DNA from: Sycobia sp. Sy_11
Lineage: Eukaryota > Arthropoda > Insecta > Hymenoptera > Epichrysomallidae
Reading direction: 5' to 3'
Assembly: GCA_018907035.1 (NCBI GenBank)
Contig: JACCIC010000215.1
Span: forward strand, 1 to 64,000
Length of the DNA: 64,000 bases
In this document: positions 1 through 64,000 of the stretch, piece by piece
Layout: every line of letters starts with the position of its first letter
How positions within the stretch are numbered: the stretch's first letter is position 1
Translations under genes and position numbers: made by a program
The notes under the pieces: model-generated
Database searches by the model: none
Seen by the model: the letters and a program-made list of their open reading frames with translations, nothing else
Told to the model about the DNA's origin: nothing

Positions 1-234
1 TCGCCATTCTCGATCTTCAAAGATTTGCGGCCGCCCAGAACGCTCCTTGTCTTCCACGTCGAAATCACCGCTTTTGAAGCGTCGAAACCATCCGCGAACA
101 CTTGAATCATCGACACAACCTTCTCCATAAGCCTCCTGAAGCAATCGATGCGTCTCGGCAGCAGATTTCTTCAAATTGAACCAATAAAGTGAAACTTCCC
201 GCAAATGACGTCGACTCGGCTCAAATTTCGACAT
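1..234 (-). CDS. mariner transposase, N-terminal part (cut by window edge)
   Basis: Reading leftward from the ATG at 234-232 there is an uninterrupted frame to the window edge, about 78 codons. It holds the helix-turn-helix region typical of mariner/SETMAR-type transposases: an LREVSLYWFNLKKSA segment, then SSVRGWFRRFKSGDFDVED and a KERSGRP motif. The family binds the element's inverted repeats through this region and cuts with a downstream DDD catalytic core, which would lie beyond position 1. No stop or frameshift is seen in the visible part, so this copy may be relatively young. Family assignment is firm; whether the full gene is intact cannot be judged here. Confidence 0.85.
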   Translation of the reverse strand, partial: MSKFEPSRRHLREVSLYWFNLKKSAAETHRLLQEAYGEGCVDDSSVRGWFRRFKSGDFDVEDKERSGRPQIFEDREWR

Positions 235-403
235 TTTCACGATATCAAAAATTTATGATGCGAAAAAATTTTAACTAATGTGTTAGTATGGAATTGTTGA
301 CATATGAATAAGCTTTGATTATGACATATGTAACCATTGAATACTCGCACAGTATTGGTGGCGCCATCTCTTACAAAAAACGGGAAAGACTTATTCACAC
401 TCC
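1..403 (-). mobile_element. mariner element, 5' end with leader and probable inverted-repeat end
   Basis: Upstream of the transposase start a leader runs to about 403, where the outward-facing end reads GGAGTGTGAATAAGTC and abuts a TA (404-405), the usual mariner target. The leader also carries AGAGATGGCGCCAC, a stretch shared with the leader of the mariner at 27733, which supports the boundary. The other end is outside the window. Confidence 0.6.
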
Positions 404-803
404 TAATATTTTTTCTATATGTATATTTCTTTATTCTTCTGCCTGCCTGTGTTACTTTTTTTCTCTCCATCTATCTTCCTTTCCTTTTATATGCACTTTG
501 TTACATGCATCCATGTAACTTTTCCTCGCTAATTTTACTTTTACCTTTATTTATTATTATTTTCATTTTGCAGGTTGTAGGCTGCTGCAATTCCCATTGC
601 ACTCTGTGATATGTATTGCACATATGTCTATTCAAACCGGCTAAGCCAAAAAGTTGCTTCATCTGTGAAAGCTACATTTGATGAAAGATTAGGATTATTA
701 TCTGTGGTTGCGATCATATTTATCCGAAACTTAACATGGCGACCGAAATCGTCTTTATTCAACTTGCGAACCAGTTTGACTTTAGATGGACGTAATATCG
801 TAA
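404..803. other. unassigned AT-rich stretch
   Basis: No recognisable gene. A frame is open on + from about 581 to 832 after a T-rich tract and CAG/TAG sites, but its protein matches no family I know and it has no good splice donor. It could be intron, untranslated sequence or a degraded exon. Confidence 0.3.
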
Positions 804-926
804 TTTATATTATATTGTATACAAAGGATTGACTTATATCATGCTGATACGAATGATAACACAAAATCTACCGACTTTTCTTCACTTGCTGTTGATCTTG
901 GACTGCCTGCTCTAGATAGGTCTTAA
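804..926 (+). CDS. possible 3'-terminal exon of an unidentified gene
   Basis: The frame is open from 804 and ends at TAA 924-926. Its last residues read like an ordinary hydrophilic protein tail (KSTDFSSLAVDLGLPALDRS). An AATAAA signal follows at 957-962, about 30 nt after the stop, as expected for a short 3' untranslated region. A possible acceptor AG lies at 825-826 after T-rich sequence. I do not recognise the protein and could not place upstream exons, so this is a weak call resting on the stop plus polyadenylation-signal spacing. Confidence 0.22.
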   Translation, partial: FILYCIQRIDLYHADTNDNTKSTDFSSLAVDLGLPALDRS

Positions 927-956
927 CATGACTATTCTATTTTCGTACAATTTCTC

Positions 957-962
957 AATAAA
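957..962 (+). terminator. AATAAA polyadenylation signal
   Basis: Canonical hexamer 31 nt after the TAA at 924-926. Such hexamers are frequent by chance in AT-rich DNA; it matters only if the upstream exon is real. Confidence 0.25.
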
Positions 963-1530
963 AGAGCAATTTAGAAATACTATTTTTAAAATTCGTCATG
1001 TTATCAAAAGATATTTACGTCTTAAATAGTGGTATGCTAACTGATACTTAAATCAGTATTAATCTTAAATGTTTTTGTAATTCAAAAATTCTTATCAGGT
1101 AGTTATAAATAGAGTGATTAATTTCTAAATTGTTTTAGAGACTTTATGAAACCAAATTCCAGATTACTATTTTTAATTTTTTTAACCGTTCATTCAGATG
1201 CTTTTACTTTTATTGATTTTTAACCGATTATAAAATATTATCGAGAGACTTAAAATGCTATGTGTTTTTTTGAGGAAAGGCTCATTTAGGATTGGTAAAG
1301 CTCCTATTACATTCTTCGACCGTTTCAACATACTGTTACAAAGTTTCAAAATAATGTTATATTTTCGAGATCTATTAGAAAGGGCAGACCATGGTGAGCA
1401 ATAAATGAAGACAAGTGAGTGGATGTTCTTTGCCTATTCACTGAAAATCTGCATAATTCCATTCGCACAGTTGCTCAAGAGCACGAAAGGAGTCTTCTTT
1501 ACACATGTACTAAAAATTGCGCTGTTCAGT

Positions 1531-1990
1531 CATTATAAATTAGAACTGGTTCACAAATTGAATGAAGACGATTTCAATCACCGTCTTAAGTTTTATAAAT
1601 ATGATGGAAAGTATAAATGGAAATCCTGTTAATAAATAAATATATATATAAATATAAATATATAATAAATGCTCAAATCTATCTTTTACAGATAAAGCAA
1701 CTTTCAACTGGACCGAAGTTTGAATAAATATCATTGCATATATTAAACGGTGGAAAATCCTCATTGGATGCGAGAAGATAAATCGCAGTATCCGTAGAAA
1801 TGAAATGTTTTACCCGAAATACTGAAAAGAATTATAGGGCCAAATTGATGTCAAATTAAATGGTCAAAACTATGAAATGATGCTTCGCGATCAAATAGTT
1901 TCTGCAATTATAGAAATAACCGGAGATAACTTTGAAGATATGTGATTTCAGCAGAATGATGTTCGTAAAAACGCATAGAAAAATATATAA
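1531..1990 (+). pseudogene. remnant of a Tc1/mariner-superfamily (DDE_3-like) transposase
   Basis: Fragments in several frames line up in the order expected for this transposase family: LVHKLNEDDFNHRLKFYK near 1545-1605, SFTDKATFNW near 1685-1715, WMREDKSQYP near 1765-1790, then an AIIEITGDNFED segment and FQQNDVRKNA at about 1905-1975. These correspond to the family's linker, the first catalytic-Asp region (SDEATF in intact members), the HWMRE/QYP motif and the QQDGAPPH region carrying a second Asp. Multiple stops and frameshifts make it a fossil. No inverted repeats were identified. The segment order is hard to explain by chance. Confidence 0.6.
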
Positions 1991-2970
1991 CAGTGAACGA
2001 ATGTAAAAGTAAAGTAGAGATCAAAATAAAAAGAATTGTGTATATAAGAAAGTAGAAATACATTGTAAAGGCAAAGCCGGAAGTGCGTCACTAATTTTGA
2101 TTTAATATCTTTTCATAGAGTCCATTCGCCGTTAATGTTAGTACCGAAAATTTCATAAAATTCGCGATTAGAAAGTCATTTTTATTTTGGGCGATAACGT
2201 CGTGATTTGTATTAAGAATTTAGTGAACAATTTTAAGTAATATTCGATTCGATTCGAGGAATGTTGTTTCTTATAAGATTGTTAGAGAAAACGTGGATTC
2301 AAAACAAATTAGATCCCAGTAACAAATATACGAGTCGCATGTTAGAACAAGTAAGAGACGGAAGAGGAGTCAAACAACTACTCAACCGAGGACGGTGTTA
2401 CCACAACAAGCGTGACTTGGAAGTTCCCTTAATCATTTGCTGAATATTAGACTGACTTCTATAAAAGCCACCATCGTTTACCTTCTGTGTAAATTTTTTT
2501 TGTTCTACCATCTGTATAATTTTTAATATTCTATCTTCTATACAAGGCACGTTTGAGTATATTATTTGTGATTCCGCTGTCAGCGTAGTTTATTGTTTCG
2601 TGAGTAAAATTCGTCAATAAAGCGTATTGCATCCTTTTCTAAAAGTTTTTATTCCTTCAGATGGTTTTCCTGTGAACAATCAAGAATAGATCCTCTAAGA
2701 CATAAGGTAGAGGTGTTATTTATTTTTTATCCTTTAAAAAAATAAGTTCTTTAATTTAAGAAAATGATACAATCGCTTGAAAATTCATTCAACGGATGGA
2801 TTCATTATTCAACTACCAACCTACCAATTATTCACTTTCCTTGAATTCTTTCAGTTGATTTGTTTAAGTATAATATAATACTAATTAGAAATTGTATTTA
2901 TGTCGATTGCTATGAAGTAAATTCATAAATATTTGTATAAGTTCTATAAAATATAGTATTTATAAAATAA
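1991..2970. other. no gene recognised
   Basis: AT-rich with scattered stops on both strands. A 60-codon frame at 2261-2443 matches nothing known to me. A TATAAAAG-like box near 2460 and an AATAAA near 2620 resemble the ends of a small retroelement, but no coding or terminal repeat supports that. Confidence 0.3.
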
Positions 2971-3179
2971 CTAGCATCCCCCGTCTCGGTTCGCTCGAGA
3001 TAATTAATTTAACCGATTTCATAAATAATTCAATAATATCTAAGTAAAAAGTACTCTATATATAAAAATCTATGTTTCTAAAAATAATTGACCGTGATTT
3101 ACCTATCGTCCCATCTGTATAAAAAGCTGTTCCAATGTCGCCTCCACTTCAAAAAGTTGATATTTTAGCGACCATTTTA

Positions 3180-3219
<40 letters not shown>

Positions 3220-4008
3220 GCATAATAAATGCGGCTTCAATGAAGAAAATTGGACTTTCGAGTTCGAGCGGTAGAAAAAAAAATGTGCAAGTGCCTCGAG
3301 ATGACGTTTACAGAGAGCATCATGTTCGGACTATAGGAAATATCTCGGGACGACTGCTATAGACAGTTTTGTGTTGGGGAGGTAGAATACAATTTCCAGT
3401 TATCCCAGGACGACTCTTACTGGGAGTGTGCGTGTTCGAATGATAGAATACGAACCTCTTCATAGAACTCGTACTGACATACCTGGACATCGTTTCCCAC
3501 CAACTATACACGAAATTCCTCGTAGAAGTCGTTCAAAAACATCTGGAAATCGCATTCTATCTACCGTCCGAATATGCAACTCCCTGTAGAAGTCGTTCCA
3601 TAACATCTAGAAATGGCATTCTATCATCCGAACATGAATCTCCCATTAGAAGTAGTCCCGACATACCTAATCATCGCTCCCTAACGACTAAACACAATAC
3701 TTCCCGTAGAAGTCGTTCGGAAAGACCTAGATAACGTGTTTTACCGTCCCAACACGAATCTTGCCATAGAAGTTGATTTCCTTATACCTGGATCTCGTTT
3801 TCCATCAACCAAATACAATATTCCCCGTCGAAATCATCCAGAGATACCTGGACATTGCATTCTATCATCCGAACACACAACTGCATGTATAAATCGTCTT
3901 GAGGCAACGGGATATCGTAATCAACCGCCCGTACATGCTAATACAATATTTCTCAGTAGAAACCGTATTTAAAATGTTTATATATAATATGTACAATATA
4001 ATATACAT

Positions 4009-4010
<2 letters not shown>
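2971..4010 (-). mobile_element. Helitron-like non-autonomous element with internal minisatellite (copy 1)
   Basis: The 3' end is at 2971: read on the minus strand it finishes in a short hairpin (TCTCG...CGAGA), then CGGGGGATG and CTAG, followed by T in the flank. A hairpin shortly before a CTRR terminus with a T flank is the signature of Helitron/Helentron 3' ends. The same end occurs in the opposite orientation at 63616. Between the end and about 3290 lies unique sequence with a TA microsatellite (3183-3216), then a 60-bp tandem array. No Rep/helicase is present, so it would be non-autonomous, similar in plan to minisatellite-bearing HINE/DINE elements. The 5' boundary is uncertain and fades into TA repeats near 4010. 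Confidence 0.55.
3290..3966. repeat. bidirectional 60-bp minisatellite
   Basis: Nine or so units with the landmark TAGAAGTCGTT recur on + at 3463, 3523, 3587, 3647, 3707, 3767, 3827, 3887 and 3957, so spacing is almost always exactly 60. To the left (about 3290-3452) roughly three units of the same family run in the opposite orientation (CTCGGGACGACTGCTATAG, CCAGGACGACTCTTACTGGG). The orientation switches near 3452. An open frame at 3736-3972 passes through several units because the period is a multiple of three; I see no sign that it is a real gene. Confidence 0.8.

Positions 4011-4014
<4 letters not shown>

Positions 4015-4050
<36 letters not shown>
4015..4050. repeat. (TA)n microsatellite
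   Basis: Perfect TA dinucleotide run separating the Helitron-like element from the PLE terminal fragment that follows. Confidence 0.9.
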
Positions 4051-4052
<2 letters not shown>

Positions 4053-4057
<5 letters not shown>

Positions 4058-4355
4058 ATATTTTTTATGTCTTACAGTCCAATCAAATCAATCGAAAACA
4101 ATACGTAACAATATCAATACATATCTACATTAAAACTCATACATCAATACACAAAAATAATAAAAATTCAAATTCAAATTAAAAATTATAATGACAGTCA
4201 GACTATCCTTGTTTACATTCACCCCCGTAGACTAATCTGAAAATAAAATATTAGCTGAAAAAATTTTTTGTTAGTAAAGTGCAGTCTGACTGTCCCCGAC
4301 ACCCTTACCTAATTGAAGACTTGTCCAACGTTTCGAGCTCGCTACGGCTCCTCAT
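4053..4355 (-). mobile_element. Penelope-like element terminal repeat fragment (PLE-1)
   Basis: Matches the terminal repeat of the other PLE copies: a TTACAGTCCAATCAAATCAA block, a CAGTCAGACTGTCC-type block, the compact intron region (CTGAAAATA to CCTTACC on +), and the ribozyme strand ending at CTCCTCAT (4355). The sequence stops inside the hammerhead core, so the 5' half of the ribozyme and all coding sequence are missing. Confidence 0.85.
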
Positions 4356-5281
4356 TTTGTGTATATTGTATATACTTACTTGATTCGCTTATTTTTTAAT
4401 AAAACTAAATACGAGTGGGTGGAAATTTTTCCAAAATTCATGTTTTCTAATGGATATTGTCTCTCAAATTCATTTTTTCTATTAAAAATTTTCCATAGGT
4501 AGCATAATCACCATCAATATGTCATAATGAAAATTATAAATATTAATATATATGCACTTATAAATAGACGAACGATATAAAAATTAGATGTTTTATTTTA
4601 GAAATCAATAACTTAATATTTTATATAAATTTTTATTACTTGAATATGATTAATTAAGTAATTTAAAGTTTACATTCTACCTTGCATTAAATTCGAAATT
4701 TATAAAGGAAAGCATATAATAAATGAAAATGTATATATGTGTACTATAAGCTTATTCTTAAAATCTGTTCATATCTCTCATAATTGAGTAACACACCAAT
4801 GCTAAAAAATTTATATTAGGGAAGATTCGTAATTAGAGTGCAGGCGACACAACGTTGTTGTTTTAATGGACCTAGGGATAGAAAAATTGTTAAAATATCT
4901 TTGTATTAATCATTAATGATTTAATATTATCCATACTAAAATGCAAAAGAGTTTAATTGTTAAACAGTATAATTAATAAGGAGCAGTAATTTATTACAAA
5001 TCATCACTTACAGAAGAAAACTATCAATATTAAATTACAGTTCGCATATTATAAGGAAGAATAAATAAAAATATTATATTTCTGTAACAAACAAAATTAC
5101 ATGCCTCAGTCACATAAGAAGTTCAAACATCATAAAATAGAATATTTAATTCAGTCATTAAGTGAAATTAATATATAGTAAACAAACTCTATATATCATT
5201 AACTTCATGAAATTTTTTTGGTTTACTGTACTATAAAATAAATTACGACAATCTGTACTCATCATACAACTATTGATATAA
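4356..5281. other. no gene recognised
   Basis: Very AT-rich, no long frames, no repeats shared with elsewhere in the window. Nothing supportable seen. Confidence 0.4.
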
Positions 5282-5474
5282 ATTAATAAATATTTTTTCA
5301 TTGATTTTACAGTCCAATCAAATCAATCGAAAACAATACGTATAAACAATATTAATACATATCTATATTGACATTAATACATCAATACACAAAAATAATA
5401 AAAATAAAACTTAAAATTAAAAATTATAAAGACAGTCAGACTGTCCTTGTATACAGTCACCCCCGTACACTAAT

Positions 5475-5544
5475 CTGAAAATATCATATTAGCTGAAAAG
5501 ATTTTGTTAGCAAAGTGCAATCTGACTGTCCCCAACACCCTTAC
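5475..5544 (-). other. compact spliceosomal-type intron in PLE-2 terminal repeat
   Basis: On the minus strand: GTAAGGGTGTTGGGG at the 5' side, a branch-point-like TTTGCTAAC, and TTTTCAG at the end, 70 nt in all. Same layout as in the other PLE copies; Drosophila virilis Penelope is known to carry a small intron near its 5' end. Confidence 0.65.
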
Positions 5545-5559
5545 CTAATTGAAGATCCC

Positions 5560-5600
5560 GTCCAACGTTTCGAGCTCGCTACGGCTCCTCATCAGGGACT
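5560..5600 (-). ncRNA. hammerhead ribozyme motif (PLE-2)
   Basis: Minus strand reads AGTCC-CTGATGAG-stem II-CGAAAC-GTT-GGAC. The two conserved core boxes CTGATGA and GAAA are intact. Stem II pairs GAGC with GCTC; stem I pairs GTCC with GGAC. Helix III is only the A-T/C-G of AAACGTT, the minimal type I form reported for PLEs, which would need pairing between two tandem copies to fold well. Predicted cut after GTT. Confidence 0.75.
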
Positions 5601-6805
5601 AAACTAAATCTTATATACTAATATATATATAACTTATCTCCACTACCAAATTTAGTAAATTAAATATAAATTCCCCCTCTACACAAATTGTTCAAAACCA
5701 ATCAATTTAATAAGGAATAATAAATATTGTCCAATTTACTAGACTCTAACATTAAATTCACATTATTCCGATTCCTGGAAATGTGAATACTTTCAAGACT
5801 CCCTTTTCTACTTATTTTTAATACCATGTTCTAAAATAACCACATTCACAAAATCAAAATAATGCAAAAATTTTAAACAATGCTCTTTTAAACCCGAAGT
5901 AATGTGAGCTACTTAAACTATATTTATGTTCATAAATTCTCTTTTTTAAATATCTATCTATTGCTCAATATAGTATTACAATCCGTACAATTAATTTTGT
6001 AAACAACTCCAGATTTTAAACATAAAACATCCTCATCTTTGCAATTATTAAACAACTTACTTAAATTATTGCTATTTTTAAAGAAAATTTGAATGTTAAA
6101 ATTCTGAAAATTACTTTTAATTCTTTCAGATAATCCTCTAACATATGGTAAGACAATAATTTCGCCTCTGGTAACATCAACTTGTTTATGTCTATTTTCG
6201 GCTTATAAATGTCAAACAATCTCTCAGCAATTAATCTGTTAATAAATTCAATTGGATAACCATTATTAATGAAAGTCTCTCTTACTATCTGTAAATTATT
6301 TTGTCTAAAATCATTATGTGACAATTTAATTGCTCTGTCAATGACACCCTTTAATGCTCCAATTTTGTTTCCGAATTGGTGGTGTGAATTAAAATCTAAA
6401 AACCTACCTGACCAAGTAGGCTTCCTGTACCAATTAAGTTTCACTTTATTATTACTACATCTAATGACATTAATGTCCAGAAAACTCAACTGATTATTGA
6501 CTTCAATTTCCTTTGTAAATTTAATTCTGTCATTTTCAGAATTAAAAACATCCACCGTTTCGTCCACAAAAATCTTCTGGAACAACTGTAAATATATCAT
6601 CAACATATCTCTTAAATATCATTGGTTCAAAAAGCAATTTTGACAAAGCTATACTTTTTAATTTGGCCATAACTAAATTATCTATAACCGGTGACAAAGG
6701 TGACCCAATTCGACATCCGTATTTTTGTTCATAAAATTTATTATCAAATGAAACACTTAAGTTATTAAAAACTAAATTAATTGCTTCAATAAATTCATTC
6801 AGTAA

Positions 6806-7512
6806 TGATAGTAATTTTATATGTGAATTCATTATCGCGAAGAATTTTTTGAGAAATAACCGTAATATAATCTTCCAAAAGGCGGACAAAGGTAATGTAA
6901 CAGTAGCTTTCAATAAAATTGATTACGTAAATAGTATAAATAATATATGAAATGATAATAGTACTTATTTGAAAATTGGTAATCCACACATCATTAAGCT
7001 ACAAAATAATTTGAAAGAGTTATTAAATAATTGGAAAAGAAATGAATATATAAATCATACTACATATAAATATTTAAAATGTCAAAATGGTACTGTAGCA
7101 AAATGTTATGGGCTTCCCAAGATTCATAAAGAAAATCTGACATTTATCTAGATTTTTATCTAATATATTGGTTCAGATAGTTGGAAGAACTAGTTCTAAT
7201 ATTAAGGATAGTTGGTGTTTTTACAATGAAATGAAAGATATTGTTCTTCCGAAAAACTACGAGATGATTTCATTGGATGTAGTATCTTTGTTTACAAATG
7301 TACCTTTAGAATTGTTGAATGATATTATACAGGAGAAGTGGCATGAAATTAATCTACATACAAAATTAACAATGAATGAATTTATTAAAGCAATTAATTC
7401 AGTTTTTAATAACTTAAGTGTTTCATTTGATAATAAATTTTATGAAAAAAATACGGATGTCGAATTGGGTCACCTTTGTCACCGGTTATAGCTAATTTAG
7501 TTATGGCCAAAG
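6806..7512 (+). pseudogene. PLE-2': inverted partner, RT N-terminal and palm part
   Basis: Beginning just after the junction, the + strand reads PLE RT: KNFLRNN..IIFQKADKGNVTVA, then KCYGLPKIHKEN (6969-7151), then SLDVVSLFTNVPLELLN (motif A, in 7168-7491) and a GCRIGSPLSP-like motif B. A deletion after GLPKIHKEN removes the conserved block between it and motif A, and the copy stops abruptly at 7512 before motif C. The left neighbour is another copy in the opposite orientation starting in the same part of the RT. Confidence 0.85.
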
Positions 7513-7861
7513 AAAAGATAATGAACAAGGGAATCATTAAATTATGCAATGAAGTACTGCCACTACAGCGCATCTGTGATTCCCATTTTGTGCACTATTC
7601 CATTCACAGGATCAATCCAAACAAAGTATGATCTTAGACACGTATATTAGGAATAATTGTTAATAATTCTTGGACAATGCTTATTAAAAGTAACACGTGC
7701 ACGAGAGATTAAATAGAAGATTGAAAGTTAGATATTCTGATAGCCGACGTACTGAAATTGATACCAGATAGTCTATGCTGAGCTGCACGTATAAGGGTAA
7801 GACCCATATAGAAGGAATGAACGATATCAAAAGAAATATAATAAATATAATGCGGTGGCGG
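7513..7861. other. no gene recognised
   Basis: Unique-looking AT-rich spacer between the PLE break and the LINE 3' end; nothing supportable seen. Confidence 0.4.
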
Positions 7862-9100
7862 ATTTTTTTTTTATAGAAGAGGAGAAAAATCCTTTATGGA
7901 TCCCGGGGCCTGTACGCGGGTATGTAGGAGTCTCCTTCGCTTAAGGTGCAAGCATAGCCACTAAAACGACCCCCTTGATACATTCCCCTTGACCGCTTCG
8001 CGCAGCTCTAAGAGGAGCTATAGGTCCGAGTCGCAGGGGCCCTTCTTTCCGGTGGTGTGTACAAAACAACCCAGGAACCGCCAATGTGGACATTAATTCT
8101 GGACTGCGCCACCGTGTTAGCCCTTAAGGAGCTCTCCCATCCTCAAACCTGCGTTTCTATTCGAGAATAATGGGTATAACACATGCGATAACTAACACCC
8201 GCGACCCAGAGACCGTCCGGTAGGAGCTCGCGACAACCAGCCCCTGTCTGGACACAAGGTCCATCACTCTTCCGCCGCTGGAATCCGGTCGCTCCACACA
8301 CCATTCTAGGATCATATCGTTAAAGTGTTCAGCCACGATCTGTTCATCCTGTGTCTTCCAAGTTATCTATGATAGCTTGTTAGTCACCTCTGGTTTGGTT
8401 TGATGTGAGGTAACAACTCACGTACGTGAGCTGGTTGCTCCTCACCCAAACATAGCCATTTCCAGTTACATGGTCCACGACTAAAAATCGCCGCGAGTTA
8501 GTTATTCAAATAGCTGTCGTCCCAAGATTATCCATATACTATCTCAGTTCATCTCTGTTACGATACTGTTCGCTAATGAGAGTCATATCAGCCCCTGCAT
8601 CGATGCAGATCTGAGCGAGTAGGTGATCAGTCGTCCTACTCCTATTTATGTTCCCTTGCAGAACTAGAACCATCTTGCCGTCTTCAAAGGGGCCACGCGA
8701 AAGACCGGGCAGACGTTAGATCCGACCACGTGCCTGCACCCGTCCGCGTTTGCGTGTCCAGGGCATAAGAAGCACATGGGATTAGCTTTACAGTGAGCCC
8801 CGTTTTGATCCTCTTGCCCGCAGCGATAGCAACAGGCACTTCTATTCGGGCATCTACAACGATGGCTCCGGTGGCCATAGCCTAAGCACCGACAGCATCT
8901 AGTTACTATGTCCCGCCTTCATACATGACAATTCACGAGGCCAATTCTCCCTGGTCAGCAACTTCAAGAATCCGACCTCATCCAAGACGATAATAGCAGC
9001 GCACTGCTCCACTGTATTAGATTATCGATAATCAAGCAGATTGCTCTTGAGAATCTCCCACACAGCTCCCCCGTGTTCGTACGTCGAATGGCTCTGATAT
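7862..9100 (-). mobile_element. R1-clade LINE, internally deleted copy
   Basis: Minus-strand fossil of the same LINE family as at 17577-22100. From 5' to 3': zinc-knuckle end of ORF1 (about 8900-8690), the endonuclease start at 8673 (MVLVLQGNINRSR), a YVSCYLTPN-like piece near 8450, then a jump to the RT C-terminal region (SSYRTVSGSRVLVIACVIP, about 8250-8190) and a 3' untranslated region alignable with 17590-17830. A T-run at 7864-7873 on + is the poly(A) tail. Most of ORF2 is deleted and several stops occur. Confidence 0.8.
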
Positions 9101-9124
9101 AATAATAATAATAATATTTTATTT

Positions 9125-9260
9125 TGTAACGTTCCTATCCCCCTCGGGATAACCTACGCGGTATCTTCCCAGGGTAGTTTGAGAGGGGAGGAAGTTTTTC
9201 AGGATCGGGCGGCGGTTTCAGGAAAATAATTTTACAAGAACACAGTATAAATTTTTTATA
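9125..9260 (-). repeat. inverted copy of the gypsy LTR end (IR-A, left arm)
   Basis: This 136-bp block is the near-perfect reverse complement of 16981-17116, the last part of the gypsy 3' LTR (TGTAACGTTCCTATCCCCCT at its left edge). It sits where a 5' LTR would be expected but in the wrong orientation, and is preceded by a short AAT repeat and the LINE copy. Confidence 0.9.
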
Positions 9261-9662
9261 CTATAAATAGTATAAAAAATTATTTATACAGGGACTAGTA
9301 TTATAAATCCGAAAAATTTATATTTGAATAAAGTTTATTATTTCTGAAATTACAGAATAATTTCTTTAAGCGGAAATTTTTTTTTAATTGTTTATAAAAA
9401 ACCGTATTTTTTCGATTTGTGTGCAAAGAGCCTAGTGGCGGTCTAAGCGACTAGGTGCTAAGGCGGGTTGAGCCGAAGCACGAAGTAATACAAATAGGAA
9501 ATTTATTTAAAATTTTATCGTTTTGAAAATAGAAAACTCAAATAATAGTTTTCTTATAAATAAAATAAAAAGAAATTATTTTCTCCGTTCCAGAAAGAGT
9601 TAAAATTTAAAATATTACACAGTATATTTTTTTTTTATATATAAATTTCAAATCTTGCTAAA

Positions 9663-10625
9663 ATGGCAAAACCGCGCGTGAGCTGGATCTATAAACTGAC
9701 GAAAGAGCAAATCGAACGAGAACTCGCTAAAAACAATTTACCTATAGAAGGTACAAAAGCGTATTTGCGACAAAATTTAATTTCATATGTACGGGCTCAC
9801 CCGGATCTCTTTTTCGACAAACCGGAAGATGAAAAAGACTTCAACGAAGATGTAAATCGAACTCAAGATCTTGAAGAAATTGAGGAAGAATTTCGTCAAT
9901 TACGTATGCAACTCTTAAACCAACAAGCAGCTGCATCAACGTCCAGTCCAGTCGTGGCACACCCAGCTGCGAACACACCTTTTAGCACTCCGCCTGCTAC
10001 TGTATACGTGCAGCAACCGTCGACTGCACAAGAAAACGCCAAAGTGATGGACCAAATGAGAAAGTGGAATTGTCACTTTGATTGCAAAAACTTACACTTT
10101 TTCCTCGAAAGGATGCATGAGTTAAAAAGAGCATATAATTTATCCGAACAGCAAATTTTGAATGGATTCCCGGAACTATTGCGAGGTGATGCACAATTAT
10201 GGCATAGGAATTATGCCTCAAATTTTAAAACGTTTTCGGAATTAGAAGAAGGGTTAAGAAAATTCTATTTATCACCTAGCGAACGTCGAAATCTTGGTCG
10301 ACAAATCCATAACCGTGTACAAGAATCTAATGAAGACATCCGTGCATTCGATAATTCATTAATTACACTAATGAGGCGTCGAGGAGGTTTTACGGAAGAA
10401 CAAAAAACCGAAACGATGTACTACAATATGCTCGCCGAATATAGATTACATATTCGTCGTGATGACGTCACAACAACGTCAGATATCGTCCAACAAGTAG
10501 AAGAGTATCTGGAAACCAAAAAACAGTGTGAGAGACAGAAAATTATGAAAAATCACACTTCCACACCAGCTCACTCTTCCAATCACACTTCCACCATCAA
10601 GAAAACCGGAGATCCGATTACATAA
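9663..10625 (+). CDS. gypsy Gag (capsid-like) protein
   Basis: A 320-codon frame from ATG 9663 (context AAAATGG) to TAA 10623-10625. The first 50 residues resemble a SAP-like helix-turn-helix (LTKEQIERELAKNNLPIEG), followed by an acidic, Gln-rich linker with a predicted coiled-coil flavour (about residues 60-90), a Pro/Ala/Thr spacer, and from about residue 125 the capsid-like helical region (MRKWNCHFD, WHRNYASNFKTFSELEEGLRKFYL). Such Gag proteins build the cytoplasmic particle and package the RNA. The zinc knuckles that should end the protein lie just after the stop in another frame, so the ORF is probably prematurely ended by a frameshift. Confidence 0.85.
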   Translation: MAKPRVSWIYKLTKEQIERELAKNNLPIEGTKAYLRQNLISYVRAHPDLFFDKPEDEKDFNEDVNRTQDLEEIEEEFRQLRMQLLNQQAAASTSSPVVAHPAANTPFSTPPATVYVQQPSTAQENAKVMDQMRKWNCHFDCKNLHFFLERMHELKRAYNLSEQQILNGFPELLRGDAQLWHRNYASNFKTFSELEEGLRKFYLSPSERRNLGRQIHNRVQESNEDIRAFDNSLITLMRRRGGFTEEQKTETMYYNMLAEYRLHIRRDDVTTTSDIVQQVEEYLETKKQCERQKIMKNHTSTPAHSSNHTSTIKKTGDPIT

Positions 10626-10659
10626 TTTTAACAATAAAATTGCTTCAGTATACGACTGA

Positions 10660-10830
10660 ACTAAGTGTTGCTGGAAGTGCAAACAAATGGGCCACGATCG
10701 TTTTATGTGCACAAACCAGCAAAAAATCTTTTGTTCATATTGTGGCCGTGATAATGTGTACACCCGTAATTGCAAGTGCCACCCGTCGGGAAACGCCAGG
10801 AGGGCTGAGCCCACACCGAACCTAGCTCGG
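10660..10830 (+). pseudogene. Gag zinc-knuckle region, out of frame
   Basis: In the frame beginning at 10666 the sequence CWKCKQMGHDRFMC forms a perfect CX2CX4HX4C knuckle, followed by CSYCGRDNVYTRNC in which the histidine position is occupied by tyrosine. Nucleocapsid knuckles bind the element's RNA. This frame differs from both Gag upstream and protease downstream, which share a frame; a stop (TGA 10654-10656 region) also precedes it. Either two compensating indels or a natural gag-pol frameshift plus one mutation would explain it. The repeated AAC triplets near 10840 would be a candidate slip site. Confidence 0.65.
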
Positions 10831-10834
10831 CCCA

Positions 10835-11732
10835 ACAACAACTAGAAATAGAAACCGACAACAGACATTTTGTAAGAGTAATGATCGGCGATTACGAAGT
10901 GTCAGCCCTTTTAGATACGGGATCAGTAAGTTCCTATGTGAGTGAACAACTGAGTGAAATTTGTGTGAAATTCGGATGGCATACTGAGCCAAGTAATCGA
11001 ATTGCAGTCTTGGCAAATGGCTCAGAAATAAGCCTTGGAAGAAATATGTATGGACCAATATATGTGCAAGGAAAAAGATTCCAACAAAAATTTTTAGTAA
11101 TGAATGGATTGAGCCATCCTATGCTCTTAGGTATGGATACTCTAAAAAAACTTGAAATCCATATAATATTAAACAACTGTGAGATAAACAAATCAGTAAA
11201 CGATCAAATACATCAAGTATGTACAATTGATACATCGTACGGACTACAGGTTTTAAATCCAACTGAACGTCAGCGATTAGAAAAGTTTTTAAAAACAGAG
11301 ATGGATAAATTTAACTTTATCAAAGGTCCTACTCCGCTCCTGCAACACGAAATCGTCGTGGAAGAAAAAACACCTATTAAACAGAAATATCGGCCAAGAA
11401 ATCCGGCCATGCAAGAAATTATCAATCAGGAGGTTGATAAAATGCTAAACGAAAACGTAATTCAACCGTCAAGCAGTCCGTGGAGTTCACCAGTCGTTAT
11501 TGTAAAAAAGAAGGACGGAAAAGCACGATTCTGTGTGGATTTCAGAAAAGTAAATAAGGTTACAAAGAAAGACGCTTATCCTCTTCCGCAAATTAATGCT
11601 ACACTAGACAAGCTAAGAGGAGCCCGATATTTATCCACATTAGATTTAAAAAAATGGATATTGGCAAGTAGCTCTAACACCAGAAAGCCGTCCTGTCACC
11701 GCCTTTACCGTCGCCGGAAAAGGCCTATATGA
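10835..11732 (+). CDS. gypsy Pol, part 1: aspartic protease and RT N-terminus
   Basis: Open in frame from about 10841; the annotated ATG at 10881 is internal to it. Residues from 10905 show the retropepsin signature SALLDTGSVSSY and the second conserved block HPMLLGMDTLKKL, so the active-site Asp is present. The RT follows: NENVIQPSSSPWSSPVVIVKKKDG, FCVDFRKVNK and DAYPLPQI. The frame then breaks after LSTLDLKK: an A run at 11648-11654 has one extra base compared with the expected reading, after which the protein continues in the next frame. That single-base change could be a real inactivating insertion or an assembly homopolymer error. Confidence 0.88.
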
Positions 11733-12498
11733 ATTCAACGTAATGCCGTTTGGCCTACATTCAGCACCGGCTACCTTCCAACGACTCTTAGACAGAATGA
11801 TCACTCCGGAAATGGCTCCGTATGCATTTGTATATCTAGACGACATCGTAGCAGTCTCGTCTACGTTTGAGGAGCATCTACAAAACTTAAAAGAAGTTTT
11901 CAACCGGTTAAGAATAGCGAAATTAAAACCCAATCCAGATAAATGCCATTTCGCCCGCTCAAGTCTAAAATATTTAGGACATATTGTAGACAAAAATGGT
12001 CTACAAACCGATCCGGAAAAGGTGGCTGCTGTGCTAAATTTAGCACCACCTAAAAACATGAAAGAAATTCAGCGATTTATGGGTCTAATAACATGGTACA
12101 GACGATTTCTTAAAGATATCTCAAATGTTGCCACACCACTACATCGACTTACTAGAAAAAAAGCTAAGTTGACCTGGGGAGAAACCGAGCAAGATGCGTT
12201 TGACAAAATTAAGCAGCTTCTCACAAACGCACCCATCCTTTCCTGTCCAGACTGGAGCCGCCCGTTTATCCTGCAAACGGATGTCAGTAAAGAAGGATTG
12301 GGAGCTGCGCTTACTCAAGCGTATGAGAACAATGAACGAGTCATCGCCTTTGCAAGTCGAACACTCTCCCCAGCCGAAAAAAACTATTCCGCCACTGAGC
12401 TAGAATGTCTAGCAATTAAATGGGGTGTGTGGAAATTTCGAGATTATCTGGAAGGATATCATTTTATTGTACTCACCGACCATCAATCGCTAAAATAG
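11655..12498 (+). CDS. gypsy Pol, part 2: RT palm and RNase H
   Basis: After the frameshift the reading resumes as GYWQVALTPESRPVTAF and continues through MPFGLHSAPATFQRLLD, the catalytic YLDDIV (11833-11844), the thumb and connection (GHIVDKNGLQTDPEKV, LGHIV) and RNase H (FILQTDVSKEGLGAAL, SATELECLAIKWG, LTDHQSLK). It ends at TAG 12496-12498 where gypsy elements normally have Trp, consistent with a TGG to TAG change. All catalytic residues visible up to that point are intact. The sequence in frame after the stop continues the same protein. Confidence 0.9.
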
Positions 12499-12918
12499 CT
12501 TAACAACATAGAGAATCCTTCCGGTCGATTAGCCCGCTGGGCACTTGAATTAAGCCAGTACGACTTCGAAATTGAATATCGTCCTGGTAAAGATAATTTA
12601 TTAGCCGATACTCTATCTCGACAGCCGCTAGCCGTCGAAGCAACTACAATTAAAATCGCAGATTGGTACGAAAAAATATACAAAAATGTGGAGAATGATC
12701 CTGAAAACTATCCCGATTTTTGTATCATTAATGGAAGATTATATAAGCATATTTTACACACATTAGACTTTAATGATAGGAGTGAAAATTTGCAATGGAA
12801 GATCTGTGTACCGAAATCCGAACAACATAGAGTACTAAACGAAGTACATAACGATCCTACTGCTGGTCATCTAGGAATCTCGAAAACTCTTGTTAAGATA
12901 TCCAAAAGCTATTACTGA
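12499..12918 (+). CDS. gypsy Pol, part 3: RNase H end, tether and integrase zinc finger
   Basis: Same frame as the preceding segment, immediately after the TAG. It shows the RNase H tail (LSQYDFEIEYRPGKDNLLAD with the conserved late Asp), the tether, and the first half of the integrase HHCC zinc finger (LNEVHNDPTAGHLGISKT). It stops at TGA 12916-12918 in a SYY-stop-PGM context, where related integrases have Trp (YYWPGM), so a TGG to TGA change is likely. Confidence 0.88.
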   Translation, partial: LNNIENPSGRLARWALELSQYDFEIEYRPGKDNLLADTLSRQPLAVEATTIKIADWYEKIYKNVENDPENYPDFCIINGRLYKHILHTLDFNDRSENLQWKICVPKSEQHRVLNEVHNDPTAGHLGISKTLVKISKSYY

Positions 12919-13890
12919 CCTGGAATGCTCCGGATGACAACAAACTATGTAAGAAATTGCCAGAATTGTCACCAATTTAAATCTCAACAACAATCACCGG
13001 CTGGAAAATTGCATGCGACGTTAGTCGAACAGCCTTGGGATATCGTGGCCGTTGATCTTATAGGACCACTCCCAAGATCAACAAAATTGAACACCTGGCT
13101 GTTAGTCATACAGGATAAATTAACAAAGTGGGTAGAATTAAAACCCTTACGAAAAGCGACTGCCGAGGCTATAACGCTGGCAGTTAAACAGCAAGTCATT
13201 CTACGTTTCGGATGCCCGAAAATTATAATTTCCGATAATGGACGACAATTCGTGTCAAAAGAATTTACGGAAATGCTGTCAAAATCCGGAATAACTCACA
13301 GAAAAACACCACCGTATACGCCGCAGTGTAATCCAGTAGAGCGAGCAAATAAAGTAATAAAAACCATGATTTCTCAATACATAGAAAAAAATCATCGAAC
13401 ATGGGATTGCTATTTGCACGAGCTACAGTTCGCGTATAATACCGCTACATCCGAAACAACGGGATTTACACCCGCTTACATAAATTTTGGAAGAGAATTA
13501 AGAGCACCCCAGTCTCTTGTCCAAAAATTTGGTCAAAATTGTAATATTACAGCCGAGAATCGGATCAAAAAAATACAAGAGACAATAGAACTTGTACAAA
13601 GTCAACTAGCTCGGAGCTTCCAAAAACAAAAACATTACTACGATCAAAACCGTCGAAAATGGAACCCGGAAATCGGCGATTATGTATATAAACGTTCACA
13701 CGAATTATTAAATAAAATAGACGCTTTTAACGCAAAATTAGCTCCAAAATATCTGGGTCCGTATACTATTGTCAGGAAGGTATCGCCAGTTATATACGAC
13801 CTGAAAGATAATAAAGGTCAAATTATTAAACATATTCATATTAAGGATCTACGTAAAAGATATAACAATCTAGATAAGATACCACCTTGA
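12919..13890 (+). CDS. gypsy Pol, part 4: integrase catalytic core and C-terminus
   Basis: Continues in frame after the TGA. NCQNCHQFKS completes the HHCC zinc finger. The catalytic DDE triad is present: D in VDLIGPLPRS, D in ISDNGRQFVSKEF, E in NPVERANKVIK. The GPY-type C-terminal module appears as KYLGPYTIVRKVSPVIYDL. The natural stop is TGA 13888-13890. Integrase inserts the element's DNA copy into chromosomes. Apart from the upstream nonsense codons this segment looks functional. Confidence 0.92.
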   Translation, partial: PGMLRMTTNYVRNCQNCHQFKSQQQSPAGKLHATLVEQPWDIVAVDLIGPLPRSTKLNTWLLVIQDKLTKWVELKPLRKATAEAITLAVKQQVILRFGCPKIIISDNGRQFVSKEFTEMLSKSGITHRKTPPYTPQCNPVERANKVIKTMISQYIEKNHRTWDCYLHELQFAYNTATSETTGFTPAYINFGRELRAPQSLVQKFGQNCNITAENRIKKIQETIELVQSQLARSFQKQKHYYDQNRRKWNPEIGDYVYKRSHELLNKIDAFNAKLAPKYLGPYTIVRKVSPVIYDLKDNKGQIIKHIHIKDLRKRYNNLDKIPP

Positions 13891-13935
13891 ATCCACTATA
13901 TAAGGGCCGACCAGAGGCCCAAGTGTTCAGTCAAA

Positions 13936-14403
13936 ATGCAGCACCCTGTCGAACGAGAGCTCTGCCGTCAATTCCTGGAACTCAGTGTTCCCATCAAGTG
14001 CTATGGACTACCATTCCATGCACTAATTAATACTGGGACACTGATGATCACGGCTTCAGCAGAAATCGGCAGAATACTTGAGCGACGTGGTGCTCGGCGT
14101 GTATACGGGGAAGCGGTTCTCCACCTTAACTGGGACCCGTTATAGACCGTTGATCCCGTCAACGTTGTATCCACATACACGCTGGAGGTGGAGTACACCT
14201 GCAAGGATAAAACTAGGATCAGTAATTTCGCCATAGTCTCAGACCAGCCCGTGGACATCATTTTTGGTATGGCAGAAATTAATAAAATCGGATTTCGCAT
14301 TCTATGGAACTTAAGAAGTCCAGCAGCCAATGGAACGTCGCCGACAAAACAGGCGACTACATCGAAAAGCAGCCAGAAGAGTCGTCGCCAGACTAGAAGA
14401 TGA
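13936..14403 (+). CDS. second retropepsin-like ORF downstream of integrase (one nonsense codon)
   Basis: Begins at ATG 13936, 45 nt after the pol stop, in the place usually held by env or nothing. 156 codons to TGA 14401-14403, with one in-frame TAG at 14143-14145. It resembles an aspartic-protease fold: a VPIKCYGLPFHALINTGT strand-turn that aligns with the pol protease's SALLDTGS, and after the stop SNFAIVSDQPVDIIFGMAEI aligning with the HPMLLGMDTL block. The catalytic Asp is Asn here (codon 14029-14031), so as it stands it cannot be an active protease; a G-to-A change would explain it. The tail is Ser/Lys/Arg rich. Function unknown; identification rests on motif order only. Confidence 0.6.
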
Positions 14404-14914
14404 GGGAATATACACCGCCACCGACTCTGAAGATCCTAGCATCGACAGCGATTAAAACTGTAAGGAAAAATATATATAAATATTCTATTAAATTTAATTA
14501 TATTTTATCGTATACTTATGTTACATACTTATATTATGCGGTCTTTGATATAAATGATTATTTAAAAAAAAAAAAAAAATTTGTTAAAATGTTAATTATT
14601 TTTATTTTATTTCAATAATTCAAAAAAAAATAATTTTAAAAATTTTATACCTAAAGAAAATCATTTATAATTAAATGATTAAATGAAAAAAGAAAATTTA
14701 ATCATTTATATTTATATATGACATTGTAAAACCGACCAAGTATTTATATATTAAGAGCGAACAAGGGTTGATGACCTCTTAAGAAAAATAAAATTTAACC
14801 CGAGAAAGGTTAAATAAAAATTTTAAATCAAATAATAATTCTAAATTTAAACTTAAATTTAAAATTATTAATTATTTACTTCTCGTTAATAGTTACTAGC
14901 GAACACTTGACACT
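14404..14914. other. AT-rich spacer in the 3' part of the gypsy element
   Basis: Mostly A and T with poly-A runs (14564-14579) and no supportable frame. Probably untranslated element sequence. Confidence 0.4.
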
Positions 14915-15528
14915 ATGTATAAAAATCTACTTACCCGAGCGCAGCGCGACCTGCTCGTCGCCGAGCAGGAATTCAATAACATATTAAGAATACCGGTACG
15001 TCCGCGTTTGATCGTACCTCCAGCACGACCGCCTCGTCTGCAGGTGGAAGGTCCACGATCGTCCATATTAACACACGTCGTGCCGAAACCTACAGCCGTC
15101 CCTCCGTGATCCGGACGTGCCTCCAGCCGACGGCGAGCAGCCCGCGCTGCCGATTGATGCCCGAACACCCGGGCCACCACGACCTGCGCCGCCACTGCTT
15201 CCAGCAGAACACACCGCTCTGCTGGAGATGCCGTCGATACCGGCACCCGAGTATAAACCACACGGTTCGGCCCCGACGGACGACGCGCGTCCCGGGCGTG
15301 CGTTTGTCTACGACGAGGAAGCTACTCTGTTTTTCCGTCTGGGAGCCGTGCGGCATCGCGAGCGAATCGGGGCATGTGCGATGCATCACATGCTCCGAAA
15401 AGAAAATTTGTATGTACATGTTCACACTTTTATATTTAAAACACACACATTATTTTTTTTGTAATACACATTTCATTTTTTTATACACACAATATTTTTT
15501 TTGCACTATACACACGCGCCGCGCTCCC
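14915..15528 (+). CDS. Pro/Arg-rich accessory ORF of the gypsy element (frameshifted)
   Basis: A GC-rich island in an AT-rich setting. ATG 14915 opens a 64-codon frame (MYKNLLTRAQRDLLVAEQEF, then Pro/Arg-rich) stopping at 15107-15109. Two other frames are open directly after: one at 15117-15464 continues Pro-rich (PGPPRPAPPLLPAEH, then DEEATLFFRLGAVRHRE), another at 15106-15555 is Cys/His rich (LCWRCRRYRHPSINH and EPCGIASESGHVRCITC). I cannot tell which continuation is original; the Pro-rich one fits the composition better. It ends near the polypurine tract. No known family recognised; the composition contrast suggests real coding sequence rather than chance. Confidence 0.4.
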
Positions 15529-15543
15529 GAAAAAGGAGGGAGA
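15529..15543 (+). promoter_or_regulatory. polypurine tract (plus-strand primer)
   Basis: GAAAAAGGAGGGAGA lies directly before the TG that begins the LTR. Reverse transcription of LTR elements uses such a tract to prime the plus strand, and its exact placement fixes the LTR start at 15544. Confidence 0.75.
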
Positions 15544-15958
15544 TGCGACGGCTAAAAACATGGCCGCGCAAATTTATTTCGAACAAAGAATTTATGATAC
15601 GCGTTAAAATTTAAATACTTAAGATGGTGTTACATCTAATTTGGGTGGATGTATTTTACATACACGGACTTAGATGTATAAACGCCACAAGAAATAATAT
15701 CGAATATCATTAGAAATAATATATTAAATATATTATTTCTACAATTATAAAATTAAAACTCACGTATACACCGAATAAACACCGAAAACCGGGCAAACGT
15801 CGCGACGACTACTGGAGAAGGTAGTCGTCGCAACTGCCGAAACTCGAACAAGTAGAGAGAGAACGCGATATCTAGTCTCTCTCTCTCTCTACCACTAAGT
15901 TAAGTACAGAGTATGCCGTAGAGGGGATACACTGCGCGCGGCAAGAGAGAGCGCGTTC
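15544..15958. repeat. inverted repeat IR-B, left arm
   Basis: About 415 bp at the start of the LTR is nearly perfectly complementary to 17164-17576. Together with the 1.2 kb between the arms it would form a large stem-loop. Confidence 0.9.
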
Positions 15959-16072
15959 AATGTATTAGACCGGCGGCCGCTATCCCCTCTAATACGTGCC
16001 GCACGCACACTACTGCACGCTCTCACTAAACAGCCTGAGCCGCAACGAATGTAGCGAACGCGCGAATTCCAG

Positions 16073-16081
16073 TATATATAA
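16073..16081 (+). promoter_or_regulatory. LTR TATA box
   Basis: TATATATAA preceded by a GC-richer stretch with CpG sites, about 530 bp into the LTR; transcription would start about 30 bp further right and define the start of R. Confidence 0.6.
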
Positions 16082-16509
16082 CGGGTGTCCGAAAACCAAT
16101 GCACCCGCTGTATTTAATTAAATTAATTAATACAAACGATTTAATATACGCATGATATATAAATATATGTAAATAAATGTTTAAACTTGTACACATGTAT
16201 ATTATTACTGTGCGCAGCAAATCGGCTGCAAATAATAACAAAATCTAAAACAATAATTATTATTGATTATTATTATTATTGTAATTATTATTATTGTTAA
16301 TATAATTATTATAATTCGGCGCCTCGTCCGAAATTAAACGAGCGGCGACGGAATTATCCGATTATTTTATTATAAAAGGGCCAGCAAAAGTCAAAATCGG
16401 CAGTTCGCCCGGTGAAGCAACTGCCCCGAAGTTGTTCCACACGAACTCCTTCCGGAGCTAGAATCTTTGCAGAGCTCAAACTAATCCTGTCTTTTAAAAT
16501 TCCTCTCCG

Positions 16510-16569
16510 AAATTATTAACTTGATCTCTGTTGCGAGGCGCTCCTCAAAAGACAGACGGTTAATAATTT
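16510..16569 (+). ncRNA. LTR RNA hairpin 1
   Basis: Outer stem AAATTATTAAC/GTTAATAATTT (11 bp, perfect), inner stem TCTGT/ACAGA, then an asymmetric internal loop (TGC/AAAAG) and an apical GAGG-CGCT-CCTC stem-loop. The apical core is identical to hairpins 2 and 3, while both stems differ in sequence and still pair. Confidence 0.75.
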
Positions 16570-16578
16570 TACCTTTCC

Positions 16579-16634
16579 TAAGTAAACGTGATCCTGGTTG
16601 CGAGGCGCTCCTCAAAAGACCAGCAGTTTACTTA
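16579..16634 (+). ncRNA. LTR RNA hairpin 2
   Basis: Outer stem TAAGTAAAC/GTTTACTTA (9 bp, perfect), inner stem CTGGT/ACCAG, the same internal loop and apical GAGG-CGCT-CCTC. Compared with hairpin 1, three inner-stem pairs and most of the outer stem are replaced by compensating pairs. Confidence 0.75.
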
Positions 16635-16664
16635 TCCCGACTAGAAACTCTCCCCTTAGCTCTT

Positions 16665-16708
16665 GATCCTGGTTGCGAGGCGCTCCTCAAAAGACCAGCG
16701 GAGTTAGG
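16665..16708 (+). ncRNA. LTR RNA hairpin 3
   Basis: Outer stem CTTAGCTC/GAGTTAGG (8 pairs, two of them G-U), inner stem CTGGT/ACCAG and the same apical core. Third member of the array at about 75-nt spacing. Confidence 0.7.
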
Positions 16709-16980
16709 TTTTCCTTATTTTTTATTCCACTTAAAATCAACCTGTCTCGGTTCATTAGTTCCCCGCGTGGAAAATAACACCGGGTATTCGTGCGGTAATT
16801 AGCGCCGAATATTAGAGACATTGCGGAAAATAGCGCAAAATTAGCTTAAATAAAAATATAGATCTAGCAGTAAATTACTGTTATTAATTATTTTTGTGTT
16901 TATATTTATTTGTTACAGAATCCTGTAGATAGAGGAACTGGTCTATTTTTCACAAATAAATAAATATTATAAATTTTTGT

Positions 16981-17116
16981 TATAAAAAATTTATACTGTG
17001 TTCTTGTAAAATTATTTTCCTGAAACCGCAGCCCGATTCTGAAAAACTTCCTCCCCTCTCAAACTACCCTGGGAAGATACCGCGTAGGCTATCCCGAGGG
17101 GGATAGGAACGTTACA
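16981..17116 (+). repeat. LTR tail, IR-A right arm
   Basis: The last 136 bp of the LTR; its reverse complement stands at 9125-9260, giving an inverted pair about 7.7 kb apart that brackets the gypsy coding region. Confidence 0.9.
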
Positions 17117-17128
17117 TGGCGCCCGAAC
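17117..17128 (+). other. primer-binding-site-like sequence (tRNA-Lys type)
   Basis: TGGCGCCCGAAC directly follows the LTR end, as the minus-strand primer site of many retroelements does. Its presence to the right of the LTR means the LTR also begins another, truncated element copy, which breaks off at the inverted LTR piece at 17164. Confidence 0.6.
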
Positions 17129-17163
17129 GTTACATGACGCCTACGCGGTATCTTGAATACATG

Positions 17164-17576
17164 GAACGCGCTCTCTCTTGCCGCGCGTAGTGTATCCCCT
17201 CTACGGCATACTCTGTACTTAACTTAGTGGTAAAGGGAGAGACTAGAATCGCGTTCTCTCTCTACTTGTTCGAGTTTCGGCAGTTGCGACGACTACCTTC
17301 TCCAGTAGTCGTCGCGACCTTTGCCCGGTTTTCGGTGTTTATTCGGTGTATACGCGAGTTTTAATTTTATAATTGTAGAAATAATATATTTAATCTATTA
17401 TTTCTAATGATATTCGATATTATTTCTTGTGCCGTTTATACATCTAAGTTCGTGTATTTATGTAAAATACATCCACCACATTAGATGTAACACCATCTTA
17501 AGTATTTAAATTTTAACGCGTATAATAAATTCTTTGTTCGTAATAAATTTGCGCGGCCATGTTTTTGGCCGTCGCA
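17164..17576 (-). repeat. inverted LTR start (IR-B right arm)
   Basis: Reverse complement of 15544-15958, ending exactly at the LTR's first base (TGCGAC on minus at 17576). The LINE poly(A)/3' end abuts it on the right. An inverted LTR piece next to a PBS is what self-integration or recombination between nearby copies could leave. Confidence 0.88.
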
Positions 17577-18099
17577 ATTTTTGAGGAAGAGGAGGAGAAA
17601 AATCCTTTATGGATTCCGGGGATCGGTCCAGGGGAATGTAGGACTCACCTGTGAGGGCATACTCACTAAAAAACTACCTCCTCAGTGCATTCCCCTCGAC
17701 TGCTTTCCAGAGCACTGAAAAGAACTGCGAGTCGGGATCGACAGGCGTGCATCGAAGATACCTCATCACGATGGCGTAAATACAGCTCAGGAACCGTCTA
17801 TGAGGACATTACTTCTGGGGTGCGCCATCCTATTCGCCCTTGCGGGCTTACACGCCTTCTTTGATTCTTCGTTTGTGGTCCAGGATGACCTTGCAAAAAT
17901 TTCAAATCCGGGACCACTTCACCGGGCTCTCCAGCATCAGCCGGATGATATTTTCAGGCCGATATGGCCCTATATCCCTCCAAATGCACTCCCTTTCGAG
18001 GGGAGCGCGACAGTGGGCATAGCTCGTATCCGGTACTTTCCCCATCTTGTGGAAATAGGATCGAAACCGACCGTGCCCCGATAAAAGCTGCGTAAGGTT

Positions 18100-20221
18100 G
18101 TAATTAACCTCTCCGTGCGACCTCTGGAACCATGGCTTTAACTGACTGATCAGTCGATCCGTCCATCAATCGCACGGATCCCTCTTCCAGCGCTTTTGCC
18201 ATTGGGTCATCGTGGTAGCTCTGGCCCGTGCAGCTGCCTCTATTCTGTTCAGAATATTTTTATCCTGGTGGACAACTTTCTTTTCTTGTGCTTGAAGATC
18301 AATACGAATAACACATACGATTACCAGCACCGCCGACTCGGAGACCGTACGGTAGCAGCTCGCGATGCGTAGTGCCCCTCTACGCTGCACTGCCACCATT
18401 CTTTTTCTATATTTTTGGGCCATCAGTGTATCGGCCCATACCTCCGCGCCTTATAGCATGATGGATTCAATTGCCCTTATGAGCAGACGCTGCTTGCAGG
18501 GTGCTGGGCTGCCGACATTGGCCTTCAGCCTGCCAAGTTGCGCTGTCATTCGGGCAGCTCTATCCGCCATTTTTTTTATTTGGTCCCAGAAGGTCAGCTT
18601 GGAATCAAGTGTCACCCCCAGGTACCTTACGGCTGCTTTGGTACTCACCGTCGCGTCTCCAACCTGCATAAGGCGTATCTTTGGGATACGTTTCTTAGTC
18701 AGGAGCACGATCTCCGTTTTCGCCGCCCACACTTCTGACCAATTACTCTCCATCCATTCCTCCACGCGACGCATCACCTGATTGAGTCGCATCTGTGTGG
18801 CATCACAATCTCTAGCGATGATGACAGCTGCTAAGACCGATCATTAAGGTAGTCACTCAAGATACGAAGTATATAAGGCGACACCCGAAAGTCTCGCTCC
18901 ATGGCCATCAAAACATTTGCCCATCCAACAGAGTTGAAGGCATTCCGAACGTCAATGGTAGCCAGGAGACATACAAGTCGAGAGTAGTGATTGCCTCTCT
19001 CTCTATGCGCCTCGCCGCATCCACAACCTCGAGGATTACGTCTACTGTCGCCCTGCCCCCCCCCGGAATCCATACTGTCTGTCAGACAAGCCGCCAGCAC
19101 CAGCAACAACCCCGAGGAGTCGTGGCTTCAATAGTCACTCCATCAGCTTTCCAGCGGTATCTAACATGCATAAAGGTCGATACGACGAGGGCGCCTCCGA
19201 CGGACCCTTGCCTTTGTCGATAAGCACGAGTTTCATCACCTTCCAGCAAGAATAAAATAAACCAGCCTTCAAGCACGAATTGTACATCGACAGAAGGAGT
19301 TCTGGATGCTCCTCAACTACTATTTTCAGCACCTCTCCTGGAATTCCATCAAGTCGTGGAGCCCTCTTATTCTCCAACCAACCGCTTTGCACGGCATCGA
19401 CTCTTCGCAAGCCCGTCGTAGAATGCGCATTGTGGCGCTAGTCAACTCCCTGGCTTGCTTAATTATCGATGAGCCATTTGGAATCCTAACAAGGCTTTGC
19501 TGACCGTGTTCAATGGCCTGTGAGAATTTCTCTCTATTTATCCCTGCAACTTTCCATCTAGGGGGCCCTCGCGTTGTGTTCGGTGAAACTTGGCGTCCCA
19601 TCACAAACGCGGAATGTGATGTACTGGTGATCGCTGGCTGTGTAGTCCTTGATCACTTGCCAGTCCTGGATTCCAGAGGCCAGACGTTCAGTCGCAAAGG
19701 TCACATCAGGCATAGTTTCGGCATAGCCCGGTCTCTTAAAGGTCGAAGTATTGCCAGTGTTTAGAACTATTAGACTTAGTCATGGACGCTAGTTCCATGA
19801 CTCTTCGAAACCTAGAGTCGGGCCCCGATATTTCTTATTTTAGGGCCCTTACATAAAAGTCACCTGCCATCGCCAGCTCACCTTTCAATTCTCTGACGGT
19901 GTCTTCCAGGTCATCAAGTATGACCCGGTAGTCACTTCTGGCTTAGTTTGGTGTAAGATAGCAACTCACATACGTGATGCGATTGCATTGTACCCAAACA
20001 TAGCCATTTCCAGATCCATCAGCCTTTACTTTTGTTTTTTGTGGGTCAGGAATCCAAATGGCTGCCGTTCCAAAGTTATCGGTGAACCAACGTACTCCTT
20101 CGCTGTTCTGATATTGTTCACTGATAATTAATATATCAGCATCAGTATCGTGGCAAAGCCGGAGAAAAAGGTGATCAGCTATCCTGCTGCGATTTATATT
20201 CCCTTGCAGAATTACGACCAT
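18100..20221 (-). pseudogene. R1-type ORF2: endonuclease and reverse transcriptase, catalytic core deleted
   Basis: Starts at ATG 20221-20219, overlapping the ORF1 stop. The endonuclease begins VVILQGNINRSRIADHL with LIISEQYQN and YVWVQCNRITYVSCYLTPN. The RT follows in pieces: LDGIPGEVLKIVVEEHPELL, SSYRPLCMLDTAGKLME, and motif A ATIDVRNAFNSVGW (about 18960-18920). At about 18835 the sequence jumps from SDYLND to AAVIIARDCDATQMRLNQV, so motif B and the [F/Y]ADD catalytic motif C are missing. The C-terminal region (VRYLGVTLDSKLTFWDQI, QRRGALRIASCYRTVSESAV) is still recognisable. The element cannot copy itself. Confidence 0.88.
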
Positions 20222-21570
20222 TTAACGTTTTTTGAGAGAGCCTCGCGAAAAGTCCGACAGGCGCCGGAACCGGCTACGTGCCGGCGTCCCTCTAATTTCG
20301 CTTCATCTTTGCAGAGAAAACATTCAGGTTCTGGGGTGCAAGCCGCAACCTTGTGCTCTCTCTATCCGCAACGATAACAATAGGTGCTACGGTCAGGGCC
20401 TTTACAACAATGGCTTCGGTGGCCATAGCCTAGGCACCTGTAGCACCTTGTCATTATTTCGCGGCGGCGTACTCGACAATTCACTAGGCCCACTCGCAAA
20501 AACCTGATCTTCAGCAGCTGCGTGGCAGCAACCTCCTCCAACACTACGATGGCAGCCCGCTGTTCCGCGGTGTTGATTTTAGTCACTCTGGCCTGCAACT
20601 CGCCACGATAATCTGGTAGTTTGCTTTTGAGGGCCTCACACACCTCATCCTCCGTCACGCAGCAATCCAGGTCTCTAATCTCTAGACTTCCTCTAGAGGT
20701 CAGCTCCCTGACACAGCCGCTTCGGCCTGTCGCTTCCTTGAGCACTTCAGCAAGTGCCTTCCGACCTTCGGGTTTGGTATGTCTTACTTCAATCAACATC
20801 TCACGCAATTGGGTTTTCGGGACGAATCTCACATCCGCGCCCAAGTCCTTCGGTTTGACCGCTCTGATGGACCTCATCACCTCAGCGTAGGATTTCCCCT
20901 GCGCTAGTTTAATGGCGATCGCATCGAGCTTTGGCCTTTTTTTTATTCCTGTTATTTTCTTCTTCAGATGCTGAGGTCGTTCCTCTGCATTCTGTTCACC
21001 GTGCTTCTTCTTTTTTTTTAACTAGATTCCATCCCTCTTTTTTATCCTCCTGCTCTCCCTTCTTTTTTTCTCCTTAGTAAGGGAGATATCCGGGGGACTT
21101 GATGCCGGTCTCTTCGGGGTTGTCTCTTCTCTCTTGCGCCTAGTTGTTGGGAAGAGACTCCCCGGTACCCTCTTCCCTTGTATTTTGTGCTGAAGAACAT
21201 CTACAAGCTCCTCAGCTTTTGGGAGTTTTTTGATGTTCATTGCTTTTATCATGTATTTGAGCAGCCGAGCAAGTTAGAGAATAATCTCCAGTTCACTCGA
21301 CTGTTCAACAGACTTAATCCCGGCCTCAGCCGGCTCTCTTCCCCACCCCAAGGTGACTTGTTTGTTACTTTAGGCAATCCATGGATCTATTTTATTACTT
21401 CATTCCTGCAGATGGTCGGCCTCGTGGACCCTTCAACGTTGAGCTCGATGAGGCAGCCCCCCGAACACATGCCTGTAAGGGCTGACCCATCTCGGACCAT
21501 TGTGCAGAAGTATAGCACGCCCTGTTGCGCTATTCTACCTCCGTCCTCTCGAGCTTCGCACCACAACAAC
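20212..21570 (-). pseudogene. R1-type ORF1 (Gag-like, CCHC knuckles)
   Basis: Minus-strand fragments: a basic N-terminal piece (21252-21022, KKLPKAEELVDVLQ then Arg/Lys-rich), and the main body 20880-20362 with the conserved EIRDLDCCVTEDEVCEAL and AAIVVLEEVAATQLLK region leading to CYRCLGYGHRSHC (CX2CX4HX4C). A TAG interrupts just after CYRCG; beyond it a second knuckle (CYRCG...EHKVAAC) and a third Cys/His cluster (CFLCKDEA...H...C) follow, ending KNVKWS at TAA 20214-20212. ORF1 proteins coat the element RNA. Stops and frame changes show it is inactive. Confidence 0.85.
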
Positions 21571-22100
21571 AAGGCGTTTCAGTCTCTGGAGAAACATCGA
21601 AGGAAATCACGCACCGAACGCACTCGCCAAAGCCGATTGACTAGGCCTGGCTAGGATCTAGCCTCCCGTCTTGCCGTCAGCGGGAGCCAAAGATGTTTCG
21701 GGACACCCAGCGCGCAAACAGGCGTAAACCTCGACACCCAGGATCTCGTTTTGGCAGCTCACGGGTCGCACCGCGCGGCCAATACGGCAGTCTGTCATTT
21801 GTTCAAGAGTACCTCATCCTAACCTTCATTCATGTAGATTCATACATTTGCCCTCAAGTATTCTAGTGAAGCTCCAATGCTTGAAGCTCACTCATGCATC
21901 TATAATCACTCTGCTAAGATCCCTTTTACAGGATCGTTCGCTTACGCTCCACGTGTTTTTCACTCCTCAGGAGATACCCGTTTATAGAGTCTCTGAGCGA
22001 GTGTGCCTTCCTTCATCTCTGTATTACTGACGAAGGTCTGTTTATAGGACCTACAGCTTCGGATATTAGATTTGTTCACCTATAAACTTTGTGGGAACGG

Positions 22101-22545
22101 GCCTGACAAGTTCAAACCTACTTTTTTTAATAATAATGAATTATCAGAAAAAATAGCAGAAGAATGCAATAACATAATAATTCAATATAAAAAATCAATA
22201 ATTCAAGATAATTAACTCTTTTTATGAGTCGACGCGTGGACAAAATTATTTGATAATAAACTCGGCTATTTAAATGATCTCAGAACTTTATTAAGCTGAG
22301 TTTCCATTAAAACCGATTCTTCACTTTTCTCTTTGTCATTTAACATAAATTTTTACACACTTGGTCGTGTTTTCATCTCGTCCTTATCGAAAAACAATAC
22401 TTTTTAAGAATTATTTATGAATATTTCTTCTATAGTATAGCGTCCAATATACTCTATATCGTTACGGATTTTTGCCGCAACAAACACACGATCATCACAT
22501 AATATTTTCAAAAAATATTATGACTTGTAGTGACCGCACTCACAT
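22101..22545. other. no gene recognised
   Basis: AT-rich spacer between the LINE and the Bel-Pao remnant; nothing supportable seen. Confidence 0.4.
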
Positions 22546-24060
22546 CTACAGGATTACTAAGTGCACTGAGTCGTCTAGAATTCAATCACACCTCAATATC
22601 AGTCAAGAGAGTTGAAAATAACTCGAAGGATAATTTTAATACGCCTATAACTCTGTACAAATGTCTTTTGCAAGACCTCACGTTAGCTTCCCAAATGCCA
22701 TCAAAATTTGAAGCTCTAGGAGGAATGAAATGCCATTCCACGTGATCTTGGACCAGAGTAGATGCCATTATTTGTCCTGAAGCGGAAGCTGAAAATGAAA
22801 AGCCTCATCAACGGGACTCCACCAAGGACGAATAGTCAAAACCATCTCCTTCTCGTTTAAGTCTTTTAAATCGGCTTCAGTATTTAATAGATTTAAATTG
22901 CTATGGTTTGCTGCGCACTTGCCGACAGATATGCCCGCAAAACTAAGCACTTTAGTAAGCTCCTGATATGCTTGTGCGGCTTCATCCAATGTATGTCCGC
23001 CAGCTAAGAAGTCATCTACGTATCTATTTCTGAGAATAATTGTGGATCCAATATCATGTGAATGTGCGACTAAATTGGCTAATTCTTCTAAGCAAACATT
23101 TGCCAATGGAGGATACTGTTCCATATGCAACAGCAAGCAAGCGCCAAACTTGAAGAGGTAAAAGTGAATGAAAACACCAGTATATACGTTGCTACTTAGT
23201 AAGATCGACAAGAATTTGACGGAAATTTTTAATTATATAACATACAAATACATATTTAAAAGAACACTACCTAACAATAATAACAACGATATCTTCCTGT
23301 AGCTTTGCAATAGGATATAAAAGTTCGTTTAATGAATTTCCTGTTTTATCCTTTTGTGATCCATTAAAGACAACCCTTATTTGTTTGCTACCGTACTGCT
23401 TGAATACTGCCTGATGAAGCAAAAAGTATCCGTCATCAACCTCGCATTCATCTGATGGACGAAGTGCCATATGCCCAAGGCCAACATATTCTAGCATAAA
23501 AGCATACTACGCGGTGAAAAAGTCAGGTTGTTTACGAAAACGACATTCCATTTGATTCATACTGGCTTTATCAATTTTTTCTGAACCTATGGACTTAGGT
23601 TATTTGCAAAAAGGCAGTTTAACTACGCAGCGACCATCAGAATTTTAAAATACGTAGTTTTGACATGATGCTAACATTTTTGGTATGCAGGAGACATATG
23701 CTGTTCTGAAGGACTCACTTTTAACTTCCAGAAGCGACTAATTACATCAGAAGGCTGATGATCTACTGATAAATGATGTGCCGTTATTTGCAGTTATTTG
23801 CATGGTATCATCGATGTCTGTGTTCCAAAGTGTGGGTCAGCTAAGTGCAGCCTATATATGTGGTCCCAATGTCCAGAAACGTTTTTGTCTCTTGACAGCA
23901 AATTGGAAATACGCTTCGCTACTAAGACTGTAAAATTAAGAGACAATTCTAGATTTATTCGAAATTTCAAGATAAGCTGTACTTCAGCATGAGCATTAGT
24001 CGTGTCGTTCAAACTAGATACGGGAATGTTTATTGGTTTAAAGTTTAAAGATAATGTTTT
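22546..24060 (-). pseudogene. Bel-Pao retrotransposon pol remnant
   Basis: Minus-strand pieces in Bel-Pao order. 24060-23790: protease-region tail with RISNLLSRD and LHLADPHFGTQ. 23780-23540, several frames: SRFWKLKVSPSEQHMSP and KC, matching the region before the RT. 23497-23267: YFLLHQAVFKQYGSKQIRVVF with NGSQKDKTGNSLNELLY. 23211-22770: RT core with NRYVDDFLAGGHTLDEA (the YVDD active site), LTKVLSFAGISVGK. 22768-22586: integrase C-terminal EWHFIPPRASNFDGIWEANV. RNase H and the integrase core between the last two are deleted. Stops in most segments; dead copy. Confidence 0.85.
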
Positions 24061-24074
24061 AGACATATTTTTAG

Positions 24075-24770
24075 ATTTGAAGGATTTTTCGACGCGCAAT
24101 TCCCTTCAAAGTAGTCCCCTCTCGCATTTATACACTTATTCCAGCGAGTATTCCAGTTTTCGTAACAATTCTGGAACATTTCTTGTGGAACCTCTCCGAG
24201 TACACTCATCACAAATACTTAGATGTCTTTAACGGAGTGAAAATGTCGACCGTTGACAAATTTTTTCGAATGGGGGAATAGGAAAAAGTCGCAGGGTGAC
24301 ATGTTCGATGAATAGTGCAGTTGCGATAACGTTGTGATGTCTTTAGACGACAAAAACTGAAAAATACTGAATGCACTCTGACAGGAAGCATTATCGTCAT
24401 GCAGAACGCAAGTCTTCTCAATTTCGAGACATACTCTTAGCACCCTTTTTCGTAATTTTATTAGCATAATGTGGTGGAATTCGTGATCTACGGTTTGTCC
24501 AGTTGGTATAAACTCTTTATAAACCAATTCTTTACTGTCAAAGAAGCAAATGAACATTTTTGGCCGTTGAATTAACCTTCCGCTGCGCGCCTCGTCTTTG
24601 ACGCTCGCACAGCCTTTTTTAAAATCGACAAGCCAATGAAGCACCTGACTACGGTTCAGGGCATCACTACCATACCCTTAAAGCACTCTTTCATAAGTTT
24701 CTGCCGCGGTTTCGATGAGTTTCGCACAAAATTTTATCACGCACCGTGGCTCTAAATTTCTCTGTTCCAT
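24075..24770 (-). pseudogene. mariner transposase with internal deletion
   Basis: Start codon at 24770-24768 (MEQRNLEP..IKFC). The helix-turn-helix part runs to ARSGRLIQRPK, then jumps directly to MFICFFDSKELVYKEFIPTG, i.e. most of the DNA-binding domain's second half and the first catalytic Asp region are missing. The remainder has LHDDNASCQSAF (second Asp), SSNMSPCDFFLFPH (third Asp) and a degraded C-terminus (GDYFEGN) to about 24075. One stop lies near 24680. The same family and a very similar deletion are seen at 36029. Confidence 0.85.
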
Positions 24771-26007
24771 TTTTGTGACATGAATTATTCGCGCGTTGTT
24801 GCAAAACAGTAAAGAGCTGGCGAAGAAATCATCGTACAAGATTTGACAAGGTCTCAATCGAGAGGGTAGGGATTTTCTATTACGGTGTTGGAGTTACAGG
24901 TTCGTAGGGTCACCACAGGCCGAGAAAGAAAATCGGTCGTATTACTTAATTGTCCTACCTCGTATAAATCATAGTAGTTAGACCATCGGTACGAATACTT
25001 TCTCATTTTGATTTAAAACATTTGAATTATTATTGCCACACTCAGTCGTTCATAAATAGTAACATTCAGACTACAGCTTTGACCGTACAAGAGACAGTCT
25101 AATTCGTTTAATTGCGCCCCTTTATGATTCTCTTTAATGAAAACTTGATGGGCAGCAATTTTAAGTTTTAAGATTTCAATCCCGCCTACTATGCCTCAAC
25201 CCATTCCTCCAAATTTGCCAACCAATTGTAATAGAAATGTAGCTTAGTTAGACAAAACAGGAAAAATAAGTTTCAGAAGTAGTTCGTACGCCACCGCATG
25301 TATATCTAAATAATGGTAAGAATTATGAATCAAATATATATTACTCATTTATTTCGAATTATTACATTATTTAATATATTCATTCAATTAGCAGTATAAT
25401 ATTAATTGGGCATACTGCATTGTACTGATTATACGATCACACGCAACAACCTATTTTAATGCTCTTTGTGCGGTGCCGTACATGCTGTATTTACAAATTA
25501 ATTATATTTAATTAATTTGTATATTTGTAATAAGAATTTAATTCTACAACAAAGGTTCAGTTGATAATTATCTAGCCCTCGAGCTGGATGCTATTTACGA
25601 CTATCTATGCCGATGGTTGACTTCGCCGCCAAGTGAACAGGTCCCGTGAGTATGCGGAGACATTCGAACACTCCAAGCTAACGCAGAAGACTCGTGTTCC
25701 TTTCCAAGTCTCTTTTCCTCCAGCGTCGCGCACCGCGTTTTCTTACTTTCACCGCTGAATACTCTGTGCCGTTTCTTACCCTAGTAGTACGAGTTGGGCT
25801 TTTTCTCTCTTACATACTTACTTCCATACATGCATATATTTACACGTATTTATGAATTATTTATGGCAAGTATACAGGTTTCTTCGCTATGTGCGAGGAA
25901 TACGCTCGTCGTATATCGAAGAATTTCAAAATATGCTTTTAACATCTTTCACATTTTCAATTCGTTTGGTCATCTATAGATATTTAGCAATTTCATTACT
26001 TTTTCAG
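24771..26007. other. no gene recognised; upstream intron of FIG4 and mixed sequence
   Basis: No frame here matches FIG4 residues upstream of the 26008 exon. A GC-richer patch at 25600-25790 contains CCCGTGAGTATG, which looks like a splice donor, but I could not assign an exon. A pyrimidine tract ends in TTTTTCAG at 26000-26007, the acceptor for the exon. Confidence 0.35.
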
Positions 26008-26380
26008 GATTTATTCGATTCTTAGAAGGTTATTATCTAATTCTCATAACAAAAAGAAGAAGAATTGCTGTTATTGGACATCATACAATTTATAAAATAG
26101 AAGATACGTCAATGATTTATATTCCAAATGATTTTGTGCGACTTTTTCATCCAGATGAACAAAGATATGTTAAAATGTTTCAAAGCATAGATTTAAGCAG
26201 TAATTTTTACTTCAGTTATTCATATGATATAACCCACACTCTGCAAAAGAATATGGCTCTACCAAAATATTTTGATACTAGTGTACGATTGCATACAGAT
26301 TTGATATCAAATAAGGAAATCGCTATGGATAAAAATCAGTTTTTTAAGATGTGCACTGATAAAAATAAATCAAGAAATGG
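26008..26380 (+). CDS. FIG4: FIG4 phosphoinositide phosphatase, internal exon A
   Basis: Host gene. FIG4 is a Sac-domain phosphatase that works with the PIKfyve kinase and VAC14 on endolysosomal membranes to control PI(3,5)P2. This exon starts after TTTTTCAG with two bases completing a codon, then FIRFLEGYYLILITKRRRIA, IYKIEDTSMIYIPND, DLSSNFYFSYSYDITHTLQ, all hallmark FIG4 segments of the N-terminal Sac region. It ends ...CTDKNKSRNG with the donor GTATGA at 26381, leaving two bases of a Gly codon, and joins in phase to the exon at 37118. Reading past the donor gives an in-frame stop at 26429, which is intron. Roughly residues 100-225 of the family. Earlier exons are not in the window as far as I can see. 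Confidence 0.93.
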
Positions 26381-27732
26381 GTATGAAGTATTTAGTTTTT
26401 ATTTAATAAAACAGATATTTTCATTATAAATTAATAATTTTCAAAAGGTTGAGTGCCTAAAGTCCTAATGGTGGGCCAAAGGCAAATTTTAGTAGATACG
26501 TGTGAAAAGATTCTAAGTTTGTAAAGAATTTGACATAAAGTTCTAATTTGGATATTTCTATCCTATGAATTTTTATAAGATTCTAAATTAATTATATTAA
26601 GTATTATTATACTGAGACTGATCGATATTACGAATCGATTTTATCAAATTATAATATGTTCTTGAATATCCTTACATAGATCTAGTAAATTTTTTATAGA
26701 CATATTTATATAAATAGATTAATGGAGTATTTAATTCACAAATTGTTAAACTACAGTGGGATAAATAAGAAAAAATATTAGAATGTATTAAAGATATTTT
26801 AGATATGTTTGATAATTATTTTTGTATTTCAAGCTTTTTGGAAGATTTAGAAATTATTTTAGTAGATTGATGGTATTTATAACACTAGTAGTTTACTGCT
26901 ACTTGTTTTCAAGCATTATACTGACGTTACGCATAGCGAAACATTTAGTTTATATGGATATCGTAGGAAAATTAAAACATTCAAATCTACAAAACTCATA
27001 TAATATATATTAAAATTTATCAATAAATAAAAAGCAGTTATTAATATTCGATAAATTTTAAAAACCATGCAAACATTTGAGAAAAATTTTTTCAGATATT
27101 TTTTACTCTTTAGTTTAAAGATTCTAGTTTGAAAACATTGCTTCGTATTTTGTTAATGTTTATAGTCAATAGTCAAATTTTTCATAATCTCATGATCAAA
27201 GAAAAGTTTTCCTTCTAGATTTCTCGAGATTCTCCATATACAGCAAGATCATTTTGTATATTTGCTATCTGAATTTGTTCAAAAGTGATAATAACTTTCT
27301 CTGATTTCATAGGCAGCCCTTCATTTTGTCTATTACATGATAATCTTATTAGCTACGATATTGTAGAGTCCAATTCCAAATTTGTTAGCACCAGTTAATT
27401 TTTAAACGCGCTGTCATTGATTCTGAAAAAAATTTGTTCATGTAAAATAGTGAATATTATTAACTTATAGCTGCTGAATATATGCGATCGCATAATTTTA
27501 AAATTCACCAAAATAACTGCTGGTGTGTATATTTTCGGAAGATGTTCTATACAAGATTGGGTTAGGAAAGTGCTTTGCTAATCATGGATAAAAATCTAAT
27601 TGAAGGTAAAAGAAATCTGATAAGTCATGCATCTTTGATATATTTTAAGAAGTAGAGGTTCCAGTGAAAAAAAAAACACGCAAGAAAAAGTTCGTTGGGC
27701 AGACGTGCATGATAATGATAATAACGATTAGA
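26381..27732. other. FIG4 intron, no element recognised
   Basis: First part of a 10.7-kb intron (26381-37117). AT-rich, stops in all frames, no recognisable repeats. Confidence 0.5.
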
Positions 27733-28781
27733 CGAGGGTGGCTTGATAAGTTTCCTGCCTGACCAAGAGATGGCGCCACTAGGCCCACTTGAGGTGGCGT
27801 TCGATAGTAGCATCCTTAGATAGCTTGTAGCTATAGTTTCAGTCCGATCGCCATGTTAGTTTAGGTTTGAGAGCACGCTGAACAAAACGCCTCTGTGTTT
27901 TTCGTAAAAATGAAAAGGTGCAAAATCGTGTTGTCATCAAATAGTTTTATTTGAAGGGGTTAACGCCGAAGGAAATTAAAGAAGAGATAGACTCAACACT
28001 GGCGACATCCTCCCCATCATATTTAACCGTTAAGCAGTGGGTTTCCAAGTTTAAAAAGGGTCGTGTGAGCAGCTCTGATAAGCCTCGCTCAGGACGCCCC
28101 ATTGTGGTCACAACTCCAGATATGATCGACAAAATCTATCAAATAGTGCTGAAAGATCGCAGATTAAAAGTGCATGAGATAGCTGAGACCTGTAAGATGT
28201 AATATGCATGTGTACACAATTTTCACACTAACATTTGTATATGGAAAAGCTCTGTGCAAGATGGGTGCCGCGTTTGCTAACAGTCGACCAAAAATTGATT
28301 CGAAAGAACATTTCTAACGCCAATTTGGCGTTGTATAAGCGTAATCTAAGCGAATTTGTGCGTCGATTCGTAACCGTTGACGAAACTTGGGTCCACCAAT
28401 ACACTCCTGAAACCAAACAACAGTCTAAACAGTGGATTGGACCAGGGGAACCAACTCCAAAGAAGGCAAAAGCAATTTTTTCGGCGAACAAAGTTATGGC
28501 TACTGTTTTTTTGGGATGCAAGAGACGACTATTATGTGTTTCCTAACCTCAAAAAAATGGCTTGGCGGTAAGAGATTTGCGAACAATGAAGAAGTAATCG
28601 AAGCTATAAATGAGCAGTTTCAGGAGCTTGACGAATCAGTATATAGAGATGGTATAACTAGACTAGAACACCGCTATGAGAAATATATTAGCCTTGGAGG
28701 AGATGATGTTGAGAAATAAAAAAAAATTCTTAAAAACGTTGATTTTCTTAGTCAGGTCGGAAACTTATCAATCCACCCTCG
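27733..28781 (+). mobile_element. mariner element with both inverted-repeat ends, internally deleted
   Basis: Terminal inverted repeats CGAGGGTGG(C/A)TTGATAAG... at 27733 and its complement ending CCACCCTCG at 28781; the right flank is TA, the left is GA (one change from TA). Length 1049 bp versus about 1.3 kb for a full mariner. The leader shares AGAGATGGCGCCAC with the mariner at 1-403. Confidence 0.88.
27910..28719 (+). pseudogene. transposase of the 27733 mariner, catalytic part deleted
   Basis: Opens with FYLKGLTPKEIKEEIDSTL and WVSKFKKGRVSSSDKPRSG RP-type helix-turn-helix (27951-28200, stop at 28199), continues as KLIRKNISNANLALYKRN and the first catalytic region VTVDETWVHQYTPETK, and IGPGEPTPKKAK. 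After VMATVFLGCK it jumps to DYYVFPNLKKWLGGKRF (in shifted frames), so the second Asp region (HHDNAPAH-type) and the SPDLAPSD segment are lost; the third Asp may be the D of DYYVF context only. The C-terminus ends normally at 28717-28719. Such internal deletions create non-autonomous copies. Confidence 0.85.
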
Positions 28782-29338
28782 TAATACCGTTACTGCTAAT
28801 GGTTTTATTTGTCGGTCAGACTTTGTATTTGATATATAATAGTTATGGAAAACGGCTTATGTACTATGTTTCCATTACTACACGATGTCAGAGAAATCTT
28901 AAAATTTCTTCAATTCAATGTGTCCTAAACAATGTTCTCTGAACAAGTGTGTAAGAGAGTGCCCATTATGCAGGCAGTTGGGGTCGACGAACTTGAATAT
29001 AGTCAATTTATATTCTGGCGGGTAAATAGCAACAAAAAACTCATAGTTCGTATACGCATTTCAAATTGAACTAAAAGAAAGGCATTCATCTTTGATGGAT
29101 AACATGCACGAGGAAATGAGAAAGACCCATATTGTAGGACGCGTGCGTATTAGAGAGAAAGAGAGAGAGATAGAGAGAGAGAGAAGATATGATGACTCAT
29201 GATTCTCTTACTGCTTGTAACTAGAGATGAGTTTTGATACAGAGAACGAGAGACGCATTAAGTAAAAGAAAGCGAGAAATAATTTTGCTTGCACATATTA
29301 CATTATATATTTATTTATGAGACTTTATTTAAGAAGTT

Positions 29339-29346
<8 letters not shown>
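28782..29346. other. FIG4 intron, no gene; short GA-rich patch
   Basis: Nothing coding recognised. A GAGA-rich patch lies at about 29153-29186. Confidence 0.45.

Positions 29347-29434
<88 letters not shown>
29347..29434. repeat. (TG)n microsatellite, about 44 units
   Basis: Uninterrupted GT/CA dinucleotide run within the FIG4 intron. Length is likely polymorphic. Confidence 0.97.
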
Positions 29435-29435
<1 letters not shown>

Positions 29436-30197
29436 ATTTTATGGATATTATATCTATGAAATATTTTGCTAATCTTAATTGCCTTTTATCACTAATAAAT
29501 GAAAGAAAATCCCAGATAAATTGAAGGTAATAGCCGATCAATTAATTTATTCACTTAAGACAATAAAAAGAAATGATTGCATTTTATTATTAATACTATT
29601 ATGTTTAGGAATATATCCCATAAATGTATTTTTCGCTAATGTACACATGCAATTACAACTAAAATTATTATGTACAATTACAAATAAAATTAACTGAAAG
29701 CATTCTTTGTCAGGATACATGTTTAGTTATCGTGTATGTTTCAAATATTTGAAACTAGAATATAATATATTTGATATAGTACTAATACCCGTCTATTATA
29801 TTTGATATAGTACTTATATATTCTATTTGATAATTGATTTGCATTAACTGTATATTTATGTAGTTTGAATGATTAGCTTTGTCTTTTTACTCATTATTTA
29901 AAATTAGAAAACCGTAAATTTCGAGAAAAAAAATTCTAATCATTTAAATTGTTAGGTTAAGATTTATAAGCATGAAAATTTATTCTATAAATAGATAGAA
30001 TCGACAGAAGGAAATATAATAATAGACACGCGTTAGTAACCAAGCAGAAACATATAATAAATTAAGTATGTAATATTTAATATAAGTGATTAAATGTATA
30101 GTAAGGATAATATTAATTTAATTTAATTTAAATCCAATTAATCAAACATTTTTAACGTACTTTTACAATGTATAAATATGTAATTTTTGCATTTTTG

Positions 30198-30525
30198 GCA
30201 CTCGTTTAGAAAGGATACCTTTCGAGTAATGAAACGAATCGATACACTCCGACTGATTCTCCTTTTCCTGGGGCAGATCCAATTTCGGTATCATCGCTGA
30301 AGCATACCTCAAGCGAAGCGAATCAAAACTCTACCGACCGATCCAGCGGTTTTTGGAACGATTTACTTTCGGTACTCGTTGAGGAAGGATATTTCTCGAG
30401 TAACGGAACAAATCGGCATTCTCTCGACCATTCCATCTGTTATAGGAACGATTTATTTTCTGTACTCGTTCAGGAAAAATACCGAGTAACGAAACAAATT
30501 GATACTCTTCTGATCGACCAATGCT
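30198..30525. repeat. imperfect tandem repeat
   Basis: The pattern 'ACTCGTT-AGGA..GGATA..TCGAGTAA-GAAAC-AAT' recurs near 30200, 30377 and 30463, with a related ACTCT-CCGACCGATCC block in between. Copies are diverged; unit about 86 bp or a multiple. No coding potential seen. Confidence 0.55.
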
Positions 30526-31353
30526 TCCCTTTTCTAGTAAAAAACTCTTTTACGAGGCAAAAGACACCTTTACCGTATGAAAGAGTCATATAATTACTAG
30601 GTCACAAGAACGGGTATTCCCGAGATCTGAAAAGGTAAGTTTTATCTCATCTAGAAAATTATAAGGAAACGTCAGCGGAATGAAAGCGATGAAATTCGAA
30701 ACGGAATCTAATTTATTCGGAGAAAATGCAGCCCTTTTCTCCGAATTAAATGATTATAATACTCCGGCAAAATTTCTACCGAAACTGCAAGTCAATAGAC
30801 AAATGACTAGTCGACCAAATAATTTATTTAATTTATGTAAGACACAATGAAGCTCGAGTCTGCTATCGAAAGCTAGTCAAACCGAACTAAATTAAAAAAC
30901 AACGTTCTTTCTTTTTACTGCAAAACAAACTTTGCGGTGAATCCCTAGAAATAAAATGCGAACTGAGTAAGTGTGCAGTGAAAAAGTCTGAAGGCGAGGA
31001 GTCGCAAGCATTATGGAGTGAAGAACAACTAATTACAAAAATAATCGAACATTTAATGTAACCTAAGAAGCAACTTTTAGAACGTATCGGAAAGATTCAG
31101 GAATATGGAAAATGGGTGCCCTTCCATATCAAAAATAAATAAATAAATAAAAAATCCAAAAACCAATTTCTTTTTCTATAATTTATTTTAATTTTTATAC
31201 CAAAAGAAGCATTTGTTAAAAGATAAAGTCAACAGTGGATCCCAGGCAGAAATGTCATACCTCCTGTGTTATATTTGTAGTCGTATATTTGTCAAGACTT
31301 TACAGTATTATATTTGAGAATTAAATTCGGTGTTGTTTATTTTATCGAGCAAA

Positions 31354-32215
31354 ATGATGGCAAGTTTTCAGCCAAATAAGCGTCATTTGCAGGAAGCGCT
31401 GCTTCTATTCGCTAATACAAAGAAAAGTGCAGCTCTGAGGCCTATCATTTGCTTTCGAAAACTTATGGGGTAGAATGTATTGGCGAATCGACATACTGCG
31501 AGTAGCTGAAACGGTTCGAATTTGCAGTTTTTGAAGTTGAAGATATGGACCACCCCGAAAAGTCGAAAAGCTTTCAAAACTATGAATTAGATGCTTTGCT
31601 GAATGAAGATCTGTGTCAGATTCAAAAATAACTTGCACCATCATTAGGCGTCACGCTTCAAGCCGTTTCTCTGCGCCTAAAAGCATTGGGATTCAATCAA
31701 AAAGTTCGAAACTAGGTGCCATACGAATTGAAGTCGAGAGACATCGAACGGCGGTTTCGCAAGTTCGAAACATTGTTGCAGCGATATAAATATGAATCAT
31801 TTTTGCATCGTATTACCACTGCTGATGAAAATTTGACTTGTTATGATAACCCTAAACAGGAAGAACCGAAGAATATGAGACCAGGCATGAATCCGTCATT
31901 TTTTATCACAATAACGCTCGGGCACTTGTTACGATTTCGGTTTATTTGCAGAATAGTCGATAGGAAATTCTGTCTCACCCGCCTGACAGTCCAGACTTTG
32001 CACCATCTAACTACCACTTGTTACTACTAATGCAAAACGCTCTTACGGGAATACGCTTGAATTAAGTATAGAGATAAGAGGAAATCAAAAATTGAATCGA
32101 TACGTTCGTAGGCTCCATGAACGAGAAATTCTTTTGGTTCGGAATTCATAAGTTGCCAGAAAGATGGGAAAAAGCCGATGATGCGTCGCAGGTGGTATTT
32201 AAAGCTTGAGAGAAA
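31354..32215 (+). pseudogene. mariner transposase fossil
   Basis: Starts MMASFQPNKRHLQEALLLF; further pieces in shifting frames are CFAE/NEDLCQIQK-like, HASSRFSAPKSIG (SLGVT..AVSLRLKALG), VPYELKSRDIERRFRKFETLLQRYK, FLHRITTADENLTCYDNPKQEEP (first catalytic region, with the usual DEKW altered to DENL), and a degraded ...PDSPDFAPSNYHLLL segment (third Asp region). The central DNARPH region is largely missing. Frameshifts and stops throughout. Confidence 0.85.
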
Positions 32216-33010
32216 CAGGAAGTTTTTTCAAACAGATGGCATAACGTTACGTCTGTGTTTCTAAAAGTTGTTCCATTGTCTAAAAAAATATGTTATATTA
32301 TCCACGATGAGCTGTAAATCTTGCAAAGGTAGTGGTAAATGCTTCCGACGTTTGGTCAGAAACTATTTAAATCTGAATTGTTTTTACGACGAAGCAGATA
32401 AATATTGCTACGTAACATTTTGTAGCTTTTGCTCCTCTTCCCGTTGAGAAGAGAATGGGAAAAGCCCCAGCGTATTTTAGTTCAATGACTGTAAATGGGC
32501 GTCCTTGAATAATTCGTTCAGCGGGGAGCGGTACCATCTGTTGAGAAACCGGTGAAACTCCATGTCTGATGCATGCAACACGACGCCGGTACACAGATGT
32601 CACTAACAGTTTGCGCGTATAATCCAAAAATTTATATTCTGAAGGCTCTTCATTAATTAAACCCTACCGTGAAAAATGACCCGATAAATCTCTTTGACGA
32701 GAAGCCGGCTAAGCAAGAATGCCCTGGCAATTGTAAACTTGTCTTGTTGAGTTGAATATCAACCAAGTTTTCATCGAAAATTACAAAGTTATAAATATTA
32801 AATAATGCTATACGTGATTCTGTTCCATTTTGATCTTCAAATTTATGCAAAAATCATACGATAACGCGTTATTCTTGTAGCTCGATGCACTGCATAAGCA
32901 GCTTTTTTATGTTATTTAACGTTGCTCTATTTATGCTTCCAATTATCGACGCTAATCAGCGATGGAGGTCTTCGATGTGTTTGTAAACAAAGCACATGTA
33001 AATTATTACA
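32216..33010. other. FIG4 intron, no element recognised
   Basis: No coding or repeat structure I can support. Confidence 0.4.
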
Positions 33011-33028
33011 GCGGTGCCTGTGTTAATC

Positions 33029-33102
33029 GGCCGAGACCGGGATTCGAACTCGGATCACCAAGTTACTAGTCCTTCGCTCTAGCGATCGAGCCATCGTAGG
33101 CC
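33029..33102 (-). tRNA. tRNA-like sequence (Thr-AGT-like), probably pseudogene or SINE head
   Basis: 74 nt on minus with a clear B box (GTTCGAATCC), a D-arm GCTC...GAGC, a T-arm CCGAG/CCCGG and an anticodon loop CTAGTAA (anticodon AGT, U33 and A37 as expected). GGCC at both ends can pair, but the rest of the acceptor stem and most of the anticodon stem (AAGGA/CTTGG) do not. No T-run terminator follows. The mispairing argues against a working tRNA; a tRNA-derived SINE or pseudogene is more likely. Confidence 0.45.
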
Positions 33103-33314
33103 TCATAAGCAGCTTTCATAGATATCTTCCAAAAAAATTCGAAGACATTAACCAATTGTAAAAGAACTATTTCTGAACCAGTATATTCTCATAAAGTTCT
33201 CATATTGACTCTACGCAGTCTTCATTAGAAATATGCGAGTCCGTCACATTATTATTCAGAACGTATTCTGAGCTACGCCGGTAACCACCAATTCATCGCT
33301 GGCTTCTCTTAAAA

Positions 33315-34115
33315 AGGTAAAATTACATAAGTTTAATGGCACTCAGCATGGCTGGCAACGTTTTAAAAGCAAATTTCAATCCCTTGTGTTAAACGATACG
33401 GCGATTTCTACTATTATTAAATTTCAGCACCTGCTCAATGCATTAGAAAGTGAAGAAGCTTCAAAACTAGAGAGTTTTGATTTGTTGTATGAGAAATTTC
33501 TGTCGGCTTGGGAGGCATTATGTAGTCGCTACAATAATCCCCTATTGAGATTCTCTGCCCATTTTAATACTCTTGTGCGCTTTCTAGCATCTTCTAAGGA
33601 AACTGGTGAGCATTTAAGTAAACTATTGCATACTAGCTTGGAGAGGAAAAATGTGTTCACCTCTTTAAAACTGCTAGTTGATCATTGGTACATGATATTT
33701 ATACAATTAATTGAAAATAAATTGCCATCGTTGACAAGACTAGAGTGGACACGCTTAGGTAAACGAGATTGCTGTAATGAATTCCCAACATTTGTAGACT
33801 TTAAAAATTCTTGGAGTCTAGGATTCAAAGTCTAGATTTCGTCGAGGCCTTGGATGAGTTTCTCAGAACCGAACATGGCTACAGTGAGAAACTTCACATT
33901 AAAAATTATACAAGAGCTGATAAAAAATCTAGTTCATTTGAGAGAAATACGTTAACACACATTACAACCTTAAATTCCAAAAAAATAATGCTATGCCTTG
34001 TTCCCTTTGTCAAGGACCGTATTTTGTGAGCTATTGTAAGCAGTTCGCAGATCTTGTACCAGCCAAGAGGAAAGAAAATGCAGCACAATGTAAGCTCTGT
34101 TTCAATTGTCTAAGA
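33315..34115 (+). pseudogene. Bel-Pao gag fragment (DUF1759-like)
   Basis: KLHKFNGTQHGWQRFKSKFQSLV with ISTIIKFQHLLNALESEEASK matches the DUF1759 gag domain of Bel-Pao elements; the frame continues FLSAWEALCSRYNNPLL and ENKLPSLTRLEW (33386-33835), then in another frame FVEALDEFLRTEHG and, from 33993, the zinc-knuckle region PCSLCQGPYFVSYC with QCKLCFNCL. The pol part is absent: the sequence switches to mariner transposase at about 34116. Gag proteins package element RNA; this copy is broken by frameshifts. Confidence 0.85.
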
Positions 34116-34450
34116 AAGATTCGTAAAGAAGAAAAATGGATGTCACATGATTTGACCGAAAATGCCATTATAAATCGATATAAAATCGCATTCTTTGCTT
34201 GCCAGGCAAAACAGAAGAATATTCTGTGGCGTATTATAACTGTTGATGAAAAGTGGATCTATTATGACAATCCTAAGTGCAAAAAGTCATGGGTAGACCC
34301 AGGCCAACTGTCCACATCGACACCAAAATGGAATGTGCATCCATTTTCCATTATAAATGCCCTTTTTCCGTTAAAAAAGATCGGAAACCAAGTTCGCCTC
34401 CTAATAATTCGCACACTTTCAATAGTATAATTTTTAGAAAGTATTCTTGT
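34116..34450 (+). pseudogene. mariner transposase fragment fused to Bel-Pao gag
   Basis: In the same open frame (33993-34430) as the Bel-Pao knuckle the protein becomes EKWMSHDLTENAIINRYK, ILWRIITVDEKWIYYDNPKC (first catalytic Asp) and KSWVDPGQLSTSTPKWN, all mariner. No inverted repeats are visible at the joint. The rest of the transposase is missing or too degraded. Confidence 0.85.
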
Positions 34451-36028
34451 CCAATGATTTACATACAACCATGAGCTTGACTCCATTATACTCACATTCT
34501 ATAAGAAAAGCATTTTTTGTGTCCAACTTTGGAAAGAAGGAAGGTTGCTTATTTTTAACGGATTACTGTTCAACTAGGATTACTTTGGATTATGGATAGC
34601 TTTAAGAAGTATCGTCGGCCGGAGAGGAATCATTATTTATCGAACAACTCGTATTAGATTCATAAAAATAACGCACTATTATTCGTTACTCCGGGCCTTC
34701 CGCTCAACTATGTACTTCAGTTAGACAGATTATTTCAATTTTCAATATTGCCTAAAAATTTAATTTTTGCGCGTCTAGGGTGATTTCTGGTTAGTTCGTT
34801 ACAAGAGATTTATAGAGCATGGATTTTAATTAATGAGGATACTTAAATGTATTATGACTATTAATTTATTCGAATAGTTTTTCTATCACAATTAGTTGTC
34901 ATTACTGTCTCTTCAATTGTTTTTGAATAACAAATTGTGATATTAAAAAATATAAAAATTGTTAATTAAAAGATGAATTAAATATAATAATTTAAGCTAT
35001 AATAAGTTATTAAGTATGAATATTTATTAATTTTTTGTATTCAAGCACAATATAGTGTAATTTAGTTTATTAAATCATTAATATAACAATTCAAAATCAG
35101 TTAAATATCTTTTGCGCTAATTTTTTAAATATATTTAAAAGAAATTAAGCAGGATATTATATTATACACTGTTAAAATAATCGGAAGAAAGGTCGATTTG
35201 AATATAAAAATGTTTGGCTGTTCTCCTATAAATGAGATCTAAATGTTTTGTCTGTACGCAGTTATATTTACTTCGTATATAACATTCGTAAGCAAAAAGA
35301 CCTTGACAACGCATGAAATTTCCAGCCTAGTTGACTTAGCTATATATAGAAGATAGATTTTATAGCTTTACGATATATTCAGTTCTTATAGGTTATTGGG
35401 GTTGAAACTGCAATCAGGATCCGCAAAAGTTACCCTTTTGCTACGCATGTTGTCAAGCAATTTTGGTTATTGTCCAGGAATCCCCTTGTTAGATTTTGAA
35501 ACAACTTAATTTTATTTAGCCAAAGCAAATGTTTCTATGAACCGCAGAATAGTCTTTTTCTAATTGTAAATCAAATATGTTTGTTTATTGTCCAAAATTG
35601 GTATCCGATCTACAAATTTTCTCAATAATAGTAACTTATGCAACACCTCTTATGTTTAAACTACATCTTTCAATATAAATTTAACTATTCTTGTATCCTC
35701 GACTTTCAGAAACTATTTGAATAAGTGCAGCCTACATTATTCTTTGTAGTTACAAAGCTCTCAGAAAACATCTGCAATTTGCAAAATCATTTACAAAGGA
35801 AATTGGTACCGCACGCTGAAAATTACTCACCAACGTATTGAGGACTATGGTGAGGTTAAAATTTCCGGATCTAAGGCCTCTTCAGTCAAAGTGCTGAGGG
35901 GGGGGGGTTCAATCTTTAATTGAAATTAACTAAGAATATACGTTCATTCAACTAAATAGTTGTAATTCATAAACGTCGCCAGCTGTTTACTGTTTTGTAA
36001 GAACGCGCGAGTAGTTCATGTCACAAAA
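34451..36028. other. FIG4 intron, no element recognised
   Basis: AT-rich, no coding frames of interest. A run of nine or ten G at about 35889-35898 is the only notable feature. Confidence 0.45.
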
Positions 36029-36448
36029 ATGGAAGAAAGAAATTTAGAACAACCGTGCACGTTAAAATTTTGTGCGACAGTTGGCGAAACCTCTACAGAG
36101 AATTATGAAAACGTGCTTAAAATATATGGTAGTGATGCCCTGAGTCATAGTCAGGTGCTTCGGTGGCATGCCGATTTTAAAAAAGGCCGTGAGAGCGTCA
36201 AAGACGAACCGTGGAGAATGAGCAAGTCCAAAGTAAAAACCATGTTCACTTACATCTTTAACAGCAAAGGGGTGAATCACAAAGAGTTTGTACCACCTGA
36301 ACAAACCGTAAATCAAGTATTCTACCGTAATGTGCTCGAAAAATTACGAAAAAGACTGCTCAGAGTACATCTAGAGATGGCTAAGCCTTTGGTCCTGCAT
36401 CGTGATAATGCTTACTGTCACAGTGCGTTGATTAAATTATGTAGGTAG
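36029..36448 (+). pseudogene. mariner transposase with internal deletion and truncated 3' end
   Basis: ATG 36029 opens MEERNLEQPCTLKFCATVGE, then HSQVLRWHADFKKGRESVKD and directly KVKTMFTYIFNSKGVNHKEF, so the middle of the protein including the first catalytic Asp is missing. LHRDNAYCHSAL carries the second Asp. The frame runs open to 36448 but the C-terminus is replaced by unrelated AT-rich sequence. Same family and nearly the same deletion as at 24075-24770; the frame is kept across the deletion. Confidence 0.88.
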
Positions 36449-36755
36449 TAGCTTTGTTATAATGTGAAAATGTGCTCAAAAATATCTTCGTAAAAGTATG
36501 TTCATTTTCGTAAAATATTCTATTGACACGATGAGCATTGTACAAAAGAATTACTTTAGTTATGATAACTTTTTTTATAAAAAAAACTGTGAACAAATAT
36601 TTTGTCACTATTAGTTTGAGGCATCTGAAAATCTTGATGCGATAAACCACTCATATGATTAGCTTCTTGTTAAGCGCTTCGTAATCTTGGACTAATCTGT
36701 TTGTTCTGTATACTCTGTAAATTCCTATTATAAGATAAATTATAAAATAAATTCT

Positions 36756-36814
<59 letters not shown>

Positions 36815-37117
36815 AGCACCATTTTATATAGGAAAAATAAGATCTATAGGATATGTATAATGCATAAGAAAATGCATTTCTTAGAGATCCTTGGAAAGTA
36901 AATGTAATATGATTTGGTTCAATTCAGATGTTATTACAGTAGATATGGGATAGGTTAAGTTCTTTGTAATGCCGGACGAATATATGGAATAGCGTCTAAA
37001 GAAAAGTAGTTGTAGAAACATGGTGTCAGTGAATGCTATAAAAGAAAAAAATAGCTTAAAAAATTTAATTAATAAAATCCTTATTTTAAAGTTATATATA
37101 AAGAATTACTTTTATAG
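36449..37117. other. end of FIG4 intron with (TA)n
   Basis: Holds a (TA)n microsatellite at 36759-36809 and ends in CTTTTATAG, the acceptor used by the next exon. Confidence 0.6.
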
Positions 37118-37364
37118 ATATGGTGAAAAAATTATATATTATGGAGTTAGAAGTATTCCACATGAACGTTTTGTATGGAATTTATATTTACTCTCATCTG
37201 CTAAGCAATACTTGCATCAAGATTGGATATTATACATAATTCATGGTTTCGTCGGCCAATCTAACGTAAGTGTATTTGGAAAATCGTTATATGTTACACT
37301 CATAGCCAGAAGAAGTAATAATTATGCTGGAACAAGATTTCTAAAAAGAGGTGCAAATTTTGAT
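37118..37364 (+). CDS. FIG4: FIG4, internal exon B
   Basis: One base completes the Gly codon split with exon A, then [57 protein letters not shown]. These are strongly conserved Sac-domain segments (the [11 protein letters not shown] block precedes the catalytic part). Acceptor TTTTATAG, donor GTACGT at 37365, phase 0. Length 247 nt. Confidence 0.93.
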
Positions 37365-37444
37365 GTACGTATTTACATTTTCGATAAAATATAATGAAAT
37401 ATTGCATGCACGAAACACTTAAAAATCTAAATATTATTTTACAG

Positions 37445-37640
37445 GGCAATGTTGCTAACGAAGTAGAAACCGAACAAATAGTACATGACTCAAGTATAAG
37501 TTCATTAAATTCTGGCCGTTTTAGTTCATTTGTGCAAATGCGTGGTTCGGTACCAGGTCATTGGAGTCAAGATGTTAGTAAGATGGTTCCAAAACCGACA
37601 ATTACCATTGATTTATCGGATCCGTTTATTGAAATTGCTG
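37445..37640 (+). CDS. FIG4: FIG4, internal exon C
   Basis: Follows an 80-nt intron (acceptor ATTTTACAG). Encodes GNVANEVETEQIVHDSSISS, FVQMRGSVPGHWSQDVSKMV, KPTITIDLSDPF. The VETEQI and RGSVP..WSQD motifs are diagnostic of Sac-family phosphatases. Ends in phase 1 with donor GTACAA at 37641. Confidence 0.93.
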
Positions 37641-38597
37641 GTACAATACTAATTTACAATTCTAATGAAGCTGCTTATAAAATCAATCTTTCATGTTGAT
37701 TTCAAAGTCTTTACATCTTACATCATTGCAACTGCAGAATGGATAATTAAATTGTGGTATCTTTTAGCACATTTATGAGATCAATTAACATTCTGTGAAT
37801 GATGCATTCCTTAATATTAATTATTTACAATTCATCATTTTTTTCAATTAAAAAAAATAATAGTACCACATAGTTCCTCCCTTAGTATCTTTCTTTAAGA
37901 AATAGTTAAAAAAGGAAGCTTTAAAGAAAAAAAAATGCTTATAACTTTTAAAGACTGGAAAGTCATGTTACGGCCTCTGGTGCATTTTATTCATCTTCCA
38001 CTAGATAATGCTTTCATAACATTTTAGCAATCAATCGAGTTAAAACTCGTATTATTATTCTATAAGAATTGGCTCTTATAATGAGCCAGTAACTTTTTAA
38101 TATTCATAACTGTTTAGCTCTGATTATTGTAGATGATCGTTAAACTTTCAGCGGTAATCCAAAATTATAGCACAAGTGCAGTGATCTCAAAATATATTTG
38201 AATTCAGCTTAATAGACATTTTGGCTTCCATTTTGTAGTATATTAATTGTAACATTTTTCAAGTCTTATTAAACAGAAACATTCATTTTTTGAAAACTGT
38301 ACAGTGATGTAACCCTTAATTATATCTTGGTATTTTGTAAAGTGGAACAGTATTGGGTAAAAGAAAACAATATCGAAATTATACTCAAAAACGGAATAAA
38401 AAAATATGAAAAATAACGAAAAATAAAAAAATAATTATAAATATGCGGTTTATAATAATTCAAACAACGTATTTTATTTATAAGAAAAAGTTTATAGTTA
38501 TTTTCCTATACAAAAAACTATTTTAAAATGTCAGAAATATCTTTATGTACCTAAAAGATCTCATACCTATTAATAAAACGTTCTCATATATATTTAG

Positions 38598-38796
38598 GAG
38601 CACACTTTAATGAACTTCTAAAACGATATGGTTCACCAATTATCATATTAAATCTTGTTAAAAAACGAGAAAAAAAGAAACATGAAAGTATTCTTAGCGA
38701 AGAAATGAATATGGCAATAAAATATTTAAATCAATTCTTACCACCTGAATTTAATATCCAATACATAAGTTATGATATGGCAAGAAAAAGTAAAGG
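38598..38796 (+). CDS. FIG4: FIG4, internal exon D
   Basis: Acceptor TATATTTAG, two bases complete Gly, then [60 protein letters not shown]. Ends with donor GTGAGT at 38797, phase 2. Too short an open stretch in one frame to look gene-like alone; recognised by family match and phase. Confidence 0.92.
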
Positions 38797-38937
38797 GTGA
38801 GTTTATTAATTTCTCACAATTTATTGAATTTCAAAAAACTTTACTTTGCTTATGCATTTAAAGTAAATTAGCTTTTTCCTCTGTTGAAACAATTGAAGCA
38901 ATTTTAAATATTAAATTTCAACTTAAAATCAATAAAT

Positions 38938-39262
38938 ATTTTTAACGGTCTTACAGTCCTTATATTCATCCTCAGGACGCCAAAGGTCAATTTAAATTTA
39001 AGGTGGTGGGGGAAGTCCGCTTGTCCTTCGTTAACATACAATATTGTTTTTCGTATTTTTATTTTATTTTATTATTAATTTTATTTTTATTTTTAAGTTT
39101 TAATTTTTACTCTAATTTATTTGTAGTAGTAAGTTCAATTTCAGATTCTTCGGGGGTGACTATAAACAAGGACAGTCTAACAGTCATTATTTTAGTCAAT
39201 ATATTATATTATAAAAACTGTAAGACCTATAAAATATTTATTAATTTAATTCAAAACAATCA
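38938..39262. mobile_element. PLE subfamily-2 terminal fragments (PLE-3), opposite orientations
   Basis: 38945-38985 on minus ends in the variant ribozyme core (TTCATCCTCAGGAC on +). From about 39050 on + follows the terminal repeat with TTTCAGATTCTTCGGGGGTG, ACAAGGACAGTCTAAC and ACTGTAAGACC blocks seen in other PLE copies. Both are short; the junction again joins inverted pieces. Confidence 0.65.
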
Positions 39263-40485
39263 ACATAAGTACAATTTTTAATTTCAATTTAAAATATTTA
39301 AATATGTTAAGGCTTCTGGAATTATACTGGTAGTTTTAAAAAATTTCGTGATCTCACGATCCCAATAAGAAAGTACATCAAAATGAGGATAAATTGATTT
39401 TCTAATGTGATCTGTAAGACGTACGTTATCTTAGTAATCGCTTGGAGTTGGTTAGCCTTAAAACCTATTTTTAATCGTATCAATTATTACTATTGAACGC
39501 TAACAACCTTATAAGCTCACAGTTGTGCCTCATAATCTACTAAACTATTATAATAAAATTCATGGCCCTTTTCTGAGTTTTCTATAATTCTATAATACTG
39601 TATTCCAAAAATCTTTTGAACTAAAATATTGTCAAATATAATACGATTTCCTGCTTGCACGATGGGACAACTTATTGGAAAAAGTATATTATCTAATAAT
39701 CAGTATCTAAAAATTCCATAAAATAATATTAAAATAACACTAAGGCACAATTTAATTAGTGTGATCTTAAATATAATCTTTGCAACACTATTAGGTATAT
39801 ATTTTTGTACGCCGTAGTCAATGAAAAAAATAATATAGGATTTTCGCATCATTGATTATCAATATAATTAGGAACTTCTGAAATTAAAAAAGAATAAAGT
39901 CAATATAATAGAGCAAATTTCTGCCCACATACATTTACAATCACTTAAAATTAACCTAAAAAATGATTGTGTATCGAATATCAGCTTATTTTTGCATAAA
40001 CCAAGTTGAAAACTCATTTTAATTGTTCAAAACTAAAACATTATTATTTCAACTATAGGAATTTAACAGATTATAGAGCTATATAGTGTGATGACATTTT
40101 GAACATTGAACGATAAAGAAGCATGAGGCTAATAGTAAAGAAGTTAATTAAGCCTAAAGCTTAATTGAATTTATTATGGAAATAAAGTACGTTTTAGAAA
40201 TAATATTGTAATATCAGATGTTTGGATTATTCGACTAACGGAGTCGTGGATCACGAAGTTTTGAAATATCACGGAAAAAAATTTTTATAACAGATCAGTT
40301 AACAATAACAATGCGTTTTAATACATTCCCTTTTAAGTATATCTCGAACTCTCATATTAAATTCATATGGTTAAAGATTTGGCATACAGACAGAGGGATT
40401 ACTTGACACATGTTTATTGTTCGCATTCTTAAGTATAAAGTAATTTCAATAATTTAATTATACTTTTGTCGGCTGCTTATATACA
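39263..40485. other. FIG4 intron, no element recognised
   Basis: AT-rich with no recognisable coding or repeats. Confidence 0.45.
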
Positions 40486-41700
40486 AATTAATAAATATTT
40501 TATCATTGGTCTTACAGTCCAATCAAATCAATCTCAAACAATACGTAACAATATCAATACATATCTACATTAACATTAATACATCAATACACAAAAACAA
40601 TACAAATAAAAATTAAAATTAAAAATTATAATGACAGTCAGACTGTCCTTGTATACAGTCACCCCCGTAGACTAATCTGAAAATAAAATATTAGCTGAAA
40701 AAATTTTGTTAGTAAAATACAATCTGACTGTTCCCAACACCCTTACCTAATTGAAGATCCAGGCCAACGTTTCAAGCTCGCTTTGGCTACTCATCAGGGA
40801 CTAATCTCAACCTTATATTCTAATCTATATATACCTTATCCCCACTACCAAATTTAGTAAATTAAATCTAAATTACCCCTCTACAGAAATTGTTCAAGAC
40901 CAATCAATTTAATAAGGAATAATAAATATTGTCAAATTTACTAGACTTTAACATTAAATTCACATTATTGCGAATCCTGGAAATGCGAATACTTTCAAGA
41001 CTCTCCCTTTTATACTTATTATTAATACTATGTTCCAAAATATCCACATTCACAACATTTAAACCTCCGTGATGATTTCTTTGCTCGGGACACTATTTTT
41101 AGAATATAATATTCCATGTTTGGCACCTTAAGACATGATGTTTACTACTTCATTTGATATCTCCTTGTCAGTTAGATTCCTAAACCAATTTTTATTGTTT
41201 GCATTGTTAATCTGATAGCTTTGAAATTGTTTTTTATTTCTTAAACATTCAAATTTCCTTTTTAATGTTTCTCTATTAATATATTCTGTTTCAATAAAAT
41301 ACTTGTTCTGACCAAGAAATAATTCATGGAAAACATTTCTTTCTATGTTTTGATATAAATAATATTCAATCTTTAATAAATATCTATTTAAGGAATGAAT
41401 CTGTATATGTAAATCTCTGATGTCCAAATTAAGTAATTTATTTTTGAAAAAGAAAATATTTTTCTTTAGATCATTACAAAAACTATTATTATTAACCTGC
41501 AAAAAATATTTATCATGAAATCTATTATTAATGTGTACCGGAAATATATTTGATTTCTTGCATCTAATAAAGAATGTAAGTTTTTCTTTAAGAATTACAA
41601 CTTTTAAATTCATTTTTATTCATTTTGAACAATAATCTTTAATAATACTACCATATTTACAATAAATTTCTCTAAAATAAATCATGACATACCCCCTAAA
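40486..41700 (-). mobile_element. PLE-4, RT domain deleted
   Basis: On minus: 5' untranslated region (41700-41614), the N-terminal ORF segment from ATG 41613 (MNLKVVILKEKLTFFIRCKK ... FRNLTDKEISNEVVN) to 41128, then a direct jump near 41060 to the very end of the GIY-YIG region, a spacer, ribozyme and terminal repeat. The whole RT and most of the nuclease are missing, so only the ends could be mobilised by another copy. The N-terminal 161 codons are open, with Trp kept where the 44321 copy has a stop. Confidence 0.88.
40762..40802 (-). ncRNA. hammerhead motif (PLE-4), stem II closing pair changed
   Basis: Core CTGATGA and GAAAC present; the base before GAAAC is T instead of C (TTGAAAC), which weakens the pair closing stem II, and stem I has GGCC against AGTCC with one mismatch. 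Probably poor activity. Confidence 0.6.
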
Positions 41701-42041
41701 ATTAAGTCAAATAGACCTTTAATTTAAAATAATTTAATTGTACTTTTATCGACTGCTTATATACAAACTAATAAATATTTTTTCATTGATCTTACAGTCC
41801 AATCAAATCAATCGAAAGCAATACGTAACGATATCAATACATATCTACACTAAGATTAATACATCAATACACAAAGACAATAAAAATAAAAATTAAATTA
41901 AAAATTATAATGACAGTCAGACCGTCCTTGTTTACAGTGATCCCCGCAGACCAATCTCAAAATAAAATATAAGCCGAAAAAATCCCTGTTTGTAAAGCGC
42001 AATCTAACCGAACCCAACACCCTTACCTAATTGAAGATCCA

Positions 42042-42082
42042 GTCCAACGTTTCGAGCTCGTTGCGGCTCCTCATCAAGGACT
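42042..42082 (-). ncRNA. hammerhead motif (PLE-5), core mutated
   Basis: Minus strand reads AGTCC-TTGATGAG...CGAAAC-GTTGGACT. The first core base C is T (TTGATGA), a position needed for catalysis in known hammerheads, so it is predicted inactive; stems I and II still pair. Confidence 0.65.
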
Positions 42083-42442
42083 AAACTAACCTTGTATTCT
42101 AAACTATATATACCTTATTCCCACTACTAAATTAAGTAAATTAAATCTCAATTCCCCCCTCTACTCAAATTGTTCAAAACCAAACAATTTAATAAGGAAT
42201 AATAAATATTGTCAAATTTACTAGACTCTAACATTAAATTCACATTATTCCGATTCCTGAAAATGTGAATACTTTCAAGACTCTCCCTTTTATACTTATT
42301 ATTAATACCATGTTCCAAAATATCCACATGCACAAAATCAAATGAATATAAAAACGTGAAGCAATGCTCCTTTAAACAGGAAGTATTATGTGAGCTACGC
42401 AAACTATATTTATGTTCATAAATTCTCTTTTTTAAATATCTA

Positions 42443-42712
42443 GCGTGATTATGAGATTCAGAAACCAACGTTTCCGAATGAGTTTAAAGCGTCACCGGCG
42501 AGCCGGGAGGGGATAGTTATAGTATGTTGATCCTAAATTACCCTGTGCTCACATGAATACCGTCGTGCGGTGAAAACGCTCTAAGTTGTTTAAAACATTC
42601 TATCTCCTCGACAGCAATCGTCTAGATGACTTTAGACTATTAAAGCAGCGGTCTCGCTGATCGTCTTTCGAAAGTCACCTCACGAAAAGTTCCAATTTGA
42701 ACTTCATGCCTT
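42443..42712. other. unidentified GC-richer insertion inside PLE-5, with several hairpins
   Basis: Interrupts the GIY-YIG coding sequence and replaces about 10 bp of it. Much richer in G and C than its surroundings and without long frames. Perfect short hairpins: CCGG-CGAG-CCGG (42495-42506), ACCG-TCGTG-CGGT (42559-42571), GTCTA-N8-TAGAC (42620-42637), CAGCG-GTCT-CGCTG (42646-42659). No inverted-repeat ends or target duplication found. I do not recognise it; a fragment of a structured RNA gene is one possibility. Confidence 0.5.
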
Positions 42713-44145
42713 TTTCGAACAATAGTATTCATTACAATCCATACAATTAGTTTTGTAAGCAACTCCTGATTTTAAACGTAAATCATCCTCATCTTTGCAA
42801 TTATTAAACAATCTACTCAAATTATTGCTATTTTTAAAGAAATTTTTTAATGTTATATTTCCGAAAATTTCTTTTAATTCTTTCAGATAATCCTCAAACA
42901 TATTGTAAGACAATAATTTTGCCTCTGTTAACATCAACTCGTGCATTATGTCTATTTTCGGTATTATAAATGTCAAACAATCTCTTAGCAATTAACTTAT
43001 TAATAAATTCAATTGTATAACCATTATTAATGAAAGTTTCTGCTACTATGTGTAAATTATTTTGTCTGAAATCTTTATGTGATAATTTTATTGCTCTGTC
43101 AATGACACCCTTTAATGCTCCAATTTTGTTTCTGAATTGGTGGTGTGAATTAACATCTAAAAACCTACCTGACCAAGTAGGCTTTCTGTACTAAATAAGT
43201 TTCACCTTATTATTACTGCATCTAATGACTTTAATGTCCAGAAAATTCAACTGATTATTAACCTCAACATCCCTTGTAAATTCAATTCTGTCATGTACAG
43301 AAATAAAAACATCCACCATTTCCTCCACACATGAAAAACTTGTGTTATTAAAAACTAAATTAATTGCTTTAATAAATTCATTCATTGTTAATTTTGTATG
43401 TAAATTAATTTCATTTCATAAATTATATTTTAGACAAATAAATTACAGATAGTAAGAGAAACTTTCATTAATAATGGTTATCCAATTGAATTTATTAATA
43501 GATTAATTGCTGAGAGATTGTTTGACATTTATAATACCGAAAATAGACATAAACAAGTTGATGTTAACAGAGACAAAATGATTGTCTTACCATATGTTAG
43601 AGGATTATCTGAAAGAATTAAAAGAAATTTTCGGAAAAATAACATTCAAATTTTCTTTAAAAATAGCAATAATTTAACTAAGTTGTTTAATAATTGCAAA
43701 TATAGGGATGATTTATGTTTAAAATCTGGAGTTGTTTACAGAACTAATTGTATGGATTGTAATAAATAGTATATTGGACGAACAGGTAGATATTTAAAAA
43801 AGAGAATTTCTGAACATAAATATAGGTTTCGTAGCTCACATATTACTGCCGGTTTATAGGAGCATTGTTTAAAGTTTTTACATTCTTTGATTTTGTGGAT
43901 GTGGATATTCTGGAACAAGGTATTAATAATAAGTATAAAAGGGAGAGTCTTGAAAGTATTCACATTTCCAGAAATCGATATTAAGTGAATTTAATGTTAG
44001 AGTCTAGTAAATTTGACAATATTTATTATTCCTTATTAAATTGTTTGGTTTTGAACAATTTGTGTAGAGGGAGAATTTAGATTTAATTTACTAAATTTGG
44101 TAGTGGGGATAAGGTATATATAGATTAGAATATAAGGTTTAGTTT

Positions 44146-44187
44146 AGTCCCTGATGAGTAGCCAAAGCGAGCTCGAAACGTTGGCCT
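44146..44187 (+). ncRNA. hammerhead motif (between PLE-6 and PLE-7)
   Basis: AGTCC-CTGATGAG-TAGCC..GAGCT-CGAAAC-GTT-GGCCT. Core boxes intact; stem I has one U-C mismatch (AGTCC with GGCCT), stem II keeps AGC/GCT. Located immediately before the 5' untranslated region of the longest PLE copy. Confidence 0.72.
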
Positions 44188-44201
44188 GGATCTTCAATTA
44201 G

Positions 44202-44271
44202 GTAAGGGTGTTGGGAACAGTCAGATTGTATTTTACTAACAAAATTTTTTCAGCTAATATTTTATTTTCAG
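44202..44271 (+). other. compact intron in PLE-7 leader
   Basis: GTAAGGGTG at the 5' side, TTTTACTAAC branch point, TTTATTTTCAG at the 3' side, 70 nt. It lies between the ribozyme and the ATG at 44321, matching the leader intron described for Penelope. Confidence 0.7.
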
Positions 44272-44320
44272 ATTATTTTAAATTAACCGTCTATTTTAAC
44301 TTAAATTAAGGGGGTCTGTC

Positions 44321-44821
44321 ATGATTTATTTTAGAGAAGTTTATTGTAAATATGGTATCATTATTAAAGATTATTGTTTAAATTGGATAAAAATGAATTT
44401 AAAAGTTGTAATTCTTAAAGAAACTTTTACATTCCTTATTAGATGCAAGAAATCAAATATATTTCCGGTACACATTCATAATAGATTTCATGATAAATAT
44501 TTTTTGCAGGTTAATAATAATAGTGTTTGTAATCATCTAAAGAAAAATATTTTCTTTTTCAAAATTAAATTACTTAATTTGGAAATTAGAGATTTACATA
44601 TTCAGATTTATTCCTTAAATAGATATGTATTAACGATTGAATATTATTTATGTCAAAATATAGAAAGAAATGATTTCCATGAATTATTTCTTGGTCAGAA
44701 CAAGCATTTTATTAAAACAAAATATATTAATAGACAAACATTAAAAAGGAAATTTGAATGTTTAAGAAATAAAAAACAATTTCAAAGCCATCAGATAAAC
44801 AATGAAAATAATAAAAATTGA
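44321..44821 (+). pseudogene. PLE-7 ORF, N-terminal part
   Basis: ATG 44321 or the internal ATG corresponding to MNLKVVILKE (44393). Basic, aromatic-rich sequence with LIRCKKSNIFPVHIHNRFHD, DFHELFLGQNKHFIKTKYIN, KRKFECLRNKKQFQSHQI. This region lies upstream of the RT in PLEs and has no assigned function that I know. It ends at TGA 44819-44821 where the PLE-4 copy has Trp (NKNWFRNL), so one base change separates it from the following RT. Confidence 0.8.
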
Positions 44822-45819
44822 TTTAGGAATCTAACTGACAAGGAGATACCAAATGAAGTAATAAACATCATGTCTAAAGGTTATATTCTAAAAATAATCT
44901 CCCGATCAAAGAAATCATCGCGGAGGTTGAAAGTAATCTTTTTGGTTTAATTGATGAAGTGAAAAAGGAATGTAGGGCATCTTTAGTTAATGTCTTTAGT
45001 AATTTTAAAAGAGAAATTAAATTTGATAATTTTTTAAATAGTAATTTTATACATAAATTAATTACCGCGAAGAATTTTTTCAGAAATAACCCTAATATAA
45101 TCTTCCAAAAGGCCGACAAAGGTAATGTAAGAGTAGCTTCCAATAAAATTGATTACATAAATAGTATAAAAAAATATTAAATGATGATAGTACTTATTTG
45201 AAATATGGTAATTCACACATCATTAAGCTACAAAATAATTTAAAACAGTTATTAAATAATTGAAAAAAAATGAATATATAAATCATACTACATATAAATA
45301 TTTAAAATGTGAAAATGGTACTGTAGCAAAATGTTATGGGCTTCCCAAGATTCATAAAGAAAATCTGACATTTAGAATAATAATATCTTCTCTAAATTTC
45401 CCAACTTATAAAATTGCTAGGTTTTTATGTACTATATATTGGTTAAGATACTTGGAAGAACTAGTTATTATATTAAGGATAGTTGGTGTTTTTACAATGA
45501 AATGAAAGATGTTCTTATTCCGAAAAACTACAAGATGATTTCATTGGATGTAGTATCTTTGTTTACAAATGTACCTTTAGAATTGTTAAATGATATTATA
45601 CAGGAGAAGTGGCATGGAATTAATGTACATACAAAATTAACAATGAATGAATTTATTAAAGCAATTAATTTAGTTTTTAGTAACTCAAGTTTTTCATTTG
45701 ATTATAAATTTTATGAACAAAAATACGGATGTCCAATGGGCTCACCTTTGTCACCGGTTATAGCTAATTTAGTTATGGAAAAATTAAAAAGTATAGCTTT
45801 CTCAAAATTGCTTTTCTAA
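44822..45819 (+). pseudogene. PLE-7 reverse transcriptase, fingers and palm up to motif B
   Basis: In changing frames: FRNLTDKEIPNEV, EVKKECRASLVNVFSNFKRE, AKNFFRNNPNIIFQKADKGN, then KCYGLPKIHKENLTFRIIIS and NFPTYKIARFL (45260-45505), MISLDVVSLFTNVPLELLN (motif A Asp), KYGCPMGSPLSPVIANLVME (motif B). These are diagnostic of PLE RTs. Frame breaks near 45175, 45245 and 45500. Stops at TAA 45817-45819 where an insertion begins. Confidence 0.88.
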
Positions 45820-45820
45820 T

Positions 45821-45859
45821 CACATTGATTATATAAATAATATATAAATAATATATTAA

Positions 45860-45904
<45 letters not shown>

Positions 45905-45985
45905 ATTAGTTATACTTATATTATAGCTATATACTTATAGCCAATGTAGTTATGTTATATTATAGCTTTGTCAAAATTGCTTTTT
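45821..45985. repeat. (TA)n-bearing insertion inside PLE-7 RT
   Basis: A piece with TTGATTATATAAATAATAT, a (TA)n run (45864-45902) and TATACTTATATTATAGC separates RT motif B from motif C. Flanked by a repeat of ATAGCTTT(C/G)TCAAAATTGCTTTT. The same composite is in PLE-9 (50210-50385), where its left part is true RT sequence, so it was acquired by template switching or conversion from a deleted copy. Confidence 0.75.
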
Positions 45986-45991
45986 TAACCA

Positions 45992-46237
45992 ATGATATTT
46001 AAGAGATATGTTGATGATATCTTTACAATTGTTCCCGAAGTTTTTGTGGACAAAATGGTGAATGTTTTTTATGAAGTAAGGGAAACTTTCATTATTAATG
46101 GTTATGTAAATGTACGAGTATTAAAAGTACGATATAAAATGCACGAATTGATGTTAACAGAGGCAAAATTATTTTCACACCATATGTTAGAGGATAATCT
46201 GAAAGAATTAAAAGAAATTTTCGGAAATATAACATGA
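45992..46237 (+). pseudogene. PLE-7 RT motif C and thumb, shortened
   Basis: MIFKRYVDDIFTIVPEVFVD carries the YVDD catalytic motif. It then jumps from MVNVFYE to VRETFIINGYV, losing the segment with KPTWSGRFLD, and continues EAKLFSHHMLEDNLKELKEI. Confidence 0.85.
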
Positions 46238-46264
46238 AAAAATTTCTTTAAAAATAGCAATAAT

Positions 46265-46520
46265 TTGAGTAGGTTTTTTAATAATTGCAAAGATGAGGAT
46301 GATTTATGTTTAAAATCAGGAGTTATTTTCAAAATTAATTGTATAGATTGTAATAAATACTATATTGGTCAAACAGGTAGATATTTAAAAAAGAGAATTT
46401 ATGAACATAAATATAGGTTTCGTAGCTCACATATTACTGCCTGTTTAAAGGAGCATTGTTTATAGTTTTTACATGCTTTTGATTTTGTGGATGTGGATAT
46501 TCTGGAACAAGGTATTATAA
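46265..46520 (+). pseudogene. PLE-7 GIY-YIG endonuclease
   Basis: FNNCKDEDDLCLKSG, then NCIDCNKYYIGQTGRYLKKR and YEHKYRFRSSHITACLKEHC. YYIG is the YIG half of the nuclease signature, with the conserved Arg in KKR, a downstream His/Glu (YEH) and the CX2C pair that in Penelope-type nucleases may bind zinc. This domain nicks the target DNA. The frame is intact through ACLKEHC and then stops (46463-46465), after which TTDFVDVDILEQG-like sequence continues. Confidence 0.85.
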
Positions 46521-46736
46521 TAATAAGTATAAAAGGGAGATTCTTCAAAGTATTCACATGTCCAGGAATTGGAATAATGTGAATTTAATGTTAGAGTCTA
46601 AATTGGACAACGTTTATCATTCCTTATTAAATTGATTGGTTTTGAACAATTTGAGTAGAGGGGGAATTGAGATTTAATTTACTTAATTTGGTAGTGGGAA
46701 TAAGGTATATATAGTTTAGAATACAAGGTTTAGTTT

Positions 46737-46778
46737 AGTCCCTGATGAGGAGCCGTAACGAGCTCGAAACGTTGGACT
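46737..46778 (+). ncRNA. hammerhead ribozyme motif (PLE-7, 3' copy)
   Basis: AGTCC-CTGATGAG-GAGCC..CGAGCT-CGAAAC-GTT-GGACT. Core fully conserved, stem I a perfect 5 bp (AGTCC/GGACT), stem II GAGC/GCTC. Together with the copy at 44146 it would release a unit of about 2.6 kb from a transcript if both were active. Confidence 0.8.
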
Positions 46779-46792
46779 CCATCTTCAATTTG

Positions 46793-46863
46793 GTAAGGGT
46801 GTTGGGTTCGGTTAGATTGCGCTTTACTAACAGGGATTTTTTCGGCTCATATTTTATTTTCAG
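46793..46863 (+). other. compact intron in PLE-7 3' terminal repeat
   Basis: GTAAGGGTG, TTTACTAAC branch point (46824-46831), TTTTATTTTCAG; 71 nt, 32 nt from branch A to the AG. Nearly identical layout to 44202-44271. Confidence 0.7.
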
Positions 46864-47255
46864 ATTGGTCTGGGGGGTCAATGTAAACAAGAACGGTCTG
46901 ACTGTTATTATAATTTTTAATTTAATTTTTATTTTTATTGTCTTTGTGTATTGATGTATTAATGTTAATGTAGATATGTATTGATATCGTTACGTATTGC
47001 TTTCGATTGATTTGATTGGACTGTAAGACCAATGAAAAAATATTTATTATTAAAGTAGCTTCTCAAATTCAATTTATGTTACCGATATTACTGGGTAGCT
47101 CATGATTATCTATATGAGTTATCTATATGATTTTCTAATAAAAGGGATAGTTTCTTTACCGTGAAGATCACATAAACTTCATTCATCAAAATCACTTGTT
47201 TTTTTCGGTCATGAGAGGTGTCACTTAACATTGAATCTTATATAATTATTTACAG

Positions 47256-47771
47256 AAAAGAAGCCAATGTTATGGAAAGATTAGCTGATATTGCAAATAC
47301 TGCTGTATTGAAAACTAATATATTTCAATCATTTCATCCATATAATCGCAGAAGTCAAGCAAGAATATTAAAACGGTCTAATAAAGCAGAGTATCTTTGT
47401 ACATTTATACAAAATAATTCTCGAATTCAATTTGAATATAAGGAAACTGTATCGAACAGTGAAGATTTAAATATTTTTGATCCACAGAATGAAAAAATGA
47501 AGAAACACTTTATACATAAAGAAAATCTACAAACTGGAATAATTAGAACTAACTGTATCGACTGCTTAGATCGTACAAATACTGCCCAATTTGCTATTGG
47601 TAAATGTGCACTTGGATATCAGTTGCATGCTTTAGGAGTTTTAAATTCTCCTAAGCTTGAGTTCGATACAGATTGTGTTCGTATGTTAGAAGAACTTTAT
47701 GAAGATCATGGAGACACATTAGCTCTTCAATATGGAGGTTCTCAGCTAGTTCATAGAATTAAAACCTATAG
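47256..47771 (+). CDS. FIG4: FIG4, internal exon E with the Sac catalytic motif
   Basis: Acceptor ATTTACAG after a TE-filled intron. One base completes the Gly codon from exon D, then [34 protein letters not shown] and [30 protein letters not shown] contains the CX5R phosphatase signature; the catalytic Cys is at 47554-47556 and the Arg at 47572-47574. [20 protein letters not shown] and LVHRIKTYR follow, as in all FIG4/Sac proteins. Ends in phase 2 with donor GTGAGG at 47772. No stop or frameshift, and splice signals are good, so the gene is probably functional despite its intron load. The remaining C-terminal exons were not found before 64000. Confidence 0.95.
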
Positions 47772-47989
47772 GTGAGGAATCATATATGAAACAACGATTG
47801 AGAAAAATAGGTGATAAACTCAATGCTCACAATTCGCTTCGAGTATTTTGCTCGCAAGTGACGTATAATATTGTTTATGCGAATGATACATTCATTTTAT
47901 ATTTACGAATTCCTTAATTATGTATAATGGAATAAACGAATGGGCGAATTTCAAAAATCAAAATACAATTCATAATAAAATAAAATAAA
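47772..47989. other. FIG4 downstream intron, no element
   Basis: Start of the next FIG4 intron, which appears to extend beyond the window because no later exon was recognised. Confidence 0.5.
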
Positions 47990-49060
47990 AATACTACAAA
48001 CAATATCCTATGTTAGTAAAAGACAACTTGACTGTTCCCATGACCTTAAATTTAAATTCACCTTTGGCTTCTGACGTTTCGAACCGCTACGGTTCATCCT
48101 CAAGAACTAAACTAAAATGAAAAACCCAGCATGCTACTTTATATAGCCTATTCCTACTCTAAATTTATTGGTATAATATTTATAGGATCTACATTTCCTT
48201 GACTGAAATGCGAAATACCAATTTTATATTAATAAAGGAGGATAAGTGTCGTCCAATTTACTTGAGTGTTAACATTAAATTTACATTATTGCAATTCTTC
48301 AAAATATGAATATGTTCAATAGCTTCTCTTTTATCTTTATTTTTAATATCTTATTGCAAAATATACACATTTTCAAAATCAAAAGAATGTAACAAGTGTA
48401 AACTATGTTCCTTTACCCCGTATATATTCTATATAAACATATATTCTTTATTCTAGGTATCTTCCCGCTTGTTCTGTTTTTCTTCTTTTTGGAACAATCG
48501 TAAATTTTAAATTTAAATTTAAATTTTAAATTTAATTTTAGGTTATTAAATTTTAACTCACACCATCTATTTGGAAACAAGATAGGTACTATAAAAGGAA
48601 CCATTGACAGAGCAATCAAATTGCCACACAAAGATTTTAGAAAAGATAATTTAAAATTATTTAAAGATTTGTTAATTAGATTAATAAAGATTATCCAATA
48701 GATTTTATGGATAAAATATTTGCAGAGGGAGTGGATACAATTTATTTACAGAACATAATATGGGAAAGAGGGGGAATAATAATAAAATCGTAGTATTACG
48801 ATATGTTAATGGGTTATCAGAAAGAATTAGAAGTAGATTCAAAAAGCATAATATTCAAGTTTATTTTAGAAACAATAATAATGTAAGAAGACTATTTAAT
48901 AATTGTAAGATAAGGATGATAAATGTCTGAAAGCAGGAGTGCTATACAAAATAAATTGTAAAGCTTGTGACAAAGATTATATTGGATAAACGGGTAGATA
49001 CCTAAAACAAAGAATATATGAGCATCAATATGGCTTTCGAAACATGAATGGAATATAAAT
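47990..49060. mobile_element. PLE-8 (subfamily 2), inverted pair of 3' fragments
   Basis: 47990-48430 on minus: terminal repeat, variant ribozyme and the tail of the nuclease region. From about 48545 on +: NSHHLFGNKIGTIKGTIDRA, KLPHKDFRKDNLKLF, then CLKAGVLYKINCKACDKDYI with a stop in place of the next residue, and TGRYLKQRIYEHQYGF (GIY-YIG). The two halves meet 5'-to-5' near 48500. Diverged in sequence from PLE-2 and PLE-7, hence a separate subfamily. Confidence 0.8.
48071..48108 (-). ncRNA. variant hammerhead-like motif (PLE-8, subfamily 2)
   Basis: Minus strand: AGTTC-TTGAGGATGA-ACCGTAGCGGT-TCGAAAC-GTCAG. A perfect AACCG-TAG-CGGTT stem II and GAAAC are kept, but the core reads TGAGGATGA instead of CTGATGA, three bases longer. 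The same variant core occurs at 52007 (CTGAGGATGA) and 38967, so it is a subfamily feature. Confidence 0.5.
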
Positions 49061-49064
49061 TAAA

Positions 49065-49650
49065 ATTAATACAACATAATATCAATATATATTTATATCA
49101 ATATTAATACATATAAATATATAATTAATTGAAAATTATAATGCCAGTCAGACTGTCCTTGTTTAAAACCATCCCGTAGACTAATCTAAAATAAAAAAAT
49201 GTTAGCTGAAAAAAATTATTTCTTTGTAAATCTGTAATCTGACTGCCCCTACCACCTTAGCCTAATTGCAGATCAGCTGAGGTTGTCCAACGTTTCGAAC
49301 TCGCTACGGCTCCTCTTTAGGGACTAAACCAAAACTTTATACTAATATTCTAATCCATATACACTCCCATCCCTACCAAACCAAAAAATTATAGTAATTT
49401 GAATATATAATCCCCTTCTACACAAAGTGTTCATAACCAATCAATTTAATAAAGGATGATAAATTTATCTAATTTACCTGACTCAAATATTAAATTCACA
49501 TTATTTCAATTCTTTGAAATATGAATATTTTCAAGACTCAAGACATTGTTTTTTATTTCTTTTTAAACATTCAAATCTCTTTTTTAATCTTTGTCTATTA
49601 TTATATTTTAATTTAATAAAATGCTTGTTCTCACCAAGAAAAAATTCATC
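49065..49650 (-). mobile_element. PLE-9 left arm (terminal repeat, ribozyme, fragments)
   Basis: On minus: a short N-terminal ORF piece (49650-49545, FECLKRNKKQ-type sequence), a jump to the end of the nuclease region, ribozyme and terminal repeat. Joined 5'-to-5' with the right arm near 49655; the sequences around AAATCATTTCTATCTATAG and its complement form the junction palindrome. Confidence 0.8.
49285..49325 (-). ncRNA. hammerhead motif (PLE-9 left arm), core lost
   Basis: Minus strand AGTCC-CTAAAGAG...CGAAAC-GTTGGAC. CTGATGA has become CTAAAGA, so it is expected to be inactive; stems remain recognisable. Confidence 0.6.
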
Positions 49651-49654
49651 CAAA

Positions 49655-50253
49655 TCATTTCTATCTATAGTTTACTAATGATAGAATATTATTTATATCA
49701 ACCTATAGATAGAAATAATTTACATGGATTTTTTCCTGGTCAGAACAAGCATTTTATTCAAGAAAAAAATAATAATAGACAAACATTAAAAAGGAAATTT
49801 GAATATTTAAGAAATAAAAAACAATTTCAAAGCCATCAGATAAACAATGAAAATAATAAAAATTGATTTAGGAATCTAACAGATAAAAAAGTATGAAAAG
49901 AAGTAGTAATCAACATATCTAAAGGTGCCGAATATGGAATATTATATTCTAGAAAGAATCTCTCTATCAAAGAAACAATGGCGAAGGTTGAAAGTAATCT
50001 TTTTGGTTTAAATTGGAGCAAAAAAAGAATATAGAACACCTTTAGTTAATATCATTAATAATTTTAAAAGAGAGAAAAGAACTTGATAATTATTTGAATA
50101 ATAATTTTTTATATGAATTAAAAATCGCAAAGAATTTTTTGAGAAATAATCCGAATATCATCTTTCAAAAGGCAGACAAATATAATATAACTATAGCTTC
50201 TAATAACATTGATTATATAAATAATATAAATAATATATTAAGTTTTATATATA

Positions 50254-50298
<45 letters not shown>

Positions 50299-51715
50299 AT
50301 TAGTTATACTTATATTATAGCTATATACTTATAGCCAATGTAGTTATGTTATATTATAGCTTTCTCAAAATTGCTTTTTTAATCAATGATATTTAAGAGA
50401 TATGTTGATGATATATCTTTACAGTTGTTCCAGAAGTTTTAGTGGACGAAACGGTGGATGTTTTTAATTCTGAACATAACAGAATTAAATTTACAAGGGA
50501 AGTTGAGGTTAATAATCAGTTGAGTTTTCTGGACATTAATGTCATTAGATGTAGTAATAAGGTCAAACTTAATTGGTGCAGAAAGCCTACTTGGTCAGGT
50601 AGATTTTTAGATTTTAATTCGCACCACCAATTCAGAAACATAATTGGAGCACTGAAAGGTGTCATTGACAGAGCAATAAAATTGTCACATAACGATTTTA
50701 GACAGAATAATTTGCAGATAGTAAGGGAAACTTTCATTAATAATGGATATCCAATTGAATTTATTAATAAATTAATTGCAAAGACATTTAGAATAACGAA
50801 AATAGACATAATGTAAGAATTAATGGTAATAGAGGCAAAATTATTGTCTTACCATATGTTAGAGGATTATCTGAATGAATGAAAAAATATTTTCGGAAAT
50901 ATAACATTCAAATTTTCTTTAAAAATAGCAATAATTTAAGTAAGTTGTTTAATACTTGCAACGATACGGATGATCTTTGTTTAAAATCTGTAGTTGTTTA
51001 CAAAATTAATTGTATGGATTGTAATGAAGGCTACAGTGGACAAATAAGTAGACATTCAAAAGAGAGAATTTATGAACATAAATATAGTTTACGTAATTCA
51101 CATATTTCTTCCGGTTTATAAGAACATTGTTTGAAGTTTTTAGATTGTTTTGGTTTCGTGAATGTGGATATTTTGGAACATGGTGTTAATAATAAGTACA
51201 AAAGGGAGAGTCTTAAAAGTATTCACCTTTGAAAGAATTGAAATAATGTGAATTTAATATTTGAGTCAAGTAAATTAGATAACATTTATCATTCTTTATT
51301 AAATTGATTGCTTTTGAACACTTTGTGTAGAAGGGGGATTGTATATTCAAATTACTAAAATTTTTGGGTTTGGTGGAGATGGGGTATATATGGATTAGAA
51401 TATTAGTATAAAGTTTTGGTTTAGTCCCTGAAGAGGACCCGTAGCGAGTTCGAAACGTTCGACAACCTCAGCTGATCTTCAATTAGGTAAAGGTGGTGGA
51501 GACAGTCAGATTGCACTTTACTAATAAGCAATTGATTTCAGCTAATATATTTTTATTTCAGATTAGTCTACGGAGGTGATGTGGAACAAGGACCGTCTCA
51601 TTACCATTATATTTTCAATTAATAATATATTTATATGTATTAATATTGATATAAATATATATTGATATTATTTATTTAATTGGACTGTAAGACCAATAGA
51701 AATATTTATTAATTT
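49655..51715 (+). pseudogene. PLE-9 right arm, RT core deleted
   Basis: N-terminal piece (GFFPGQNKHFIQEKN, KRKFEYLRNKKQFQSHQ, then the TGA that also interrupts PLE-7), RT start (AKNFLRNNPNIIFQKADKYN, 50094-50240), a (TA)n run (50246-50297), then motif C YVDD near 50400, DETVDVFNSEHNRIKF, KPTWSGRFLDFNSHHQF (50442-50816), DCNEGYSGQISRHSKE (degraded GIY-YIG, YIG changed to YSG), ribozyme and terminal repeat. RT motifs A and B are missing, replaced by the TA-rich joint. Confidence 0.86.
51423..51463 (+). ncRNA. hammerhead motif (PLE-9), core mutated
   Basis: AGTCC-CTGAAGAG-GACCCGTAGCGAGTT-CGAAAC-GTTCGAC. CTGATGA has one change (CTGAAGA) and stem II is weakened; predicted inactive. Confidence 0.6.
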
Positions 51716-51764
51716 ATCTAAGTACAGTCGATATAAGCACAATTAAAGTATAGTTTAGACATAT

Positions 51765-52258
51765 TGCATTCTTTAGATTTTGAAAATGTGGATTTTTGGA
51801 ACAAGGTATTAAAAATAAATATAAAAGAAGCAATAATGTAAATTTAATCCTAGAGTCAAGTAAATTGGACAACACTTATCCTCCTTTATTAATATAAAAT
51901 TTGTATTTCGCATTTAAGTCAAGAAGGGGGGTCCTATAAATATTATACCAATATATTTAAACTGGGAATAGGGTATATAAAGTGCATGTTGAGTTTTTCT
52001 TAGTTTAGTTCCTGAGGATGAACCGTATTTTTATTTTATTTTATTATTAATGTGATTTTATTTTTATTTTTAATTTTTAATTTTTAATATAATTTATTGT
52101 ATTAATAAGTTCTATGTCAGGTTCTTCCGGAGTTAATATAAACAAAGACAGTCTGACCGTTATTATTTTAGTTAATATATTATATTCTAAATAGACTGAG
52201 ACCGATAAAAATATTTATTAGTTTAATTCAAAACAGTAGTCATAAGTACAATTTTTTA
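51765..52258 (+). mobile_element. PLE-10 (subfamily 2), 3' end fragment
   Basis: Begins inside the nuclease tail (ENVDFWNKVLKINIK-like), then the spacer with CTAGAGTCAAGTAAATTGGACAA, a partial variant ribozyme (CTGAGGATGAACCGTA, 52010-52026) that is cut by a deletion, and the subfamily-2 terminal repeat (AGACAGTCTGACCGTTATT, CTGAGACCGATAAAAAT). Confidence 0.75.
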
Positions 52259-52748
52259 AATTCTTTCACCTTTCAGATTATTTTGTAGGGACAAAAGCTA
52301 GTTTCGCAGTCCTGTTTATCATTCCATCCCGGTATATTTGGAGTGAGAGTGTGTGGCGCATTCTTTCTTCTATCAATCATTCGATGGGAACATATATCGC
52401 TATGTCTATGTATTCGTGTGGAAGTATTCGATAACAAGTAGCGGAAGCGCTTTATAATTGTTAGAACGCTGCTGCTCATTAATACGTTTGAGATTCCCAA
52501 ACATTTGCATAAAGATCACTCGTGTTAATATGTATATTAACTGTTAACTCCAATATATCTAAGTTGGTACCCCCCCTCTCTTAGTAGCTGTCGTTAGACA
52601 AGAAGACAGGCAATTTGATTGCATAAAATTTAATTTTGTTACATTTCTATCTCGCATTGATGGACAAATGTGTTTTTTTTCTTATTGAAAAGCTGTATTA
52701 TAATTATTTGAATTATAAATCTAATAGCGTGTACGTGACAAATTAATA
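52259..52748. other. no gene recognised
   Basis: Unique-looking sequence with a short minus frame (52500-52273) that I cannot assign; nothing supportable. Confidence 0.35.
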
Positions 52749-54013
52749 TTAGGTTCTCAAATATCTCCCTTCCGCTTTTTTGTCTTATGAATTTCGCGGC
52801 TGTGTGCAAAGCGCTACAGAGCTCGCATCTGGCAATACTATATATCATTTTAAAGGTCTTGACATAACATATAAAATGACGCCATGCATGATTAGTTTGG
52901 ATGTTGCGTTCAAAAGTTATAGACGTGTAAACTTGGAGTTCACTAACGCCGAAATTCGCGCTATTTTAAAGTTTTCCCTTCGTCAAAGGCAAATCGGCTA
53001 GGGAAACGTTCTGTGAGATTAATGGTGTCTTGGGGGATGGCACGCTATCACTTCGAACCTCAGAGGTAAGGTTTAGACGATTCAGAGCCGGTGAAAACGA
53101 CAGCATGGATAAGCCAGCCGGCTGAAGACCTGTGACGACGAATACCAATCAAGTCATGGAATTTATCGAGTTAGACCGGCATGTGGCATTTCTTGACATC
53201 GCCTAGGAGATGAGAGTTAGTTACCATCCATTTTAAACCATCTGCAGAAGGCTGGATACAAAAAAAAGCTGATGTTTAGGTTCCGCATTATTTAAAAAAT
53301 CTTCTGGACCGAATCAACGCCTACGATGTGCTGCTGAAACGGAACGAACTCGACCCATTTTTCAAGCGGATGGTGACTGGCGACGAAAAATGGATCACAT
53401 ACGACAATATTAAGCAAAAACGGTCGTGGTCCAAGGCCAGTGGGCCGTCCCAAACAGTGTCCCAACAGGTATTGACGGTCAGGAAGGTTTTTCTGTGTGC
53501 TTGGTGGGATTGTAAGGGAATCATCCACTATGAGCTGCTCGCATATGGCCAGACGCTTCATTCTATCATCTGCTGTGAACAACTGGACCGCTTGAAGCAG
53601 GCTATCGACCAGAAGCGTCCACAATTGGCCAACAGGAAGGGTGTAGTATTTCACCAGGTCAACGCTAGACCACACAGTTCGTTGATGACTCGTCAGAAGC
53701 TACGGGAGTTCCGATGAGAGGTTTTATCGCATCCACCATATAGCCCAGAAATAGCGCCAAGTGATTACTACTTGTTCCTGTCCATGCCGAACGCCCTTGG
53801 TGGTGTAAAATTGGACTCAAAAGAGGCTTGTGTAAACTGGCTGTCCGAGTTATTCGTAAATAAGGAGAGGGGTATTATGAAGTTGCCGTCTAGATGGAAA
53901 CAGATTATCGAACAAAATGGCGGATACTTGAAGTAAATCCTACCACTGTAACATTTTTTATAAAGCATTGAATGAAGAGCAAAAAAGCAGAAGGGAGATA
54001 TTTGACAACCTAA
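52749..54013 (+). mobile_element. complete mariner element with 33-bp inverted repeats
   Basis: Left end TTAGGTT(C)TCAAATATC at 52749, right end the complement finishing ...ACAACCTAA at 54013, about 33 bp with two mismatches. Flanked by TA on both sides (52747-52748, 54014-54015), the mariner target duplication. 1265 bp, full length for the family. The transposase inside is frameshifted. Confidence 0.92.
52900..53936 (+). pseudogene. mariner transposase of the 52749 element
   Basis: FTNAEIRAILKFSLRQRQIG, then in another frame ARETFCEINGVLGDG and EVRFRRFRAGE (DNA-binding domain). From 53328 a 129-codon open frame holds FFKRMVTGDEKWITYDN (first Asp), CAWWDCKGIIHYELL, VVFHQVNARPHSSL (second catalytic position, where the usual HDNARPH Asp is Val) and, after a stop at 53715, SHPPYSPEIAPSDYYLFLSM (third Asp). 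It ends EQNGGYLK at TAA. The region between the two halves is degraded. Not functional, but its intact ends could be mobilised in trans. Confidence 0.9.
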
Positions 54014-54179
54014 TATTTATATCGCCTCCCATGAACAGGGAAGAGAAAATAGGAAAGGTTTTTATTGCCCTTTTGGCAGTTGACGTGGCCCTATTTTTCA
54101 AAGGACAGAAGTATGCTTACAAAGAAAATAGTAAAATTAAAAATTGTACTTATGTCGAGTGTTCTGAATTAAATTAATA

Positions 54180-54290
54180 AATTTTTTTATCGGTTTTACA
54201 ATCTTTATAATATATTATATTCTAAAGACTGTAAGACGGATAAAAATATTTATTAATTTAAAGAAAATAGTACACAATCCAAGAAAAAGA
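54180..54290. mobile_element. PLE terminal-repeat scrap
   Basis: TTTTACAATCTTTATAATAT and, in the opposite orientation, TTCTAAAGACTGTAAGACGG AT-type sequence from the subfamily-2 repeat end. Two facing scraps a few bases apart. Confidence 0.5.
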
Positions 54291-54957
54291 GAGTACAGTT
54301 TACCATATCGGAGCGAATGAATAAACACATTGCACGAAAAAATATTGTTAACAATTTTCTTTCATTGGCATTAAAATGTAATGAAATCATCTGTGAAACA
54401 GTGCATCCTACATTTTTATCTTGCCATCCTTTGTCAGTGATATATTTATTGACAAATCATTTAACATAGAAGAGCCGGATACTATTACTTTTCGAAAATG
54501 TGAGAATTAGTTTTCATAATTTAATAGTTGTTATGCTTTCAACATCGAAATTGATAGCAACTAACATAATCTTTAGAATTATATCCCTGAAATAGAGTTT
54601 TAAGAGACATTTATTTATTCATGTGGTACAAGTCAGTAAATGGTACACAAATATGCTACGCAAAATGTTAAGAAAAATAATCTCAAAGTATTGGTTGTCG
54701 AAAACTGGATGCCATTACCCAGAATTCAGCAGTTAATACCATTAAAGTGCACTTAGGTCAAATAACTTTCGCTAATATAGTTACTGTATGTGAAGTAGGC
54801 TTAGATATAAATTTTGTAGGCTTAGATATAAACCTATAAATTTTGTCTATGATAAATATAATTATCTTTTAGGCTTTTATAGATCTATTGAATACAATAA
54901 GCAGTTTAATATATAATTTCAAAATAGATAACTCGGTTTTTGCTGTATATAGTAGAG
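54291..54957. other. no gene recognised
   Basis: AT-rich, contains a short direct duplication GTAGGCTTAGATATAAA near 54797-54830. Nothing else supportable. Confidence 0.4.
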
Positions 54958-54963
54958 TGTATA

Positions 54964-54970
<7 letters not shown>

Positions 54971-55017
<47 letters not shown>
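54971..55017. repeat. (TA)n microsatellite
   Basis: TA run directly before the PLE fragment at 55018. Confidence 0.95.
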
Positions 55018-55020
<3 letters not shown>

Positions 55021-55425
55021 GGAGACGTGCGACATGATGGATACGTAAAATTATTAGGTGTACAAATAATTAATACTTTTGAAAATATGGACATTATGGA
55101 ACACGGTATCAAGAATAATTACAGGAGAGAGAACTTCGAAAGTAATCATATTTTAAGAATCAAAATAACGTAAGTTGTTGGAAGATATGTGGAACAAAAA
55201 TATGGGGTTACAAATGGAAGTAATGGGGATGCAGCAATCAGATCGTTCTTTGCTAACCATATTTTTTATCCACGGTAGTTGTAATTATCACAATTTTATA
55301 TATTACATTCAATGAGGTTATTATAAATAAGTACAGTCTGAATTTCATTATAATAGAACTGTAAAATATATAAGATCGATAAAAATATTTATTTGCTTGT
55401 GAGCAAAATAGTCGACATAAGTATC
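55018..55425 (+). mobile_element. PLE 3' fragment, third subfamily
   Basis: ENMDIMEHGIKNNYRREN corresponds to the VDILEHGINNKYKRES tail of the PLE nuclease in the other copies, followed by a shortened spacer and a terminal repeat with TACAGTCTGAATTTCATTAT and AACTGTAAAATATATAAGATC. Ribozyme and intron are not recognisable here. Confidence 0.55.
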
Positions 55426-55854
55426 TTACTTTTTAAAGAATTAATAAATAATTGAATCTTTCTATTTTTAGACAGTTAATTGTATTCTAGGACTAATTTC
55501 AGTTGTGATGTACTATTTTGAGACAAAAAATATCCGGACTAGGTTGTATTAATGGATTCATATTATGAATGTATTTACAGATAGTTACATAGAAAAGCAT
55601 TTTTTAGACCAAGAACACGACGATATTCCCATTATCACTCTATATTCAAAAAGAAAGATTTCTGGACCAAATCATAGGATTTTGAACTCTGAGAAATAAT
55701 TTAAAATTGGTTTATTAATCGTTTAAACTTTTAATTAAAATCTGCATTAAAGTTCTTAGATAACGGAGTTTTACATAAAATGTTGTATGTTACATTTTGA
55801 TTATATTGTTGACAAAATCAGAAGTATTCGCCAAGAATCTTTATAACTGCAAAT

Positions 55855-56027
55855 ATACAAGGTCTGTTTCAAACGTTGCCAGATGTTCAACAAAAAAAGA
55901 CAACAATAAAATAATTTATTTATTTCAAAATAGTTACGAGTCGATAATAAGTTTAGCGCTTTCGAACAGAATGTCGAATGGCTTTTTCATGTTATTAACC
56001 GAAATCACCTTCAAAATGTCGGTTCCT
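55855..56027 (-). mobile_element. mariner 3' end, inverted relative to the copy at 58100
   Basis: Reverse complement of 58785-58955, with end sequence ATACAAGGTCTGTTT and the transposase C-terminal segment next to it. About 170 bp, roughly 90 percent alike by eye. It abuts an unrelated mariner C-terminus on its right. Confidence 0.75.
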
Positions 56028-56127
56028 GTCTTTCTGAAGAATGTGCCATATCAGGTGAATACAGTAGAATTACTACGACAACTCAAAGTGTAGGACGTCA
56101 TAGGGTAAACCTGGGTATACGTCTACA

Positions 56128-56640
56128 TCGATGGCCAAGCCAAACATTCATGACAAGAAATTAATGCTGTGCATTTGGTGGGACCAGCTTGGAGTAATCT
56201 ATTACGAGCTACTGCAACACAATCAAACCGTCATCGGGGAACGTTAGCAACAACAGCTGAAGCAATTGAGCCGAGCATTGATGATTAAACGTACACAATA
56301 TACCAAAAGACACGATAAAGTCATTTTTCAACATGACAACGCCTGGCCATATGTTGCAAAAATCGTAAAGGAAACGTTAGAAGCACTGAATTGGGATGTC
56401 CTACCCCACCCACCGTATTAACCAGACATTACTCCTTATTCCTTATTTCCCAGACTACCACCTATTCCGGTGGATGACTCTGGCTGAGCAGCACTAAACT
56501 TCTTACGAGGAATTGATATCTGAAATTGGTCGATTCGTGGATTGCCTCAAAAGACGAGCAATTTTTTAGACGGGGTATCCACTTGCTGCTCGAAAGATGA
56601 TCAAAAGTAATAGAAAGTGATGGGCAGTATTTTGAATGAC
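56128..56640 (+). pseudogene. mariner transposase, C-terminal two thirds
   Basis: [37 protein letters not shown], a stop, LKQLSRALMIKRTQYTKRHD, KVIFQHDNAWPYVAKIVKET (second Asp), WDVLPHPPY, stop, PDITPY with the third Asp region degraded, and a frameshifted end. The N-terminal third and first catalytic Asp are absent. It is a different mariner lineage from the flanking 55855 fragment. Confidence 0.87.
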
Positions 56641-58099
56641 ATTATTTGTACTTTTTTTACAATAAATTCTTATTTCTTTATAAAAATACAGCGGGATCTT
56701 ATTTGGGCACCCAATGTTTAATATTTGTCCAGAACACGTACTCTTAAAATTAGAGAACGTTCTGATACCGCACGCCGAGTATGCCAAGTCTTCTTTGATA
56801 TCGCAACGACGACATATCCTTTCAAGAAGCCGATTTCGTGGTTATCGACATAGTCAGATTTGCAACCACAGCACCGCGATTTATAATCAAGAGAGGAATA
56901 GATGCCACTTCGCTGCTGTTACCCTTTTACTACACTATACCGCACTCTGTCTAGTTGCGCATCGTCTTCACTGCTCGAAAAGCCTATAACAGGTGGTTTG
57001 TAGTGAGAGATCATGCTCTAACGTCTTCGCATCCACTTGAATTCGTTTTTTCTCTGCGTATTCACGATTTCGCGAATCCGAAGACATGTTCGGCGTTTCT
57101 ATGCGAATTATACGTTAATTTTTAAATTTATTAAACTCGTGCTTAAACGGGCATGCATGCTCGTCTTAAGCATTATCCCAGCAATAACTATAACTATATG
57201 TTGTCTTTTGGCCTAGGTTCAAAAACTATTCATTGAATGATAATGAATATTTATGATTTTACTTATTTTTCTCATCAAACGTATCTTACCACTTAAAAAC
57301 TAGAAATAAGTGCATTTACAATTGTTTCTAAAACCACTTTAAGATCTACTTTTCTTACTCAATTGAATACTAGTTAAAATGCTTTGCCTTCGAGCCACGA
57401 AACTTCATTAAGTCTTTTACTTACAAAAACTAGCAAAATATCATCAGCATATCATATCATTCATACCCCGTTCAAAATCAGCTGCTTTAACACGTCGAGT
57501 TTAGTATGTTCCCAATCACGGATTCAATAAAAGACCTATGTGATACATCTCCATTTATATGACAAGAATTTCTACGTTTACTGGATTCAGTTAGATATAT
57601 GGTTGTAAATAATCTGGATATTTAATAGAACTTCAATTTCTTCGAAAGCTCACATAATATCAATTTATCTACGTAATAAACATTGAAGCTCCAAGAATCC
57701 TTGCATTAAATTTAGTAACATAATAAACAGTATAATTAAACAGTATAATAAAATTAACCAGTAAAATCCCGTTATTGTACCATTGTCATTCAATAATTAT
57801 TAGTACGCTAAGCTTTCTATAACGGACATCTAGCTTTATTTTGTTGTTTTAAATATACGAGTTTTGTTTCAAAATTTCTCAGACTTTTTAAACAAGGGTT
57901 CAAACAGTGGCGAAACATGTTTGTGATCAAGCGTATTGAAAAGAGTGATCATCTATTTACATTTTATCGAAAGTTTATGTCATTTGGATGAATGGAAGTA
58001 AAGTTATTGCGCCTCAAGTGAGCGAGTGTTTTGTTTGTTGGCCGGAGAACCAGTAATGAGTAAAGAGCTGACATCAAGTTTTGTTTTAAACTCAGCAAA
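56641..58099. other. no gene recognised
   Basis: A short minus frame from ATG 57087 (MSSDSRNREYAEKKRIQVDA, ending at a stop after 39 codons) is hydrophilic and could be a relic, but matches nothing I know. Remainder AT-rich without structure. Confidence 0.35.
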
Positions 58100-58955
58100 A
58101 CTTTTATTGAAACGCATCAAATGATGCAACAAGTTTCTGGTAGTAATTGTTCATCTCATGCAACAAGCGATGAGTTCGTTCGGTGTTTTAAAGATGGCAG
58201 ACAAGACCTTAATGATGAGAAACGTTCGAGTCGACTGAGAGATTCGGTAAACGAAAAAAATATCGAGAATGTACATCAATGCATCAAAAATAAGCCGAAA
58301 TCGTCGGTACGCTATATGCAAGTGGAACGAAATTCGTTAGTAGCATCGACTCATTGCATTTTAACCTAAAATTTGGGCCTGTGAAAGGATTGTTCGCGCT
58401 TTCTGCCACAAATATTGGCTGAAACCTAAAAAGCGCTTCAAATTCAACATTCTATAGACATCATTAAAGAAGGCAGAAGGGACTAAAATTATCTTTATTC
58501 TATCTAAACTGAGACAAGACATGGTGTTTTCAATATAAACCCGAAACTAAATGACATAGTACCGAATTGAAAGCCTCCGATGAGCCGAGTCTGGCGTTTA
58601 TTGCATAATAGTGCGCTATCCCATAAATCGACATTGATAACTGATTTTTTGATCAAAAACGGCACTCTGACGGTCAATCACTTACTGTATTTACCTGATG
58701 GCACATTGTGAAAGTGTATTCTACTGTATTCGCCTGATATTGCACATTATTCAGAAAGATAGGGACCGACATTTTGAAGGTGATTTCAGTTAACAACATG
58801 AAAAAGCCATTCGACATTCTGTTCGAAAGCGCTAAACTTATTATCAACACGGAACTATTTTGAAATAAATAAATTATTTTATTGTTGTCTTTTTTTTTGT
58901 TGAAAAGCTGGCAGCTTTAAAAACAGACCTTGTATATTTGCACTTATAAAGATTC
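58100..58955 (+). pseudogene. mariner transposase fossil with 3' end
   Basis: HQMMQQVSGSNCSSHATSDE, FVRCFKDGRQDLNDEKRSSR (DNA-binding region, 58121-58369), then frames with ...CRKFLPQILAET..KKALQI, a WRLLHNSALSHKSTLITDFL segment (HDNARSHTA-type, second Asp changed to Asn) and TLTVNHLLYLPD (third-Asp region), and a C-terminus to the end TTTAAAAACAGACCTTGTAT. The first catalytic region is poorly kept. Confidence 0.8.
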
Positions 58956-58964
58956 TAATTGTTT

Positions 58965-59480
58965 AATTTTGGACTCTAGTAACTTAGATAACATTTATCA
59001 TTCCTTATTAAAATGACTGATTTTCATCATTTTGTGTAGATAGGGGGTTTTATATTTAATTTATTAAATTTGGTAGTCGGGATAAGGTATATATAGATTA
59101 GAAGATAATGTTTAATTTAGTCCCTGATGAGGAGCCGTAGTGAGCTCGAAACGTTGGACTACGACTTCAATTAGGTAATGGTGGTGGCAACAGTCAAATT
59201 ACACTTTACTAACATAAAAATTTTTTCACCGAATATTTTTATTTTCAGATTGGTCTAAGGCAGGTGATTTTATACAAGGACAGTCTGAGTGTCATTATAA
59301 TTTTTAATTTTTATTTTTTATTTTTATTATTTTTGTATATTGATGTATTAATATAAATATATATGGATATTATTACGTAATATTTTCGATTGATTTCATT
59401 GGACTGAATGAAGACCAATGAAAATATTTATTAATTTGTATATAAGCAGTCGACAAAAGCACAATTGAAGTATTTTATAC
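58965..59480 (+). mobile_element. PLE-13, 3' end (spacer, ribozyme, intron, terminal repeat)
   Basis: Starts in the spacer after the nuclease (TGGACTCTAGTAACTTAGAT), then the GGATAAGGTATATATAGATT block, ribozyme at 59119, intron 59175-59248, and the terminal repeat with ACAAGGACAGTCTGAGTG, CGATTGATTTCATTGGACTG. No coding part. Confidence 0.85.
59119..59160 (+). ncRNA. hammerhead ribozyme motif (PLE-13)
   Basis: AGTCC-CTGATGAG-GAGCC..TGAGCT-CGAAAC-GTT-GGACT. Core intact, stem I perfect and extendable by one U-A pair, stem II GAGC/GCTC. Confidence 0.8.
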
Positions 59481-59504
59481 ATTCTTTCAATCATTATTTT
59501 ATTC

Positions 59505-60165
59505 ATACCAAAAACACTCGATTTTTTGTGAGAACAGCGCCGCATGGAAGTCTGTGAAACGATGCTTTTGGGCTATCAGGACGAGTGGGAAAGCTAATAA
59601 CTGGAGATGTGACTTGGGTCTGCGCTTACGATCAAGAAACAACCGATCAATCAAGCGAATATCGTGTGAAAGATGAGTGGAGACCGAGAAAATCGCACCA
59701 AAGTCGTTCAAAAATCAAGGTTACTGTTTTCTTCAATTATCCTGGTGTGTTGCATTATGAATTCCTTGCAACCCGCCAAACAGTTAATAAAAAATATTAT
59801 TTGAGCATTATGCGTCGTTCGCGTGAAGCTATTCGTCTCAAAAGGCCAGATTTATGGAAAACAACTCTTGGTGTATGCATCACGATAATGTAGCAGCTCA
59901 CACTGCATTGATTTTACTTGAATATTTCGCCAAAAATGCAACCAATATCGTTCCGCTATCACCGTACTCGCCTGTTTTAGCACCTATGACTCTTCAGCAA
60001 ACTCAAAAGACCACTTCGGGGACATGGTTTTGATTCGATTGAACAAACAAAAGCCAAATCGATAAAGGAACAGATGGACAATTAGAAAAAGCTTTGTGAT
60101 AGTTGCATTGCATCCAGGGGCGGGATTATTTTGAGAGGGATGAATTAGATTTAGAAGAATAATTA
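59505..60165 (+). pseudogene. mariner transposase, C-terminal two thirds
   Basis: LITGDVTWVCAYDQETTDQS has the first-Asp motif with the Glu altered to Val (GDETW in relatives). KVTVFFNYPGVLHYEFLATR, RRSREAIRLKRPDLWKTT, then in another frame LMHHDNVAAHTALIL (second Asp), LSPYSPVLAPMT (third region) and KRPLRGHGFDSIEQTKA, to CIASRGGIILRGMN. Several stops and frame changes after 59893. N-terminal DNA-binding region absent. Confidence 0.87.
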
Positions 60166-60297
60166 AAGCTTTCAAAAGTTATAAATAAAGTTTTACTTAT
60201 ATTTATACACAGTAGTATATATAATCCTGAGTAACGGTGTTCCTATTCCGGCCTAGCCTCAGCCGGATATTAACCCGCTGACGGGATCAAATCTTAC

Positions 60298-61017
60298 TTG
60301 AAATACCCATGTGCCAAACGCTTTTTTGTCGGTCTCTCAACACCTTCTCCTTATGAATCCCGTCTAGCATTCCCTCAAACGTCCTCAGCTGGCTTTACAG
60401 GTAAGAAGAGCTACGGTAGCCCTCGTACATTACCAATATATTTACCTCGTCGTCCGGCTCGAGTCTCGCACGCTGTTCTCGCTTCACGATTCTACGCCAT
60501 AGAAGTCTGCTGCGGGCGGTATCTGGAACACCTGCTTACGACCGTGGAGAAAACTGGAGGGCAGCGCTCCAGCCCCCGCGAGATTCGCCCGCCACGTACT
60601 TTATCAGGTCGTCTGGACCTGATGGCACCTGATCCATTACCCTCTTACGGTCCTACTAATTCTACTATAAGCTTAACCAACCAACCCGCTGGTCCACAAA
60701 CACAAAGTATGGCGATGCATCCGAAAATCCGAAAATCAGGATGGAGTCTCCGCGTAAATTTCGCTTACTTGCCTTCATTGTTCAGTAGGTACCCCTGCTC
60801 TCTTAGAATAGGTCGAGAACCACGCGCAAATCTCGCGGATTTTCGCGTGCTCACTCGAGAGTCACTCCTGTTCTCTTTCAGGAGAACAGTACCAAAGCCA
60901 CTTGCCCAATCCATTAATCTTCGCGTGGTTCTAGGTAATCGCTCCCGTCTTTTTTCAGGAGAAAGGGACGATAGCTTCTCAATAAGAAAAATGCCAATGC
61001 GTATGAACTGCTCCTAA
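60298..61017 (+). CDS. unidentified 239-codon open frame in a GC-richer block
   Basis: From ATG 60298 to TAA 61015-61017. I recognise no domain: the protein is Ser/Arg/Pro rich without membrane segments, and internal pieces repeat loosely (SRYPCSLRIGREPRANLADF, LFSFRRTVPKPLAQSINLRV). The DNA around it (about 60230-61260) is GC-richer and CpG-containing compared with its surroundings and carries perfect hairpins (60603-60623, 60868-60889), more like the leader or LTR of a retroelement than a gene. A chance open frame is quite possible. Confidence 0.25.
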   Translation: MKYPCAKRFFVGLSTPSPYESRLAFPQTSSAGFTGKKSYGSPRTLPIYLPRRPARVSHAVLASRFYAIEVCCGRYLEHLLTTVEKTGGQRSSPREIRPPRTLSGRLDLMAPDPLPSYGPTNSTISLTNQPAGPQTQSMAMHPKIRKSGWSLRVNFAYLPSLFSRYPCSLRIGREPRANLADFRVLTRESLLFSFRRTVPKPLAQSINLRVVLGNRSRLFSGERDDSFSIRKMPMRMNCS

Positions 61018-61261
61018 AATATCCACCTCGCTATTTCCTCAATTTTGTTTCGCATAATTTGGTTATCTATATGTACGAAATCTAGATATACAAAATGTAT
61101 ACGGTATCTAGATATACGGAACACGGAATACCTAGAGCACCACAGTCCGATCACTCGCACTGATCGTGTTGTTCGACCTAATCCACCGGCTTCTGCTTCG
61201 TCAGACTAATTTACACTTGCACAAATCCCGCATGTCACTTAATATCGCCAGGATTAAATAA

Positions 61262-61447
61262 ATGCAGTCGCCGTACTCACCATTTGTCTATTATGAAGTT
61301 CTGCACAACGGCAGAGGAGGTCCTTCTTTCATACCTCGAAGCGATACAGCAGTTGAGTGCAAAGAGATAGAGATCGCGCGCTCTCCCGAACGTAACACTT
61401 TTTACGCAGCTTATATCCCCCACTATGCCGACGCTGTTCATCAATAA
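61262..61447 (+). CDS. unidentified 61-codon open frame
   Basis: ATG 61262 to TAA 61445-61447, MQSPYSPFVYYEVLHNGRGG at the start. Lies in the same GC-richer block; no family recognised and no support beyond the open frame. Confidence 0.15.
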   Translation: MQSPYSPFVYYEVLHNGRGGPSFIPRSDTAVECKEIEIARSPERNTFYAAYIPHYADAVHQ

Positions 61448-61448
61448 A

Positions 61449-62081
61449 TTAACTTAATGGTTTTAACAATCAGTTTCACCAGCGGCCAGTAGGTGGCGTC
61501 TTCTAAAATAAACTTATTTCTTTTGCATTTGAAAATTTTAATTTAAAAAAGTGCTACGTATCAAAAAATGACATTTCGTTTTTAAATGTTGTTTTCAATT
61601 GTATTAAACTGGTTACTCCAATAACTTTTTCTACCATTCGAAATGGATTTCAAGATTGCAATTTCAAGATTTTTCAATTCTGATGAATTTGGCAAACTGT
61701 ACAACTAGGTGAAGTTAATTTTGGAAACAGAGCGTAGATTTTCTTAAAATCATATTGATTAAATTGTTATAGTTAAATGTATCATATCATATCATATCAT
61801 AAACTTCATATCATATCATATCATAAACTTCATATCATATCATATCATAAACTTCATATCATATTTCATATTAATTTATAAAGACAAAGCGTGTTTTTGT
61901 TTGTACACGATAACCGAAAAAACTACTGAACCGATTGTTCTGAAATTTGACATATAGATTCTATATTGTCTTCAGAAAGGCATAGGCTATGTTTTTTATT
62001 GAAAATCATTTTACTTTCATTAACAAATTAAGTTAATGGTTTTAACAATCAGTTTCACCAGCGGCCAGTAGGTGGCGTCTT
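61449..62081. repeat. 54-bp direct repeats flanking a 525-bp segment
   Basis: 61449-61502 and 62028-62081 are identical except for one base (TTAA[C/G]TTAATGG ... CCAGTAGGTGGCGTCTT). Between them lie a 24-bp tandem array (61779-61865) and an AAGCGTGTTTTTGTTTGTAC / CTACTGAACCGATTGTTCTG stretch of the kind common in insect Helitron-like and other interspersed repeats. Confidence 0.8.
61779..61865. repeat. 24-bp tandem repeat built from ATATC
   Basis: Higher-order unit AAACTTC followed by three to four ATATC pentamers, starting at 61801, 61825 and 61849, exact period 24. Confidence 0.9.
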
Positions 62082-62302
62082 AAATCACGAGCATCAACTC
62101 AAAGTAGTCCACTTAAAGTACTAATACCAGGCCAGCTCAAACGAATGTTCATATCCAACTTTGGGATTCGTATTCTAAAGAAGGTGTGACGTTAGTTGGT
62201 ATTACCTTTTTTATTCTTCAGGTTAATCTGACACTACACTCACATCTTATGGAAATCTTTTGATTCTTGTAAATTTTATTTTCTTTTACGTGAGAAAATC
62301 TG

Positions 62303-62303
62303 C

Positions 62304-62332
<29 letters not shown>
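62303..62332. repeat. (CT)n microsatellite
   Basis: Fifteen CT units, then CCGTCTCTG. Confidence 0.9.
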
Positions 62333-62335
<3 letters not shown>

Positions 62336-62527
62336 CTCTGTCTTCCTTTCCCTTCTCTTATAAAATGGTTCTGTATGTCAAATTATACTGAATATAATTT
62401 GTGATGACAATTATATTTTTGTTTTTATATATTATATTAACTTCAGAATTGTGACAAGAGACTGTTTTTTTTTAGTTTGAAGAAAAGAAATTATTGCAAA
62501 ATAGGGTTCTTTTACCAACAGCCTCGA

Positions 62528-62530
<3 letters not shown>

Positions 62531-62574
<44 letters not shown>
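62531..62574. repeat. (TA)n microsatellite
   Basis: Uninterrupted TA run a short distance before the Helitron-like copy. Confidence 0.95.
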
Positions 62575-62578
<4 letters not shown>

Positions 62579-62699
62579 CGTCACTTCTGCTGAAAAAGGA
62601 AATATCCATTGTCTGCTTAAAAAATATGCTGTTCGTCCTACAATTTTGCTTGAATTTCAGTTGGCATCACCTCGAAAATATTCACGGTATTTAATTGAA

Positions 62700-63616
62700 A
62701 AAATGAAAATATACGAAGTATGTAATATATATTGTATATTATATATAAACATTTTAAATACGGTTTCTACTGAGAAATATTGTATTAGCATGTACGGGCG
62801 GTTGATTACGATATCCCGTTTCCTCAAGACGATTTATACATGCAGTTGTGTGTTTGGATGATAGAATGCGATGTCCAGGTGTCTCTGGGTGATTTCTACA
62901 GGCAATATTATATTTAGTTGATAGAAAACGGAGTCTAGATATGAGGAAATCAACTTCTATGTGAAGATTCATGTTGAGACGGTACTCTTTCCGAACGACT
63001 TCAACGGGGACTATCGTGTTTAGTTGGTAGGAAACGATGTTTAGGGATGTCGGGTCAACTTCTACGGGGAGTTTCGTGTTCGCATCATAGAATGCGATTT
63101 CCAGATGATTTGGAACGGCTTCAACGGGGAGTGTCATGTATAGTTAGTGGGAAACGATGTCCAGGTACCTCATTACGACTTCTATGAAGAGATTAGTATT
63201 CTATCATTCGAACACGTACACTCCCAGTAAGAGTCGTCCCGAGATAACTGGAAATTATATTCGACCTCCCCAACACAAAACTCTCTATAGCAGTCGTCCC
63301 GAGATATTCCCTATAGTCCGAACATGATTCTCTCTGTAAACTTCGTCTCGAGATACTTGCACATCTTTTTCTACCGCTCGCAAAGTACAATTTTTTCCAT
63401 TGAAGCCGTATTTAATATGCATGTATATATATATTGTATAAAATGGTCGACAAAATATTAACTTTTTGAAGTGGACGCTACATTGAAGCAGCTTTTTATA
63501 CAGAAGCGACGATAGGTAAATTACGGTCAATTATTTATAGAAATGTAGATTTGTATATATAAGAGTACTTTTTACTCAATTATTATTTCGGGCGAAGCCG
63601 AGACGGGGGATGCTAG
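62700..63616 (+). mobile_element. Helitron-like non-autonomous element with internal minisatellite (copy 2)
   Basis: Same element as 2971-4010 but in the opposite orientation. 3' end at 63616: TTTCGG-GCGAAG-CCGAGA hairpin, CGGGGGATG, CTAG, then T. Stem bases differ from copy 1 yet pair in both. The 60-bp units run in one orientation at about 62800-63200 and in the other at 63200-63390, with the switch in the same unit context as copy 1. Left boundary approximate, at the TTTAAATACGGTTTCTACTG block near 62753 or slightly before. Confidence 0.55.
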
Positions 63617-64000
63617 TTTATACATAAATTTGGAAAGTTTAGGTCAATGTTGAGAATTAGAGAAAAATTTACATTTGATCAGAAGAATTAAATTCTAAAA
63701 ATCTCTTATTATATTATACATTTTTTTTGTTGTGTTAAAATGGTTGTATTATAATGATCATGTATGATAAAATTAATTCTATTACTGAACAATAATAACA
63801 TAATCGATTTGGATTGGTTTAAGCAACATGCATTTATAATATTCTATAAATTATTTTATTCTATGTCCCTCTTAAACTTTAAGATTTCTTAAACTTAGAC
63901 GTTAATGACTCTTATTTACGCCACGGCTGAAATTTTTCTTCTCTCGGTTTTGCTTTTCACCTTCGTAAATCGACTTTAGGCGGTCTGGCGAAGTTAATTT
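63617..64000. other. no gene recognised
   Basis: AT-rich to the window edge; nothing supportable seen. Confidence 0.4.

Follow-up and report, generated by a model that had tools for sequence, protein, structure and literature searches.

Three tandem hairpins with invariant loops and covarying stems in an LTR-like unit of Sycobia sp. Sy_11

The LTR-like unit and its neighbours

Three + strand hairpins (H1, H2, and H3) lie at 16510-16708 of the window, by which we mean the whole 64,000-nucleotide stretch of contig JACCIC010000215.1 that was analysed; they were recognised from the sequence and from folding (Table 1). The array sits in a centre of approximately 1.2 kb that is flanked by inverted arms of about 420 bp. 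Downstream of the array, AATAAA is read on the + strand at 16849 and 16955, followed at 17116 by an LTR-like end, ...ACGTTACA (in its longer form, ...GGAACGTTACA). A primer-site-like string stands directly after this end, as in a gypsy LTR, and we read its 12 letters as the beginning of the primer site for tRNA-Lys3. This tRNA is named in the accessible part of one source (PMC1084362). At 17107-17143, the LTR-like end and the primer-site-like string stand in near-tandem (GAACGTTACATGgCGCC / GAACGTTACATGaCGCC) within a 16-bp inverted repeat. The arms of the unit (15544-17576) carry more hairpins, for example an AT palindrome of 31 nt found at both 15711-15741 and 17376-17406, and inverted-repeat pairs within 90 bases number 38 in 15500-17600.

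Two direct LTR copies around one internal region, as expected of a gypsy element, were not found in the window: self-BLAST gave inverted relations only and no second direct LTR, a result compatible with a solo or truncated LTR copy. Only one other piece of the window, 9125-9287, is related to the 3' part of the unit; it is an inverted copy that lacks the hairpins and begins with TGTAACG, 538 nt ahead of a + strand gypsy gag, and the interval from 9287 to gag showed no primer site on inspection by eye. Inspection by eye likewise revealed no target-site duplication at the arm ends, the left LTR end not being fixed. Because the window gave no second direct LTR, the inverted relative lies by gag, and no target-site duplication was seen by eye, we call the unit only LTR-like. 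The earlier note had placed the hairpins in the R/U5 region of a gypsy LTR; the TATA-box-like string, the AATAAA motifs, the LTR-like end, and the primer-site-like string agree with this assignment, but the missing second direct LTR, the inverted arms, and the inverted relative do not. The layout fits hairpins in the transcribed part of a putative + strand LTR; should 9125-9287 be the beginning of a 5' LTR, the element that holds the array would have the opposite reading direction.

The gag belongs to a decayed gypsy element (9663-13890) with frames for gag, protease/reverse transcriptase, and integrase. Its + strand gag frame (9663-10625) gives a gag match and a weak SAP match, and the gag, protease, and integrase families score above the Pfam cut-offs; among 35 relatives of the gag, two carry organism names, Lasioglossum (a bee) and Trichogramma (a parasitoid wasp), which would fit an insect host, probably a hymenopteran. 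After the integrase, two frames at 13891-14403 resemble by eye a second retropepsin-like stretch (LINTG versus LLDTG), with no Pfam match. Minus-strand frames resembling a non-LTR retrotransposon lie at 17588-20880 and match 7875-9023 at about 66%; inspection by eye suggests a Cys/His knuckle-like stretch at 20362-20880, and RVT_1 matches weakly at 18451-18840, short of the cut-off. A frame at 47218-47775 is related to Sac-domain polyphosphoinositide phosphatases and probably represents an exon, or a fragment, of a host gene. Words resembling tRNA A and B boxes, seen by eye at 9420-9490, are possibly SINE-derived; ARAGORN, run with the bacterial code, found no tRNA genes within the window.

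Table 1. Coordinates of the hairpins and of the features around them
Feature	Position	Strand	Description	Basis
Inverted relative	9125..9287	-	only piece of the window related to the 3' part of the unit; reverse complement of 16956-17116, hairpins absent	93.3% over 163
Left inverted arm	15544..15966	+	94.6% to 17156-17576 reversed	self-BLAST
TATA-box-like string	16073..16081	+	TATATATAA, upstream of the array; putative promoter	read from sequence
H1	16510..16569	+	lower stem AAATTATTAAC/GTTAATAATTT, inner stem TCTGT/ACAGA	sequence, fold, inverted repeat I6
Core of H1	16522..16557	+	36 nt (TGATC bulge, inner stem, internal loop, apex)	repeat family D2, 83% to H2/H3
H2	16579..16634	+	lower stem TAAGTAAAC/GTTTACTTA, inner stem CTGGT/ACCAG	sequence, fold
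Core of H2	16589..16624	+	36 nt	repeat family D2, reference
H3	16655..16708	+	lower stem CTTAGCTC/GAGTTAGG with two G-U pairs, inner stem CTGGT/ACCAG	sequence, fold
Core of H3	16664..16699	+	36 nt, same as H2	repeat family D2, 100%
Inverted repeat I8	17074..17154	+	perfect 16-bp repeat (17074-17089 / 17139-17154) enclosing LTR-like end and primer site	
Primer-binding-site-like 12-mer	17117..17128	+	TGGCGCCCGAAC, directly after ...ACGTTACA	sequence
Right inverted arm	17156..17576	-		self-BLAST

Hairpin anatomy and covariation

All three hairpins have the same order of parts: a lower stem, a TGATC bulge, an inner stem of five pairs (six if a U-G pair in the structure model is counted), a GC/AAAA internal loop, and the apex GAGG-CGCT-CCTC. 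The bulge, between lower and inner stem, is invariant in H1, H2, and H3. The invariant apex has a predicted loop of four letters, CGCT, and contains a self-complementary GCGC that lies partly within the predicted stem. In the direct-repeat search, the cores are spaced start to start by 67 nt (H1-H2) and 75 nt (H2-H3). The stems and loops named in the earlier note were recovered, in sequence and in folds, on the + strand where it had placed them; its spacing of ~75 nt holds for H2-H3 and not for H1-H2, and its internal loop TGC/AAAAG becomes GC/AAAA in our model, which adds one U-G pair to the inner stem. The TGATC bulge is an invariant part additional to those it named.

The hairpins align without gaps over 56 nt each (16512-16567, 16579-16634, and 16654-16709), a comparison that covers three repeats at one locus and not family copies. 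H1 forms all 19 pairs, and H2 and H3 form 18 each (55 of 57 cells, 96.5%); two-sided change is seen in 11 of the 19 pairs. The pairwise differences (18 between H1 and H2, 20 between H1 and H3, 17 between H2 and H3) all fall in paired columns, and the 18 unpaired columns contain none. The three-repeat alignment thus bears out the earlier claim that stem letters differ while pairing is kept, with two-sided changes and invariant unpaired letters.

When the register is slid by 1-3 positions, only 33-51% of cells pair, compared with 96.5% in register. No shuffle out of 500 matched the observed value on any of five measures, and the covariation score was 0.842 against a shuffled mean of 0.282 (0/500 as high), figures that are not formal probabilities, there being three rows, a structure derived from the same sequences, and a relatedness that the shuffles keep. 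Pairing holds in 28 of 30 lower-stem cells, a count equalled by 0 of 200,000 within-hairpin shuffles; flank shuffles reached the observed run 0 times for H1, 45 for H2, and 68 for H3, each in 20,000.

The fold energy of 16500-16720 is modestly under that of shuffles (z -2.37; 3/200 fold equally well). Inverted runs of at least 9 occur at 42 of 818 other centres of the element, and of at least 13 at 8 of 818, such long runs being frequent in AT-rich surroundings. Because stability is modest and inverted runs are common, what carries weight as evidence is that the repeats share one register, change on both sides of their pairs, and keep their loops frozen, not that they are stable. In longer contexts all three hairpins are still predicted to fold: H2 near certain, save for the two end pairs of its lower stem (first 0.87, last 0); H1 at about 0.75-0.8 for lower and inner stem; and H3 at 0.6 to 0.93 for its lower stem, with the first column unpaired. 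We consider the three-hairpin observation confirmed: it is real and exceeds chance.

Of the 57 pair cells, four are G-U and none is A-C when the hairpins are read as + strand RNA. The minus-strand reading keeps 18, 18, and 15 of 19 pairs in H1, H2, and H3, with predicted folds of -17.3 versus -19.3 (H1), -19.4 versus -20.1 (H2), and -14.7 versus -20.4 kcal/mol (H3) for minus and + strand, respectively. The G-U pairs, the lack of A-C pairs, and the weaker minus-strand folds together favour a + strand RNA, on small numbers.

The stems are also selective in their partners. Within a hairpin, the two lower arms pair at 10, 9, and 9 of 10 positions (H1, H2, and H3), whereas a 5' lower arm set against the 3' arms of the other hairpins pairs at only 2-5 of 10. 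Duplexes calculated with 14-nt flanks give -9.4 to -10.6 kcal/mol for own arms and -0.6 to -5.5 kcal/mol for foreign ones; the separation of the stems is not absolute, individual foreign duplexes coming to -4.8 and -5.5 kcal/mol. The purpose of differing stems might be that each hairpin folds with itself, and repeat loss in reverse transcription might perhaps be lessened as well.

Searches for relatives and comparison with known systems

A covariance model (R1), run over the 64,000 bases on both strands with filters off, detects just H1, H2, and H3 at E below 0.7; its 16 additional matches up to E 10, from E 0.73 upward, are chance-like. Searched at E up to 10, 16500-16720 has no match in Rfam 15; over 15400-17700 there were nine weak matches, all below gathering and none overlapping the hairpins, so a known Rfam element was rejected. 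Core patterns were absent from viral contigs and genome contigs, and blastn of 251 bases against phages gave no match; because the collections consist of viruses and prokaryotes, a missing core there means little. The statement in the earlier note that no equivalent is described agrees with the Rfam result and with the open-licence literature, in which we found none. Candidate identities of other kinds were also rejected. A 105-aa stop-to-stop frame spans the hairpins, but the spacing of 67 shifts H1 out of the frame of H2 and H3 and Pfam gives no match, which rejects a coding repeat. Clustered microRNAs are expected to be conserved in their stems and not in their loops; here the loops are conserved and the stems variable, the opposite pattern.

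Among described systems, the array may be compared with the retroviral constitutive transport element (CTE), which likewise consists of retroelement stem-loops with repeated internal loops of the same letters in multiple copies (accessible parts of PMC7551171, PMC4174252, and PMC4377836). The excerpted text of PMC4174252 gives AAGACA as the motif through which CTEs bind NXF1, and it describes a CTE-like hairpin of gammaretroviral origin that is active when tandemly repeated, having little effect at 1-3 copies and working from four. The array, too, has AAGAC on the 3' side of its loop region (AAAAGAC beside the internal loop in H1, H2, and H3), and the + strand of 15967-17116 has no AAGAC elsewhere. 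In contrast, the CTE has a single long stem carrying two 16-nt loops of identical sequence, whereas the array comprises three separate short hairpins, each with two small asymmetric loops (GC/AAAA and TGATC/C). The complete AAGACA, which in a CTE lies in an internal loop, is found in one of the three hairpins, H1, where four of its six letters (GACA) are predicted to be paired; H2 and H3 read AAGACC, and AAGACA is common in the window (24 on the + and 22 on the minus strand). With AAGACA in H1 only and mostly paired there, the array is not a CTE by these tests, though it may work like one.

Adjacent hairpins with the same tetraloop, GACG, are described for SL-C and SL-D of MuLV (PMC5874298, in part), but the array has three copies and invariant internal loops as well, and it lies upstream of the primer site, the MuLV hairpins downstream. 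The locust lncRNA PAHAL is an insect Gypsy LTR RNA with three tandem binding sites for the protein SRSF2; those sites are linear motifs (WSSNGYY), and hairpins are not reported in the accessible part of the source (PMC8786324). Cer1 of Caenorhabditis elegans, a Ty3/gypsy element, has a special export route for unspliced RNA, but the route runs via the element-encoded protein CERV, and the portion of PMC10309623 available describes no hairpin array.

A possible docking array and its alternatives

We propose, with a probability of about 0.5, that the array is a multivalent RNA docking site for a protein that reads the invariant loops. Such a protein is suggested by unpaired letters that are invariant in three copies while the stems are free. 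The three hairpins would be copies of one structured RNA element in an apparently transcribed part of a + strand LTR, each presenting a common face (the TGATC bulge, the GC/AAAA internal loop, and the GAGG-CGCT-CCTC apex) that the stems would merely hold. Having its own stem letters, each copy would fold with itself and not with a neighbour, and a protein recognising the invariant unpaired letters could dock up to three times per RNA. What the sequence itself shows is the structure, the strand preference, the invariant loops, the two-sided changes, and stems that pair mainly with themselves; transcription from the LTR, a protein ligand, and cooperative binding are all presumed in this proposal. 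The packaging, dimerisation, translation, or host-factor signal of the earlier note is likewise a candidate role only. The purpose might be nuclear export or other handling of unspliced element RNA, in the manner of a CTE without being one; the export step by itself is speculative, and we think it unlikely. Several points count against docking: the three repeats come from one locus only, AAGACA is incomplete in H2 and H3 and mostly paired in H1, the gammaretroviral hairpin needed four copies to work, the fold energy is only modestly under that of shuffles, some foreign arms pair appreciably, and the + strand LTR is contested by the inverted copy at 9125-9287 next to gag.

The hairpins could instead serve packaging or dimerisation, either because Gag binds them or because the apex GCGC gives loop-loop contacts between two genome RNAs, an explanation that we also hold to be unlikely. 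The self-complementary GCGC in an invariant apex speaks for it, and two MuLV hairpins with a common GACG tetraloop do pair loop to loop (PMC5874298, in part). A homodimer of the 30-nt core is predicted at -31.1 versus twice -10.8 kcal/mol, a gain that almost any hairpin would show on forming an extended duplex. However, dimerisation explains the apex and neither the invariant TGATC bulge nor the GC/AAAA loop, and so covers fewer of the invariant letters. Retroviral dimerisation sites, as far as the accessible text of PMC5874298 describes them, mostly have apical-loop palindromes of six or more letters, whereas GCGC has four, partly in the stem, and the predicted apical loop has four in all. 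If located in R, the hairpins would occur at both RNA ends, which would be unusual for a packaging signal.

Templated repair between arms at the DNA level (quasi-palindrome correction) could keep inverted repeats matched without any RNA function, and near-perfect stems would then be expected without selection. The richness of the unit in inverted repeats and its inverted arms are consistent with such a process, but correction should erase asymmetric internal loops, whereas the three copies carry them in identical form, and should leave G-U and A-C mismatches equally, where we see four and none (small numbers). We regard this explanation as improbable.

Also improbable is the possibility that the unit is an LTR on the minus strand or a DNA element of foldback type rather than a + strand LTR, the hairpins being DNA features or part of an unrelated transcript. 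The inverted arms, the lack of a second direct LTR in the window, and the inverted relative starting with TGTAACG before the + strand gag speak for it. Yet the primer-site-like 12-mer follows ...ACGTTACA on the + strand, inspection by eye shows none from 9287 to gag and no target-site duplication at the arm ends, and the G-U pairs favour a + strand RNA. A self-cleaving or otherwise catalytic RNA of unrecognised kind in three copies is very improbable: small ribozymes typically have invariant loops and free stems, and hammerhead ribozymes occur in retrozymes according to the literature accessible in part, but Rfam has no match here, no known core is recognised, and three cuts would destroy the element's RNA.

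It is conceivable, though doubtful, that the array represents an undescribed class in arthropod LTR retrotransposons, in which tandem hairpins with invariant bulges and loops and mutually non-pairing stems dock a host RNA-export or RNA-handling protein. To our knowledge, little is known outside a few models of how insect LTR retrotransposons mark, export, and package their unspliced RNA. The short invariant-loop motif is usable for genome-wide searching, as a protein bait, and in a reporter assay. The same face on different stems would also illustrate clearly how the form of a tandem RNA array can guard it from misfolding or from losing repeats.
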